Positions 1-48,032 of a DNA stretch of 48,032 nt are shown one piece after another. The number at the start of each line of letters is the position of its first letter. Within the stretch, counting starts at the first letter, position 1. A program made the position numbers and the translations under genes. The notes under the pieces are model-generated. The model made no database searches, was not told the origin of the DNA, and was given only the letters and a program-made list of their open reading frames with translations. Where the stretch lies: the IMG/VR virus record IMGVR_UViG_3300035670_000341, positions 1-48,032 of that record; one strand, given 5' to 3'. Origin of the DNA: a virus.

Positions 1-141
1 GGATGAAATGTTTTGGGGTATGATATAAGGTAGGGGGAGGACGGCGCGGAGTCAAGGGGTCCGTGCGGGGGCGAGGATGGGGCGAGGGGCGATTCGGGGT
101 ACGGTGTGGGGGGAGGGTACTGTTCGTGGGGGCGAGTCCCG
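1..141. repeat. Terminal direct repeat, left copy
   Basis: These 141 bases recur as the last 140 bases of the window (47893-48032). The copies are identical except that a run of four G at 14-17 is three G in the right copy. This fits either an assembly overlap of a circular molecule or a short physical terminal repeat of the virion DNA. The repeat is strongly G-rich on the plus strand, with many runs of three to six G, and is non-coding. A leftward transcript through it would be C-rich, the kind of RNA Rho binds; that consequence is inference. Confidence 0.9.
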
Positions 142-164
142 TGTAGGGGCAACCTAGCGCCTTT

Positions 165-209
165 GCGGCCCTGCCCCGGCGGGTGCAGCCGCCGGTCGGC
201 AGGGACCGC
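165..209 (-). other. Strong hairpin downstream of the SNF2 gene
   Basis: Stem arms read directly: GCGG (165-168) with CCGC (206-209), CCCTGCC (169-175) with GGCAGGG (198-204), and CCGGCGG (176-182) with CCGCCGG (189-195). Small bulges lie at 196-197 and 205, and the loop is six bases. That gives 18 base pairs, nearly all G-C. It lies just past the stop of the leftward SNF2 gene, so it could end or protect that transcript, but no U tract follows on the minus strand, so it is not a classic intrinsic terminator. Confidence 0.6.
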
Positions 210-228
210 TCAGGCCTATCAGAAACAA

Positions 229-1926
229 TCACACACTCTCGCGCAGATAACGAAGGAACTCTGTCTGCATGGAGATGGAAGACTCTGCGAAGTTGCGTTG
301 TCCTTCCACGCCAGCGTCGATGAGCTTCTGCTTACGCTCAAGAGTCTGCATCATGAAGAGATCAATGGAGTCTGCAACGGAGACGTAGTACACTAGACAT
401 CCGTGCGGATCGTTGAGTCTGCCCCATGCACGGCCCTCTGCTTGATCGTGAATCATGGGATTCCAGCCGAAGTCATTGAAGACGATGGCGGATGCAGCCG
501 TGAGGTTGAGTCCTTCGCGTCCAACGTCTAGCGTGAGAACGAGATGCTTTGTGTTAGGATCGTTGTTGAACTTGTCCTGCATGGCGGTGCGAGTGTCTTG
601 ATCTACATCTCCTGTGATTACATCGCAGAAGAGTTCGTTGCCTAGAAGATTTGCAGTCTCCTTCCATGCCGTGAAGACGAGACACTTCTCGCCGGACTCT
701 TCTAGTGTGCGCGCATACTCTGCGGTATGTTCGACCTTGGCTTGCGATACAACTTGGCGGAAGCGATTGATCTGTGCGAGAATCATGTCAGGCACTTCCT
801 TCTCCGTGCCGTCGAGTGCTGTGTAGATTCCGTACAGAACTGCATCGTACTTCTTCTTCCACTCTTCGGAGAGCGTGATGGTGTGATGATCACGAATCTT
901 AGCAGGAAGATCCTTGAGTACGTCAGTCTTCTTGCGTCGGAACATGAAGGGAAGAAGATCACGTTGCATGCGCTTCGGAGAAAGGACGACACGCCCGTTC
1001 GCGGAGAGGTATGCGCGTGTGAACTCTGCTTCGGAGCCGAAGGTAGAATCGTCGAGGATGTTGAGAAGTGCGAAGAAGTCTAAGCCGTTGTTGACGAGAG
1101 GCGTTGCGGTGAGGAAGAGGAAGGAAGGAATCTTGCGAAGCATAGAGAGAACCTTCCATCTACCTGTCTCACGATTCTTGACGTTGTGTGCTTCGTCCAC
1201 CACGCATAGATCGAAGGGGGATGCGGAGATGGCAAGACCCCAGAGAGATGTGTGCGTGTTGGATTCAGGATTCTGAATGATAGAACGTGCAAGAGAATCG
1301 TATGTGATGACGAGATGTTGGATGGATGTATCTTGAAGAAGTGCGATGGCTTGCGGAGATGGAGATGTACCAAGAAGACGGATAGCATTCTGTCCGGTGA
1401 GCTTCTTGATCTCACGCACTAGATTGTTGCAGAGAGCTGGCTTCGTGACCCAGAGTGTGCGAGCCTGACGAATGCGAGCGTATGCACATGCAACAGCAGT
1501 CTTGCCTAGGCCCGTGTCTAGTGCCAATACCTTGCGCGGGAGTCCGCGCAGAAGATATGCAAGAGCAGCGCGCTGGAAAGGCTTGAGAGAAACTGTGAGA
1601 ACATCCGGAACATCTCCGTCCTCTGCGAGTGCGAGCGATGCGGTGGAAGATTCACGGGAGAGTTGCTCATGGATGAGGAATGCGGATTGCTTGTCGAAGG
1701 AGATGCGAAGATCGGAGTGATGCTTGCGGAAGAACTCTAGAAGCAGATGTCCCGTGAGTGCTGGAATAGTCCAGTATCTACCATCGCCGGACCAACGATA
1801 GCCGTCGAGTCCAGTAGGAGAAACGGTGCGTCCAAGATCGGGACGCCAAGATACTTTGAGATTGTGATGTGCTTGAACATACTGCACGATCACGTCGATG
1901 GGACGATCAGATTGTAGGGTCGTCAT
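229..1926 (-). CDS. SNF2/SF2-type DNA helicase
   Basis: A 565-residue superfamily 2 helicase of the SNF2/DEAD-like type; it should use ATP to translocate on or remodel DNA during phage replication or repair. Visible motifs: LKPFQRA near residues 114-120 (Q-like motif), Walker A LDTGLGKT (136-143), DEAH (244-247), LTATP (272-276), and in the second RecA lobe VGREGLNL and QAEGRAWGR (about 460-500). The first 110 residues form a separate N-terminal domain I cannot assign. Its start overlaps the end of the upstream gene by 20 bases, so the two are probably co-translated. Family assignment is confident; the exact role is inferred. Confidence 0.93.
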   Translation of the reverse strand: MTTLQSDRPIDVIVQYVQAHHNLKVSWRPDLGRTVSPTGLDGYRWSGDGRYWTIPALTGHLLLEFFRKHHSDLRISFDKQSAFLIHEQLSRESSTASLALAEDGDVPDVLTVSLKPFQRAALAYLLRGLPRKVLALDTGLGKTAVACAYARIRQARTLWVTKPALCNNLVREIKKLTGQNAIRLLGTSPSPQAIALLQDTSIQHLVITYDSLARSIIQNPESNTHTSLWGLAISASPFDLCVVDEAHNVKNRETGRWKVLSMLRKIPSFLFLTATPLVNNGLDFFALLNILDDSTFGSEAEFTRAYLSANGRVVLSPKRMQRDLLPFMFRRKKTDVLKDLPAKIRDHHTITLSEEWKKKYDAVLYGIYTALDGTEKEVPDMILAQINRFRQVVSQAKVEHTAEYARTLEESGEKCLVFTAWKETANLLGNELFCDVITGDVDQDTRTAMQDKFNNDPNTKHLVLTLDVGREGLNLTAASAIVFNDFGWNPMIHDQAEGRAWGRLNDPHGCLVYYVSVADSIDLFMMQTLERKQKLIDAGVEGQRNFAESSISMQTEFLRYLRESV

Positions 1927-2575
1927 AGTTTATAGTCTCCAAGCAATGATTAGGTGCGATCTGGACGAGTTCGATAGAAGATACTTGGGATTCTGAGACT
2001 GCTTGCTTGTGTGCTTGGAGAGTATCTAGAAGCTCTGCAATCTGATCGTGCGCGTAGACGCGAGCCGTGAGAATGTGTGCAAGCTCACGCTCTACATCCT
2101 GGAGTTCTTCGTGCCGCACATCCGTGCGCGTCTCCGTCTCGCCGGTCATGGGATCGGACATCGTGACGGTGAGACGAGTGCGGAAAGACTGGACGGGAAG
2201 AGAGAATGTTTCTGGATTGCACATGCGGAAACGCCGCGCAGATTCTATGTACTCTGCTGCGTTGCGCGGACGATTGGATAGAGTCCAGCGCATGCGCGCA
2301 TGTGCGATGCGGACTGCACGACGAAGAGCAGAGACGATGAGATCTGATTTGTCTGAGATGACACAGTCGAATGCCCAGAGTGCGGAGATGCGTATGTGCG
2401 GAGTTGTACCGGGCTCGATACGCATGCCGCGAGGAATGGAAACATCCACGACACATTGCACTTCGTGAATCGGAATGCCTTGCGTATCGCATTCGCGTTC
2501 GTGTAGTACGGAGATGCTGCGTTGCAATGCTGGAAGCAATGCGACGATGTTGTCGAAGGTATCCACGGGCTGCAC
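1907..2575 (-). CDS. Hypothetical protein upstream of the SNF2 helicase
   Basis: A 222-residue protein I do not recognise. It has no membrane segment or obvious catalytic motif; the middle (DPMTGETETRTDVRHEEL) and the C-terminal half look helical. The chosen start is a GTG (residues read MQPVDT); no strong Shine-Dalgarno sequence precedes it and a second GTG lies four codons further in, so the start is uncertain. Its 3' end overlaps the helicase start by 20 bases, which suggests a partner or accessory protein of the helicase. Confidence 0.75.
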   Translation of the reverse strand: MQPVDTFDNIVALLPALQRSISVLHERECDTQGIPIHEVQCVVDVSIPRGMRIEPGTTPHIRISALWAFDCVISDKSDLIVSALRRAVRIAHARMRWTLSNRPRNAAEYIESARRFRMCNPETFSLPVQSFRTRLTVTMSDPMTGETETRTDVRHEELQDVERELAHILTARVYAHDQIAELLDTLQAHKQAVSESQVSSIELVQIAPNHCLETINYDDPTI

Positions 2576-2614
2576 CCCATGATGTTGTGTTGTTGTGAAA
2601 GACTGCGTGGATGT

Positions 2615-2658
2615 GAGAATGGGGACCGCATACGTTGATTGTATACGATCCCCATCTC
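2615..2658. other. Imperfect hairpin between two leftward genes
   Basis: GAGA (2615-2618) pairs with TCTC (2655-2658), TGGGGA (2620-2625) with TCCCCA (2649-2654), CG (2627-2628) with CG (2646-2647), and TAC (2631-2633) with GTA (2641-2643), around a seven-base loop. It fills the spacer between the stop of the 170-residue gene (2669) and the next leftward gene. It could attenuate transcription or shield an mRNA end. No U tract follows, so a terminator role is not shown. Confidence 0.5.
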
Positions 2659-2668
2659 AATGTGTAGC

Positions 2669-3181
2669 TTAGCCGATCTTCGCAGCGAGGGCCTGAATCT
2701 GCGCGAGCAGCTCCTCGGCAGACATGGACGCAGCGCGCGCAGCGAGATTGGAGATCTCAGCCTTGACGCCACGCGGACCCTTCGCACCCTTCTTGCTCTC
2801 AGCCGGAGTGAAAGCAATCTCCGGAGTGATACGCTCGCAGACGGAGCGGACCCACGCAGGAGTATCCGAAGGAGGAAGCGCAAGCTTACGCGCATCCGCA
2901 GTAAGAGCGTTACGCACCAGCGTCTTCATAAGATCGTTCGCAGCCTCAAGCACGAACGCATCGAAGTTCTCGCCGGCGATTGCACGAACCTCATCCGCAG
3001 AATCAAACTCCACAACCTGCGGAATGTCCTTCTGCACAGAAAGGAAAACCTTCCCCTTCTCAACGGGCAAGCCGTTCGAATTCTCCGCAGAAATTCCGGT
3101 TGCGAAGGACAGCGTAGCGGGCGTGCCCTTGTTCTTGCCGCTCTCCACGGTGGCGCTGCCGAACGCGACGATCTTGGACAT
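2669..3181 (-). CDS. Hypothetical 170-residue early protein
   Basis: Starts MSKIVAFGSATVESGKNKG, preceded by a purine-rich GGAGAGG ribosome site eight bases upstream. No family recognised. The first half looks beta-rich, the second half helical and charged, with a Lys/Ala-rich linker around residues 128-140 and an Ala-rich helical tail. The compact beta N-terminus followed by a low-complexity tail could fit a small nucleic-acid-binding protein, but no diagnostic motif was seen. It follows a short overlapping ORF that begins with the same MSKI residues. Confidence 0.8.
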   Translation of the reverse strand: MSKIVAFGSATVESGKNKGTPATLSFATGISAENSNGLPVEKGKVFLSVQKDIPQVVEFDSADEVRAIAGENFDAFVLEAANDLMKTLVRNALTADARKLALPPSDTPAWVRSVCERITPEIAFTPAESKKGAKGPRGVKAEISNLAARAASMSAEELLAQIQALAAKIG

Positions 3182-3266
3182 GTGAAGCCTCTCCGATTAG
3201 AGGAGTGTACTCTGCAAGCAGATTGCGCGATGCAACCATCTTGCGAATGCGGATGATCTTAGACAT
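3060..3266 (-). CDS. Short overlapping ORF with a strong RBS
   Basis: A 68-codon ORF starting MSKIIRIRKM. It has the best ribosome site of this region (AAGGAG eight bases before ATG). Its last 122 bases overlap the start of the 170-residue gene in another frame, where it becomes Arg/Gln-rich (HVQDRRVRQRH), as expected of a shadow translation. Only the first 28 codons (3183-3266) are upstream of the next gene, so it may act as a translated leader that couples to it. It could also be a genuine small basic protein or the scar of a frameshift. Real translation is plausible; a product function is not known. Confidence 0.4.
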   Translation of the reverse strand: MSKIIRIRKMVASRNLLAEYTPLIGEASHVQDRRVRQRHRGERQEQGHARYAVLRNRNFCGEFERLAR

Positions 3267-3348
3267 GCTGCAATCTCCTTGCAGTTTGTTGCGTGATCTG
3301 ACGCAACGCAGACGCATCGTTGTGATGCGATTCGTTTCCCGATGCTCT

Positions 3349-3377
3349 ACCCTAACCTATTGGAAGGGAAAAGTCAA
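3349..3377 (-). promoter_or_regulatory. Possible sigma70 promoter for 3266-229
   Basis: On the minus strand TTGACT (3377-3372) is followed after 17 bases by TAGGGT (3354-3349). The -35 match is 5/6 and the -10 match only 3/6. It sits about 80 bases upstream of the first start codon of the 3266-229 gene group, after a 290-base gap without leftward genes. Position and spacing are good; the weak -10 makes it tentative. Confidence 0.33.
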
Positions 3378-3404
3378 GGGGGAAAGTGAAGAATTTTGCC
3401 AAGG

Positions 3405-3595
3405 TTTTTGACGGGCGGAGCGGAGCCAGCGAGCGAAGCGAGCGGAGGCGGAGCGAACGCCGAAACCTGCCGACGAACCGGAACCGTCCGACGACGAGCC
3501 GAAAGCCCGACGATACACCGTCCCGAAGAGCGCCGCCGAAACCCCGTCGAATGAACCGAAACTCTCCGACGACGAACCGAAGGTAGCCTTGGGCA
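3405..3595. repeat. GC-rich spacer of degenerate CCGAAACC repeats
   Basis: A 405-base gene-free stretch (3267-3671) holds this GC-rich block. It contains GCGAGCGAAGCGAGCGGAGG (3429-3448) and repeated degenerate words: CCGAAACCTGCCGACGAACC from 3460, then further CCGAAA and CCGACGACGA copies to about 3585. The same words occur in the spacer at 17052-17231. Open frames here translate into Arg/Ser/Pro-rich sequence typical of non-coding GC-rich DNA, so no gene is called. Confidence 0.55.
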
Positions 3596-3671
3596 AAGCG
3601 AAGCAACGAAAGATTTCTCCGTCTACGAATCGAACGTAGAATTATGCAGCCATGCCGGAGAATACTACATG

Positions 3672-3881
3672 TTATTCTGATCCGAATACTTTGTTCCAGT
3701 AGTCCGGAGTGATACCCGTCTTGATGAATTCACGTTCGTCTGCGCTCAGCGTAGGAAATGCATCCTGAATGTACATTCCATTTCTCCACTTGATGTATGC
3801 TTCTTCGTACTGCTCCGGAGTAATGGGAAGTTCCATGAAGTTCACCTCTCCGGTGAATGGATTGGTACGCTTGAGTCGCAT
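3672..3881 (-). CDS. Small conserved phage protein (NPFTG type)
   Basis: 69 residues, starting MRLKRTNPFTGEVN and containing LPITPEQYEEA, FPTLSADEREFIKTGITPD. This pattern (TNPFTG, then a short helix, then LS.DEREFI.TGITPE.W) is one I recall from small early proteins of unrelated phages and cyanophages; the function is unknown to me. The start follows the stop of the next upstream gene by one base, with a GGAGGAAGATTA-type ribosome site. It is the last of the compact run of small leftward genes starting at 5875. Confidence 0.8.
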   Translation of the reverse strand: MRLKRTNPFTGEVNFMELPITPEQYEEAYIKWRNGMYIQDAFPTLSADEREFIKTGITPDYWNKVFGSE

Positions 3882-3882
3882 G

Positions 3883-4092
3883 TTAATCTTCCTCCGTGAG
3901 TTCGATGTAAAGGATCTCGCGCTCTGCTGCACTCTTTGAGTATCCATCTACTACACAAAGCATCCCTTCTTCCGCATCGCAGGAATGTGGCAAACGTCTG
4001 TCACGCCTGCGACATTCTTGAATCTTGTCGATGACACGACAAAGATATGCAATGCGTTCACGCTTTGTTGCAAAGTCTCTGAGAAGTGGCAT
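3883..4092 (-). CDS. Hypothetical small protein
   Basis: 69 residues (MPLLRDFATKRERIAYLCRV...). Basic N-terminal helix, then a cysteine-containing middle (CRRRDRRLPHSCDAEEGML) and an acidic tail. No family recognised. It starts two bases after the stop of the gene before it, in a run of small genes that probably share one leftward transcript. The inner ATG at 4092 was preferred because the longer form would run 66 bases into that gene. Confidence 0.65.
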   Translation of the reverse strand: MPLLRDFATKRERIAYLCRVIDKIQECRRRDRRLPHSCDAEEGMLCVVDGYSKSAAEREILYIELTEED

Positions 4093-4094
4093 GC

Positions 4095-4352
4095 TTACTC
4101 TCCGTGAAGTTGACGTGCGTTTTCCAAGGCTGCTTCTTCTGAATCGAAAATACCGTACCAATCAGAGTCCGGAAGGCATCCGGGAAAGCAGAAGCAATAC
4201 ATGTAACCTGCGATGTGAGTTTTATCTTCCGGAAATGCTTCGCGCATTTCATCTTCCGTGAAGTAATCAATCAAAATATACCGTGAATTTAGTTTGATCG
4301 GAAGCCCGTACGGATTGTGTTCGTCCTTGGGATTCGCGTAGTGATACGGCAT
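4095..4352 (-). CDS. Hypothetical small protein
   Basis: 85 residues, MPYHYANPKDEHNPYGLPIK at the N-terminus, aromatic and acidic, with two cysteines in CFCFPGCLP and a C-terminal helix (FDSEEAALENARQLHGE). No family recognised. The last part resembles short phage proteins in which a residue change is read as a host-directed early inhibitor, but there is no direct evidence. A TCTCCGTG stretch on the plus strand corresponds to a ribosome site CACGGAGA that recurs before several genes of this run. Confidence 0.7.
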   Translation of the reverse strand: MPYHYANPKDEHNPYGLPIKLNSRYILIDYFTEDEMREAFPEDKTHIAGYMYCFCFPGCLPDSDWYGIFDSEEAALENARQLHGE

Positions 4353-4366
4353 GTTACTTCTCCGTG

Positions 4367-4573
4367 TTAGCAGGTTTCAACTTCGTGTGAACTGATGATA
4401 ATTTCAAGTGTTCCAAACTCTCTGCGAGGCTTTGAGATATTCAAGTAGAGATCTTCTGTATCTTCGACAAACTTCCTAGCTAAAGCTTCGTCTTCGAATA
4501 CTCGTACACCTTCTTTGATTTCAAAGAATGAGTATTCAGGTAATCTAACTTGCACTACCCAAACCTTCGGCAT
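4367..4573 (-). CDS. Hypothetical small protein
   Basis: 68 residues, MPKVWVVQVRLPEYSFFEIK, then a helix (FEDEALARKFVEDTEDLYL) and a beta C-terminus. A small alpha/beta fold is likely; no family recognised. Preceded by a CGGAGG ribosome site, like its neighbours, and lies in a same-strand run with short gaps. Confidence 0.68.
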   Translation of the reverse strand: MPKVWVVQVRLPEYSFFEIKEGVRVFEDEALARKFVEDTEDLYLNISKPRREFGTLEIIISSHEVETC

Positions 4574-4575
4574 CT

Positions 4576-4896
4576 TTAATCCTCCGTGTTGAAGATGTTC
4601 CCGTTCTTATGCGAAGCATACGGGGAAAAGATTACAGCATCTCTGAACTCACGCGGATTCGCAGGATCTCCTACGTTCTTGAGGTGCAGATATCCTGCAA
4701 CAGTCTTGCCTTTGTACGTCACGCTTGCAGGGATGGAGAAGTAAGTGTCCGGAGTTTCTGCGATGCGCTTGACCTTACGAACCTTTCCGTCAGGGCATAG
4801 AGCTGCTGCACCAATGTACAAACCGAAAGGCATTTTGTACTGGAAGTACGTTCCGTTTGCATAGGAACGAAACTGTGAGTTGAGTTTGATGCGCAT
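4576..4896 (-). CDS. Hypothetical small protein
   Basis: 106 residues from the ATG at 4896 (MRIKLNSQFRSYANGTYFQY). Predicted mostly beta (GLYIGAAALCPDGKVRKVKR, TYFSIPASVTYKGKTVAGYL), so a small barrel or sandwich is possible. No family recognised. A longer form starting at 4965 would overlap the upstream gene by 65 bases and is less likely. Confidence 0.68.
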   Translation of the reverse strand: MRIKLNSQFRSYANGTYFQYKMPFGLYIGAAALCPDGKVRKVKRIAETPDTYFSIPASVTYKGKTVAGYLHLKNVGDPANPREFRDAVIFSPYASHKNGNIFNTED

Positions 4897-4900
4897 GCGT

Positions 4901-5248
4901 TTACACTCCCACAGGTGAAAGGTAATGTTCCATCTCTGACATACTACGGTACATCGAAATGTCATCTACGATGAGCAAGGAAAGACCTTCATCTTTGTAC
5001 GTTTCCTTGCAATACTCCTCCAGTAGAACATGTAAACTATTCTGATGAACAGTTGTGGTATGGGAATATCTTGTCTTGTTCAACACGATAGTGTTTGCAT
5101 TACGCATGACGAGAACGGTTCCGTAGGACCAGATGATTCCTTGTTCTGTACACCAGATAGAAGTCTTTGCATACTTGTGATTCGCAAACTTCGCCTTGCC
5201 TTCCTTCCATGCGTTGAAAACTTCACGGGTATTCTTTCGCATCTTCAC
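4901..5248 (-). CDS. Hypothetical early protein with WSYGT core
   Basis: 115 residues. The core (WKEGKAKFANHKYAKTSIWC, IWSYGTVLVMRN, VLNKTRYSHTTTVHQN) resembles small phage proteins in which a Trp-Ser-Tyr-x-Thr stretch is followed by Asn-x-Thr-x-Tyr-S-x-T-T; I recall the pattern but not a function. It starts either at GTG 5248, overlapping the upstream stop as GTGA, or at ATG 5242. Confidence 0.7.
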   Translation of the reverse strand: MKMRKNTREVFNAWKEGKAKFANHKYAKTSIWCTEQGIIWSYGTVLVMRNANTIVLNKTRYSHTTTVHQNSLHVLLEEYCKETYKDEGLSLLIVDDISMYRSMSEMEHYLSPVGV

Positions 5249-5460
5249 ATCTCCAAAGAAAGGTTAGGAGTAGGCGAACCGAACGGACGCTTGCGCTTCT
5301 GTTCTGCAAGATCGAAAGCGAAACCTTGCAATGCAAACCACTTTGTGCTGCTAGGAAAAGCTTGGATGTACGTCCAATTCTTTCCTTCGAAAAGAACTGT
5401 GATCTTTCCGCTGTGCTTGCATGTACGCAAGATGTGGATCTTGGGAAGCTTCGGCATCAT
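5245..5460 (-). CDS. Hypothetical small protein
   Basis: 71 residues, MMPKLPKIHILRTCKHSGKI; two consecutive ATG codons (5460, 5457) are possible starts and overlap the upstream stop. Short beta segments (KITVLFEGKNWTYIQAF) followed by a basic tail (DLAEQKRKRPFG). No family recognised. Tight overlaps on both sides suggest translational coupling. Confidence 0.62.
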   Translation of the reverse strand: MMPKLPKIHILRTCKHSGKITVLFEGKNWTYIQAFPSSTKWFALQGFAFDLAEQKRKRPFGSPTPNLSLEM

Positions 5461-5684
5461 CCCACCGCGTTGAAAGTAAATCGCATGACATCTCCTCCGA
5501 TGTAGTTCATGTCGTTATTCCACGCGAACCACGAATCTTCTGAGCAATCTATGCAATCGAAGAGATTGCGCTGCGTCATGAAATCTTCGATTTCGTCCAC
5601 CTCCTTGACGTTGAGAGATGAAGCATCTCCGTTAATGAGATACGAAGCGAAGTGCGCAGGTAGCACGAAATTTCTAGTTCTCAT
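5457..5684 (-). CDS. Small protein with FxxPAHxASYLINGD motif
   Basis: 75 residues. The N-terminal FVLPAHFASYLINGDASSLN is a pattern I recall from many unrelated phage and plasmid small proteins, usually annotated as hypothetical; it is followed by an acidic helix and a Cys pair (FDCIDCSED). Its start overlaps the stop of the upstream gene as ATGA (5684-5681). Function unknown. Confidence 0.72.
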   Translation of the reverse strand: MRTRNFVLPAHFASYLINGDASSLNVKEVDEIEDFMTQRNLFDCIDCSEDSWFAWNNDMNYIGGDVMRFTFNAVG

Positions 5685-5875
5685 GCGTCCACCGTGTCAA
5701 GAAGTTCCGGAGCCATGTGCTGAATCTCAGCAAGGAATTCATCTTCGCTGTACGATGTGAGCATATCGAAAGTTGCGATAGCTGCGAAGTCACGAATCTG
5801 TTCCGGAGTAGATTCCTTAATGATCTTATCCGTGTACGCAAGCATAAGCTTGATGCGCTTCTCTGATAACGCCAT
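5681..5875 (-). CDS. Hypothetical helical protein
   Basis: 64 residues, almost entirely helical and amphipathic (MALSEKRIKLMLAYTDKIIK, then TPEQIRDFAAIATFDML). No family recognised. It follows the membrane-protein gene at 5885-6031 by nine bases and couples to the next gene through ATGA. Confidence 0.66.
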   Translation of the reverse strand: MALSEKRIKLMLAYTDKIIKESTPEQIRDFAAIATFDMLTSYSEDEFLAEIQHMAPELLDTVDA

Positions 5876-5884
5876 ACATCCCCC

Positions 5885-6031
5885 TTACTTATAGGTTGAG
5901 AAGTAACGTTGCATATCTTGCAACACCATACGGACGCAATACACCATTCCCACAAGCAAAACAACGCTAAGGGAAATGGTGAAGGAAGCGAACAGAAACG
6001 TCAAGCAGAATTCGATGAGTTCCAGAAGCAT
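5885..6031 (-). CDS. Short membrane protein
   Basis: 48 residues (MLLELIEFCLTFLFASFTIS at the start). One long hydrophobic segment, or two short ones, covers residues 2-35, followed by a basic tail (VLQDMQRYFSTYK); it should sit in the inner membrane. It is first in the small-gene run after the repeat-rich spacer. The ribosome site is weak, which lowers confidence, but the hydrophobic pattern and same-strand packing favour a real gene. Confidence 0.55.
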   Translation of the reverse strand: MLLELIEFCLTFLFASFTISLSVVLLVGMVYCVRMVLQDMQRYFSTYK

Positions 6032-6110
6032 AAAATGTGGGGTTAGGATGTTATGCCTTAGTCTATTTCATTGAGACTAAAACGGTTCGGTGAGTGTGTG
6101 GGTAGGAGGG

Positions 6111-6178
6111 TGTAGGGAGGTGTAGGAAGGTGTGGGAAGGTGTAGGAGTATAGACAAGTCTAGGTACCTAGACAAGTC
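6111..6178. repeat. 10-bp tandem repeats and a palindrome
   Basis: Four 10-bp units in phase begin at 6111, 6121, 6131 and 6141 (consensus TGTAGGAAGG). They are followed by a 10-bp direct repeat TAGACAAGTC at 6151-6160 and 6169-6178 that flanks the perfect palindrome CTAGGTACCTAG (6160-6171). A purine-only stretch follows (about 6179-6210). The palindrome and its repeats are good candidates for protein-binding sites next to the putative origin. Confidence 0.6.
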
Positions 6179-6272
6179 AGGGGAGACAGAGAGGAGAGAG
6201 AGAGTAGAGAGACACATTCCAAGAATATTTACTATCAATAAGATCGTCAAAGGCTTAACATCTTAACCCTTA

Positions 6273-6370
6273 AAAATAATGCTTCTGCAATATGAAAATA
6301 ATGCTTCTGCAAATAAATAGTGATATGAAAAAATAAACGGTGATATGAAAATAAACGGTGATATGAAAAA
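6273..6370. repeat. AT-rich iteron-like repeats, candidate origin
   Basis: Two direct repeats of AAAATAATGCTTCTGCAA (6273-6290 and 6295-6312) run into three 20-bp repeats of consensus AAATAAACGGTGATATGAAA (6311-6330, 6331-6350, 6349-6368). The block is markedly AT-rich in an otherwise balanced genome and non-coding. Phased repeats beside an AT-rich stretch are the usual form of a replication origin bound by an initiator. The sequence shows only the repeats; origin function is inference. Confidence 0.6.
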
Positions 6371-6442
6371 AATCGTTGTGTTGGAATTGCACCAACATTC
6401 ACGCGTGAACGTGCAACGAAAAGAAAATGTGTACGTATACGA

Positions 6443-6475
6443 TAAAGCCCCCACACTTTGCGTGTGAGAGCTTTA
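6443..6475 (-). terminator. Hairpin after the 208-residue gene
   Basis: TAAAGC (6443-6448) pairs with GCTTTA (6470-6475) and CACAC (6452-6456) pairs with GTGTG (6462-6466), separated by a three-by-three internal loop. It lies 42 bases after the leftward stop at 6517, where a terminator is expected. On the minus strand it is followed by only a short T run, so termination would be weak or partial. Confidence 0.45.
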
Positions 6476-6516
6476 ACGTTTCGTATGTGACAATCGGAAG
6501 CCTATCCGTTTATGCG

Positions 6517-7143
6517 TTATCGCTTGCCAATCTTAGGAAACACGTCGTGCGTCACGCACACTTCCAGCAATTCCGCCAGCTTCGTACGGATTGCGGTGCG
6601 TGCATTTTCGTTCGTGATAACTCCCAGCTTGAATGCCTTCGTTTCGTCTGCATTTTCCTCGACGTAGATGCGGAAGGAACGCAGCATTGCTACGCATTGC
6701 ATAGCCACCGCAACGTCCAGCGCGTCCGCATCAGCTTCAGAGAATGCGCCAGCCTTCATTTTTGCTTCGATGTGTGCGGCGTTGCTTTGCAACTTCACGA
6801 GTTGCGCAGATGCGGCCGTCATCCCTGCTACGTCACCCTTCTTGCCACACTCCAGCAACTGCTTTTGAGTCTCGGCAATGGCGATTCGGCACGTTTCCAG
6901 CTGGTCCGCAAAGTGCGTAGCGCGGTCGCCACGAAGTGCGCGGACGTTGGATGCGACATCGTGCAGCGAGTAAAAATTCACGCCACGGGACACCTTCGTT
7001 CCCTTCTTCTCGCCCTTCTTGGCTTCACGCGCCGCGCGCTTCTCCGCTAAGTGCTTCTGGCGACGAAGTGCGCCGCGCAAGGTAACGGAAGCCTTCTCAG
7101 TCACGGGCGACACGGTAGCGGAAACACTCTGAGTCTTTGACAT
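6517..7143 (-). CDS. Hypothetical 208-residue protein, basic N-terminus
   Basis: No family recognised. The N-terminal 55 residues are basic and disordered-looking (LRRQKHLAEKRAAREAKKGE), the remainder is a helical bundle with a probable coiled coil (residues 80-140). The gene stands alone between the candidate origin and the control region, with its own inverted-repeat element just upstream (7151-7202). A DNA-binding role (initiator, regulator or nucleoid-like protein) would fit the charge and position, but no HTH or other motif was seen. Confidence 0.78.
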   Translation of the reverse strand: MSKTQSVSATVSPVTEKASVTLRGALRRQKHLAEKRAAREAKKGEKKGTKVSRGVNFYSLHDVASNVRALRGDRATHFADQLETCRIAIAETQKQLLECGKKGDVAGMTAASAQLVKLQSNAAHIEAKMKAGAFSEADADALDVAVAMQCVAMLRSFRIYVEENADETKAFKLGVITNENARTAIRTKLAELLEVCVTHDVFPKIGKR

Positions 7144-7150
7144 GGTATGG

Positions 7151-7202
7151 TCCGGATATGGGGATATGAGATATTGCGTGAAATGCTTCGCGCATATCCG
7201 GA
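7151..7202. promoter_or_regulatory. Inverted repeat upstream of 7143
   Basis: TCCGGATATG (7151-7160) and CATATCCGGA (7193-7202) are perfect 10-bp inverted copies, 32 bases apart. They start eight bases before the ATG of the leftward 208-residue gene. This could form a long-loop hairpin in its leader or be a pair of operator half-sites; an autoregulatory site for the adjacent basic protein is possible. Confidence 0.45.
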
Positions 7203-7429
7203 TAGGCTTTCGATTGTCAAACAGCCCTTTGCGGTGCGCCTAGGTCCGTTCGCTTCTCCTAGGTGACTTTCGTCTCGCGTCCCACATTGGTCCTGCGCGC
7301 TACGGGTGGCACCCTGCAACGATGCGGCGAAGTGCGCAATAGCTTTCGCAAAGCCTTACGCCGCAACGACTTACGCGATTGTGGATATTCACTTTTGTGA
7401 TTTATGCAACCAGATGTGCATATAGGAAT

Positions 7430-7497
7430 ATCACATATCTGATACTTCTGTCAACTTTGTGACATCACATATCTGATACTTCTATCACGTTTGTGAC
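7430..7497. repeat. Two contiguous 34-bp tandem repeats
   Basis: Positions 7430-7463 and 7464-7497 are directly adjacent copies that differ at three positions; both start ATCACATATCTGATACTTCT and end TTTGTGAC. Each contains TCACATATCTGA, a near-dyad, and TTTGTGAC resembles the half-site of CRP/FNR-like regulators. They lie in the gene-free control region between the divergent early and late blocks. Confidence 0.65.
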
Positions 7498-7525
7498 GTA
7501 CATGTAAATGTAGCTACATTCATTG

Positions 7526-7568
7526 TACAATTTTCTAGGAATATACTATACAATTTCCTAGGAATATA
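7526..7568. repeat. 20-bp direct repeats with GGAATAT core
   Basis: Two copies at 7526-7545 and 7549-7568 with one mismatch, 23 bases apart (second copy TACAATTTCCTAGGAATATA). The core TAGGAATAT also occurs at 7423-7431 and, far away, at 42474-42482. The 23-base period and location suggest binding sites in the divergent control region. Confidence 0.5.
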
Positions 7569-7703
7569 TGCCTGTCCTAAAGATTAAATAAATGCACCAT
7601 ATATTACCATAAATTGATATATGTATATGCTATATGCTTGCATGAATTTATGGGAATATACCGTGCATAACTGTATGTGCATATGCTCCCATGCGCCTAT
7701 GCT

Positions 7704-7780
7704 CACATGCACATATGCACACATGCATGCATGCTCATGTACTTGCCTCAGCATATACGCATACGCGCATATGTGCATAC
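7704..7780. repeat. Alternating purine/pyrimidine tracts
   Basis: Two runs of perfectly alternating pyrimidine and purine: 31 bases at 7704-7734 (CA, TG and CATGCATGC words) and 30 bases at 7751-7780 (contains TACGCATACGCGCATATG). The surrounding 7570-7780 is saturated with CATATG, GCATGC and ATGCAT. Such sequences can adopt left-handed Z-DNA or cruciforms when supercoiled. Open frames through it are His/Met/Cys/Tyr-rich artefacts, not genes. Confidence 0.55.
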
Positions 7781-7836
7781 CCGCATCCCGGGGAGGGGGG
7801 AAAATTAAATTGATCCATATGCATAAAGTAACTCAA

Positions 7837-7891
7837 AAAATTTCTGCGTAATTTTTTAAAACATGAAAATTTCTGCATAATTTTTTAAAAC
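7837..7891. repeat. 26-bp AT-rich direct repeats before the late promoter
   Basis: Positions 7837-7862 and 7866-7891 are identical except for one G/A change; each contains TTTCTGC then TAATTTTTTAAAAC. They end 40 bases before the TTGACA box at 7932, so they could act as UP-type A/T tracts or as operators controlling the rightward promoter. Confidence 0.55.
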
Positions 7892-7931
7892 TTGTTGCAC
7901 GTTTGCAAATCTGCACAAAAGCATACACATC

Positions 7932-7960
7932 TTGACAAAGCCTTGCTTTTCATCCATACT
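7932..7960 (+). promoter_or_regulatory. Sigma70-like promoter of the rightward block
   Basis: A perfect TTGACA (7932-7937) is followed, after exactly 17 bases, by CATACT (7955-7960, 4/6 to TATAAT). The first rightward start codon is at 8009 with AAGGAG at 7993-7998. It is the best-placed promoter for the 26-kb plus-strand block and uses the host sigma factor, which agrees with the absence of a phage RNA polymerase gene. Confidence 0.5.
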
Positions 7961-8008
7961 TCCCTACGATCCCGCATTCCATCCCCTCGGATAAGGAGCC
8001 CGTTCTTT

Positions 8009-8347
8009 ATGTCTCAGTCCTTTGACGCCATCATCCATGATGTTGTCATTGCAACAGGCACCAACGCAACGCGAGCCATCTTCGGAACGTACGAATACTC
8101 CGATGCCACGGCCATCATCATCCAAGCGCCGGCAACGCTGGATGCTCTAATCTTCACCATCGAAGTTTCTAGCGATGCCTCTACTTGGGCTACGCTCACG
8201 GATGGGACGAGTGCGTTGCCTACGCCCGTGGCGGGCACCGCTATGCAATACACGGATATGCTAGGCTCAAAGTATTTCCGTCTCAAGGCTTCCGGCAACG
8301 TCTCGGCTGATCGCATCTTCCGCGTATCGAAGCAGTGGGTTTCGTAA
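8009..8347 (+). CDS. Probable small virion protein
   Basis: 112 residues from ATG 8009 (MSQSFDAIIHDVVIATGTNA), with a clear AAGGAG ribosome site. The sequence is Thr/Ala-rich and predicted all-beta (TIEVSSDASTWATLTDGTSA, GSKYFRLKASG), resembling small beta-sandwich proteins encoded next to phage fibres or head decorations that sense deviation from a mean value (phage structural family). It is the first gene of the late block. Structural role is inferred from composition and position. Confidence 0.75.
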   Translation: MSQSFDAIIHDVVIATGTNATRAIFGTYEYSDATAIIIQAPATLDALIFTIEVSSDASTWATLTDGTSALPTPVAGTAMQYTDMLGSKYFRLKASGNVSADRIFRVSKQWVS

Positions 8348-8348
8348 G

Positions 8349-8519
8349 ATGTCAAGAGAAAAGGGTCTTATCCTCGGGGCAGAGCGGAGAAAGATTGCTT
8401 CTGTGTTGCAAAGGAACCGGAGTCGCGGAAGCAGCAGAATTGAGCAAGAGGTGGACTCAGATGACATTTTGCTTGAGGACTCGACATCTCCTGCCACTTA
8501 CCTAATTTTGGAGATTTAG
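8349..8519 (+). CDS. Hypothetical small protein
   Basis: 56 residues, MSREKGLILGAERRKIASVL then Arg/Ser-rich and an acidic tail (VDSDDILLEDS). It starts one base after the stop of the previous gene and ends one base before the next start, so it fits the operon exactly. No family recognised. Confidence 0.6.
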   Translation: MSREKGLILGAERRKIASVLQRNRSRGSSRIEQEVDSDDILLEDSTSPATYLILEI

Positions 8520-8520
8520 C

Positions 8521-9240
8521 ATGCCGGATAGGAAGATCAGTCAGCTTCTTTCCAGCGGAGACGTACAAGCCGCTGACGAGTTTGTTATTGCGCGAGCAGG
8601 AAATAATTTCAAGGCTACGCCAGCAAACATGGCAGTTGGACTTGCTTCGTCCTTGGCGTCTGGCGCTCTGTTGGTAGCTCAGTCTGACATTGGCTCTTCT
8701 CCAAATGAAATTCCTATTAATCAATATCTAGGACAGATGGCTTTTCGTGATGAAGTATTCTATCCTGTGATTGCAGGTACTGGTGTCACCACCGGCACCG
8801 GCACCGTCTTCGGCGCGGCCGTGTCGATCCAAGGCGGCATGAAGCGCGTGGACATCGTGGTGGACCTGACCGGCCTCAACAGCGGCGGCACCGCTGGCGA
8901 CATCATCGGCGTGGACGGCACCGCGCTCCCGTGCCACATCGGCCAACTGCCGAGCATGACGGTGCTGGGCGGTCGCATGACGTGTCTCGAAGTGCCGCTG
9001 GGCAGCGACGACGACCTGGATCTGTATTCTGCTACCGAAGGCACGGGCGTGGAGGACCAAGCCATCACCGCGCTGACCGAGACGCAACTGGTGGACGCGG
9101 GCGGCGCGTGGACGCTGGGACTGACGAAGGCGTTCATCGCAGATCCCACCAGCGCGGCGTTCCTGTACTTGGTGGGACAGGAGACAGGCAACGCAACGTA
9201 CACGGCGGGCCGCTTCTTCATCGAAATCTTCGGGGTGTAA
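8521..9240 (+). CDS. Tail fibre / receptor-binding protein with jelly-roll tip
   Basis: 239 residues. The N-terminal MPDRKISQLLSSGDVQAADE and FVIARAGNNFKATPANM resembles the attachment segment of phage fibre and spike proteins (K-I-S-x-L ... DEFVI-x-R...N-K). A beta-rich C-terminal domain (about 85-239) would be the adsorption tip. Base composition changes sharply near 8775: AT-rich codons before, GC-rich codons after (ACC, GGC), matching the junction between stalk and tip. That suggests exchange of the tip domain. Fibre role is well supported; the receptor is unknown. Confidence 0.75.
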   Translation: MPDRKISQLLSSGDVQAADEFVIARAGNNFKATPANMAVGLASSLASGALLVAQSDIGSSPNEIPINQYLGQMAFRDEVFYPVIAGTGVTTGTGTVFGAAVSIQGGMKRVDIVVDLTGLNSGGTAGDIIGVDGTALPCHIGQLPSMTVLGGRMTCLEVPLGSDDDLDLYSATEGTGVEDQAITALTETQLVDAGGAWTLGLTKAFIADPTSAAFLYLVGQETGNATYTAGRFFIEIFGV

Positions 9241-9243
9241 TCC

Positions 9244-11046
9244 ATGGCTATTCAGAGCAACTTCCCCGCGATCCGGCCCTCGCTGCTGCTGGACTTCGCG
9301 AACAGCAAGCGCCTGGACCCGCGTGTCACCTTCGCCCGCGCCAGCACCGCGACGTACTACGACGGCGTCACGACGGCAAAGGCGGAGGAGAACCTGTTCT
9401 CTCGGTCGCAGGAGTTCGATCAGTCGCCGTGGACCGTCACAAATGCAGTTGCTACGGCAGATACGACTGCGGCGCCGGACGGGACAACGACTGCCGACAC
9501 ATTAACAGCAAATGCAGGAACCGGGTTGCTGCCTGTGTTTAGCAATTTGTCGCAAACCACAATTTCCGGTGCTAGCTACGTTGTTTCGGTTCACGCCCTT
9601 GCTGGCACCTACTCGTTCGTACAGATCTACCTGAATAATCAAGGCGCTGAGTGGGCAAATTTTGACCTCAGCACCGGAATAGCACAAGCCAATGGATCAT
9701 GCGTTGCGACCGCTACCGCGCTTGGTGGTGGATGGTATCGCTTGTCCATGGCATACACGGCTGGCGGCACGGATCGGCGTCCGTTTTTTATGCTGGCCGC
9801 TTCGGCATCGGCCACGCGCGCACAATCGTGGAGTCCGGTTGGTACCGAAACTGTCGTGTTCTGGGGCGCGCAGTTCGAGCAACGCAACGCCGTCACCGCG
9901 TACACGCCGACGACCACGCAGCCGATCACGAACTACATCCCGCGCCTCATGACGGCGCCGGCCAACGTGGCGCGCTTCGACCACAACCCCGTGACCGACG
10001 AGTCCCTGGGGCTGCTGGTGGAGGAGTCGCGGCAGAACGTCTGGCTCCGGTCAGATGACTTTGCCAATGCGGCGTGGACGAAAACGGCGTCTAGCATCAC
10101 GGCCAATACAATTGTCGCACCCGACGGCACGTTGACCGGCGATAAGCTGGTCGAGGATACTGCCAATTCCGCGCACTACGTCTTGCAAGCTATTACCAGC
10201 GTGATTAGCACGACCTACACGGCTAGCGTGTACCTAAAGGCAGCCGAGCGGTCGGCGGTGCGGCTGTCGCGCAATGGCGGTGTGGTGGGGTCTGCGTTTG
10301 ATCTCTCGGCTGGCACGGTGACAAACGCCGCTGGATCCACTGGAACCATCACGGCGGTCGGCAACGGCTGGTATCGGTGCAGCATTAGCTTTGCCGGGGC
10401 GTCGGTGACGGACTCGGTGTACATCGAACTGCAAACGAGCGCCAGTACGTCCTCGCAGACCTACACCGGCGACGGCTACTCCGGCGTGTATGTCTGGGGC
10501 GCGCAATGGGAAACGGGCGCGTTCGCCACGTCCTACATCCCCACCGTCGCGAGCGCGGTGACGCGCAGCGCGGACGGGCCGTCGATGACGGGTGACAACT
10601 TCTCGTCGTGGTTCAATAATGCCGAAGGCACGATGTACGTTGACGCGCAAAGCAATGGTGCAACAGCAAATGCCCACGCAGCGTTTGCCGTTAGCGACGA
10701 TACCACAAACAACACCATGATATGCGGTCAACTGTTGCCAACGGCAGTTCGTGGATTCGTGAGAGCTAACGCGGCAGATCAAGGGACTCTTTCTGTTGCG
10801 GCAACTGTGACGGTTGGATATTCGTATCGATTTGCGTTGGCATATGCGACGAACAACGTCGCCATTTCATTAAACGGTGATGCCCCTCTCGCGGATACGT
10901 CAGCTATCATCCCGGTTGTTGACCGTGCGGCTATCGGGCGACTTTTCCCGACCCAAACTGGTCAGATACTTAACGGCACCATCCGCAAGATCGCCTACTA
11001 CCCGCTGCGGCTGACGGACGCGCAGCTGCAAGCCATCACGGAGTGA
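9244..11046 (+). CDS. Large tail fibre/spike with carbohydrate-binding-like modules
   Basis: 600 residues. The N-terminus (RPSLLLDFANSKRLDP, VTFARASTATYYDG) is a signature I recall from phage fibre and decoration proteins carrying LamG/CBM-like domains. Two similar beta-sandwich modules follow, each opening with S.DF/EF....W and containing GWYR (about 95-225 and 255-430), then a LamG-like C-terminus (FSSWFNNAEGTMYVDA, then GTIRKIAYYPLRLTD). It probably binds surface glycans. GC-rich and AT-richer blocks alternate along the gene, indicating mosaic origin. Starts three bases after the previous stop. Confidence 0.8.
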   Translation: MAIQSNFPAIRPSLLLDFANSKRLDPRVTFARASTATYYDGVTTAKAEENLFSRSQEFDQSPWTVTNAVATADTTAAPDGTTTADTLTANAGTGLLPVFSNLSQTTISGASYVVSVHALAGTYSFVQIYLNNQGAEWANFDLSTGIAQANGSCVATATALGGGWYRLSMAYTAGGTDRRPFFMLAASASATRAQSWSPVGTETVVFWGAQFEQRNAVTAYTPTTTQPITNYIPRLMTAPANVARFDHNPVTDESLGLLVEESRQNVWLRSDDFANAAWTKTASSITANTIVAPDGTLTGDKLVEDTANSAHYVLQAITSVISTTYTASVYLKAAERSAVRLSRNGGVVGSAFDLSAGTVTNAAGSTGTITAVGNGWYRCSISFAGASVTDSVYIELQTSASTSSQTYTGDGYSGVYVWGAQWETGAFATSYIPTVASAVTRSADGPSMTGDNFSSWFNNAEGTMYVDAQSNGATANAHAAFAVSDDTTNNTMICGQLLPTAVRGFVRANAADQGTLSVAATVTVGYSYRFALAYATNNVAISLNGDAPLADTSAIIPVVDRAAIGRLFPTQTGQILNGTIRKIAYYPLRLTDAQLQAITE

Positions 11047-11048
11047 CT

Positions 11049-11435
11049 ATGTACGCCGACTACTTCCTCAAGTTCCCGGACGAGGCGACGGCCAACGCCG
11101 TGCTGTTCACGCCTGCGCCGGTCGTGGAGCCCGTGGATGGCGAGCCTGCGCCGGAGCCTGCGCCGGAACCGCAGCCGCCGACGCCGAAGTACGCGAACAT
11201 CGACGTGTGCGGCGTGCTGTATGATGCAGCTGATCCTGAGTCAGAAACGCCTCCTGTTCCTTTGGAGGGCTGGCATGTTAACGTACGATTGATTGTTGGC
11301 GCGGAAGATCCAGCTCCTCTTCTGGCTTTTGCGGTGTTGCCAAGAAATCCTCGCTGCACATGGGCTGGTCCAATGTATCCAGCAGTATTACCTGCTCCGG
11401 GGAGTAAGGATGCCACTCAAGAAGGGGTCGTCTAA
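11049..11435 (+). CDS. Fibre-associated small protein
   Basis: 128 residues, starting [20 protein letters not shown]; the central segment is a Pro/Glu/Ala repeat ([14 protein letters not shown]) and the C-terminus is a small beta domain ([10 protein letters not shown]). The pattern matches the short proteins encoded after phage fibre genes that I know only as structural or assembly accessory proteins. ATG 11049 is chosen because GGAG lies five bases upstream; a GTG at 11043 overlaps the fibre stop. GC content drops at 11211, again within the gene. Confidence 0.7.
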
Positions 11436-11553
11436 GAAGACCATCTCTGCGAATATCCGCAAAGAGATGAAGGCAGGAAAGCCTCAGAAGCAAGCAATCG
11501 CTATCGCTCTGTCCACCGCAGGAAAGTCACGCAAGAAACGGAGGAAGAAATGA
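11410..11553 (+). CDS. Small Lys-rich conserved protein
   Basis: 47 residues: [20 protein letters not shown], then a [14 protein letters not shown] helix and a KKRRKK tail. I recall this K-K-G-S-S..T.S.NI....G.PQKQA.AIALS pattern from many phages; the function is unknown. Strongly basic, so it may bind DNA or act during packaging. The start has GGAGTAAGG immediately upstream and overlaps the end of the previous gene. Confidence 0.8.
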
Positions 11554-11696
11554 GCCCGATGAAGAAGGCTGCGAAGAAGTCCGCCGGCAAGACCTGCGCG
11601 AAGTGCGGCAAGACCGCAGCGCAAGCGAAGGGTTGTAAGTACGCTGGCTGTCCGATGAAGAAGATGATGGAGAAGTCTTCCAAGGACAAGTACTAG
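11550..11696 (+). CDS. Small Lys/Cys-rich zinc-ribbon-like protein
   Basis: 48 residues. Contains CAKCGK and CKYAGC, four to five cysteines spaced as in a minimal zinc ribbon (C-x2-C-x10-C-x4-C), flanked by Lys/Met-rich ends. It overlaps the previous gene by ATGA (11550-11553) and precedes a GC hairpin. Metal binding is inferred from spacing; function unknown. Confidence 0.7.
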
Positions 11697-11707
11697 AACC
11701 TTCACAC

Positions 11708-11740
11708 AGGGGCGTGTGTAATACGGCATGCGCCCCGCGG
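11708..11740. other. GC hairpin between two small genes
   Basis: GGGGCGTGTG and CATGCGCCCC form a ten-pair stem, with G-U pairs in the middle, around an eight-base TA-rich loop. It begins about 12 bases after the stop of the Cys-rich gene and ends just before the GGAGG ribosome site of the next. No T run follows, so it more likely stabilises RNA or sets expression levels than terminates. Confidence 0.5.
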
Positions 11741-11747
11741 AGGAATC

Positions 11748-11891
11748 GTGGCAGGAAAGCCTCGCAAGAACGGCAACGCATTCGCAATGCCGCAGCCCAA
11801 GCTTCGCATTCCGAAGCAGAAAATGTCCTACAACAAGCGTCTTCTTTCCAAGATGAAGACAAGACTCAGCAGCCCTCCTCCTAAGAGCTAA
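11748..11891 (+). CDS. Small basic protein, GTG start
   Basis: 47 residues read MAGKPRKNGNAFAMPQPKLR, then KQKMSYNKRLLSKMKTR and a Pro/Ser tail. GTG start preceded by GGAGG. It ends two bases before the start of the terminase small subunit. Strongly basic like its neighbours; a role near packaging is only contextual. Confidence 0.62.
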   Translation: MAGKPRKNGNAFAMPQPKLRIPKQKMSYNKRLLSKMKTRLSSPPPKS

Positions 11892-11893
11892 TC

Positions 11894-12547
11894 ATGGCTG
11901 GCGCAGTCGGAAAGGTACTTAATCGAAGCGGTTTCGCATCTTTCGTCGTGAAGGATTGGCAGTCTTGGATGACCGAGGCTGTCATTCTTCATGCATCCGG
12001 CATGTCCGTTCCGGAGCTTCGCGTAAAGTTCGGACGCACGGATCATCACATCCGCAACATTCTTAACACAGAGCAGGCGAAGGAGATCGTTCGCAAGATC
12101 GAAGCTCAGTCCGTTAAGAACATTGCACAGAATTCTTCCTCCAAGATTGCATTTATCAAGGACGCTGCGCTGTCCTCAATGCAGGAAATGCTCGCCAATG
12201 AGACTTTGAAGGAGAAATCTCCCTTCGCTTTCTGGGACGCTGCGCGCAAGACGCTGGACACCGTATCTCGCATGTCCGCTCCCGCGCCCGCAGCGCCTGC
12301 TCCTGCTCCTACCGTGAACATTCAGCAGAACATCGTGTCTGCATCCCCTGCGATGCTGACGCAACTCCGTTCTGCTCCTTCTCTTTCATCCTTAGAAGTT
12401 CCGGACAATGTTGAATATCTCGGATCTCCACCTCCCGCCGGAAAAGCTGAGGAACCAGTTCTCGGATCAGGAGTTCACGGACCTCAGAATCAAAGCAAAA
12501 ACGGACTTGCTCTTCTTAACGCAAGGAGTTCTTCTTCCTCCGAGTAG
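11894..12547 (+). CDS. Terminase small subunit-like protein
   Basis: 217 residues directly upstream of the large subunit. The N-terminus has a helix-turn-helix-like segment (AVILHASGMSVPELRVKFGR, residues about 29-50), then a helical region (60-130), then a Pro/Ala linker (APAPAAPAPAPT). That order (DNA-binding HTH, oligomerisation helices, flexible tail) is the usual architecture of small terminases, which select the packaging site. The last 140 bases are shared with the large-subunit gene in another frame, and the encoded tail is low complexity (SSSSSE). Assignment rests on the HTH and gene order. Confidence 0.75.
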   Translation: MAGAVGKVLNRSGFASFVVKDWQSWMTEAVILHASGMSVPELRVKFGRTDHHIRNILNTEQAKEIVRKIEAQSVKNIAQNSSSKIAFIKDAALSSMQEMLANETLKEKSPFAFWDAARKTLDTVSRMSAPAPAAPAPAPTVNIQQNIVSASPAMLTQLRSAPSLSSLEVPDNVEYLGSPPPAGKAEEPVLGSGVHGPQNQSKNGLALLNARSSSSSE

Positions 12548-14003
12548 TGCAAGAGGTTCTCGTTCCGACTATCCGGTCTTCCGGCATCTCTTTGCGTGGC
12601 TGAAGAGGCACGAAACATCCAAGAATCGCCTCGTCCTTCTTCCGCGTTCGCACCGCAAGACCACATACGCCACGGCAGCAGACGCTCTTCAGATCGCTCT
12701 GCCCGACGATGCAGGAATTTGTCCGTATCCCAGGAATCTTGGGCCTAACGTCCGTCTTGCAATCATGCACGAAACGGACACGATGGCATCCAACATCCTC
12801 CGAGAGATCCAGAACTGGCTTCTTTCCAACGATACGCTGCGCTTTCTCTTTCATGACATCATTCCTGAGAGCAGAGTTCGCCGCGTCAACACTTCGCAGC
12901 TAGAACTCTGTCGCACCGCAACGTGGAAGGAGCCTACCTTCGAAACGATGGGCGTAGGTACGAAGGGTCAAGGGCGACATTACAATCGTCTGAAGCTAGA
13001 TGACATCTACGGAACGGAAGCCCGAGACTCGCCCACGGCACGCGCAAAGGTCACTCAATGGTTTGACGAGCTTCAGCCTTTCCTCGTCACGCCTGAGACA
13101 GATGGATTCGATCTCGTCGGAACCCGTTATGATCACGAAGACGTATACGCGCATGCTATGGATAAGTACGGGGCAAAGCTTCCACGCTATATCCGCTCCG
13201 TCATCGAATTCAATCCAGAGACGCAGCTCTACGAGCCCATCTTCCCAGAGATGTTCACGCTGGAATCTCTGGAAGAACTCAAGAAGAATCGCAAGATCTG
13301 GACTTCGAACTATCTCAACGCGCCTGACTTCCGCGAAGTCCGCGATCTTGATCCTTCTTGGATTCGACACTTCGAATGGCTAGATCCTTTCAAGAAGACT
13401 CTCGTAGGCTTCACGGGCACGGAGCGCATCAAGCGACACATTGATCAGCTCGACAAGGTTCTATTCATCGACCCTGCCGTGGAAGGAGATGCGGGCTGGA
13501 TTATCACGGGATCTGACTACATCTCAAACAAGCCTAACATCTTCTGTTTGGAAGCAATCCGAGGTCCAATTCCTCCGGATAAGATGATTCCCAAGATCTT
13601 CGAGGCGGTGGAAAAGTGGGGACTCCGTGCGGTGGTGATCGAAGAGGTTCTCTTCTCTCGCTTGTACAGGCATTGGCTGCAAAGCGAGATGCGGCACAGA
13701 GGTTTCTATTTCAATGTGATACCTGCAAAGACTGGCGGCAAGCAGAAGGAAGCTCGTGTTCTTGGACTCGTGCCATATTTCAACGCATCTCAGATCTACT
13801 TCCATAAGGATCAGCATGCTCTGATCGAGGAGTACAATCAGTTCGGCTTGGGATCTTCATATCACATCCTCGACGCGCTGGCATATGGTCCTGAGTTCTG
13901 GCGCGCAGCCGTGGATCGCGGGACGATACATCGCAGAAAGCAGGCGGAAGAGAAGTTCCTGTCAATGAGGAATCCCGTCACCGGCTATACGAGGATTGCA
14001 TGA
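12408..14003 (+). CDS. terL: Terminase large subunit
   Basis: 531 residues. It packages DNA into the prohead with an ATPase and cuts it with an RNase H-like nuclease. Visible: a Walker-A-like LLPRSHRKTTYA (about 76-87), Walker B LKLDDI (about 193-198), and nuclease motifs VLFIDPA (about 345-351) and YHILDALAYG near 485. Start ATG 12408 is kept because the conserved N-terminal region (LRIKAKTDLLFLTQGVLL) begins soon after and no other ATG occurs for over 100 codons; this forces a 140-base overlap with the small subunit. Ends overlapping the next start by four bases. Confidence 0.93.
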   Translation: MLNISDLHLPPEKLRNQFSDQEFTDLRIKAKTDLLFLTQGVLLPPSSARGSRSDYPVFRHLFAWLKRHETSKNRLVLLPRSHRKTTYATAADALQIALPDDAGICPYPRNLGPNVRLAIMHETDTMASNILREIQNWLLSNDTLRFLFHDIIPESRVRRVNTSQLELCRTATWKEPTFETMGVGTKGQGRHYNRLKLDDIYGTEARDSPTARAKVTQWFDELQPFLVTPETDGFDLVGTRYDHEDVYAHAMDKYGAKLPRYIRSVIEFNPETQLYEPIFPEMFTLESLEELKKNRKIWTSNYLNAPDFREVRDLDPSWIRHFEWLDPFKKTLVGFTGTERIKRHIDQLDKVLFIDPAVEGDAGWIITGSDYISNKPNIFCLEAIRGPIPPDKMIPKIFEAVEKWGLRAVVIEEVLFSRLYRHWLQSEMRHRGFYFNVIPAKTGGKQKEARVLGLVPYFNASQIYFHKDQHALIEEYNQFGLGSSYHILDALAYGPEFWRAAVDRGTIHRRKQAEEKFLSMRNPVTGYTRIA

Positions 14004-16123
14004 ATCCCTTCGATGAATTTTTGCAGCGCATTCTGGGTAGACAACCCACGCAACCTCAGATTCCACAAGCACCTCTTGCGCCGCAACAGCCTCTTGCTCT
14101 TCCGAACCAGCCTTTCTCTGCTCCAACTCCTGCTCCTCAGCAGCAGGGCTTTCTTCCTCAAGCTCTTCGCACAGGGCTCGCTGCACTCGTTACGCCGAAT
14201 CCTATTGCTTCGGCCGTCACGACTGGCATCCTAGACGGAGCCCCGCAGCGTGAAGCTTGGAATGCTCTTCTTCCTGATGTGCAGAACGGAAGGCTCCAGT
14301 CTTCTGCGGAGCGTGCTGCTGCTATGACGCCGGAGCAGCGATTCCAAGTATTCTCTGATGTCGGTGGGATGGTAAATCCGATGGCTGCGCTTTCCGTTGG
14401 CCCCGGCCCAATGGCAAGCAACATGTTTTCACGCATGCAACGTGCCATTCAAGAGGCTCCATTTCCACGCGGCACAGCGGCGCAATGGCTTTCAGAGCTT
14501 GAGAAGAAGTCTCCGAAGGGCGAGCGTGAGTGGACTGGAATTGCGGATGCTTTGAAGGCTGATCCGCAGCGCATGATTCACAAGGCTGAGCTTGAGGAGC
14601 TTGCGGATAAGAAGGGGATTCGGATTATCGAGGATGTGGAAGGGCCGGAAAATCAATATGCTAGTTATGTGCAGCCAGGAGAAAGCGGCAATTATCGAAT
14701 GATTAGTTTGGTTCTAGATCAGCCGAAGGAAATGAAAGACGTTATTATCAAACAGCAAAATCTTATAGATGATTTAACTAAACAAGGAGAAGACATCTGG
14801 GAAAAAAGGCAAAGCTTGGTTCATTCTCTGCGTGAGCGCGGCATGACGCGTGAGCAACAAAGTAAGCTTCTTTATGCTACTAATCTAGAAGATTTTGTAA
14901 GGGCGATAGGATCAGAAAATTATAACGAAGCCAAGCAAATTTATGATTATGAAATGCGGTATAATGATATTGACGATGAAATTCGTCGTGCCAAAACGGG
15001 ATTGGAAGACATAAAAAGTGGTTTTGACTTTCCGCAGCAACAGCAAAAGCACGGTCAACCCACTAACACCCTCGCGCATATCCGCCTGACGGATAGAAAT
15101 ATAGATGGAAGAAAGGTTCTCTTCGTAGAGGAAATTCAGTCTGATTGGCACCAAGCTGCACAAAAGAAAGTTAAGAGAACTCTTCCTTCTGGAGAGGTTG
15201 TTGAGGAGAAGGTTGGTTATAAAAACAAACAACAACTCGAAAAGATGCAAAATGAAATTGATAAATTGCAGGATGAATATGACGCTCTCGATTTTGAGTT
15301 TCGTAAAACAGAAAATCAAGAGGTGGCACGAAAGAGAAAAGAAAAACTCGACGAATTAAATAAATTAATGTCTTTGCGATATACTTATGAAGATGCACCA
15401 GCGCAAGCGCCATTCTCTAACACATCCGAATGGTCTGAGCTTGCACTCAAGAAAGTCTTGCAGGAAGCTGTCGATGGCGGATACGACGAAGTCGCTCTTG
15501 TTACTGGACAGCAAGCAGTAGATGTTGTTGGTGGCAAGGCATCTGGTATGCAGGGCTTCTATGACCTAGTTACCCCTAGCGGAAAGACTGGAGTTCTTCC
15601 TGCTACACTCAAGGATTACGCTAAGAAGCTCGGCGTAAAGCTTGAGATGGAGCAGAGTAATATTCTTGGTACAAAGCCAGAGCAAGCAAAGCAACTTGCA
15701 GACTATAGGCTTGGGCAACTTTCTGGGCAAACCCAAGGTCAAGTTCTACCACCTTCATACGTTCCAGACTTTATTGATGCCATTCCTGCTGCAATCGAAG
15801 CAGCTCGTAATGTTCCAAATGCTGGAGCTGAATTTGTAATTAATAAAAGCCTAGACGCAATAGGGCAAAATACAATTTTTAGGTATAACAGACCAATTTT
15901 TGATAATCTCGTCGAACTCTACCGTCCAGCAATCGAAGGCGCCCTGTCTGGAAATATGAATGCGTACAACAACATCGTATTCAAGATCACTCCAGATGTG
16001 AAGTCTGCTGTCGGAAAGGGTCAGCGCCTCTGGTCTGCTGGTGCAGGCATCGGCCCTGCGATGGAACTTCTGCGGCAGCGGCAAGGCCTTCCACCCAAGA
16101 AGGAGGAAAAGAAAAAGAAATGA
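14000..16123 (+). CDS. Polyvalent-type virion protein with AT-rich coiled-coil insert
   Basis: 707 residues. Pro/Gln/Ala-rich disordered N-terminus (1-55); a helical region; then, from about 355, the signature LAHIRLTDRNIDGRKVLFVE and EEIQSDWHQ, followed after a gap by APFSNTSEWSELALKKVLQE and GYDEVALVTGQQ. I recall that signature as a domain of large polyvalent proteins injected by phages and mobile elements, proposed to counter host defences. Residues about 210-475 carry predicted coiled coils and AT-rich codons (14630-15410), unlike the flanks. The position between terL and portal is unusual for such proteins. Domain recall confident; function inferred. Confidence 0.72.
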   Translation: MNPFDEFLQRILGRQPTQPQIPQAPLAPQQPLALPNQPFSAPTPAPQQQGFLPQALRTGLAALVTPNPIASAVTTGILDGAPQREAWNALLPDVQNGRLQSSAERAAAMTPEQRFQVFSDVGGMVNPMAALSVGPGPMASNMFSRMQRAIQEAPFPRGTAAQWLSELEKKSPKGEREWTGIADALKADPQRMIHKAELEELADKKGIRIIEDVEGPENQYASYVQPGESGNYRMISLVLDQPKEMKDVIIKQQNLIDDLTKQGEDIWEKRQSLVHSLRERGMTREQQSKLLYATNLEDFVRAIGSENYNEAKQIYDYEMRYNDIDDEIRRAKTGLEDIKSGFDFPQQQQKHGQPTNTLAHIRLTDRNIDGRKVLFVEEIQSDWHQAAQKKVKRTLPSGEVVEEKVGYKNKQQLEKMQNEIDKLQDEYDALDFEFRKTENQEVARKRKEKLDELNKLMSLRYTYEDAPAQAPFSNTSEWSELALKKVLQEAVDGGYDEVALVTGQQAVDVVGGKASGMQGFYDLVTPSGKTGVLPATLKDYAKKLGVKLEMEQSNILGTKPEQAKQLADYRLGQLSGQTQGQVLPPSYVPDFIDAIPAAIEAARNVPNAGAEFVINKSLDAIGQNTIFRYNRPIFDNLVELYRPAIEGALSGNMNAYNNIVFKITPDVKSAVGKGQRLWSAGAGIGPAMELLRQRQGLPPKKEEKKKK

Positions 16124-16377
16124 GACTTCAAGCCCTCGCATCTTCGCGCAAGACGACTCTCACCGGAAGCCTTGCAACATTCTCTGCGATCCTCATTGCG
16201 CTGATTCCAGATAACGTCTGGGATACTTGCTCCGCTGCTGTGCAGGAAACTGGCTCTCCTGTGTTCACTGCTATTTTGCTTGTTTCTGGCATCTCCCTAA
16301 CCGTCATCGGTCCATCCCTTGCATCCGGACCCCAAAAGCCAAGCAGCAAGGATTCTCCGGAGGCTGAAGAGACTTAA
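16120..16377 (+). CDS. Holin-like small membrane protein
   Basis: 85 residues with two hydrophobic helices (TLTGSLATFSAILIALIP and VFTAILLVSGISLTVIG), a short Lys/Arg N-terminus and a charged C-terminus (KPSSKDSPEAEET). That topology is the class II holin plan, with a loop of about 20 residues between segments. It overlaps the previous stop as ATGA. The endolysin is 8 kb away and another candidate membrane protein (24302) sits next to it, so which is the holin is open. Confidence 0.55.
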   Translation: MRLQALASSRKTTLTGSLATFSAILIALIPDNVWDTCSAAVQETGSPVFTAILLVSGISLTVIGPSLASGPQKPSSKDSPEAEET

Positions 16378-16636
16378 GAAGTCCTTCGTTCCGCGCAAAG
16401 AATTCCTGAAGAAGTGGGCCGCTCTCCGCAACGCACTATACAAGACTGCCGAGTATCAATGCTTCCTGCACGAAGTGCGGATACGAGCCTCGTATATGTG
16501 CGTTCGCGGGTGCGGAAAGAAGGGACGACACGTTCATCACAAGATCCGCGTGTACGATGATCCGGATCTTTCTCTCGATCCCGACAACGGAGAGTTCCTA
16601 TGTATCGCATGTCACAGGAAAGAGCATAAAAAATGA
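16319..16636 (+). CDS. HNH endonuclease
   Basis: 105 residues. Shows the HNH fold: CVRGCGKKGRHVHHKI, then SLDPDNGEFLCIACHRKEH, that is a CxxxC zinc pair, the HH pair, Asn and the CxxCH...H end. A small HNH enzyme beside the terminase and portal is common in phages, where some are needed to cut DNA at packaging; others are homing enzymes. The reading starts at TTG 16319, overlapping the holin-like gene by 59 bases; a later non-ATG start is possible. Confidence 0.88.
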   Translation: MHPDPKSQAARILRRLKRLKKSFVPRKEFLKKWAALRNALYKTAEYQCFLHEVRIRASYMCVRGCGKKGRHVHHKIRVYDDPDLSLDPDNGEFLCIACHRKEHKK

Positions 16637-16893
16637 AAAAGGATCCACGACTTGCCCGCGCAGGAGTTTCAGGCTATAATAAGCCCAAGAGAACCCCTAA
16701 CCATCCAACGAAGTCGCATGTCGTTGTGGCGAAGCAGGGTGACACAATCAAGACGATTCGCTTCGGACAGCAAGGCGTGACTGGTGATCGTCAGCCCACG
16801 AAGCGACAAGCAAGCTTCAAGGCGCGTCACGCGAAGAACATCGCGAAGGGCAAACTCTCTGCGGCGTACTGGGCCGACAAGGTGAAATGGTGA
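16633..16893 (+). CDS. Conserved small basic phage protein
   Basis: 86 residues. I recall the block TPNHPTKSHVVVAKQGD and TIKTIRFGQQGVTG with the C-terminal FKARHAKNIAKGKLSAAYWA from many phages (annotated as DUF6321-like); function unknown. Basic, with a possible DNA- or RNA-binding surface. Overlaps its neighbours by four bases (16633-16636) and one base (16893). Confidence 0.85.
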   Translation: MKKDPRLARAGVSGYNKPKRTPNHPTKSHVVVAKQGDTIKTIRFGQQGVTGDRQPTKRQASFKARHAKNIAKGKLSAAYWADKVKW

Positions 16894-17051
16894 TGCCAAA
16901 GGATTTCTGGGACAAGCCTAATCCGAAGAAGAAGAGCAAGAAGCTTTCTCCGGCGCAGAAGTCCGCTGCGAAGGCTCGCGCCAAGAAGGCTGGCAGACCG
17001 TATCCGAATCTCGTCGATAACGCAGCGGTTGCGAAGAAGCGTAAGAAGTAA
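16893..17051 (+). CDS. Small Lys-rich protein
   Basis: 52 residues, starting MPKDFWDKPNPKKKSKKLSP and ending AKKRKK; about a third Lys/Arg. ATG overlaps the TGA before it (TGATG). No family beyond Lys-rich phage protein. Histone-like binding to packaged DNA is possible but unsupported. Followed by the GC-rich spacer. Confidence 0.7.
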   Translation: MPKDFWDKPNPKKKSKKLSPAQKSAAKARAKKAGRPYPNLVDNAAVAKKRKK

Positions 17052-17231
17052 CACACCGCACCGAAACCCGCCGCCGAGCCGGCGGGCGCGAAGCGCGCCG
17101 GCGGGCGGCCCACACACAACTATCCGCCCGCACAGAACCATCCGAAGACGCACAGAAAGCCAGCCCACGCACCGCCCCGAACCGGCCCGCCGAAACTCGC
17201 CCCCACACCGAAACCATCCGGAGACGCACCG
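17052..17231. repeat. GC-rich spacer with dispersed CCGAAACC repeat
   Basis: 180 gene-free bases before the next ATG. CCGAAACCCGCCGCCGAGCC (17061-17080, plus GG) matches the block starting at 3460 at 19 of 22 positions. Further CCGAAAC copies lie near 17198 and 17210. It also contains a tight hairpin GGCGCG-AAG-CGCGCC (about 17084-17098). Reading frames through it are Pro/Arg/His-rich and not credible as a gene. Confidence 0.55.
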
Positions 17232-17450
17232 ATGGCAGCCCTGGACGAACTTGATCTTGAGCAGCTTGTTCCTGAGACTCCGAAGGATGTTGTCAAGGAG
17301 ACGATCAACAAGCTCTTCTGGATGTGGTACACGCAGAATGAGTACCGTGAACTTACTACTATCAAGCTCTGGATCTTCCGCAAGAAGCTTGCCGTCCGAG
17401 ACTTGAAGCAAATCTTCGAGCTTCTCTTCGGCGCACCTATCCATGCCTAG
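17232..17450 (+). CDS. Small pre-portal protein
   Basis: 72 residues, MAALDELDLEQLVPETPKDV then helical (INKLFWMWYTQNEYRELTTI, RKKLAVRDLKQIFELLF). Overlaps the portal start by eight bases. No family recognised. An assembly or connector accessory role is suggested only by its position. Confidence 0.68.
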   Translation: MAALDELDLEQLVPETPKDVVKETINKLFWMWYTQNEYRELTTIKLWIFRKKLAVRDLKQIFELLFGAPIHA

Positions 17451-19326
17451 GCAACTAGATCCAGATCCGGAAATTTTAGATAAGCTCACAGCATACGTTG
17501 CAGACGAGCTTATCAATCACAGAGCAGAGCGCGAGCATCTTCTTGACAGGTGGAATCGTGAGCTTCAAGATTTCTGGGCTGAGCCCTCTGCTGAGTCACC
17601 TGAGCTTCCTGTTACTGGCTTTGCTTCTATTATTGTTCCTCTTACTGCTATTGCTGTTGAAGCTGTTCATGCACGCGACATGGGACAGCTTTTCGGCCTT
17701 AAGGAACTCATTACGGTCGATGTCACGGAACAATACCAAGACGTAAAGCAGGGCCTTGAGAAGTATTTCAACCATGAATTTCTCAACACTCTAAGCTTCC
17801 GCTCCAAGGTCGAGGCTCCTCTTCTTCAGATGACGAAGAACGGAACCGGCATCATGACCGTTGGATACCGCGAAGTGAAGAGTTCCATCGTACGCACAGC
17901 GGACGGAACTGAGATCAAGGTTCCTGTTTATCGCGAGAAGGGGACCACCATCGACGGGGTGGACATCTCCGACTTCGTGATGCCGTTCTACGCTACTGAG
18001 ATCGACCAAGCTCCTTGGGTTGGACACACTTTCCGCATCTCAGAGTATACTCTCAAGCAGATGGTCGCAGCTTCTCAGCTTGCCCCAGACGCTTACGAGA
18101 AGCTGAACGGTTACTACATCGGCGTCTCCATCACGAACAACAAGGTGGAAGCCGAGGTTCAGGAACTTACGAATACTGTTCCTGTTTACCCTTCCGAGAT
18201 TGAACTGACTCGCGTCCTTCTGGATTTCGACGTAGATGGCAACGGAGAGGAGTCTGCCATCGAAGTCATTTTCCATGAGAACTCTCGCCAGATTCTTTCC
18301 CTGACTTACTCCGAGGGGCGTGACTACGAGAAGGGCGTGTACATGCCAATGGAGTATCGTTGGTATGGATACGGCATCGCAAAGCAGAACAATCAGTTCC
18401 AAGAGGAAGTGACCGCGCAGCATCGCCAGCGTCTAGACAACGCTACGATTGCAAACATGGCGATGTTCAAGGTCAAGAAGACTGCTTCTTGGATCAAGGA
18501 TGATGAGCCTATCTTCCCCGGTAAGAAGTGGTTCGTCGAGGACATGGAAGATATTCAGCCCATGTTCATCGGAGATGTGAAGGCTTCTGCTTATAACAAC
18601 GAGAATCAAGTTGTTATCTATTCTCAGCAGCGCACAGGTGTGAACGAACTCACTCTCGGCATGCCGAACGTCGGCACTCCGGGAACTGCGTCCGACTCTC
18701 TTGCAAGAGTTCAAGAGTCCAATCGCAAGTTCGATTACACTTACAACAACAAGAAGGATTTCCTGAACAGGGTTCTTTGGCGGGCGGCTCAGAGTATTAT
18801 CAAGTACGGTCCTGCTGATCGTCAGGTCTTCTCCATCCTTCCGCAAGGCGCTGAGGTTCAGATCTATCTGCAAGACATCGAACGCTTGAAGAATAAGATG
18901 TTCTTCAATGTTCAGCTTGCGGGCGCGAAGAACAACAAGGTTCTTGATCGTAACACTTACACGCAGCTTGCCGGCATGCAAACTCAATACTGGGCACAGG
19001 TCATGGGGCTTGCACAGCAACTCCAAGATCCTAACCTAGTGCAAGACATGGCGAAGGCTGCGCTGCGGGCTGCCGATCAGATCAATCTTGAGATTCTCCG
19101 CGCATTCGACGTTCCTAATCCCGAGAAGCTAATCTTTAATTTTGATGCCTACCGGCCCACTCAGATACCTGCTGGAGTACCCTCCGCGCAGCCAGCAGCA
19201 CCTCAAGGAGCTAATGCAGCTCCCCCAAGCGGAATCACTTCTGTCCTTGCTCCAAACGCTAGAATCGAAGCACCTAACGTCATTGCGCAAGGCGGATTTC
19301 CCCCAGGCTTATCACTTGCAGGGTAA
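17443..19326 (+). CDS. Portal protein
   Basis: 627 residues; the dodecameric portal through which DNA enters and leaves the head. Characteristic features include a helical N-terminus, the stretch FASIIVPLTAIAVEAVHARD, a tail region (GKKWFVEDMEDIQPMF, NNKKDFLNRVLWRAAQSIIK), a helix rich in Gln (MQTQYWAQVMGLAQQLQDPN), and a Pro/Ala-rich C-terminus. Size and gene order (terminase, portal, scaffold, capsid) agree. A short ORF is read in another frame at its 3' end (19214). Confidence 0.88.
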   Translation: MPRQLDPDPEILDKLTAYVADELINHRAEREHLLDRWNRELQDFWAEPSAESPELPVTGFASIIVPLTAIAVEAVHARDMGQLFGLKELITVDVTEQYQDVKQGLEKYFNHEFLNTLSFRSKVEAPLLQMTKNGTGIMTVGYREVKSSIVRTADGTEIKVPVYREKGTTIDGVDISDFVMPFYATEIDQAPWVGHTFRISEYTLKQMVAASQLAPDAYEKLNGYYIGVSITNNKVEAEVQELTNTVPVYPSEIELTRVLLDFDVDGNGEESAIEVIFHENSRQILSLTYSEGRDYEKGVYMPMEYRWYGYGIAKQNNQFQEEVTAQHRQRLDNATIANMAMFKVKKTASWIKDDEPIFPGKKWFVEDMEDIQPMFIGDVKASAYNNENQVVIYSQQRTGVNELTLGMPNVGTPGTASDSLARVQESNRKFDYTYNNKKDFLNRVLWRAAQSIIKYGPADRQVFSILPQGAEVQIYLQDIERLKNKMFFNVQLAGAKNNKVLDRNTYTQLAGMQTQYWAQVMGLAQQLQDPNLVQDMAKAALRAADQINLEILRAFDVPNPEKLIFNFDAYRPTQIPAGVPSAQPAAPQGANAAPPSGITSVLAPNARIEAPNVIAQGGFPPGLSLAG

Positions 19327-19399
19327 GCTTGGTATCCTCGAAGAACTGCAAGCAACTCTAACTGAGGCGAAGGAACATGGACGTAATGCCGGACGCTAA
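19214..19399 (+). CDS. Small helical protein overlapping portal
   Basis: 61 residues from ATG 19214, immediately preceded by AAGGAG. Almost all helix (MQLPQAESLLSLLQTLESKH, then GILEELQATLTEAKEHGRN). The first 113 bases overlap the Pro/Ala-rich, low-constraint portal C-terminus, and the last 23 overlap the scaffold gene. The good ribosome site and clean helical sequence favour a real gene, but the overlap makes it uncertain. Confidence 0.5.
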   Translation: MQLPQAESLLSLLQTLESKHLTSLRKADFPQAYHLQGKLGILEELQATLTEAKEHGRNAGR

Positions 19400-20126
19400 T
19401 CCGAGCGATCTCGATCAGCAGACTACGGATAACGATGCACAACTTGACAATTCTCAGGTAACCCCACAAGTTACACCTCAGGTTCCTGACATTGACTATC
19501 GTGCATTGTATGCTCAGTCTGTGCGTGAGCGGCAGCAGCGCGAGCAGGAGCTTGAGATGCTCCGTCAGCAGCAGCTCGCACAGAGTCAGCCCCGTGAGAA
19601 TCTTGATGTAACGGATGCTGACATTGAGAAGCTAGGCACCGTCGAGACGATCTCTCGTATTGTTCGTAAGCAGCTTCAGGATTCGCTTGCTGACGTTGGT
19701 GAGATCTCCCGCGACTTCAAGCGTCAGAAGCAGCTTGATCAAGCCGAAGCTTCTTTCTATCAGCAGTTCCCGCATCTCTCTCAGTATCGCGACGTTCTTT
19801 CGTCCACCATTCGCGGGCAGCTTCAAAACTCTCCGTCTGTGGACCCCGGCACGTTTGCCACGCAGGCATTCGCGACTATCGGTTATTACACCGCGATGAA
19901 CGCTGCGTCTCCACAAGTTAACAATCAGCAGCCCGTGTCTCAGCCTCCTCGCCAGAATCCTCCCACTCGCACGAACGGCGCTCCTGCTCCCACTTCGCGG
20001 ACTGCTCCGCGTCTTTCTGAGCTTGAGCGTACTGCCATGAAGCGGGCCGGTTTCGATCCGAACAAGCGTGAGGATGTTGATTCTTTCTTTGCTATTGTTA
20101 ACAACGACGAGGGTATTTCCGTATGA
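19377..20126 (+). CDS. Scaffolding protein
   Basis: 249 residues, acidic and Gln-rich with a long predicted coiled coil (RERQQREQELEMLRQQQLAQ), a helical core, and a Pro/Gln/Arg-rich C-terminal tail ending SELERTAMKRAGFDPNKRED. Charged helical proteins between portal and capsid are the scaffolds of podoviruses; they leave the prohead during packaging. The start may be ATG 19377 or ATG 19386. Overlaps the next gene by four bases. Confidence 0.78.
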   Translation: MDVMPDANPSDLDQQTTDNDAQLDNSQVTPQVTPQVPDIDYRALYAQSVRERQQREQELEMLRQQQLAQSQPRENLDVTDADIEKLGTVETISRIVRKQLQDSLADVGEISRDFKRQKQLDQAEASFYQQFPHLSQYRDVLSSTIRGQLQNSPSVDPGTFATQAFATIGYYTAMNAASPQVNNQQPVSQPPRQNPPTRTNGAPAPTSRTAPRLSELERTAMKRAGFDPNKREDVDSFFAIVNNDEGISV

Positions 20127-20605
20127 CCGCTGCAACTAAGCCGACTGACACGGTTCCGAAGCCTACGGATGCCGAGATTCTTGAGTACAAGCGTAGGCTT
20201 TTCGAGACTGCTGATCGCTCCTACGTTAATGATCGTCTCATCGTGAACATTCCTGCACATCTTCACGGTGAGTGGATCGGCGTGGACGACTTCTCTCAGT
20301 TCCACGCACAGGCGAAGGGGTTCGTGGATGGCTCCGAGTTTCTTGAGGGGCACAACAAGCTCCATGATCGTCCCGATGGCAACGCCATTGGCGACGTGAA
20401 GTTCATGGTGATTCCTAAGTGGAAGCATGAAGCACAGCAGGAACAAGCCACTCTTATGTCTGAGCGGCAAAGTGGTATCAACTCTGATGTCGCTAATGAG
20501 CGGTATCGTGCCTATGCTGCACAGCTTGGGCTGGGAGTTGAGAAGGACTCTTCTGTTGGCCGTCGAATTTCTGGTTCTGAACTTCAAGGACACCTACCGA
20601 GGTAA
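20123..20605 (+). CDS. Hypothetical head-module protein
   Basis: 160 residues. N-terminal linker, helix, then a compact alpha/beta middle (HLHGEWIGVDDFSQFHAQAK) with an acidic, Gln-containing helical tail. No family recognised. Its location between scaffold and the decoration-like gene points to head assembly. Confidence 0.68.
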   Translation: MTAATKPTDTVPKPTDAEILEYKRRLFETADRSYVNDRLIVNIPAHLHGEWIGVDDFSQFHAQAKGFVDGSEFLEGHNKLHDRPDGNAIGDVKFMVIPKWKHEAQQEQATLMSERQSGINSDVANERYRAYAAQLGLGVEKDSSVGRRISGSELQGHLPR

Positions 20606-20611
20606 CAACAA

Positions 20612-21115
20612 ATGGCTGTTGCACTTCCTTTTCGTCCTTCGCACGTTGAGGGCGGTGGCACCACTTCGACTCGTCACTATGTGGTGAAGAGTGGCGAAGA
20701 CTTCATTATCGGTGCGCCTCTCACGATCAACGCTGGCGAGGTTGATGAGATCGACACGAACGATGTGACGATGATCGTTGGTGTTGCTGGCGCTGCTGAT
20801 GGCTCGGCTTTCGGTTTCGATGCGGGCGATTCGCCTGTTACCGTGACTGGTCGTGCCGATACTGTGCCTGTGTTCGTTGCTGGCCGTGACGTTGTGTTTT
20901 ATGGTCAGCTTTCCAACGGCACTTCTGGCCTTGTGACTCCTGACAATGCGAACGTCGGTATTGATTACGGGGTGGTTCGTCAGTCGGATGGCACTTGGAC
21001 TGTTGACGAGGCTGATACTACGAACGTCGTGGTGACTATCATCGGCTTCGATACGTCGCTTGACGCTCCGGGCCGCGTCTACTTCAAGTTCCTCCAGTCC
21101 ACCCTCTACGCTTAA
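20612..21115 (+). CDS. Head decoration-like protein
   Basis: 167 residues, Gly/Thr/Val-rich and predicted all-beta (YVVKSGEDFIIGAPLTINAG, SPVTVTGRADTVPVFVAGRD). This resembles capsid stabilisation or decoration proteins (trimeric beta-barrels such as lambda gpD or DUF2190-type) and sits immediately before the capsid gene. The assignment is from composition and position. Confidence 0.7.
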   Translation: MAVALPFRPSHVEGGGTTSTRHYVVKSGEDFIIGAPLTINAGEVDEIDTNDVTMIVGVAGAADGSAFGFDAGDSPVTVTGRADTVPVFVAGRDVVFYGQLSNGTSGLVTPDNANVGIDYGVVRQSDGTWTVDEADTTNVVVTIIGFDTSLDAPGRVYFKFLQSTLYA

Positions 21116-21128
21116 AGGATAACACACA

Positions 21129-22043
21129 ATGTCGATGATCCAGCAGCATCGTCTTCTTGCACGTCCTGGACTTCGCAAGGACTTCCAGGATACTGTTAAG
21201 AAGTTCCCTCTGATGTACAACAAGTATCTCAAGGAGGGGTCGCACAATCTTCCTGAGATCTCGGCTACTACGGTTGTGGGGCCGAACCGTCTTGTGCAGA
21301 GCCGTGAGCTTGAGCCTGTGATTTATCAGGAGGTCGTGTCCGGTCCGAAGGTCATGGCCGTTGACAAGACCTACAAGGCTGGCTACTTTCTTTCGAAGGA
21401 AGCCATTGATGATGATCAATACGGTAAGCTGAATCAGGGTGCGAAGTGGCTTGCCGAGGCTGCGATGTACACGAAGGAGTATGCGTCCGTTGCTCTGATT
21501 GACGATGCCTTCAACGGCACGAACTTCAAGGGCATGGACAATCTCTCCCTGCTGAACACCGCGCACACGCTGATCAACGCTACTACCACCGTTGCGAACC
21601 GTCCGACGAACGCCGTCTCGCTGTCCGTCGCTGGCTTCACCGCGCTGATGGATCTTGCTCGCAAGTGCAAGAACGAGAACGGCGATCCCATGGTGGTGAT
21701 GCCGAACAAGCTCATGATCGCTAACGATCAGGGGCAGGTGAACAAGGCGTACCAGATTCTTGAGTCGTCGCTGGAGCCGTTCACGGCTAACAACCAAGAC
21801 AATCCGATTCGTCGGAACTTCAAGCCGTCTGAGATCATCGTCAATCCGTACATGACGAATCTCTTCCACTACTTCATCTACGACAGCGAGCTGAACGACT
21901 GCCACTTCCTGAACCGTGAGGCCATCACGATGACGGATTGGTACGACAACGAGGTTGACGCTGCGAAGGTGAAGGCGCGTGGCCGCTGGATCATCTGGTT
22001 CTACAACTGGCGCGCTTGGTACGGCTCTAACGCGAGTGCTTGA
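21129..22043 (+). CDS. Major capsid protein (HK97 fold)
   Basis: 304 residues, in the position and size range of podovirus capsid proteins. Visible HK97-type features: an N-terminal helix, an E-loop-like stretch, a long spine helix (SVAGFTALMDLARKCKNENG), the strand MVVMPNKLMIANDQGQV, and a C-terminal A-domain-like segment with NPYMTNLFHYFIYD. Preceded by AAGGA. Expected to be the most abundant virion protein. Confidence 0.88.
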   Translation: MSMIQQHRLLARPGLRKDFQDTVKKFPLMYNKYLKEGSHNLPEISATTVVGPNRLVQSRELEPVIYQEVVSGPKVMAVDKTYKAGYFLSKEAIDDDQYGKLNQGAKWLAEAAMYTKEYASVALIDDAFNGTNFKGMDNLSLLNTAHTLINATTTVANRPTNAVSLSVAGFTALMDLARKCKNENGDPMVVMPNKLMIANDQGQVNKAYQILESSLEPFTANNQDNPIRRNFKPSEIIVNPYMTNLFHYFIYDSELNDCHFLNREAITMTDWYDNEVDAAKVKARGRWIIWFYNWRAWYGSNASA

Positions 22044-22045
22044 TC

Positions 22046-22525
22046 ATGCAGACGCCTACTGGATTTTCTTGGGTTAATATCCGGGGCGACTCCAGCAACA
22101 CTACGCCTAATGCTACGGGTGGTATCGTTCACCTCTTCACCGCCAGCAGCACTACGCTGCTGGTCGGTGATGCGGTCTACCTCTCCGGCGTTGGGATCGT
22201 TGACAAGTCTGCGACTGCTGCCAACTATGTTGGCTTCGTGGGCTTCGTTGTTGGCGGCGAGCAGAATGGCTATCGTACTGATGATGCTGTTGGTACGACT
22301 GCCGCTACCGCTGGTCGTCCTGTGATGGTGCAGATCTCTGGCGTTGCCCGTGCTATCGTTGGTGCTTCCGGCTTCACCGCCGGCACGAACTTCAACGCCG
22401 TTCCCTCTGCTGCGACTGCTGGCCGCGTCATTCCCGGTACGACTGCTGATCAGCGTCTGGGCGTTGTTCTCACTACTCAGGCCACCGCTGGCTCTGAGGT
22501 GAAGATCCTCATTCAGCACTTCTAA
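22046..22525 (+). CDS. Second capsid-associated beta protein
   Basis: 159 residues from ATG 22046 (a TTG at 22040 is an unlikely start). Thr/Ala/Gly/Val-rich, all-beta (FTASSTTLLVGDAVYLSGVG, ATAGRPVMVQISGVARAIVG), like DUF2190-type decoration proteins. It follows the capsid directly; there are thus two decoration-like genes flanking it. Confidence 0.68.
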   Translation: MQTPTGFSWVNIRGDSSNTTPNATGGIVHLFTASSTTLLVGDAVYLSGVGIVDKSATAANYVGFVGFVVGGEQNGYRTDDAVGTTAATAGRPVMVQISGVARAIVGASGFTAGTNFNAVPSAATAGRVIPGTTADQRLGVVLTTQATAGSEVKILIQHF

Positions 22526-22533
22526 TCCTCACG

Positions 22534-22782
22534 ATGCGTATCCCCCTAATTGTAACTGCTCGCCCATCTGAGGATGTCAAGTATCCTCGTGTAACCCTGC
22601 GTTCGGGTCGATGGAAATTCTCTTCGAACCACGCCGATTCGTGCCTCCGGGTGAATACACCTGACTCGTCCGTGGGGTTACATGAGGACTTGGATCTTCC
22701 CTCCGCCACGCAAGTGTACATCTCTTGCGATAAGGCTGGCACCGAAACTTCTATTACGGTCTACGCATGCCTCTCACACTAG
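22534..22782 (+). CDS. Hypothetical small protein
   Basis: 82 residues, MRIPLIVTARPSEDVKYPRV, beta-rich with Asp/Ser turns. Overlaps the next gene by 16 bases. No family recognised. Probably a small head-tail completion protein because it is squeezed between the decoration and connector genes. Confidence 0.6.
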   Translation: MRIPLIVTARPSEDVKYPRVTLRSGRWKFSSNHADSCLRVNTPDSSVGLHEDLDLPSATQVYISCDKAGTETSITVYACLSH

Positions 22783-23429
22783 CTCTTCTCCGTGAAGACC
22801 TGCGTACGCATCTGGGCATGGACGTAACGGACCTAGACGACACAGATGCGGACAGGCTTCTTAACAGAGCATGGTGGTCAGTTTCTTCTCAGCTTCGATT
22901 CCGCGAGCGCGAAGGAGCAGTCACTCTTACTCTCACCGCAGGTACGCGAGCATACAGCATTCCCACTACGAACTCCATTCCTCTGGATGTGATTCAACGA
23001 GTAGTCATCCAGCCTACAGACGGCAGCACTTCGGACTGGGATTCGCTCATTAAGATCGACGACTGGAACATGTTCGAGATTCAGGATGATTCTACGGACA
23101 TGCGCGGTCAGCCTACGAAGTATTCTACAAGAGAGCAACAGCTCATCTTCGATCCTGTTCCGGATAAGCAGTATCTTGCAAACATCAAGTACCTGAAGAC
23201 GCTCCAAGACATTCAAAGCTCCGGACCTGAGGCACCTCAAGAATGGCATGAAGTCATCCTTTGGGGTGCGATCAGCCGGGGCTTTTTTGCTAGGGGCGAC
23301 TGGAACCGTGGAACCGCAGCGCAGAACCAGCAAGCCGTCTTCATGCAAGTTCTCGATACGCAAGAAGACAAGAACGAAGAGGATCACATTTATAGTGGCC
23401 TTCGGGTCATTCGTCGGAGGTATCCGTAA
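22767..23429 (+). CDS. Head-tail connector / tail tubular A-like protein
   Basis: 220 residues. Helical N-terminus (LREDLRTHLGMDVTDLDDTD, LLNRAWWSVSSQLRFREREG), then an Ig-like beta region with AGTRAYSIPTTNSIPLDVIQ and SLIKIDDWNMFEI, then FDPVPDKQYLANIKYL. That is the architecture of gp11 of T7 (tail tubular A) and related connectors, which attach the tail to the portal. Its ATG overlaps the previous gene; its TAATG leads into the next. Confidence 0.75.
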   Translation: MPLTLALLREDLRTHLGMDVTDLDDTDADRLLNRAWWSVSSQLRFREREGAVTLTLTAGTRAYSIPTTNSIPLDVIQRVVIQPTDGSTSDWDSLIKIDDWNMFEIQDDSTDMRGQPTKYSTREQQLIFDPVPDKQYLANIKYLKTLQDIQSSGPEAPQEWHEVILWGAISRGFFARGDWNRGTAAQNQQAVFMQVLDTQEDKNEEDHIYSGLRVIRRRYP

Positions 23430-23962
23430 TGGCTTACGCCAACACGAATGGAGTTGATCCAACCGTTCCTGCTGGATCTGCTCCAGCGAACGTCGATGAT
23501 GATATGCGAGATATCAAGATAGCTTACAATGAGCGTCTTGATGATGTCTTCGGTGTTACTTGGGCTACGGATGATCCTGTTCTTCCTTCGAAGATCAAGG
23601 GTGTAGCGGACTTCTACGGTACTGGAAAGCAGACCGTTCAACCTGTTGTCGATCTTGGAAATATTACGGGTACTGTAGCCGTTGATTTCGATGTGCGTGG
23701 AAACTTCATCAAGGCTACGCTTACTGGGAACGTGACGTTTACTGTTTCCAACATGCGTCCGGGCACATCGTATGTTTGGCTTCTTGCTCAAGATGGTACT
23801 GGTGGGCGCATAATCACTTGGCCTTCTGGGATTCGTTGGGCTGGTGGAACTGCTCCTACTCTAGTTACTACTGCAAATCGTGTGACTGTGGTTAGCGTCG
23901 TTCCTTACAGTTCGACTGTTGGCCTTGCTTTTCTGGGAGGCACGAACTTCAATGTTTCCTAG
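23429..23962 (+). CDS. Structural fibre-like or tail protein
   Basis: 177 residues. Linker-rich start (MAYANTNGVDPTVPAGSAPA), then beta segments ending in GNVTFTVSNMRPGTSYVWLL and WPSGIRWAGG-PT-LVTTANRVT. The second half matches the WP.GIRW..G..PTLT... module of phage fibre/decoration repeats that cap the tail, as I recall it. Follows the connector with a TAATG overlap. Confidence 0.7.
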   Translation: MAYANTNGVDPTVPAGSAPANVDDDMRDIKIAYNERLDDVFGVTWATDDPVLPSKIKGVADFYGTGKQTVQPVVDLGNITGTVAVDFDVRGNFIKATLTGNVTFTVSNMRPGTSYVWLLAQDGTGGRIITWPSGIRWAGGTAPTLVTTANRVTVVSVVPYSSTVGLAFLGGTNFNVS

Positions 23963-24305
23963 ATTCGTTCCTTCTGCTCAACCCGGAGATATTACTTCTG
24001 TTACATGGAATACTTTGCAATGGGTATATACTGGAGTCGGAGCTTTTTATGACTTAGATATTGACGCTTCGGTTGACATAGCAAATATTTTTGTACCACA
24101 GAATCTACATCTTCAACTTTATCTTTCTGTTGGTTCTATTGGTTGGTATAACGTTTTTACTTCTGCTCAAACAGCAAGTGGGACTGTATCAATAGTCAAC
24201 TCAGCTATCTTTACTTCAAGTAATGCTTTTTCATATACGAAGGCTCGTTTCATTCTTGAAGTTGGTGGGGTCTATGGAACACCGTCAGCCGAACAAATCA
24301 TATGA
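23952..24305 (+). CDS. Hypothetical AT-rich structural protein
   Basis: 117 residues from ATG 23952 (MFPRFVPSAQPGDITSVTWN), predicted beta-sandwich, aromatic/Ser-rich. Codons are noticeably more AT-rich than in the neighbouring genes, which suggests recent acquisition. Overlaps the previous gene by 11 bases and the next by four. No family recognised. Confidence 0.62.
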   Translation: MFPRFVPSAQPGDITSVTWNTLQWVYTGVGAFYDLDIDASVDIANIFVPQNLHLQLYLSVGSIGWYNVFTSAQTASGTVSIVNSAIFTSSNAFSYTKARFILEVGGVYGTPSAEQII

Positions 24306-24565
24306 CCGCCGAAACTCCAACATGGGATATCATCAAGACCGTCATCGAGATTGCGATCATTCCTCTTGGAGCTTGGATCGTTAACAACTTGCGCCTTGCG
24401 CTTGAGGAACTTCGTACTCTTCGCACAGTCTTGATCGGCGTGGACGGAAAGAACGGTATGCGTTCACGCCTTCGGCGCCTAGAGCGCAGAGTGGAGAATC
24501 TTTCTTTGCAGCAAGCAGCAAGGCACGGCGAAGTACCAGAGCTTGAACTAGAGGAGGATGACTAG
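24302..24565 (+). CDS. Membrane-anchored coiled-coil protein, lysis module
   Basis: 87 residues: one hydrophobic helix (VIEIAIIPLGAWIVNNL, about 12-28), then a coiled coil (LALEELRTLRTVLIGVD, RLRRLERRVENLSLQQAA) and an acidic tail. Directly upstream of the endolysin with a TAGTG overlap, so a spanin- or holin-like role in lysis is likely. The single-helix-plus-coiled-coil form better fits an i-spanin-like protein; no partner o-spanin was found. Confidence 0.6.
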   Translation: MTAETPTWDIIKTVIEIAIIPLGAWIVNNLRLALEELRTLRTVLIGVDGKNGMRSRLRRLERRVENLSLQQAARHGEVPELELEEDD

Positions 24566-25113
24566 TGCTTGTTGATTTCTTGCCGCACATCCTTCAAGAA
24601 GAAGGCGGATACGTCAACGATCCGAGTGACTCCGGTGGCGCTACGAATCGCGGCATCACGCAAAGCACCTACGATCTGCACCGCGATGCTAAGAAGTTTG
24701 ATCGCAGGCATGTTCTTTATCTCACGCTCGAAGAGACTTCCGAGATCTACGAAAAGATCTGGGTTGATTGCAGAGCAGACAGGCTTCCAGTCGGACTGAA
24801 TCTCACGCACTTCGACTTCGCTGTGAATGCTGGGAACAAGCGCGCAGCAGTCACGCTACAGAAGTGCTTGGGAGTTAAGGAAGATGGAATCATCGGACCG
24901 GCTACGCTAAAGGCCGCAGAGGAAAAGAATGGAGAGGATCTCATCAAGGCCTACTCTGACGAGCGCAGGGGGTTTTACAGACGTCTCGCAGAGCGTCGTA
25001 CAAAGGACAAGCGATTCCTTAGAGGGTGGCTCCTCCGAACAGAGCGAATGGAGAAACGAGCTATCGACGCCTACCGGAAATCAATTAAGAATAGCGGACC
25101 CAGTACGGTTTGA
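24565..25113 (+). CDS. Endolysin, GH108 N-acetylmuramidase type
   Basis: 182 residues. Starts with GTG overlapping TAG. N-terminal motif EEGGYVNDPSDSGGATNRGI is the GH108 (DUF847) signature with the catalytic Glu in EGGY. The C-terminal half (FDFAVNAGNKRAAVTLQKCL, then GVKEDGIIGPATL) is the PG_binding_3 part that recognises peptidoglycan. Hydrolyses the glycan backbone for lysis. No signal peptide, so it needs the holin for release. Its last 185 bases are also read in another frame by the next gene. Confidence 0.93.
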   Translation: MLVDFLPHILQEEGGYVNDPSDSGGATNRGITQSTYDLHRDAKKFDRRHVLYLTLEETSEIYEKIWVDCRADRLPVGLNLTHFDFAVNAGNKRAAVTLQKCLGVKEDGIIGPATLKAAEEKNGEDLIKAYSDERRGFYRRLAERRTKDKRFLRGWLLRTERMEKRAIDAYRKSIKNSGPSTV

Positions 25114-25411
25114 AGGAACTGTACAGTTCGCAGAACTTCCGGAGCAACCGCTTGAAGAGGTGGAACCTGGAGTTGTGATCGTAGATGCTTTGAATAAGAC
25201 ACGCTTTCACTTCTCGAATACTTCGAAGACTGTCATCACGAACTTCTTGTATGGCCAAGAAGGGCAAGAGATCATTCTTCTCGGAGAAGGGCACACAGAA
25301 GTAGCGAACAACGCGAACATCGTGAATCACTCTGCTTCTGATGTAAAGCTCACAACCGGCGCAGCTCACAAGTGGTGTTACATGCTGGGCAAGTGGAGGC
25401 AAGTCCTGTGA
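24929..25411 (+). CDS. Tail-fibre-like protein, start uncertain
   Basis: The C-terminal 85 residues are convincing: NTSKTVITNFLYGQEGQEII then LLGEGHTEVANNANIVNHSA and YMLGKWRQVL match the phage fibre/tail module that ends ...V.L.G.G.T.V.NN..I. The stretch LRIADPVRFEGTVQFAELPE also looks coding. The only ATG in this frame is at 24929, which would overlap the endolysin by 185 bases; a GTG at 25160 would avoid it but drop that stretch. Ends GTGA into the next gene. Confidence 0.6.
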   Translation: MERISSRPTLTSAGGFTDVSQSVVQRTSDSLEGGSSEQSEWRNELSTPTGNQLRIADPVRFEGTVQFAELPEQPLEEVEPGVVIVDALNKTRFHFSNTSKTVITNFLYGQEGQEIILLGEGHTEVANNANIVNHSASDVKLTTGAAHKWCYMLGKWRQVL

Positions 25412-27021
25412 GCAAGCTTCGCATTCCCATCCTAGATGTACAAACTCCCGTCGAGCAGCCTCTCGTAGAGACTCGCATCACGGGAGGCATGAACTCGTAT
25501 ATTGATCCTGCGGATCTTCCGAATCCTCAGGCTTCGGTGTTTGCAAACGGACGCACGAAGGCTGACTTTACGAAGAAGGCTCCGGGCCTTACGACGCTCG
25601 CTGGAACTGTTCCGGATACGAAGCCCGTTCTGATGTACACACAATGGTATCGCTTCGACGGTACTACTGTGTTGCTTCGCTTCTCTGAGGATCGCGTAGA
25701 TAAGTATTCCGCTGGAACATACACGCAGCTCACGGGCACGCTGAATGGCTCGGCGCAGGATGGCATTCGCTTCGTGCAGACTGCTGATGCTTCCAGCGAT
25801 TACTTCATCTTCACGAACAACGGCGCAGATAAGATTCAAGTTCTAAACTCTACGCCTTCCAGCTTCGCTGCGCTTAGTGCTTCTACTACGATCAACACGA
25901 AGTATAAGTACATCTGCGCTTTCTTCAATCGCATCGTTGCTGCGAATCGCGTAGCCTCCGCATCGTCTCCCGTTTCTGCTGCTAACCCAGTCCTGATCGC
26001 ATGGTCAGGAGATTTCAATTTTACAGAATGGAATCCAGCGAACGACATCTCGGCGGGCAGTACCCCACTTGTGGAAGCGCAGTCAGATTACGCGGACCCC
26101 ATTACTGGGCTCTTCGGCTTCGCGTCGGTGATGCTGATTCTTCGGGAACGTTCTTTGTGGATTGCAACGAAGAGGCCTGTTGCCTCGAATCCGTTTGCTT
26201 TCCAGGCGGCTTTCCCTTATGTGGGCTGCGACACGCCAAGCTCGGCGACGCAAACGAGGAATGGTATTGTCTGGTATGATTACCGGACGAACCAAGTATA
26301 TGTCTACGAAGTGGGAGCTTCTCCTCGTCCCATCGGAGATGCAATCAAGAATAACATCATTGGTGCAATCACGGATAGAGATCTTATCTGGGGTTCTTAC
26401 GATCAGATTAACAACACATACTTCCTGACGATTCCTAGCACCACGACTACGAATACGCGAATCTTCCATTATAACTTCGATACGAATTCCTGGGGATATG
26501 ATGACAAGGAATCTGCGTATGGCGTCTATCCCGTGGACGGTGGCGTCTCTCGCCTGAACTACGATCAGCTCACAGGAACGTACGCAGAACTTCAAGCTGC
26601 CGTCGCGACGTATGATGACATCGGCGTCACGGCTGCTTCTCCTCCGGTGAACTACATCGGCTACACGAACGGAGTTTTGAAGTACGAAGATCCTCAAAGC
26701 GATCTAGGCATTGAGCAATTCGATTGGCGATCCAAGATCTTCCGGATTCCTTCCGGCGATCAGATGGTATCTCGGCTCATGATTCTCTTCGAGCCCATTC
26801 GTACTGGATCGTTCAACATCACATATCGTAAGAACAACACCGGCTGGACGCTGTACAAGACTGTGGCCTTCGATGGAACGCAAGGTCGTACGAGGATGTA
26901 CTTCACAAGGCTCGTCCGTGCTAACGAATATCAGTTCCGCATTCGCTGCTCGGAAGGGGACTTCAAGCTTCTGGAATTCAAGATCGACCTATCTGCAACT
27001 CCCGAGGACAAGAACGAATGA
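25408..27021 (+). CDS. Tail protein (gp10/tail-tubular-B-like)
   Basis: 537 residues, GTG start at 25408 overlapping the previous stop (GTGA). Beta-rich throughout, with repeated blades such as VLIAWSGDFNFTEWNPANDI, FASVMLILRERSLWIATKRP, GIVWYDYRTNQVYVYEVGAS and RIFHYNFDTNSWGYDDKESA. That is the sequence style of P22 gp10 and related tail-hub/tail-needle assembly proteins. It should form the knob under the portal. Confidence 0.78.
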   Translation: MSKLRIPILDVQTPVEQPLVETRITGGMNSYIDPADLPNPQASVFANGRTKADFTKKAPGLTTLAGTVPDTKPVLMYTQWYRFDGTTVLLRFSEDRVDKYSAGTYTQLTGTLNGSAQDGIRFVQTADASSDYFIFTNNGADKIQVLNSTPSSFAALSASTTINTKYKYICAFFNRIVAANRVASASSPVSAANPVLIAWSGDFNFTEWNPANDISAGSTPLVEAQSDYADPITGLFGFASVMLILRERSLWIATKRPVASNPFAFQAAFPYVGCDTPSSATQTRNGIVWYDYRTNQVYVYEVGASPRPIGDAIKNNIIGAITDRDLIWGSYDQINNTYFLTIPSTTTTNTRIFHYNFDTNSWGYDDKESAYGVYPVDGGVSRLNYDQLTGTYAELQAAVATYDDIGVTAASPPVNYIGYTNGVLKYEDPQSDLGIEQFDWRSKIFRIPSGDQMVSRLMILFEPIRTGSFNITYRKNNTGWTLYKTVAFDGTQGRTRMYFTRLVRANEYQFRIRCSEGDFKLLEFKIDLSATPEDKNE

Positions 27022-27551
27022 AAGTTATTTGCAAGGAACCAGAAGGCGAAGTGGAACGGACTGTTTGGCCTTTCTCCTTCACGCGAGAGAATACTCTCAA
27101 GCTTTATGAGAAGGCCAAGCAGTTTCCAGTTCTGTTCGGAAGACCTCTCAATAATCTTGAGGACTTCACTTCGTTCTTCATTACGCAGAACCTATCCGGT
27201 GACGCAGAGCCGATGGGCCTTATCTGGATCGTCGATGATTTCGTTGGCATGTTCTATGTTAACGACATCACGGACACAGAGGCGAACGTGCATTACTCTT
27301 TCTTCGATAGACGACACAAGGGAAGAGATGGACTCGTTCGCGCTATGGCTCAGAGGCTCTTCGATGACTACAAGTTCGTACGACTAAACGCATACATTCC
27401 TACTTATGCTGGCCTTCGTGTCCGCTTGTTCGTAGAGAAGTGCGGATTCAGGCTAGAAGGAAGGAAGCGGAAGTCAGCATGGTGGAAGGATCGTTGGTTC
27501 GATACGCATTTATTTGGACTTCTTCCGGAGGATTTGAAGGATGGGAGCTAA
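27018..27551 (+). CDS. GNAT-family N-acetyltransferase
   Basis: 177 residues. C-terminal half shows the GNAT fold: FFDRRHKGRDGLVRAMAQRL (acetyl-CoA loop), then RLNAYIPTYAGLRVRLFVEK and CGFRLEGRKRKSAWWKDRWF (GF..EG....). GNAT genes inside podovirus structural modules are common; the substrate is unknown (a virion protein or host target is possible). Overlaps its neighbours by four and eleven bases. Confidence 0.85.
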   Translation: MKVICKEPEGEVERTVWPFSFTRENTLKLYEKAKQFPVLFGRPLNNLEDFTSFFITQNLSGDAEPMGLIWIVDDFVGMFYVNDITDTEANVHYSFFDRRHKGRDGLVRAMAQRLFDDYKFVRLNAYIPTYAGLRVRLFVEKCGFRLEGRKRKSAWWKDRWFDTHLFGLLPEDLKDGS

Positions 27552-29238
27552 GACTAAGCAAGTCGGAGGTGGGACTGCAACGGGAACTGCAAACAACTGG
27601 AATCAGTTTCTGAATCAGCAGCTTCAGGGTGGCATGGCGCAGGGCATGAATAATGCACAGCAGCCCGGCATGCAGCAGCAAGGATTCCAGCAAGCTCTTG
27701 GCGGTGCGCTGGGTGGCCAAGGGCCTTCGGATGTATCCGGTGCTGGTGGGCTTTTGCAAAAGTATTTTCAGGGTGGCGGCGGCGGAGGCATGGCGGATCT
27801 TTCTAAGTTCGGTACGCCTCAGACTGCACAGACGGCGCAAGTTGCGGGTACTGGACAAGCTGACTTGAGTGGGTTCGGCACGGCTGCACAGGCTGGCGGT
27901 ACTGGCATGACGAATCTCTCTGGCTTCGGCAACGCAGCGCAGAGCCAGTTCAATACGCAAGCTCCTGTTACGAGTCAGTTCAATGATATGCTCATGAACA
28001 TGATTCAGCAGGGCGGGCAGCAGCAAGGCCAGTCTGGTTTCTCTGCTGCGTCCGCTGGTGGTCAAGTTCAGATGACTCCGCAGATGAGCTATCAGCAAGC
28101 GTATGGTACGCTCGGCGAAGATCCTCTGATGCAGCGTCAGGCTGCACTTGCGCGTGCGGATCAGCGGGCCCGCTTTGGCGCAGAGGGTGCGGGTGCGCTT
28201 GGTACTGGCGCTCAGTACGCCGAGTCGAATCTGAACGCGGAGCTTGCTGCGCGTGATGCTTCGATGCGTCGTCAGCAGGCAATGCAGCTCATGGGCCAGG
28301 ATCTTGCAGGGCAGCAGGCTCTTGCTAATGTTGGCTTGCAGAATCGCGGTCAGGACGTGCAGACTGCAATTGCTAACATGCAGGGCGGTTTGCAAGGTGC
28401 GCAGAATGTTAACTCATTCAACACTCAGAATATGGCAAATCTTCTGGGTGCTATTGGGCAAGGTCGCGGTCAGGATCTTAGCACAGGTATGCAGCAACTC
28501 CAGCTTGGCGCACAGCAAGGTCAGTTCAACGCTGGTCAACAGAACGCTATGCAGCAAGCGATGATGAATGCTCAACTGCAAAATCAGCAGATGGGCAATC
28601 AGCAGGGCCAGTTCAATACTGGCCAGCTGAATCAGATGCAGCAAGCTATGCTGAATGCACAGCTCCAGAACCAGCAGCTTGGCAATCAGTTCGGTCAGTT
28701 CAATGTTGGGCAGCAGAACCAGATGAACCAGTTCAACGCTGGGCAAGGCAATGCGATGCAGCAAGCCATGCTGCAAGCCCAGTTGCAGAATCAGCAGATG
28801 GGGAATCAGTTCGGCCTTGGCATGCTGGGCCAAGGCATGAACATGAATCAGCTTGCGGCGCAGCAACAGCAGAATGCTTTGAACCAGATGTTTGGTGCGT
28901 TTGGTCAAACGAACCAGCTCGGCACTCCGCAGGCTCAGATGATTCAGCAGCCTAGTATGCTTGGGCAGCTTGGCAACGCTGCGCTGGGACTTGGCTCTGC
29001 ATACTTGGGAGGCGGCGGAACTTTTGGCGGCATAGCTCGCGGAATTCGTGGATTGTTCGGCGGCGGACAGCCCAGCCTTCCTGCTCCATCGCAAAGCATG
29101 TTCATGCCCGGAATGACGCCGGGGCAATTCGGTGGATTTAGTCCTTCCATTCCGATGCCTACGCTTGGCGCACAGAACGCTACGCCTTTCGGCAATCCGT
29201 TTAGCATGCCCACCTTCATGCTTCCGCCCGGACGATGA
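27541..29238 (+). CDS. Gln/Asn-rich internal virion protein with repeats
   Basis: 565 residues, extremely Gln/Gly/Ala/Asn/Met-rich. Contains tandem 29-residue repeats (QFNAGQQNAMQQAM, then NAQLQNQQMGNQ) in 28522-28815, with a partial extra copy. Such low-complexity, coiled-coil-prone proteins beside the next two genes are the internal (ejection) proteins of podoviruses that leave the head with DNA. No catalytic domain seen. CAG and CAA are used heavily, which links to the phage tRNA-Gln. Overlaps GNAT by 11 bases. Confidence 0.75.
   Translation: MGAKTKQVGGGTATGTANNWNQFLNQQLQGGMAQGMNNAQQPGMQQQGFQQALGGALGGQGPSDVSGAGGLLQKYFQGGGGGGMADLSKFGTPQTAQTAQVAGTGQADLSGFGTAAQAGGTGMTNLSGFGNAAQSQFNTQAPVTSQFNDMLMNMIQQGGQQQGQSGFSAASAGGQVQMTPQMSYQQAYGTLGEDPLMQRQAALARADQRARFGAEGAGALGTGAQYAESNLNAELAARDASMRRQQAMQLMGQDLAGQQALANVGLQNRGQDVQTAIANMQGGLQGAQNVNSFNTQNMANLLGAIGQGRGQDLSTGMQQLQLGAQQGQFNAGQQNAMQQAMMNAQLQNQQMGNQQGQFNTGQLNQMQQAMLNAQLQNQQLGNQFGQFNVGQQNQMNQFNAGQGNAMQQAMLQAQLQNQQMGNQFGLGMLGQGMNMNQLAAQQQQNALNQMFGAFGQTNQLGTPQAQMIQQPSMLGQLGNAALGLGSAYLGGGGTFGGIARGIRGLFGGGQPSLPAPSQSMFMPGMTPGQFGGFSPSIPMPTLGAQNATPFGNPFSMPTFMLPPGR
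28522..28815 (+). repeat. 87-bp coding tandem repeats
   Basis: Units begin at 28522, 28609 and 28696 (exact 87-base spacing, in frame), then a longer third unit with an 11-codon insertion ending at 28815. Each encodes a 29-residue Gln/Asn block. The nucleotide copies differ at many third positions, so duplication is not recent. Confidence 0.65.
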
Positions 29239-30281
29239 GCATTCCATACATTCCCGGCTGGTGGGACACGATCTCGCAAAACGCTCAACGCTTCGCATCG
29301 CAGCTTCCGCAGAGCATTGAGCCGGACAAGGTTGCGAGTCGTAGACTTCAGGAGATGATTCAGCAGAATCCCATGCTTCTCTCTCAGATTGAGAACATGA
29401 CTCCTGAGGCTCGCATTGCAATGGAACAGACTCTTGGCTTCAAGGGACAGAGTCCGTTGCAGCAGCTTCCCGTTGGCGCACAGCTTCGGCAGCAGATGGA
29501 GGAAGCCAAGTACATTGAAGGCATGACTCCGGAGCAGAAGGAGTTTCGTCTAGCCGCAAGGACTGGAACGCGGACAGCGAAGCAACTTGCAACCGAAGAG
29601 CAGAAGATTCAACAAGATTTGCAATCGGGCAATCTTCAGCTTCAGATTCTCACGGGGCAAGTCAAGGACTTGAATCGTGTTCAAGGTCAGATTGATCAAG
29701 CTGCTGCGAAGTATCCGGGTCTTGAAGGCGTAAACTTCGGGCAGGTTGCATCTACTGTCATTGGCGGCGGTCAGGTTGATCCTGCACTCATGACTAGGAT
29801 TCAGTCTGATCCTGGAGCTAAGTTGCTTTATGACTCTGCTTACTCTGTTCAGCTTACTAAGTTGAAGAGTACGCTAGATGCTAACGTAACAAAGAACAGC
29901 AGCAACGAGAATCGTCTTCTTCTTGGAGTTCTAGCTGAGATCGGTAATCAGCTTAACGATCAAGAGATGCGTACGATTGCTGAGATGAATGCTGCTCTTG
30001 ATGCTTATGCAGCACAGCAGCGCAGCCCTCAAGCTATGCTGCAAGCTCTCAAGACTCCTGCTATCGTTGAAGCAGAGCGTCAGGCAATTCGCAAGCCCTT
30101 CGAAGATCGCCTCGCTCAGATTCGCAAGCAAGCCACAGATAACACGAACAACACCGTGAAGCTGCTTGATAAGATGGGAATCAAGGGAGGTTCTTCGATG
30201 ACTCCTCCTCCGACTGGGGGAGTTGGTCCTACTGTGGATCAAGAGCGTTTTAACAAGCTTCGCGCACTTATCGAACCATGA
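29235..30281 (+). CDS. Internal virion protein
   Basis: 348 residues, mainly helical (SLPQSIEPDKVASRRLQEM, IEGMTPEQKEFRLAARTG, VKDLNRVQGQIDQAAAKYPG, VLAEIGNQLNDQEMRTIAEM), with a Gly/Pro C-terminus. No family motif. Starts ATGA-overlapping the previous gene. Helical, membrane-free and located between two large virion proteins, so an ejection-complex component is likely. Confidence 0.7.
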   Translation: MSIPYIPGWWDTISQNAQRFASQLPQSIEPDKVASRRLQEMIQQNPMLLSQIENMTPEARIAMEQTLGFKGQSPLQQLPVGAQLRQQMEEAKYIEGMTPEQKEFRLAARTGTRTAKQLATEEQKIQQDLQSGNLQLQILTGQVKDLNRVQGQIDQAAAKYPGLEGVNFGQVASTVIGGGQVDPALMTRIQSDPGAKLLYDSAYSVQLTKLKSTLDANVTKNSSNENRLLLGVLAEIGNQLNDQEMRTIAEMNAALDAYAAQQRSPQAMLQALKTPAIVEAERQAIRKPFEDRLAQIRKQATDNTNNTVKLLDKMGIKGGSSMTPPPTGGVGPTVDQERFNKLRALIEP

Positions 30282-33200
30282 CATCCATCCAGCCTATCAT
30301 CGACGAAGACGAGATGATTCGTCGCCTGATGGCTGCTGGCGCAACGGACGAGGAGATTGTTATGCTCGTTCGTGAGGCTAAAGCGAAGCGGCAGGCGGGG
30401 GCTCCTACTCCTCAGCCTGCTGCTCCGCAGCCGCCAGCAGGCAGTCAGACATTTCTAGGGCAAGAAGCTGGCGAAGCTTTGCGCGGAGCTGGTCAAGCTC
30501 TCGGAGGGCTGGGCCGAGGCCTTCTGCAAGGCGCTGGCGAGTCTCTGCGAAAGACTACAGGATTCCTCGCACAGACTGGGATGCGTCTCAATGATCCAAC
30601 TGCTACCGTAAAGACTCCATCTCTTCCACCCGTATCGGAGCAAGAGAGTCCTGCGGCGCAAGCTGGCTTGATGCTTGGGCGCATGGGTGGACAGCTCGTT
30701 GGTGAAGCTCCTCTGTACGCTGCGACTTCTGGAATCATAAATCCAATCGCAGCAAGAACTACTGGAAGACTTCTCAGCCCAGTAGCAGCAAAGGCAGCAA
30801 GAAAGCTTGCTTCGTCTGAAGCCATGCAGAAGGCTGTGGAAGTCGGTATCACTACGATTCCACAAGAGATCATCGCGGGATCTATCGCCGAAGGAATCAT
30901 TAGACCTGAGAGCTTTGGCACTTGGCAAGGCGCACTCAGGACTGGCATTCTTTCTAGCGTAGGCTCTTTGTTCAACGCAGGGTTTGCGTATAGCTCTGCG
31001 ATCAAGAACGCAAAGACTTTGCCTGAGCTTGCTGAGATTCAAAAGCAGATTGACGCTATTGTTCCTCCGACTGAGCCAGCCAACACGCAGCTCCTCACAG
31101 CTCAGGAGTTGGCAACGCAGCGCCAGTATCCCACGCAGCAAGGCGGACAGCTTCCTTCTGCTTACGAGGCTGGCTGGCGTAGGATTCAGCAGAGACTGCA
31201 AGAAGAAGCTGAGCTTCGTGCTGCTCAGTTGCAGAATGTCAAGCCGAAGACGGAACCAGATGTTCTGCAACTTGCTGCGGCTAAGGCTGAGCCTGAAGTC
31301 GATACGATTCTTGATGCGGCACTTGAAGCTGTTGACAAGGATATAAGTGATTGGCTTGAGGGTAGGGTTGTTGGACAGCCAATCGAAGGAAAGGGAGTTC
31401 AGACAAATACGGCTCCAGATCTAGGCGTCCGTTTGAATGAGCAGGACTTCTTGACGTATGAAGAACTAAAGAAGCATCTCTCCATCTTGAACATGGCTAG
31501 CGTCATGAGTCAGCCTAAGTTCAAGAAGGGTCAACGTATCATCATTCCAAAGTTTGAGCTTCCAACTGCGGAAGAGATTGCTGCTCGTGCAACTGGTGGT
31601 CCCATCAAGGCCATCGACAAGACGGTACAGCAGCGCATGCTTGACGTGCAGCGTAGGCTTGATGAGGCGGTCGCAACGCGAGGACAAGTTGCCGACATGG
31701 CTGACCTTGAGGATCTTGCGCGGGAGATGCTGGACATTTCTCGCAGACTTAAGAATGGCTTTGAGGTTCCTCGTCGTTCTTTGGAGCCGCGAGTTCAAGG
31801 TCCAGTTTCTCCGGCAGCTATTAAGAATGTAGAGGGCTGGGATCTTCCGCAGATCACGAAAATCAATGAGCCTGGATTTGGGGAGTCTGCCAAGGATGAT
31901 GCTTATAAGCTTTGGGTAACGGGCTCCGATGCTCCGGAGGGAGTTCCGCAGACTGCGCCTGAGATTCAGCAAGCAAAGGCAGTAACGTATGCCGATGCTG
32001 CGCGAAACGTCAAGGAGACGATTAGTTACTCTCCGCAAAAGAATTCATTCTTTGATCGGATGAAGACTTTCGTTTCGGACATCAGACCTAATATCTTTAA
32101 CCGAGCTGAGTTTGCCGGTCGATACAATAAGGCTACGCAGGACATGATGGAGGCTCTGTCCGGTATCTCCACATACGCGGATGAGTTCTATAACAATCAG
32201 ATGCGGGTTGCAGTTAAGAATCCGGATGGTACGATTGTGCAGCGCGTTGTCGAAGGTCGCACTCTCGGGCAGATGCTGAAGCCTTTGTCTGATAATGACA
32301 TCATGGAGTTCGATGTATATCTAAAGGCACGAACTAGCTTGGAGCAGAAGGCCGTCGATGAGAACTTCAAGCTTGATCGTCCGATTGAGGAGTTCCAAGT
32401 TATCGTAGAGAATGCTCCGGATAACATCAAGGCACTTGGAGACGAGTTCAAGGTTATCTCCGATGCTCTGGTAGATGATGCCGTGGCGCTGGGAAGACTT
32501 GCTGAGTCTAGCGCAGAGAAGATGAAGGCGAAGTATTATGCTGGCTTGAGCCGCGTGTTTAACAACGCAACGCTTCAGCAAAGCTTGATGCGCAGAACTG
32601 GATCTCTGCGGCAAAGTATCTCGCCCGTCCAGTTGATGCGCGATAACATCTATAACATGCTGAACCGGAGCCGCAGAAACTACGCATTCTCTAGGCTTGT
32701 TGAAGACTACAAGAAAGATCCCCTGAAGTATAATGGCATCATGGAGCCAGCAGAGGTGAAGACTGGACTTTATGAATTGCCGGGATATAAGGAGATGGTA
32801 GATAACTTTCAGAAGGAGGCTGGCCTTCCGCTCAAGGACGCAGAAGATCTGGCAGCCTTGATGGCACCTTCTCTTGATAGAAGTGATAAGGCTCTCTTGG
32901 TTTATGACCAAGGAAAGATGACCTTCTGGCGAGTGAACGAGGACATTAAGAAGGCAATCGAATCCTTCAATCCAATTGAGATTGGGATTTGGCAAAGCCT
33001 TCTTTCGGCTGTGTCTCGTCCCACTCGCGCAGGTGTGTCCATTGCTCTAGACTTGTCGGGCATTGGGCCTATGTCTGATATGATTCTCACGACTGCGCGG
33101 ACACCACAGTATTATCCTTGGGATAGTTTGCGCGGACTGTTTCATTCTGCCTTGAAGACTGATATGTACCAAGAGAGCATCGCTGCTCTTCGTGGATACG

Positions 33201-34528
33201 GATCTCAGTACCTCAAGGGCGAAGATGTTATTCCTGTGGGAAGAGGAGCTGAGTTTATTCGCAAGGGAGGCGACATCATCGCATCTCCTCTTGCTATGCT
33301 TCAAGCAATCGTACGTCCGTTGGCTGACGCTTCACGCATGGGTGATTATCTTGTGCGTAGGCAAAAGCTGGGACAAGACGCTATGACAGCAGCTCTTGCT
33401 TCTCGTAGAACTCTGGGTGACTTCAATCGCGTAGGCGCGTTGATGCGAGGCTGGAGTCTCGTCACAGAGTTTGGTAACGTAGGCATTCAGTCAGCAGATG
33501 CGGCTGCTTCATTTGCCAAGGAGATTGTAAGTGCAGCAAAGAAGGGAGATACTGCACCGCTAGTTCGGGCAGTAACTACGTTTGCTGCTGCAATTACAGC
33601 TCCCACCGTGTACTTCTGGGCTGCTTCGCAAGGAGACAAGGAACTTGAGGCTTCGCGAAAGAGTAAGAACGGCTATCGTTACTGGTGGATGCGAATGCCG
33701 TTTGACGTTCCCGGAACAGATATCAAGGCTGGCGAAATTGTAAAGTCTCCTAAGCTTGGCTGGTGGGCAGGCCAGATGTTTGGTAGCTCATTTGAGATGA
33801 TGCTTGATGGCATGGATGCCGAAGCACAGAAGAGATTTGCTGATGGTGTTCTTAGCCAAGTCGGAGTCAATACGCTTCCTCTTAGTGTTACTAGGCTCGC
33901 AGGCTTGGCGACAGATACTAGAAATCTTGATTGGTCTATGGCGCTTGGTCTTACTGATAGAGTTCCCATCACTCCACGCGCACAGCAAGGATTGCTTCCT
34001 ATCATCCAAGGAGACGAAAGAACTACTGCGCTTGGAGCTGCGGGAAGTAAGATTGGCTTAAATCCTTTCAAGGTTGACTATGCACTTGATGCCTTCGGCG
34101 GAAGCCTATTCTCTTCTGTTGTTAGAAACCTAAGCAATAATCCAGTAAATCTTGAGAAGTCTGATCTGCCTATCTATGGACGATTCTTTGTTTCGTCGAA
34201 GGCTGCTACGGAAGGATCTGAGATGTTCTATGATGATCTTACCAAGGCGCAGGAAGCGGACAAGAGTTTCCGAAGGGCAGCTCAGCTTGGCAATACAAGT
34301 GTGGCTGAGAAGATCCTCACCGATAACACTCAGCTGATTGCACAGAAACAGCAGATCGAAGCGATGGCTGCTCAGATCTCCGAGATGAACTCCTTGATCT
34401 TGACTATCGCCAACGATGAGACTCTATCTCCGGAAGGGAAGAGAGAGTATATCAACAATATCCGCAACGCACAGAAGGAAATCTTCGCTGCGTATGCTGA
34501 GTTCAAGAAGAGAAGCGCATTGAAATGA
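30278..34528 (+). CDS. Large internal virion / polyvalent-type protein
   Basis: 1416 residues, the largest gene. N-terminal helical/Pro-rich segment with a Gly/Ala/Leu-rich possible membrane-active stretch (EALRGAGQALGGLGRGLL), Gly-rich loops, and a region with IDAIVPPTEP. The middle (about 600-750) has NIFNRAEFAGRYNKATQDMM, and the C-terminal third has NLEKSDLPIYGRFFVS and KAATEGSEMFYDDLTKAQEA, the style I recall from LPD38-like polyvalent internal proteins. It should be packed in the head and ejected with DNA. No lytic transglycosylase motif seen. Ends 5 bases before a terminator. Confidence 0.72.
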   Translation: MTSIQPIIDEDEMIRRLMAAGATDEEIVMLVREAKAKRQAGAPTPQPAAPQPPAGSQTFLGQEAGEALRGAGQALGGLGRGLLQGAGESLRKTTGFLAQTGMRLNDPTATVKTPSLPPVSEQESPAAQAGLMLGRMGGQLVGEAPLYAATSGIINPIAARTTGRLLSPVAAKAARKLASSEAMQKAVEVGITTIPQEIIAGSIAEGIIRPESFGTWQGALRTGILSSVGSLFNAGFAYSSAIKNAKTLPELAEIQKQIDAIVPPTEPANTQLLTAQELATQRQYPTQQGGQLPSAYEAGWRRIQQRLQEEAELRAAQLQNVKPKTEPDVLQLAAAKAEPEVDTILDAALEAVDKDISDWLEGRVVGQPIEGKGVQTNTAPDLGVRLNEQDFLTYEELKKHLSILNMASVMSQPKFKKGQRIIIPKFELPTAEEIAARATGGPIKAIDKTVQQRMLDVQRRLDEAVATRGQVADMADLEDLAREMLDISRRLKNGFEVPRRSLEPRVQGPVSPAAIKNVEGWDLPQITKINEPGFGESAKDDAYKLWVTGSDAPEGVPQTAPEIQQAKAVTYADAARNVKETISYSPQKNSFFDRMKTFVSDIRPNIFNRAEFAGRYNKATQDMMEALSGISTYADEFYNNQMRVAVKNPDGTIVQRVVEGRTLGQMLKPLSDNDIMEFDVYLKARTSLEQKAVDENFKLDRPIEEFQVIVENAPDNIKALGDEFKVISDALVDDAVALGRLAESSAEKMKAKYYAGLSRVFNNATLQQSLMRRTGSLRQSISPVQLMRDNIYNMLNRSRRNYAFSRLVEDYKKDPLKYNGIMEPAEVKTGLYELPGYKEMVDNFQKEAGLPLKDAEDLAALMAPSLDRSDKALLVYDQGKMTFWRVNEDIKKAIESFNPIEIGIWQSLLSAVSRPTRAGVSIALDLSGIGPMSDMILTTARTPQYYPWDSLRGLFHSALKTDMYQESIAALRGYGSQYLKGEDVIPVGRGAEFIRKGGDIIASPLAMLQAIVRPLADASRMGDYLVRRQKLGQDAMTAALASRRTLGDFNRVGALMRGWSLVTEFGNVGIQSADAAASFAKEIVSAAKKGDTAPLVRAVTTFAAAITAPTVYFWAASQGDKELEASRKSKNGYRYWWMRMPFDVPGTDIKAGEIVKSPKLGWWAGQMFGSSFEMMLDGMDAEAQKRFADGVLSQVGVNTLPLSVTRLAGLATDTRNLDWSMALGLTDRVPITPRAQQGLLPIIQGDERTTALGAAGSKIGLNPFKVDYALDAFGGSLFSSVVRNLSNNPVNLEKSDLPIYGRFFVSSKAATEGSEMFYDDLTKAQEADKSFRRAAQLGNTSVAEKILTDNTQLIAQKQQIEAMAAQISEMNSLILTIANDETLSPEGKREYINNIRNAQKEIFAAYAEFKKRSALK

Positions 34529-34532
34529 AAAG

Positions 34533-34570
34533 GCCCTCCCCTAGATTTTTCCGGGGGAGGGCTTTTCGTT
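34533..34570. terminator. Bidirectional intrinsic terminator
   Basis: GCCCTCCCC (34533-34541) pairs with GGGGAGGGC (34554-34562) around a 12-base loop, followed by TTTTCGTTTT (34563-34570+). Reading on the minus strand it is also followed by CTTTTCATTT. It lies between the convergent late (plus) and replication (minus) blocks, so it should end both. Among the clearest regulatory signals in the window. Confidence 0.9.
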
Positions 34571-34693
34571 TTACGCTTCGCTCCACTTCGCTATGTTTCC
34601 ACCTTCCAGCGACTCCGGCTCCTCTACGAAACAGTACAGAAAGATAAGAAGTCCGATGAAGACTGCAATCGTGAACGCTAGAACCTTTCTCAT
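34571..34693 (-). CDS. Small membrane protein at the block end
   Basis: 40 residues: MRKVLAFTIAVFIGLLIFLY then CFVEEPESLEGGNIAKW. A short basic N-terminus and one hydrophobic helix (about 4-21), then an acidic outer tail; it should be an inner-membrane protein. ATGA overlap with the upstream gene and a strong GGAGG ribosome site. Too short for standard gene calling. Function unknown; it is the last gene of the leftward block before the terminator. Confidence 0.7.
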   Translation of the reverse strand: MRKVLAFTIAVFIGLLIFLYCFVEEPESLEGGNIAKWSEA

Positions 34694-35904
34694 ATCTTAA
34701 CCTCCGCTTGGAATTCAGGAACCCAGAAGTCAAACTCCTTGTCTCCCTTCTCGTATCGCTCCTTGCACATAAGCATCTTCGCATCGACTGCGAATTGAAG
34801 AAGATCGTTCAGCATCCTAGGCTCTGCGCTGTGCATGAAGGAACGGATCACCTCGGAGCGCGGCACGACACTCTTCGTGAAGAAGTTCATCGTTCGGACG
34901 AAAGATACAATCTTGTCAATCTCTGTTGTATAGCGGTTCTTACCGACGCCGGTGAAGATCTTTTCGAGTCCGGGCTCCGTGGTTTCGATGGCGTGAACTC
35001 CGAAGGCCCAGTCTTCGGCTGTGATAACAAGCTCATCCTTAGTAGCAATGCTGTGTATCTGGGCGAGCTTCGCCACATGGGTTTTCTTTCTGTTGAGATA
35101 TCCGCCGAGCTTGTCATTCTTCATGAGATGTTGAGGGTTAGGCTTCTCGCTCCACTCCTTCGCAGCCTTGAGTCCATCGTCGGAGAAGGAGAACTCTCCT
35201 GCAAGTTCCTTGGAGATGTGAATCAAGTCGAGGAGGAGATCCTTCTCCAGCTCTGCGAAAGGTCCGACGACATCATCGAAGAACATCTTGTTGAGACGCG
35301 GACCATCTTCATACACGAAGATCACGCGAGACGCGAAGCCACCGGTGATGACACCTTCCGGCATGTTGTCCGTGATCCAGCCCGGAGTCGTAGCGGAGAA
35401 GAAGTTGATGCAAGGCTTCTCCAGAAACGCCGTGCCGTGACTCTTCGTGGCTGCTTCGTAGTTCATACTTCCATCAAACATGGAAGTGAAGAACTCATAG
35501 ATACCACCACGATCCTTTCCGGCCTTCTGGAAGATGTCTGAGAACTCTCCGACAACCAGATACATAGATGCATCGGTTGCTTGCTGAAGCTTCTCGATGA
35601 TAGCTTCCTTCGTGAATACGGAAGGTCCGGACTTGATGCCGTCCACTTGATCGAGTAGGACACGGGAACCGTTGTCGATTGTCGTGGTCTTTCTTGCACC
35701 CGGAGGACCGACGAACATCACATAGAGATACGGATAGCAGGACCAGAGGCCGAGATATTTCTTAGGAATCCAGATGCGGCGACGAACAGCGGAGGATAGA
35801 GTAAAGATTCCAGACCAGAAGACGTAAGATTCAGGAGCGTCCGTGCGAGGAAGAATGTAGTCTCGGTAAGTAAGAAGCCAGTTTTCGCAGCGGCGCTTTG
35901 TCAT
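34690..35904 (-). CDS. DUF3987-like replicative ATPase/helicase
   Basis: 404 residues. Walker A MFVGPPGARKTTTI near residues 62-75 and a Walker-B-like strand (MYLVVGEFSDIF, about 113-124). The order (N-terminal SYVFWSGIFTLSSAV, Walker A, FTKEAIIEKLQQA, VFVYEDGPR, C-terminal winged helix-like segment) resembles the DUF3987-type phage primase/helicase-like ATPases that replace DnaB or act as replicative helicase. It starts three bases after the polymerase C-terminal gene, so the two are cotranscribed. Confidence 0.78.
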   Translation of the reverse strand: MTKRRCENWLLTYRDYILPRTDAPESYVFWSGIFTLSSAVRRRIWIPKKYLGLWSCYPYLYVMFVGPPGARKTTTIDNGSRVLLDQVDGIKSGPSVFTKEAIIEKLQQATDASMYLVVGEFSDIFQKAGKDRGGIYEFFTSMFDGSMNYEAATKSHGTAFLEKPCINFFSATTPGWITDNMPEGVITGGFASRVIFVYEDGPRLNKMFFDDVVGPFAELEKDLLLDLIHISKELAGEFSFSDDGLKAAKEWSEKPNPQHLMKNDKLGGYLNRKKTHVAKLAQIHSIATKDELVITAEDWAFGVHAIETTEPGLEKIFTGVGKNRYTTEIDKIVSFVRTMNFFTKSVVPRSEVIRSFMHSAEPRMLNDLLQFAVDAKMLMCKERYEKGDKEFDFWVPEFQAEVKI

Positions 35905-35907
35905 ATG

Positions 35908-36726
35908 TCATGTTCTCCACTTTTCCATCTCTTTCCAACGCTCACCTACTTCCGCATCAACCGGGATTGTGAAAGTTTCACCCTTGATAACGAGAGGTCG
36001 TCTAAGGAGCGATACCACATGTTCAACAATCTCAGACGTAAGTTGACCAGGAACTTCAAGCATGACTGAGTCATGAGCAGTATTAACCATAGCAATCTCT
36101 CCTTTGCTCGGTAATACAATGTCTTCATAAATAGCAAGGTTTCCTCCGCGTATGCCGAGTTCAGGTTGGATGGCTCCGTGCATATGATCCGCCACGGTGC
36201 TTTGCGGTTCGAAGGCCGTCATCTCTTTCTTCAAATCATCTCCATAGATTCCCCAGAACTTACGCCGGAATCCGTAGACTGTTTGCATGGTGCGCGTTGT
36301 GCTTGCGATGTAGTCGATCTCACTCCACCAGTTTTGCAGATTGAAAGTGCCAAGCCACTTGGCGTGGAATCGCTTTGCATCCGCAACGGAGATGGAGATC
36401 ATGCCTTCTTTGTTAATGAACTCTGCGATCTTGAAGGGACCAGTACGATAGTTCCCTGCGTGGTTCATCTTCTTTCCGACGTAACGCTGCTCTTCGGAGA
36501 TGAGCCCTTCATACTTCTTCTTGCCGGGGATGTTGGCATCGAAGGGAACGTCGAAGATGCCTGTCGCAGAGAAGGAATGAATGTCTCCTCCTGCAAGCTC
36601 TCTCTTCATGTTGGGATCGTTAGCGAGGTACGCTACGACCCAAGCCTCTGCGGCAGAGAGATCGAAAGCACACAGCGTCTTGCCCTTCGGAGCAACATAC
36701 ATGGAGCGAATAGCAAGCTTCTTCAT
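35908..36726 (-). CDS. DNA polymerase I (family A), C-terminal half
   Basis: 272 residues carrying the catalytic half of a Pol A enzyme. It begins MKKLAIRSMYVAPKG, corresponding to the segment just before motif A. Motif A FDLSAAEAW (catalytic Asp 22, Glu 27); motif B RYVGKKMNHAGNY (81-93: Arg, Lys, His at the 762 position, Tyr); motif C NTAHDSVMLEV (His 218, Asp 219). The exonuclease and thumb are in the ORF at 36953-38563. Starts ATGA-overlapping DUF3310. It cannot act alone; assembly with the N-terminal half is inferred. Confidence 0.93.
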   Translation of the reverse strand: MKKLAIRSMYVAPKGKTLCAFDLSAAEAWVVAYLANDPNMKRELAGGDIHSFSATGIFDVPFDANIPGKKKYEGLISEEQRYVGKKMNHAGNYRTGPFKIAEFINKEGMISISVADAKRFHAKWLGTFNLQNWWSEIDYIASTTRTMQTVYGFRRKFWGIYGDDLKKEMTAFEPQSTVADHMHGAIQPELGIRGGNLAIYEDIVLPSKGEIAMVNTAHDSVMLEVPGQLTSEIVEHVVSLLRRPLVIKGETFTIPVDAEVGERWKEMEKWRT

Positions 36727-36956
36727 CCCGCGCGGCCTTCGGCGTCTGTGTATTCCTCTAGCTTAGAGAGATACCAGATAGCCTTTTGAAGATCTTGATT
36801 TGCGTTGCCCTTCTTCTCGTATCGCCAGAGATACTTCATGGCGTTGCCCTTGAGGAATCCCTTGAATGCAACAGGGTCCATAGATGCTTCGATGGCGTCG
36901 ATGCACTCGATGGCCCCTTCCGTGTAATGCGGAGGATGGTACACGGCTTCGTTCAT
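36723..36956 (-). CDS. DUF3310 protein inside the split polymerase
   Basis: 77 residues. YHPPHYTEGAIECIDAIEAS and FKGFLKGNAMKYLWRYEKKG then LQKAIWYLSKLEE is the DUF3310 (SaV-like) signature. The family is common in phages and has been described as nucleotide-kinase-like; the exact role is not certain. It overlaps the N-terminal polymerase gene before it and the C-terminal polymerase gene after it by ATGA each, so all three are coupled. Confidence 0.93.
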   Translation of the reverse strand: MNEAVYHPPHYTEGAIECIDAIEASMDPVAFKGFLKGNAMKYLWRYEKKGNANQDLQKAIWYLSKLEEYTDAEGRAG

Positions 36957-38563
36957 ACGCTCTCCCGAGGAATGGTTTGTCCGTTCAAGCCTGTTCCATC
37001 ATACCAAGATCCTGCGCTCCAACGCCCAGTCTCCGTGCCCCAGAACTTATACCACGAACGCACTCTTCCATCCGGAGAAGTCTCAACGTCGATGTATGAG
37101 GAGAGAAGCTTCTCATATCCACGGATGCGAAGGATGAGCTTCAGCGCAGCGAGCTTCACTTGCCAAGGCTGACGACCAGCGTCCGTCTTGAGATCCTGAA
37201 TCTTCTTCTCCGTGAAGGAGAGAAGGGATACGATGGAGTCTTCGCCGGAAGTAACGCGCCCTTCGGATGTCGTCTTGACGGGAAGGCCAAGCTTCTCGTA
37301 CAAGAAGTCATTCACTCTTGCATGCTGAGATACCTTGAAGGGCTCAGTCTGGTACATGTTCTGGATGCCGATGAAGACCATGTAATCTCTGTCCAGCTTG
37401 TCGGCTACCGTAGTCTTGAGTTCGATACGACGAGCTTCATCGACGAGCATGCCAGTCGTAGAGAAGTGCTTGGCAAGAGGAATCTGCTTCATCTTGTACT
37501 CGTAGTATCTACGAGAAGTCTCGTCGAATTCAGCAGCTTGTCCTGCTTGAACTTGCGCCGTGGCTACGACATCCTTGCAGTTGTAGATACCTAGCTTCGT
37601 GCGGTCGATGCGATCAGAGGATTCCTTTCCGTCGTCCTTGTAGTAGTTGATGTTCGTATACATGGACGTGCAGTAATCAAGACCGATGGGAAGCTCAGGC
37701 TGTAGAACGTGCTGCGCTACCATCGTGTCGTAGTCCCATCCGTTCACCGTGAAGCCATTCTCTTCCAGCATGATGGTGTCGAACATTCCGTTATGGAAAG
37801 TCTTGGGAATGTCAGACTCCAGAAGCTGAGATACTACTCTTCGGAAGTTTGGTCCGATGGGATTGGACTCGTAGTTTCCATCGTTGAAGATGCAGACTGC
37901 ATCTCTGTCGGACCATGCGAATCCGATGCATCGGATGTAGGAAGTGTACTTCTTTGTTTCGATGTCAACATAAAGGCGCGGCGCTGCGAGAAGCGTCTGA
38001 AGCAAGCCTTCCAGTTGGTATACATCTGGGTCAACGATGAAGTTGAAGTTAGGCTCCGTCCATCCATGCTTCGCAATGTGTATCGCCTTCTCTATGTCTT
38101 TGAGGAAAGCTGGTCCGTTGGATGCTTGAAAGGTGACGAGGCTCGGATGCAAAGTAGGAACGACGAACATGTTCTTGTACTTATACACAGAGCCACGATG
38201 ATTCTCGATTCCATCGAAGCCTAGCAGGAAGTCCATCGCACGGTTTCCCATTGGAATGAGAACCTTGTGCTTGCAGGTTGCAAGGTAGGACTTGAGTTCC
38301 TTGCATCCATGTTCGAACTGCCATGTTGTGTGCGCCTTACGAAGATCGTTCTTCGCAGGCTGGTAGTTCATGAGGTTTCCAATGCGGACTTGCTCGCGTG
38401 TCAGACCGAAGGAAGACAATGCGATGTCGAACATCTCGCCATGCTTGCCTTGCATCTGTCTTTGCATCGCATCTTCGGAGGAAGAAGGCGCTTCTCCTAT
38501 GAAGAAAAGCTCTGCATCCTCCGGACCCTCATGCGGAACGAGGCGATCGGAGACTAGCTTCAT
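36953..38563 (-). CDS. DNA polymerase I, N-terminal part with UDG-like and exonuclease domains
   Basis: 536 residues. Domains in order: a uracil-DNA-glycosylase-superfamily domain (about 1-160) with GEAPSSSED (23-31) and TLHPSL (137-142); a 3'-5' exonuclease with YVDIETK (188-194, Exo I), HNGMFD (about 245, Exo II) and YNCKD (about 320, Exo III); then thumb/palm start ending GTETGRWSAGSWYDGTGLNG then QTIPRESV, equal to the TGRLSS..PNLQNIP stretch of Pol I. It stops there; the rest is in 35908-36726. A UDG-like domain on phage Pol A is known; whether it has glycosylase activity is open. Confidence 0.92.
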   Translation of the reverse strand: MKLVSDRLVPHEGPEDAELFFIGEAPSSSEDAMQRQMQGKHGEMFDIALSSFGLTREQVRIGNLMNYQPAKNDLRKAHTTWQFEHGCKELKSYLATCKHKVLIPMGNRAMDFLLGFDGIENHRGSVYKYKNMFVVPTLHPSLVTFQASNGPAFLKDIEKAIHIAKHGWTEPNFNFIVDPDVYQLEGLLQTLLAAPRLYVDIETKKYTSYIRCIGFAWSDRDAVCIFNDGNYESNPIGPNFRRVVSQLLESDIPKTFHNGMFDTIMLEENGFTVNGWDYDTMVAQHVLQPELPIGLDYCTSMYTNINYYKDDGKESSDRIDRTKLGIYNCKDVVATAQVQAGQAAEFDETSRRYYEYKMKQIPLAKHFSTTGMLVDEARRIELKTTVADKLDRDYMVFIGIQNMYQTEPFKVSQHARVNDFLYEKLGLPVKTTSEGRVTSGEDSIVSLLSFTEKKIQDLKTDAGRQPWQVKLAALKLILRIRGYEKLLSSYIDVETSPDGRVRSWYKFWGTETGRWSAGSWYDGTGLNGQTIPRESV

Positions 38564-38789
38564 CGAGTTGTTTCTTGAGGGTTTGCGCGTAGGAGCGGGA
38601 GACGGCGAGTTGCGTTGTCAGCTTTTGAGTTTGCTTTCTAAGATGCACTACTTCTTTCGTTAGCTGTTCGTTCTCTAGAAGTAGAGTCTCTACGCGCTTG
38701 CCTTCTTCGTGTATGAAGGTATCTGTCTCAGTCCAGCGAGCAGCAAGCTGCATCAGAGTTTCGTGGATGTCGAGAGTCTTCTTCTTCAC
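38529..38789 (-). CDS. Coiled-coil protein before the polymerase
   Basis: 86 residues, nearly all coiled coil (ETLMQLAARWTETDTFIHEE, then LLLENEQLTKEVVHLRKQTQ). It overlaps the polymerase start by 35 bases and ThyX by four. A dimeric helical adaptor is possible; no family recognised. Confidence 0.72.
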   Translation of the reverse strand: MKKKTLDIHETLMQLAARWTETDTFIHEEGKRVETLLLENEQLTKEVVHLRKQTQKLTTQLAVSRSYAQTLKKQLDEASLRSPRSA

Positions 38790-39439
38790 ATCTGGATGAA
38801 GCGAGAGATGTAAGGAAAGAAAGGATCAATGGCTTCGGCGCAGCGCGTTGCGAGGTCACGATGTTCCTTCTGCGTAGAAGGATCTGTGCGGACTTCGACG
38901 TAATGTATCCAGCTACGCAGAGAGCCGGAGACGAAGAGCCGAGATTCCGTCATGCCTTCGGGCAGGATGGCGCGAGCCACTTCCTTTGCGATGCCTGCGT
39001 TTATGGCTTCATTATAATATGTTTGCGTAATATCTTCTATTTCTTTCTGCATGTTGTACCAAGCCTTTTCAATCTTTTCATCCTTCGTAGGAAGCGAAGA
39101 CTGACGATTGTTCTTGTCCTGCATGCGAGCTTCGCGATAATGCATCGGAGCATCTTGCACAGCGTAGCGTTGCGAGAACTCTTGGAAGGAGAAGCTACGA
39201 TGTCGAAGAAGCTGACGTGCAATGTCACGGGTCGTCGTGATGTCCATGACAATCGTGACCATCTCGAACGGGGACCAATGCTTATGTTCGATGAGATAGT
39301 TGATCAGCTTCTCTCCGTTGAGTCCCTTTGCTTGAGACTCTGGATTGGAGATGCGAGCGCAGTACACGACTTGGTCGGTGAGAGTCATGTCTGCGCCGGC
39401 GAGGTTCGTAGGGATGGAGAAGATGCGGGCGGAGTTCAT
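38786..39439 (-). CDS. thyX: Flavin-dependent thymidylate synthase
   Basis: 217 residues. Converts dUMP to dTMP using FAD, NADPH and methylenetetrahydrofolate. The ThyX motif RHRSFSFQEFSQRYA (RHRxxSxxxxSxRY) is intact, with VYCARISNP near the N-terminus and the helical LRSWIHYVEVRTD near the end. Near-complete length for the family. It suits the nearby UDG-like domain and polymerase, since phage dTMP supply limits uracil in DNA. ATGA overlaps on both sides. Confidence 0.96.
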   Translation of the reverse strand: MNSARIFSIPTNLAGADMTLTDQVVYCARISNPESQAKGLNGEKLINYLIEHKHWSPFEMVTIVMDITTTRDIARQLLRHRSFSFQEFSQRYAVQDAPMHYREARMQDKNNRQSSLPTKDEKIEKAWYNMQKEIEDITQTYYNEAINAGIAKEVARAILPEGMTESRLFVSGSLRSWIHYVEVRTDPSTQKEHRDLATRCAEAIDPFFPYISRFIQM

Positions 39440-39648
39440 TCGTCGGACTCCTTTGCTGGGTTAGTGTTTTGCTGCATCTCGACCTTGTTCTTTAGGATGT
39501 CAGCATAACAAGTGCAAGTCATGACAAAGGGTGAGTTAGAGCGCTCACATCTTGCACATATCCAACCATATGTTACGCCTTTCCATCTTACGCTTCCAAC
39601 CATAAAATTAATCTTGTCAGGGTTGGGCTCTGGCACTTGATAGCTCAT
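39436..39648 (-). CDS. Small zinc-ribbon-like protein
   Basis: 70 residues from ATG 39648 (MSYQVPEPNPDKINFMVGSV). Contains GWICARCERSN then FVMTCTCYADI, that is CxxC...CxC, possibly a small zinc ribbon. ATGA overlaps the tiny membrane gene before it and ThyX after it. No family recognised. Confidence 0.68.
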   Translation of the reverse strand: MSYQVPEPNPDKINFMVGSVRWKGVTYGWICARCERSNSPFVMTCTCYADILKNKVEMQQNTNPAKESDE

Positions 39649-39719
39649 TCGCTGGACTCTGCGTATAGAAGTAGGAGGACGCCCACCACGAAGATGAGAA
39701 TGAGAAATCCTTCGATCAT
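39645..39719 (-). CDS. Tiny membrane peptide, third in the array
   Basis: 24 residues: MIEGFLILIFVVGVLLLLYA then ESSE. One hydrophobic helix and an acidic end. ATGA overlaps both neighbours exactly (39719-39716 and 39648-39645). It lacks the LWFG core of the other two, so kinship is only by form and position. Expected to insert in the inner membrane. Confidence 0.68.
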   Translation of the reverse strand: MIEGFLILIFVVGVLLLLYAESSE

Positions 39720-39799
39720 GGCTTTGAGATGAAGTAGATGAAACCAAACCAAAGAAGGGCAAGAAGGAGAATCCCGAGGACGAAGGATGTTTCGCTCAT
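39716..39799 (-). CDS. Tiny membrane peptide, second in the array
   Basis: 27 residues: MSETSFVLGILLLALLWFGF then IYFISKP. One transmembrane helix with a short basic end. The core LLWFGFIYFIS closely matches LWFGLIFYVSS in the gene before it, so the two are tandem paralogues. ATGA overlaps at both ends. Far too short for standard annotation. Confidence 0.75.
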   Translation of the reverse strand: MSETSFVLGILLLALLWFGFIYFISKP

Positions 39800-39879
39800 C
39801 GCTTTGAAGAGACGTAAAAGATGAGACCAAACCAGAGTATCGAGAGGAAAAGCAAGACTAAGAAGTCATCTAGAGTCAT
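39796..39879 (-). CDS. Tiny membrane peptide, first in the array
   Basis: 27 residues: MTLDDFLVLLFLSILWFGLI then FYVSSKR. A single helix with acidic N-terminal and basic C-terminal ends, so it probably has its N-terminus out or in by the positive-inside rule (Lys/Arg in the cytoplasm). ATGA overlap with the GroES-like stop and with the next copy. Paralogue of the second peptide. Confidence 0.75.
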   Translation of the reverse strand: MTLDDFLVLLFLSILWFGLIFYVSSKR

Positions 39880-40301
39880 GCGCCGAACCTCTGTTCAAAC
39901 TTCTGCTTCATCTCAATGACACGGGGCATGCGCTGATAGGCATCGCGGAGGATTAGCATCGCAGCTTCGGCGGGAGCTTCTTCGTATGTGTCTCCCATGA
40001 GGAGGAAGAGTCCCGGAACCTTAGTCGTAGGAGGCGTGACGATTGCAATGACGCCAGCTTCCTTCAACATGATGAGCTTGTTTCCTTCGTCCGCATCGTT
40101 CACCACCATGCCGGAGTATGGATTGAACACAACGTAATCTCCGACTTGCACATCCTTCACCTCAGGTCCAACGGACTTCACGATTCCTTGATCGCTTCGA
40201 TCCTTCGTGGATTCAGGACGCACGATGAGGGAAGATCCGTACCAAGTATCTGGATCATCCAAAGCTGCGACGAGGATGTTATCGCGGAGTGGGATTAGCA
40301 T
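39876..40301 (-). CDS. GroES-like co-chaperonin
   Basis: 141 residues. Starts MLIPLRDNILVAALDDPDTW; mobile-loop-like LIVRPESTKDRSDQG and barrel strand IVKSVGPEVKDVQVGDYVVF are GroES-like. GroES is about 97 residues; this has a helical C-terminal extension of about 45 (AEAAMLILRDAYQRMPRVIE). Phages such as T4 (gp31) use their own co-chaperonin to fold the capsid in host GroEL. The IVL-type tripeptide for GroEL contact is LIV here. ATGA links it to the peptide array. Confidence 0.82.
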   Translation of the reverse strand: MLIPLRDNILVAALDDPDTWYGSSLIVRPESTKDRSDQGIVKSVGPEVKDVQVGDYVVFNPYSGMVVNDADEGNKLIMLKEAGVIAIVTPPTTKVPGLFLLMGDTYEEAPAEAAMLILRDAYQRMPRVIEMKQKFEQRFGA

Positions 40302-40518
40302 TGTACTTGAGGTTGAGTTCGGAGATGCCTAGTTCGAAGAGAGCTGACGCTTCCTTACGAAGCAAGGCTGCGATTGTTTGGTGAAGCTGGGATGATGCGT
40401 GGTTTATTTCAAAGTGCGTCGCTGCCGCGGTTAAAGAAGTAGCGACTAAGAATCTGCTGGACACTATATTCTGAAACGTTGGACTGTCCGTGCTTGTATC
40501 CCAAGGAATAGATGTCAT
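40279..40518 (-). CDS. Hypothetical small protein, uncertain
   Basis: 79 codons from ATG 40518. The last 30 (LLRKEASALFELGISELNLK) look like a clean helix, and the ORF overlaps the GroES-like start by 23 bases. But the ATG lies 110 bases inside the upstream gene, in another frame, and the only other start is a TTG near 40365. A gene is possible from 40279 to about 40365; the long form is doubtful. Confidence 0.35.
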   Translation of the reverse strand: MTSIPWDTSTDSPTFQNIVSSRFLVATSLTAAATHFEINHASSQLHQTIAALLRKEASALFELGISELNLKYNANPTPR

Positions 40519-40672
40519 ATACGAGGTTGTCGATTTGGGAAGCTGAGATGCGGTCAGAGAGGTAGTTGATCTGATGCAACCTCAGAACGGAAGCACGAAC
40601 ATCTTCGGGAAGAGATTCCCACACTTCGACATCATGGAGTGACGCGGCGGGGCGCGGGAAGTTCTGCGGCAT
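40409..40672 (-). CDS. Hypothetical helical protein
   Basis: 87 residues from ATG 40672 (MPQNFPRPAASLHDVEVWES), helical with SASQIDNLVYDIYSLGYKHG and a basic end. No family recognised. Overlaps the upstream gene by 41 bases. Confidence 0.6.
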   Translation of the reverse strand: MPQNFPRPAASLHDVEVWESLPEDVRASVLRLHQINYLSDRISASQIDNLVYDIYSLGYKHGQSNVSEYSVQQILSRYFFNRGSDAL

Positions 40673-40823
40673 CTGCGATCCTCTGGAGTTTGAGTTTGCG
40701 CGCTTCGCATGCTTCGATCTGGAGATGCAGATCTGCGACACGTTCATCAAGAAGATCCATTTCTCGGAAGATATGATCCTGAAGGATGCGTTCGATGTTT
40801 GTTTCTAGGACTGGGGATGTCAT
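40632..40823 (-). CDS. Small coiled-coil protein
   Basis: 63 residues, a coiled coil (MTSPVLETNIERILQDHIFR, then LHLQIEACEARKLKLQRIAD) with a Pro/Arg end. ATGA overlap with the gene upstream. No family recognised. Confidence 0.65.
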   Translation of the reverse strand: MTSPVLETNIERILQDHIFREMDLLDERVADLHLQIEACEARKLKLQRIADAAELPAPRRVTP

Positions 40824-41026
40824 AGTGATAGCTTCTCTTTGTTAAGTGTGTAGCCGTTGACGTTGGCGCTGCCTTCTTCCACGAAACCCACTCCCAGTTC
40901 CACGTACGGAAGACCTAATCGGATATCATCGTCGATCCGCGCATCATCCAACGCGGCGTTCGCGCTGACCACGCTGATCCCGATTACGGTTCCCTGTGGA
41001 TCGCGTACAACATAAGCGTCGATCAT
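40820..41026 (-). CDS. MIDAYVVRDPQG protein, copy 2
   Basis: 68 residues. MIDAYVVRDPQGTVIGISVV and ANVNGYTLNKEKLSL are shared with the gene just upstream (copy 1), so this is a tandem duplicate. Asp/Val/Gly-rich, beta-alpha like. ATGA overlap. Function unknown. Confidence 0.75.
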   Translation of the reverse strand: MIDAYVVRDPQGTVIGISVVSANAALDDARIDDDIRLGLPYVELGVGFVEEGSANVNGYTLNKEKLSL

Positions 41027-41238
41027 AGCGCCACCTGCTCGCGCTTGAGTGTGTAACCGTTGGCGTTGGCCTTTCCGTCGCGATTGAACAATGCGACGAG
41101 TGCATTGTATGGCACGCCACAGCCATGGTCGTTCGGCTGGTAGTTGTCATGAACATCACCAAGTGCTTGGCTCACGCTGTCCACGCTCATCCCGATCACG
41201 CGCCCTTGCGGGTCGCGCACGATGTAGGCGTCGATCAT
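41023..41238 (-). CDS. MIDAYIVRDPQG protein, copy 1
   Basis: 71 residues from ATG 41238, overlapping the previous stop as ATGA. Matches copy 2 at MIDAYIVRDPQGRVIGMS and NANGYTLKREQVAL; the middle differs (HDNYQPNDHGCGVPYN). Codons are more GC-rich here than in copy 2, so the two have diverged in composition. Function unknown. Confidence 0.75.
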   Translation of the reverse strand: MIDAYIVRDPQGRVIGMSVDSVSQALGDVHDNYQPNDHGCGVPYNALVALFNRDGKANANGYTLKREQVAL

Positions 41239-41522
41239 GCGTCCTCTCCGTCGATGGCGCAGAGGGTGGGGCAGGGATAAAAATCCCAGTCGCTCGAATC
41301 GCTGGAATGGCAAACCACGCAATGCGCGCCGTCAAACGTCGGTCGGTGCAACGCTCGGATTCGTTCGATGACGGTGCGGAGCTTTGCAATCTCCTCAGCC
41401 ATGTTGACGGCTACTGTGGATTCTTCCTTGCTAGTACTTGCGCTGTACCAGTTGAATGATGCTAGTACTTCATCTGCTCCAACACTCATGTTTATCCAAT
41501 AGATTTCATCTGCTTCGCTCAT
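41235..41522 (-). CDS. IERIRALH protein, copy 2
   Basis: 95 residues with the C-terminal pattern IERIRALHRPTFDGAHCVVC then FYPCPTLCAIDGEDA. The IERIRALH...YPC..L..ID signature is found as an isolated tail domain in unrelated phage and mobile-element proteins, as I recall. Shares it with the gene upstream (41519). ATGA overlaps. Confidence 0.72.
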   Translation of the reverse strand: MSEADEIYWINMSVGADEVLASFNWYSASTSKEESTVAVNMAEEIAKLRTVIERIRALHRPTFDGAHCVVCHSSDSSDWDFYPCPTLCAIDGEDA

Positions 41523-41758
41523 GTGTTTGTCTCGTCAAGGATGCGAAGTTCACGGCAAGGATAAGGATAACCATCGAAGTCGCAGACTGTCATCTTGAGA
41601 TCAGGGTGAGCATATGGTTGATGTAATGCTCGGATTCGCTCGATAGTTTTGAGAAGTTTCTGGTACTCAGCATACTGCACATATTCCCCTTCATCGTCCT
41701 CGACCTCGCTGCATCCGCAGAAGCCGTAGTCGTTCACGAACTTGTATCGCTGCGTCAT
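41519..41758 (-). CDS. IERIRALH protein, copy 1
   Basis: 79 residues. N-terminal YGFCGCSEVEDDEGE and C-terminal TIERIRALHQPYAHPDLKMT then YPCRELRILDETNT. Related to copy 2 only in the tail. Function unknown. ATGA overlaps with both neighbours. Confidence 0.72.
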   Translation of the reverse strand: MTQRYKFVNDYGFCGCSEVEDDEGEYVQYAEYQKLLKTIERIRALHQPYAHPDLKMTVCDFDGYPYPCRELRILDETNT

Positions 41759-42063
41759 ACTTTTTCCTCGTCGATGTGTGGGAAGGCGTTGCGAAGTCTA
41801 GAGCAAAGGTCTTCGATGTCAGCCGCACGAATAAAGGGACCCTTATCAGAACGCTCCCACCAAGCATGAACTACTTGTCCCAACGTCAGCACCGGCTCAT
41901 ATGGAGTCTTCTTGAGATCCATCAACGAGGCGTGGTCATCGTCGGATAGAAATTGTAGGTTGGTGATGACGTTTGCCGCAGACTTGTAGCTTATTCCACA
42001 GTAATGCCATCGCTCTGTATCCGGATAGTAATAAATTCCCTTGTACACCCGCAGCTTTTTCAT
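41755..42063 (-). CDS. Hypothetical protein
   Basis: 102 residues from ATG 42063 (MKKLRVYKGIYYYPDTERWH), with a Tyr/Trp-rich N-terminus and helical C-terminus (FIRAADIEDLCSRLRNAF). ATGA overlap with the gene upstream. No family recognised. Confidence 0.68.
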   Translation of the reverse strand: MKKLRVYKGIYYYPDTERWHYCGISYKSAANVITNLQFLSDDDHASLMDLKKTPYEPVLTLGQVVHAWWERSDKGPFIRAADIEDLCSRLRNAFPHIDEEKV

Positions 42064-42350
42064 GCTTTCTCCTGAGATAATTGACGTGAGAAAGTTATAG
42101 GTTCGTATGTCTGAGCAAAGATGTCCGGTTTGCATGGATAAAATTCCCCCCGAACACCTTGAATGATGTAGTCGCCTGCCGTAGCCATCATCTGCCCTTC
42201 CAACGTATCAATGACGAGATGCAACGTATCAGCATCCCATGTCGAAGAGCCACACCATTTCGCAATTATTGATATGTTGGTAGATTTGATTGGACCCATT
42301 GCGAAGATAGTAACGGGCCGCTTACGATACTGTAGCGGTACATCATTCAT
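42060..42350 (-). CDS. Conserved small phage protein (GEFYPCKPDIF)
   Basis: 96 residues. LEGQMMATAGDYIIQGVRGE and FYPCKPDIFAQTYEPI match a signature I recall from many phage small proteins (GD.IIRGV.GE.YPCKPDIF..TYE); function unknown. The first half is alpha/beta with a cysteine. First gene after the tRNA. Confidence 0.82.
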   Translation of the reverse strand: MNDVPLQYRKRPVTIFAMGPIKSTNISIIAKWCGSSTWDADTLHLVIDTLEGQMMATAGDYIIQGVRGEFYPCKPDIFAQTYEPITFSRQLSQEKA

Positions 42351-42382
42351 GCTTTCTCCTTTGTGTGATGGTTTGTACTACA

Positions 42383-42453
42383 CAGCCCCGGTGAGAATCG
42401 AACTCACGTCCTCGCATCCAAAGTGCGCTGCACTACCATTGTGCTACGGGGCA
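42383..42453 (-). tRNA. tRNA-Gln (anticodon TTG)
   Basis: Read on the minus strand: acceptor TGCCCCG/CGGGGCT, D-stem GCAC/GTGC with AATGGTA loop, anticodon stem GCGCA with loop CTTTGGA (anticodon TTG), T-stem GTGAG/CTCAC with TTCGATT. Discriminator G73 and the weak U1-U72 position fit the GlnRS preference for an open first pair. No CCA is encoded. It decodes CAA and CAG, and several virion genes here are unusually rich in Gln codons. Confidence 0.9.
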
Positions 42454-42640
42454 AAATGCGGAAGGGCTTAACGTAGGAATATGTCGCGAACCCAGAGGGG
42501 GGATATTCCTTTAGTGGGTGAGGTAAGTACACCGACAACTCTTGTCCCACAACGCCGTTAAGCTTTCACAGCAGGGGCATGCGTATGCGATGGCAAGACC
42601 ATGACGGTTTTACAGGCATGCTGTGTTCCGCTATGCTACA
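42454..42640. other. Structured non-coding interval beside tRNA
   Basis: 187 bases without a gene. Inverted repeats AGGAATAT (42475-42482) with ATATTCCT (42503-42510), and CACAGCA (about 42569-42575) with TGCTGTG (about 42619-42625), can form hairpins. A second tRNA was sought and not found. It may hold a promoter or RNA for the 42350-34571 genes, but nothing specific is shown. Confidence 0.4.
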
Positions 42641-43126
42641 TTAGAACGGGCGGCAGCCCTTGTAGTTCTGGTACTGCTTATCGCCCTGCGTACGGATGTC
42701 CACGTTCACGATAAGACGGGACTTGACGAGATCCGTGTACGCAGAACCGAGGACGCCATTCTCCGTGTCGATGGAGAGATCAAGATCCCCGAAGTTCGTG
42801 CGGAACTCAGCGTCCGCCTCTTCGGTGCCGGGACGGATACCCTTGCAGCACATCACGAAACGGAGCAGACGATCAAACGAAGCCTCATCCTCGCCCACGA
42901 TGAAGTCCACGTTGATGAGCTTGCCAGCGAACTCCGCATCGCCCGAAGCATCTGCAACGATGCGCGTACCGATGCCAACCATATGCATCGTCTGACCGGC
43001 GCGGGCACCGTTCTTGATCTCCACGGCACGATACTTCGCAGAGATAACTTCCACCTCGTACTCGTTAGCAGGAGCGATGAAGATACGCGAAGAGAACTTG
43101 TCGAGATTCGGCTTGAAGATAGACAT
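42641..43126 (-). CDS. Candidate single-stranded-DNA-binding protein
   Basis: 161 residues from ATG 43126 (MSIFKPNLDKFSSRIFIAPA). Beta-rich core (EYEVEVISAKYRAVEIKNG, FAGKLINVDFIVGEDE), with an aromatic end (QYQNYKGCRPF). Its position directly downstream of a Sak4-like ATPase is where SSB genes usually sit, and the beta-plus-aromatic-tail form could be an OB fold. No diagnostic motif, so this is inference. Confidence 0.5.
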   Translation of the reverse strand: MSIFKPNLDKFSSRIFIAPANEYEVEVISAKYRAVEIKNGARAGQTMHMVGIGTRIVADASGDAEFAGKLINVDFIVGEDEASFDRLLRFVMCCKGIRPGTEEADAEFRTNFGDLDLSIDTENGVLGSAYTDLVKSRLIVNVDIRTQGDKQYQNYKGCRPF

Positions 43127-43133
43127 GAGTAAA

Positions 43134-43955
43134 CTAGAGAGAAGAAGTAGTTTGCCACTTGTGAATGCGAGAGAACACTTCCTTTGCCGTGATGTCACGC
43201 TCCGGATTCTTGAAGAGTCCACCCCAGCGAGTCTTCGCCATGATGCCGCCTTCTGATTCCGTAACGAACTCACGCTTCACGTTTGCGCCAGTTCCCACAG
43301 TACGAATATACCATACCATATCGAAGATTCCTGGCATGGCATCTGGCGTATCAGTCCCCGTGAAGAGGGGCTTAGTAGCAACGATGTTGTTCGTTCCCTC
43401 CTTGCGATAGAGTCTTTCGTGCGCGCAGACAATGCAGTTCTTTCCTTCGGAGCGAAGTCCATCCGTCATCTGCCGAAGGAAGGATTCGACGAGTCCCATC
43501 TCTGTGCCGAAGTCTGCGAGAGTTGGGATGACGATATCCTTGAACTTGCCTGACTGCGCGTTGCCTGAAGTCTTAGACTTTCCAGAGATTCCGTTCAGTT
43601 CGATTGCTTTGTTTCTCGCAGCGATGCGCGTGGAGTTGATGTCGTCGATGACAAGCCCCGTCCAATCATTCTTGGTGGCGGGAGCAAGCAAGGAATCAAT
43701 CTGGTTACGCAAAGCATCGAACATCTTCGGCATGGTAGGAGTATCATCGGGATGAAGTTCCACGATGAAGGGATCAGTTCCTACCTTATCCTTGAAAAGC
43801 TTGGACTTCAAGGTGATGATGCCGTTACGATCTGTCATGACAATCCAATCATCTCCGGCTCCTGCGGACCAGAAAGTCTTGCCCGTTCCGGCTGCTCCGT
43901 AGAGCATCATGCAGGTTCCCTCGATGTGCTTGTCTTCGGAGATTCTTTTTAGCAT
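43134..43955 (-). CDS. Sak4-like RecA-type ATPase
   Basis: 273 residues. Walker A MLYGAAGTGKTFWS (about 17-30), Walker B GLVIDDINSTR (about 99-109), sensor region NCIVCAHERLYRKEG and a C-terminal R-rich end. The sequence fits the AAA_24/Sak4 family of RecA-like phage recombinases. These help single-strand annealing with SSB. The candidate SSB follows and a RecB-like nuclease precedes, giving a recombination cluster. Confidence 0.82.
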   Translation of the reverse strand: MLKRISEDKHIEGTCMMLYGAAGTGKTFWSAGAGDDWIVMTDRNGIITLKSKLFKDKVGTDPFIVELHPDDTPTMPKMFDALRNQIDSLLAPATKNDWTGLVIDDINSTRIAARNKAIELNGISGKSKTSGNAQSGKFKDIVIPTLADFGTEMGLVESFLRQMTDGLRSEGKNCIVCAHERLYRKEGTNNIVATKPLFTGTDTPDAMPGIFDMVWYIRTVGTGANVKREFVTESEGGIMAKTRWGGLFKNPERDITAKEVFSRIHKWQTTSSL

Positions 43956-43958
43956 GTT

Positions 43959-44156
43959 TTATGAGGTTGGAAGTACGATCTTTTCTAGTTTGGTTCCAGC
44001 ACTTTCCACTATGTTTTCGTCTATTTGCAATAGCTCTGCGATGGCTTCTAGAGTTCCCTTTTTGTCTTTGCTTAAGATTGACATAGCAAGATATACGGAA
44101 ACAGCAACAAGAAGAGTTTCCTCTCTAGTAAGCACAAGTGTATAAGTATCAGTCAT
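43959..44156 (-). CDS. Hypothetical helical protein
   Basis: 65 residues, MTDTYTLVLTREETLLVAVS, helical, with an amphipathic second half (GTLEAIAELLQIDENIVESA). No family recognised. Between nuclease and Sak4-like genes with gaps of three bases. Confidence 0.66.
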   Translation of the reverse strand: MTDTYTLVLTREETLLVAVSVYLAMSILSKDKKGTLEAIAELLQIDENIVESAGTKLEKIVLPTS

Positions 44157-44159
44157 GTA

Positions 44160-45065
44160 TCACTCCTTTATCTGTTTCTGGTCAACTTCTTCATGCTTCC
44201 AAGGTTGCAGAAGGTACTGCGTCTTAAGCGTGTTCTCCATCGCCGCTTCGGATGGCTGAGTGCAGACTTGCCGGAAGTCACAGAAGGAACAAGAGACTTC
44301 GTGCATAGGCCACATGTCCTCATCTCTGCACATCTTCATCTGCTTATGAATGAAGACTTGATCGTCCACCCACTTCCGAACTTGCAGCATGGTGCGAGAA
44401 GATGGAACGCCCTGCACATCCGGGCCTACGGTCTTCGTGTTGTAGATGACGGTGAAGAGAACTCCGTCGATCACGCGATTCGGATAGCCGTTCTCATCGA
44501 GTCCATGTTGCAGGACAGATGCAGCGTAGATGTAACGGATAGCTTGATCGTTCGGCTCAAGCCCTTGCTTGAAGAACGTGAGTTGCTTTGAGCTAGTCTT
44601 CCAGTCACGAATCCAAGTGCGTCCGTTCCACTTGATAAGCTGATCGAATCTTCCTCCGATGGATGTGCCATCCGGAAAGAGGATGTTGAAAGGCTGTTCG
44701 ATAGCTTCTACCTTGATGACTCCATTCTTCGTCTCATCTTGCCACATCTTTAGAAGCTTCGCGAATGTGGTGATGAGGCGTTCGCGCGTCTGGAAGTCGA
44801 AGGTAGGATTTGTGGAGGACTTGAAGATTGGAAGAGCTGCTTGCATCGCTGCTCCCGCATCGCCCGTCTCGTAGAGAACTTCCAAATACTTATGAACGGA
44901 AGAGCCCCACGCGAAGACGCTTTGCCACTTTCCTTCCGGTGCGGTTCTTCCTAGGACCATGCGATAGAAATACTTGCGAGGACATTCCTTGAAGCATTTC
45001 GTCGCAGTATGGTCCATGTTCTCTGGTTCGAATCGTGGAAGATTCGGGAGAAGCTTTCTTGTCAT
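44160..45065 (-). CDS. PD-(D/E)XK nuclease, RecB/Cas4-like
   Basis: 301 residues. FKECPRKYFYRMVLGRTAPE, GSSVHKYLEVLY, core RTWIRDWKTSSKQL (D...xK with the catalytic D and K), and the C-terminal CSFCDFRQVC cysteines of the iron-sulphur PDDEXK_1 group. Probably a 5'-3' or 3'-5' exonuclease preparing ends for recombination. ATGA overlap with the previous gene. Confidence 0.88.
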   Translation of the reverse strand: MTRKLLPNLPRFEPENMDHTATKCFKECPRKYFYRMVLGRTAPEGKWQSVFAWGSSVHKYLEVLYETGDAGAAMQAALPIFKSSTNPTFDFQTRERLITTFAKLLKMWQDETKNGVIKVEAIEQPFNILFPDGTSIGGRFDQLIKWNGRTWIRDWKTSSKQLTFFKQGLEPNDQAIRYIYAASVLQHGLDENGYPNRVIDGVLFTVIYNTKTVGPDVQGVPSSRTMLQVRKWVDDQVFIHKQMKMCRDEDMWPMHEVSCSFCDFRQVCTQPSEAAMENTLKTQYLLQPWKHEEVDQKQIKE

Positions 45066-45268
45066 GACTGGATCTTCTCTTGGATTCTGTTAAGGATGTC
45101 ATCGAGTGAACCTTCCTCACGCTCCGCTTCCTCTCTAAAGAGTTGAAGAAGAGTAGAAAGAACCAAGGAGATCTTTCCGTTGGGGAAGGTTTCGTAGAAC
45201 CAGCGTGTATCGGAATCAGAAAGAGCTATGTTCGTGACGGAGCGCGCTGGGTTACGAGTACGAGACAT
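45062..45268 (-). CDS. Hypothetical small protein
   Basis: 68 residues from ATG 45268 (MSRTRNPARSVTNIALSDSD), ending in an acidic helix (AEREEGSLDDILNRIQEKIQ). No family recognised. Overlaps neighbours by 17 and four bases. Confidence 0.62.
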   Translation of the reverse strand: MSRTRNPARSVTNIALSDSDTRWFYETFPNGKISLVLSTLLQLFREEAEREEGSLDDILNRIQEKIQS

Positions 45269-45578
45269 GGCATTGCTGGTAGACGGAGATGGGATTCTTG
45301 TTATCATCCATCCCCTTGCCATGCTGGAGAAGCGTGACGCTCTTGTGATGACGAAGCCACGCTGCCATCGCAAGCGCACACACTAGGTTCGCACCGGAGA
45401 GGAGAAGATAATCATTCTCCGTTGCGGTCTTCGCATAGTTCTCGAAGGTGGTGAGGATGGATTGATAATTCTTCGCGGGCATGTATCCGGAAGTCATGTA
45501 GATGATTTCGCCGTATGCCTCCGCAGAAGAGTAGTCGTAGTTGGCGTTGTGGTTCGTGACGTAAACCTTTGGCTTCAT
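45252..45578 (-). CDS. Hypothetical alpha/beta protein
   Basis: 108 residues, with a Rossmann-like strand KVYVTNHNANYDYS, a middle helix, and NDYLLLSGANLVCALAMAAW then LLQHGKGMD. No family recognised by me; the LLLSGANL..A segment could bind a nucleotide. ATGA overlap with the gene upstream. Confidence 0.66.
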   Translation of the reverse strand: MKPKVYVTNHNANYDYSSAEAYGEIIYMTSGYMPAKNYQSILTTFENYAKTATENDYLLLSGANLVCALAMAAWLRHHKSVTLLQHGKGMDDNKNPISVYQQCHVSYS

Positions 45579-46123
45579 GTGAAGATCCTGAGTCGGCGGT
45601 TCATGAGAACAGAATACTTGTAGCCACGGCGATTGAGGAAGTTAATCAATGCTGACGTCTCTGCGTTGAGAGGATCAGCAAGATACTTCTTCGTTTCATC
45701 TGAGAGATTGTCGAGAAGAACTTGCACGGAGTGGGGGTTCTCCATGAGGAGATGCTGCGTAAGCTCAGAGTCAGACATCTCCAGCGCAGGTCCATCGCCC
45801 GGATGCACGGAAGGATCTTGCACGATGTTGTACATCACGGAGGTTTCAGGCGGCTTCTCTCCGACATGCATCGTGAAGTTCAGCTTGCGGCTAGGCTGGA
45901 AGTTGATCTCCAATCCGTTGGAACGCTTCACCATCCAGAACCTAGAGTTCCAATCTCTGCGAAGCATACTCTTGTAGAGTGTGAGATTGTTCTTCAAGGT
46001 TGTAGGCGCAGAGCATTCGATGAAGATCATCTTGCGATCTGCTTGCTGCTTCTCTAGCTCCGTGTCAATCGCCTGTGCGATTGGTTGGAGATTCTCTATC
46101 GTTCCTACGCTGAGTCGTCCCAT
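45575..46123 (-). CDS. Hypothetical protein
   Basis: 182 residues (MGRLSVGTIENLQPIAQAID). The N-terminus is helical, the middle beta (RFWMVKRSNGLEINFQPSRK), and the end helical (YLADPLNAETSALINFLNRR). No family recognised. Its start overlaps the 46065 gene by 59 bases in another frame; an inner ATG at 46030 is possible. Confidence 0.7.
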   Translation of the reverse strand: MGRLSVGTIENLQPIAQAIDTELEKQQADRKMIFIECSAPTTLKNNLTLYKSMLRRDWNSRFWMVKRSNGLEINFQPSRKLNFTMHVGEKPPETSVMYNIVQDPSVHPGDGPALEMSDSELTQHLLMENPHSVQVLLDNLSDETKKYLADPLNAETSALINFLNRRGYKYSVLMNRRLRIFT

Positions 46124-46322
46124 TGTTTAGGAGTAGTTGGTGTGAGAGTTCAGCCGCTCCACGAAGACGCGGCCAGAGATCAGGGATAGCGTTAGAAGTC
46201 AGGAAGATTCCAGCGGACATGAGGATTGCACCAAGTTCGTGCAGCTCTAGAGTTGGAAACTTATCCTTTGCGTAGCGTGCGATGTCGTCCGCGATGATAG
46301 AAAGATCAGATTCCTGAAACAC
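46065..46322 (-). CDS. Hypothetical helical protein, GTG start proposed
   Basis: 85 residues if GTG 46322 is used (102 from ATG 46373). Residues IIADDIARYAKDKFPTLELH and ILMSAGIFLTSNAIPDLW are helical. The GTG start reduces overlap with the TSCPD gene from 68 to 17 bases, so it is preferred. No family recognised. Confidence 0.55.
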   Translation of the reverse strand: MFQESDLSIIADDIARYAKDKFPTLELHELGAILMSAGIFLTSNAIPDLWPRLRGAAELSHQLLLNNGTTQRRNDRESPTNRTGD

Positions 46323-46656
46323 CTCGCGCCTCCTTCTGCTTGATGCGCTTGTACTCAATGAGTGCAAACGCAACAGCTTCTGGAGTGGAGCGACATTGCA
46401 CTCCGTTGGAGTTGTATGCAGCCTGATGCGTGGTGATGTCGGTCAGGATGTCGATGACATGTTCGACGGGATGATCTTCAAGCGCAAGGTTGACGAGATG
46501 CGAAAGTGCATATGCCCACCCTGCAATGGAAGTGCCAGCCTTTCCGATAGTGATGGAGATGGTGATGGGATTCGTCTCCGTCACGAAGATGTTCGCTGTA
46601 CCATCTGGAGTAGTCCAGCGAAACGAATACATTGGAAAGGTATCAGTCTTCGTCAT
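46306..46656 (-). CDS. TSCPD-domain protein
   Basis: 116 residues from ATG 46656 (MTKTDTFPMYSFRWTTPDGT). The stretch ITISITIGKAGTSIAGWAYA followed by LVNLALE is TSCPD-like, a module also found at the end of adenosylcobalamin-dependent ribonucleotide reductases. Stand-alone phage copies have unknown function; a role in nucleotide metabolism is plausible near ThyX. An upstream run of TMTMMRMTTTTT is a poly-repeat artefact and not part of the gene. Confidence 0.72.
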   Translation of the reverse strand: MTKTDTFPMYSFRWTTPDGTANIFVTETNPITISITIGKAGTSIAGWAYALSHLVNLALEDHPVEHVIDILTDITTHQAAYNSNGVQCRSTPEAVAFALIEYKRIKQKEARGVSGI

Positions 46657-46972
46657 CGTCGTCATCGTCGTCGTCGTCGTCATCCTCATCATCGTCATCG
46701 TCATCGTCGAAGAAGTCCATGTCTACGAGATCATCATCGTCATCCTCCTCCTCTTCGTTGTCGATGGGAAGATCATCATCCGCAGGTTCATCGTTGATGA
46801 TGGCGTAGTCAAGACGACGAAGCGCAGCATGCAACTCCGCAGGAGCTTCGTACCCTTCGGAATCCAGAGACGCATCTAGGATGTTGAGAACATCCAGAAT
46901 GCAAGTACGCACGGGCGTGGAAAGATCAAGATGCCGTGCGATGAGAAGACGAACATCACGAATGGCGCTCAC
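46643..46972 (-). CDS. Acidic-tail protein
   Basis: 109 residues: a helical N-terminal domain (about 1-60) and a C-terminal tail that is almost all Asp/Glu (EEEEDDDDDLVDMDFFDDDD and on). The tail is encoded by a GAY microsatellite (46649-46750). Acidic tails occur on SSBs and DNA mimics; here the globular part shows no known motif. ATGA overlap with the gene upstream. Confidence 0.7.
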   Translation of the reverse strand: MSAIRDVRLLIARHLDLSTPVRTCILDVLNILDASLDSEGYEAPAELHAALRRLDYAIINDEPADDDLPIDNEEEEDDDDDLVDMDFFDDDDDDDEDDDDDDDDDDDED

Positions 46973-47205
46973 TTGTTACGCTCCTTCTTGGCGTTGTCGA
47001 AGTAATCTTGAGCCTCTTGCCCAAGGACGGAGATCATGTACTCTACGAGTTCGAACTGGCGTACACCACGATAGTAAGTTGGACCCTCTCCGTACTTGTA
47101 AAGCCAGTCAAGTCTGTTAACGAGAGCCTTGAAGTTCTCGATGGTGCATTCGAAGATGTCGCAATGTTCGTCTTGGAGGAGGCGTGGCGTGTCAGCAGAA
47201 CTCAT
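46969..47205 (-). CDS. Hypothetical small protein
   Basis: 78 residues (MSSADTPRLLQDEHCDIFEC), helical with YKYGEGPTYYRGVRQFELVE. No family recognised. Overlaps 14 bases with the upstream gene. Confidence 0.64.
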   Translation of the reverse strand: MSSADTPRLLQDEHCDIFECTIENFKALVNRLDWLYKYGEGPTYYRGVRQFELVEYMISVLGQEAQDYFDNAKKERNK

Positions 47206-47413
47206 CTTGAATTTCCTCGTCTATGTATAGGATAAGATATGGAAGTGCTTCGGTTTCCTCTAGATATTCCTTCATGGTTGAGAATTTTAGATTGTAAACA
47301 GAGCTAATCCACCCTTGCGTGCTTAGACATGGATCAAAGAAGTCCACGCGCACTCGCATCATGTCATCGTAGTACGCGAGATACATGACGCCGCCTAAAA
47401 GATGCAGAATCAT
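47192..47413 (-). CDS. Hypothetical small protein
   Basis: 73 residues from ATG 47413, which overlaps the previous stop as ATGA (47413-47410), so it is preferred to ATG 47425. Beta then helix (MILHLLGGVMYLAYYDDMMR, VRVDFFDPC). No family recognised. Confidence 0.65.
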   Translation of the reverse strand: MILHLLGGVMYLAYYDDMMRVRVDFFDPCLSTQGWISSVYNLKFSTMKEYLEETEALPYLILYIDEEIQDEFC

Positions 47414-47880
47414 AGTGGCCACCAATACTCGATGTCTTCGTAGTTGTCCGGTACATCTGGGAACTTGGGGCGATAGAAGTCAGGATCTTTGCGTACGAGA
47501 TTGCACCTGTGTGTGAAGGTTAGCTTGTCACGTTGCAGAGGATCTGCCCACCAAGTAGGAACGATGTACTCATGCTTATGCATCTGCGTACGGAAGAACT
47601 CAGAAAGTCCTGCGTTGTCTGCGATGCCGCGACGATCACACTCCAGGCACATCCAGTATCCGTAGATGCAGAGAAGAGATTCATGTCCGCGCCACATACG
47701 GACAGCAGGATGGTTACGCCATCCGATTGCAGGACCAACGTAGTTACCTTTGGAATCTAGACGAATGCCACGCGCAGCGTTGTAGATTTGGAATGTTTCG
47801 ACGCGCTGCTTGTTCAAGCGACGATCATCTAAAGATCCTGCTGTTCTGTTGAATGATTTGTCTGTCAGAAATGTTTGCAT
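47410..47880 (-). CDS. Pyrimidine-dimer DNA glycosylase-like protein
   Basis: 156 residues from ATG 47880 (MQTFLTDKSFNRTAGSLDDR). The motif RRLNKQRVETFQIYNAARG and GWRNHPAVRMWRGHE is that of the MSMEG_6728/Pyr_excise family (related to T4 endonuclease V). Probably excises UV-damaged pyrimidine dimers, fitting the UDG-like domain of the polymerase. The inner ATG is preferred because it matches the family start; no good ribosome site was seen. First gene of the 47880-34571 block and next to the circle junction. Confidence 0.82.
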   Translation of the reverse strand: MQTFLTDKSFNRTAGSLDDRRLNKQRVETFQIYNAARGIRLDSKGNYVGPAIGWRNHPAVRMWRGHESLLCIYGYWMCLECDRRGIADNAGLSEFFRTQMHKHEYIVPTWWADPLQRDKLTFTHRCNLVRKDPDFYRPKFPDVPDNYEDIEYWWPL

Positions 47881-47892
47881 GGTTTTGTGTGT

Positions 47893-48032
47893 GGATGAAA
47901 TGTTTTGGGTATGATATAAGGTAGGGGGAGGACGGCGCGGAGTCAAGGGGTCCGTGCGGGGGCGAGGATGGGGCGAGGGGCGATTCGGGGTACGGTGTGG
48001 GGGGAGGGTACTGTTCGTGGGGGCGAGTCCCG
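47893..48032. repeat. Terminal direct repeat, right copy
   Basis: 140 bases matching positions 1-141 with one G fewer in the homopolymer near its left end. It begins 12 bases upstream of the ATG of the 47880 gene. TATCAT on the minus strand (about 47911-47916) could be the -10 of a promoter for that gene, but no spaced -35 was found. Confidence 0.9.

Follow-up and report, generated by a model that had tools for sequence, protein, structure and literature searches.

Replicative DNA polymerases in two polypeptides have been described in T4-like phages (Aeromonas phage 25, 44RR), where the family B enzyme is encoded as gp43A and gp43B, with either a gene for a Seg-type homing endonuclease or an inserted untranslated sequence at the break; the two parts of the phage 25 enzyme co-purify and have polymerase activity (PMC2988022). 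In genes fractured by split inteins, for example that of PolB in phage MIJ3, the polymerase gene is likewise broken with a gene between the pieces, and the pieces carry splicing intein halves (PMC6892783). A split PolA has already been published for the OM43 phages MEP401 and MEP402 (Zobellviridae), in which one ORF encodes the exonuclease and the first part of PolA, another the rest of PolA, and a small unrelated ORF lies between them; an intron was proposed there but was not demonstrated (PMC10580990).

The DNA analysed here (the window) is in itself an IMG/VR virus record, 48,032 bases in length. Its polymerase locus consists of three ORFs on the minus strand, neighbouring pairs of which overlap by 4 nt (Table 1). 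As in the gp43A/gp43B system a replicative polymerase is distributed over two polypeptides, but the enzyme belongs to family A, and the break holds a DUF3310 gene instead of the endonuclease gene found in genes split by homing endonucleases (gp43A/B, Aeh1 nrdA). Unlike the split-intein genes, the two halves are devoid of inteins. The arrangement is thus of a known kind; what is new is its independent origin, the recurrence of the break in the same loop and the turnover of the genes in the gap. We interpret the locus, with a probability of about 0.8, as a phage PolA that has permanently become two proteins by a split in a surface loop, with coupled translation of the parts, their non-covalent Klenow-like assembly and DUF3310 as a later passenger. 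Sequence, tree and predicted fold establish the split, its conservation, the completeness of the parts, the turnover of gap genes and the independent repeats on which this interpretation draws.

Table 1. Features of the split polymerase locus (positions in the window)
Feature	Position	Strand	Evidence or remark
PolA N half	36953..38563	-	536 aa; UDG-like domain, 3'-5' exonuclease, thumb, palm start; Klenow 324/325-684 by structure
UDG (family 4-like) domain, N-half residues 10-155	38099..38536	-	PF03167 3.4e-16; family 4 UDG structures Z 23 (predicted fold)
3'-5' exonuclease domain, N-half residues 183-338	37550..38017	-	DNA_pol_A_exo1, PF01612 5.9e-11
CGGGAGAG, P-R-E-S codons doubling as putative Shine-Dalgarno-like site for DUF3310 start	36960..36967	-	duplex energy -7.4; role inferred
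ATGA overlap, DUF3310 start and N-half stop	36953..36956	-	sequence
DUF3310 gene, 77 aa, T7 gp1.7-type nucleotide kinase domain, probable gap passenger	36723..36956	-	PF11753 4.8e-21; nucleotide kinase PHROGs
ATGA overlap, C-half start and DUF3310 stop; weak Shine-Dalgarno	36723..36726	-	sequence; SD energy -3.3
PolA C half, 272 aa; motif A, fingers/motif B, motif C	35908..36726	-	Klenow 683-928, Taq 588-832, Bst 630-876, Z ~22-24
Motif A region (DLSAAEAW)	36640..36663	-	invariant D22 and E27
Motif B (RYVGKKMNHAGNY)	36448..36486	-	invariant R81, K85, H89, Y93
Motif C (HDS)	36067..36075	-	invariant H218, D219, S220
Primase-like gene (DUF3987), downstream of C half	34690..35904	-	kept beside PolA in split and intact relatives

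The coordinates and frames given for the three ORFs in the first-pass annotation held, and the same ORFs with the same overlaps were found in four other metagenome contigs (identity 94-95% for the N half and 96-97% for the C half), the break itself being present in more than 15 further contigs. An assembly error is therefore excluded. All contigs related to the window (L001-L008, L027-L031, L044-L050, L053, L149-L152 and L148, the last from a MAG, the others viral) were split at one place. After merging of near-identical contigs about 20 split lineages remained, 19 of which entered the tree as rows (L152, with a partial N half, was omitted) and formed one clade with a support of 100/100. Single-ORF polymerases (L051, L010, L013, L014, L153-L155 and L157) fell outside this clade, and the sole split row outside it was a Vibrio phage, by the tree a separate split (see below). 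In eight contigs of one subclade (L044, L047, L048, L050, L148, L150, L151, L152) the N half ends with an acidic tail of 36-45 aa (13-18 D/E, 1-4 K/R); the subclade of the window has no such tail.

The N half ends in TGRWSA..LNGQTIPRESV, two residues past PRE, and the C half begins with MKKLAIRSMYVAPKG, five residues ahead of IRSM. In Pfam comparisons the C half matched positions 140-381 of the DNA_pol_A profile (2.3e-16), and the first part of the same family was recognized in the N half with a score below the cut-off; on PHROG 17 (DNA polymerase) the N half covers 478-988 and the C half 996-1236. Each half was modelled with AlphaFold2 as a single chain from alignments of relatives with 15-16 rows, yielding pLDDT values of 91.4 (C half) and 89.0 (N half). 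With VIA-align the C-half model could be superimposed on Bst, Taq and Klenow (Z 22-24; 235-236 residues on Bst and Klenow), and the N-half model on family 4 UDG plus Klenow and Bst 298-631 (Z 20-21). The N-terminal domain of the N half is predicted to have the fold of a family 4-type uracil-DNA glycosylase. Because the predicted folds tile Klenow (324/325-684 and 683-928), no part is missing, in agreement with the original impression that nothing conserved had been lost. Sequence alignment and structure mapping also bear out that the break lies a short way upstream of motif A; it falls at about Klenow 683/684, within a loop whose length differs from one intact relative to another.

The features of a family A DNA polymerase are present, namely motif A (D), motif B (R..K), motif C (HD) and a Klenow-like fold (C half, Z ~24), and the catalytic residues of the three motifs (D22, R81, K85, H218, D219) are invariant across the compared halves. 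In comparisons with close relatives dN/dS was 0.08-0.16 for the N half, 0.06-0.08 for the C half and 0.07-0.25 for DUF3310; both halves are under purifying selection. They keep their order across very divergent relatives, with identities down to ~34% (N) and ~41% (C). These observations bear on the idea that the polymerase is dead, a case of gene decay in a phage replicated by another polymerase. With family searches covering part of the window's ORFs, the split itself is the sole point in its favour, and with invariant catalytic motifs, dN/dS of 0.06-0.16 and two halves that stay in order over such divergence we regard decay as most improbable. For the preferred reading, a working two-subunit enzyme, the following scheme can be proposed. 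The parent gene would have been cut in the ancestor of the phage group, in a variable, indel-tolerant surface loop between TGR..LNxQTxPRE and IRSMxxAPKG, just before motif A. The N half would contribute UDG, 3'-5' exonuclease, thumb and the first part of the palm, the C half the rest of the palm, the fingers and both catalytic aspartates, and the two polypeptides, not covalently linked, would come together as a single Klenow-like enzyme, an obligate two-subunit PolA. Taking into account that gp43A/43B co-purify and polymerize (PMC2988022), non-covalent assembly is the default expectation for the window halves, and we infer that they assemble in this way and have polymerase activity.

The ATGA overlaps noticed at both ends of the DUF3310 gene were confirmed, and together with the TAATG junction of a relative (see below) they suggest coupled translation. 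The N half, DUF3310 and the C half would then be translationally coupled: ribosomes completing the N half may re-initiate at DUF3310 and pass through it into the C half. The Shine-Dalgarno duplex energy at CGGGAGAG is among the best 0.7% of positions in the N-half gene. A strong site occurs at this junction in the window, in L005 and L007 and also in the Vibrio phage, where the matching codons form it, but the site is ordinary in L001, L003, L031 and L008; that a Shine-Dalgarno sequence built into the codons for P-R-E might be the general cause was therefore demoted to a suggestion. In L007 (4974-5022) no ATG, GTG or TTG occurs at the expected start of the C half, after a good Shine-Dalgarno sequence (GGAGG); perhaps an odd start codon is used, or the assembly has an indel. 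In L045 the two polymerase ORFs share 26 nt (5781-5806), read in neighbouring frames. This overlap could be taken to mean that frameshifting or other re-coding also yields a full-length polymerase chain, but the halves are separated by a 234-nt gene in the window and by ~3.6 kb in MW202796, beyond any single recoding event, and there is very little to be said for such a product. Judged from their sequences, the overlaps in L045 and L148 look like plain frameshift or stop/restart fission, that of L045 as though a frameshift with an internal restart had stood at the beginning of the split.

The order PolA-DUF3310-PolA, which the first-pass annotation had proposed to look for in related genomes, was found in L001-L007 and L031, whereas elsewhere the gap holds unrelated genes or none. 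DUF3310 is alone in the gap in the window, L001-L004 and L007, and accompanied by another ORF in L005, L006 and L031; these contigs form the small subclade of the window, and the presence of DUF3310 in the gap corresponds to one change on the tree. The sister lineage L008 has no gap gene and a 1-nt TAATG overlap, and the other gapless lineages have a 3-nt spacer (L044) or overlaps of 26 nt (L045) and 14 nt (L148). The remaining gaps contain an ORF of 75-77 aa without known family (L027, L028), a dATP/dGTP diphosphohydrolase-like ORF (L030), DUF4031 (L050), a DHH phosphoesterase-like protein (L151), several ORFs (L029, with RHH and others; L048; L149) or other ORFs without known family (L047, L150, L152). 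A Cys-rich, basic ORF of 129-141 aa lies in the gap of L006 (4371-4763) and L031 (3874-4263), and a similar-looking one follows the primase in L028 (6450-6875); it is possibly a mobile small gene.

It had been suggested that DUF3310 might help the halves to reassemble. As a structural helper or linker uniting the halves in this phage group it would have in its favour its location between them, the 4-nt overlaps on both sides and purifying selection. However, the same break occurs with other genes or nothing in the gap; DUF3310 was not detected anywhere in the contigs L008, L027-L030, L044, L047, L048 and L050, some of which are incomplete; L045 carries it elsewhere in the contig, outside the gap, with the same break, a finding that the first-pass annotation had listed beforehand as one that would refute it; and the gene is widespread in phages (773 phage records). 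Because of the gapless relatives and L045 the split is independent of DUF3310, the same evidence led to its rejection as an assembly factor, and a helper role in the group of the window is very unlikely. According to the tree, the split long predates the arrival of DUF3310, which is best read as a recent, replaceable passenger: it would have joined later, gaining polymerase-coupled expression while dispensable for split and assembly, and the junction would have become a slot for small genes. It could still affect expression in the subclade of the window, because the C-half start has only a weak Shine-Dalgarno sequence of its own.

The DUF3310 protein matched PF11753 with 75 bits (curated cut-off 24) and is 60-65% identical to proteins of T7-like phages, one of them annotated as nucleotide kinase. 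The family, linked to the T7 gp1.7 nucleotide kinase (PMC9339283), is shared with T7 gp1.7, but the window protein is a stand-alone product of 77 aa encoded inside a polymerase operon, and its kinase activity is predicted from its family. It is best interpreted as a passenger with a putative role in dNTP supply, expressed together with the polymerase.

A homing endonuclease, group I intron or split intein might have made the split at the motif A region and later been lost or replaced. Elements of this type tend to settle in conserved genes of replication, and they accompany phage genes already known to be split (Aeh1 nrdA, gene 43 of phage 25; PMC2988022). An ORF of 130 aa (Zn/basic) in the gap of L006 even gave a marginal match to a homing endonuclease PHROG (E 0.047), which was discounted. 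On the other side, Rfam searches detected no intron, whether in the window with E relaxed to 1 or, at the gathering threshold, in 14 relatives; no endonuclease domain was detected in the window gap gene or in the gap ORFs of relatives that were tested, and no intein-length extension at the new termini of the window halves. Simple stop/restart fission is in keeping with the four gapless lineages and with the overlapping ORFs of L045 and L148. An origin by a mobile element is therefore rather unlikely; as a present feature of the break, intron, intein and homing endonuclease were rejected on the negative Rfam result, the termini without extra sequence and the missing domain match, and the initial reading of the sequence had likewise seen no homing gene or intein.

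Two further splits proved to be separate from that of the permanently two-part PolA of the window group. Vibrio phage vB_VspS_VS-ABTNL-3 (MF497422, PVS_29/28/27) has a polymerase of the UDG-exo-PolA type, split in the same loop as in the window with a small ORF between, but its gap gene (184 aa) is unrelated to DUF3310. It groups, on a long branch, with the intact polymerases of MW202489 and Mel-JY34 (100/100), and one clade for this phage and the window group was rejected (AU p 0.0003). In MEP401 a small ORF likewise separates the parts, but the break is one strand later, in a different loop (between ..SRYG and MILNADA), the polymerase has no UDG domain, and the gap gene, ORF14, is unrelated to DUF3310; here a common clade was rejected with an AU p of 2.6e-48. 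All 73 MEP401-related viral contigs holding both halves were split, three of them without a gene between. In this lineage the halves abut in Alcaligenes phage QDWS535, are separated by an R67 DHFR-like gene in MW202697 (PF06442 2.7e-22, L062:2282-2488), and are ~3.6 kb and seven genes apart in MW202796, so that each half clearly functions as a gene in its own right. When the C halves of the Vibrio and Alcaligenes phages were each used as a single query, no further viral contigs were recovered. Caulobacter phage Kuura (L018:3477-6881) and MW202554 (L009:1727-4364) were rejected as comparable cases, the break between exonuclease and polymerase domains being of a different kind.

We tentatively suggest, at somewhat less than even odds, that the region before motif A is a recurrent hotspot of PolA fission (no fewer than three independent events, spread over two adjacent loops), and that the junction then serves over long periods as an insertion site at which small genes arrive, replace one another and disappear under polymerase-coupled expression, several of them related to nucleotide metabolism (gp1.7-type kinase, dATP/dGTP diphosphohydrolase-like, R67 DHFR-like). 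The persistence of the split indicates that a broad group of phages can maintain its replicative polymerase as two subunits, each translated separately, and that a cut next to a catalytic aspartate can be kept with no mobile element in sight. Independent cuts that recur in neighbouring loops, combined with the turnover of gap genes, offer a test bed for gene splitting and its persistence, and the halves a natural design for two-part polymerases. For annotators, PolA-X-PolA should count as a normal arrangement and not as a sequencing error.

Upstream of the polymerase, on the minus strand, lie an ORF for an 86 aa coiled-coil-like protein without clear family match (38529-38789), which overlaps the N-half start by 35 nt, and the genes for a ThyX thymidylate synthase (38786-39439) and a GroES-like co-chaperonin (39876-40301); a tRNA-Gln is located at 42382-42454.
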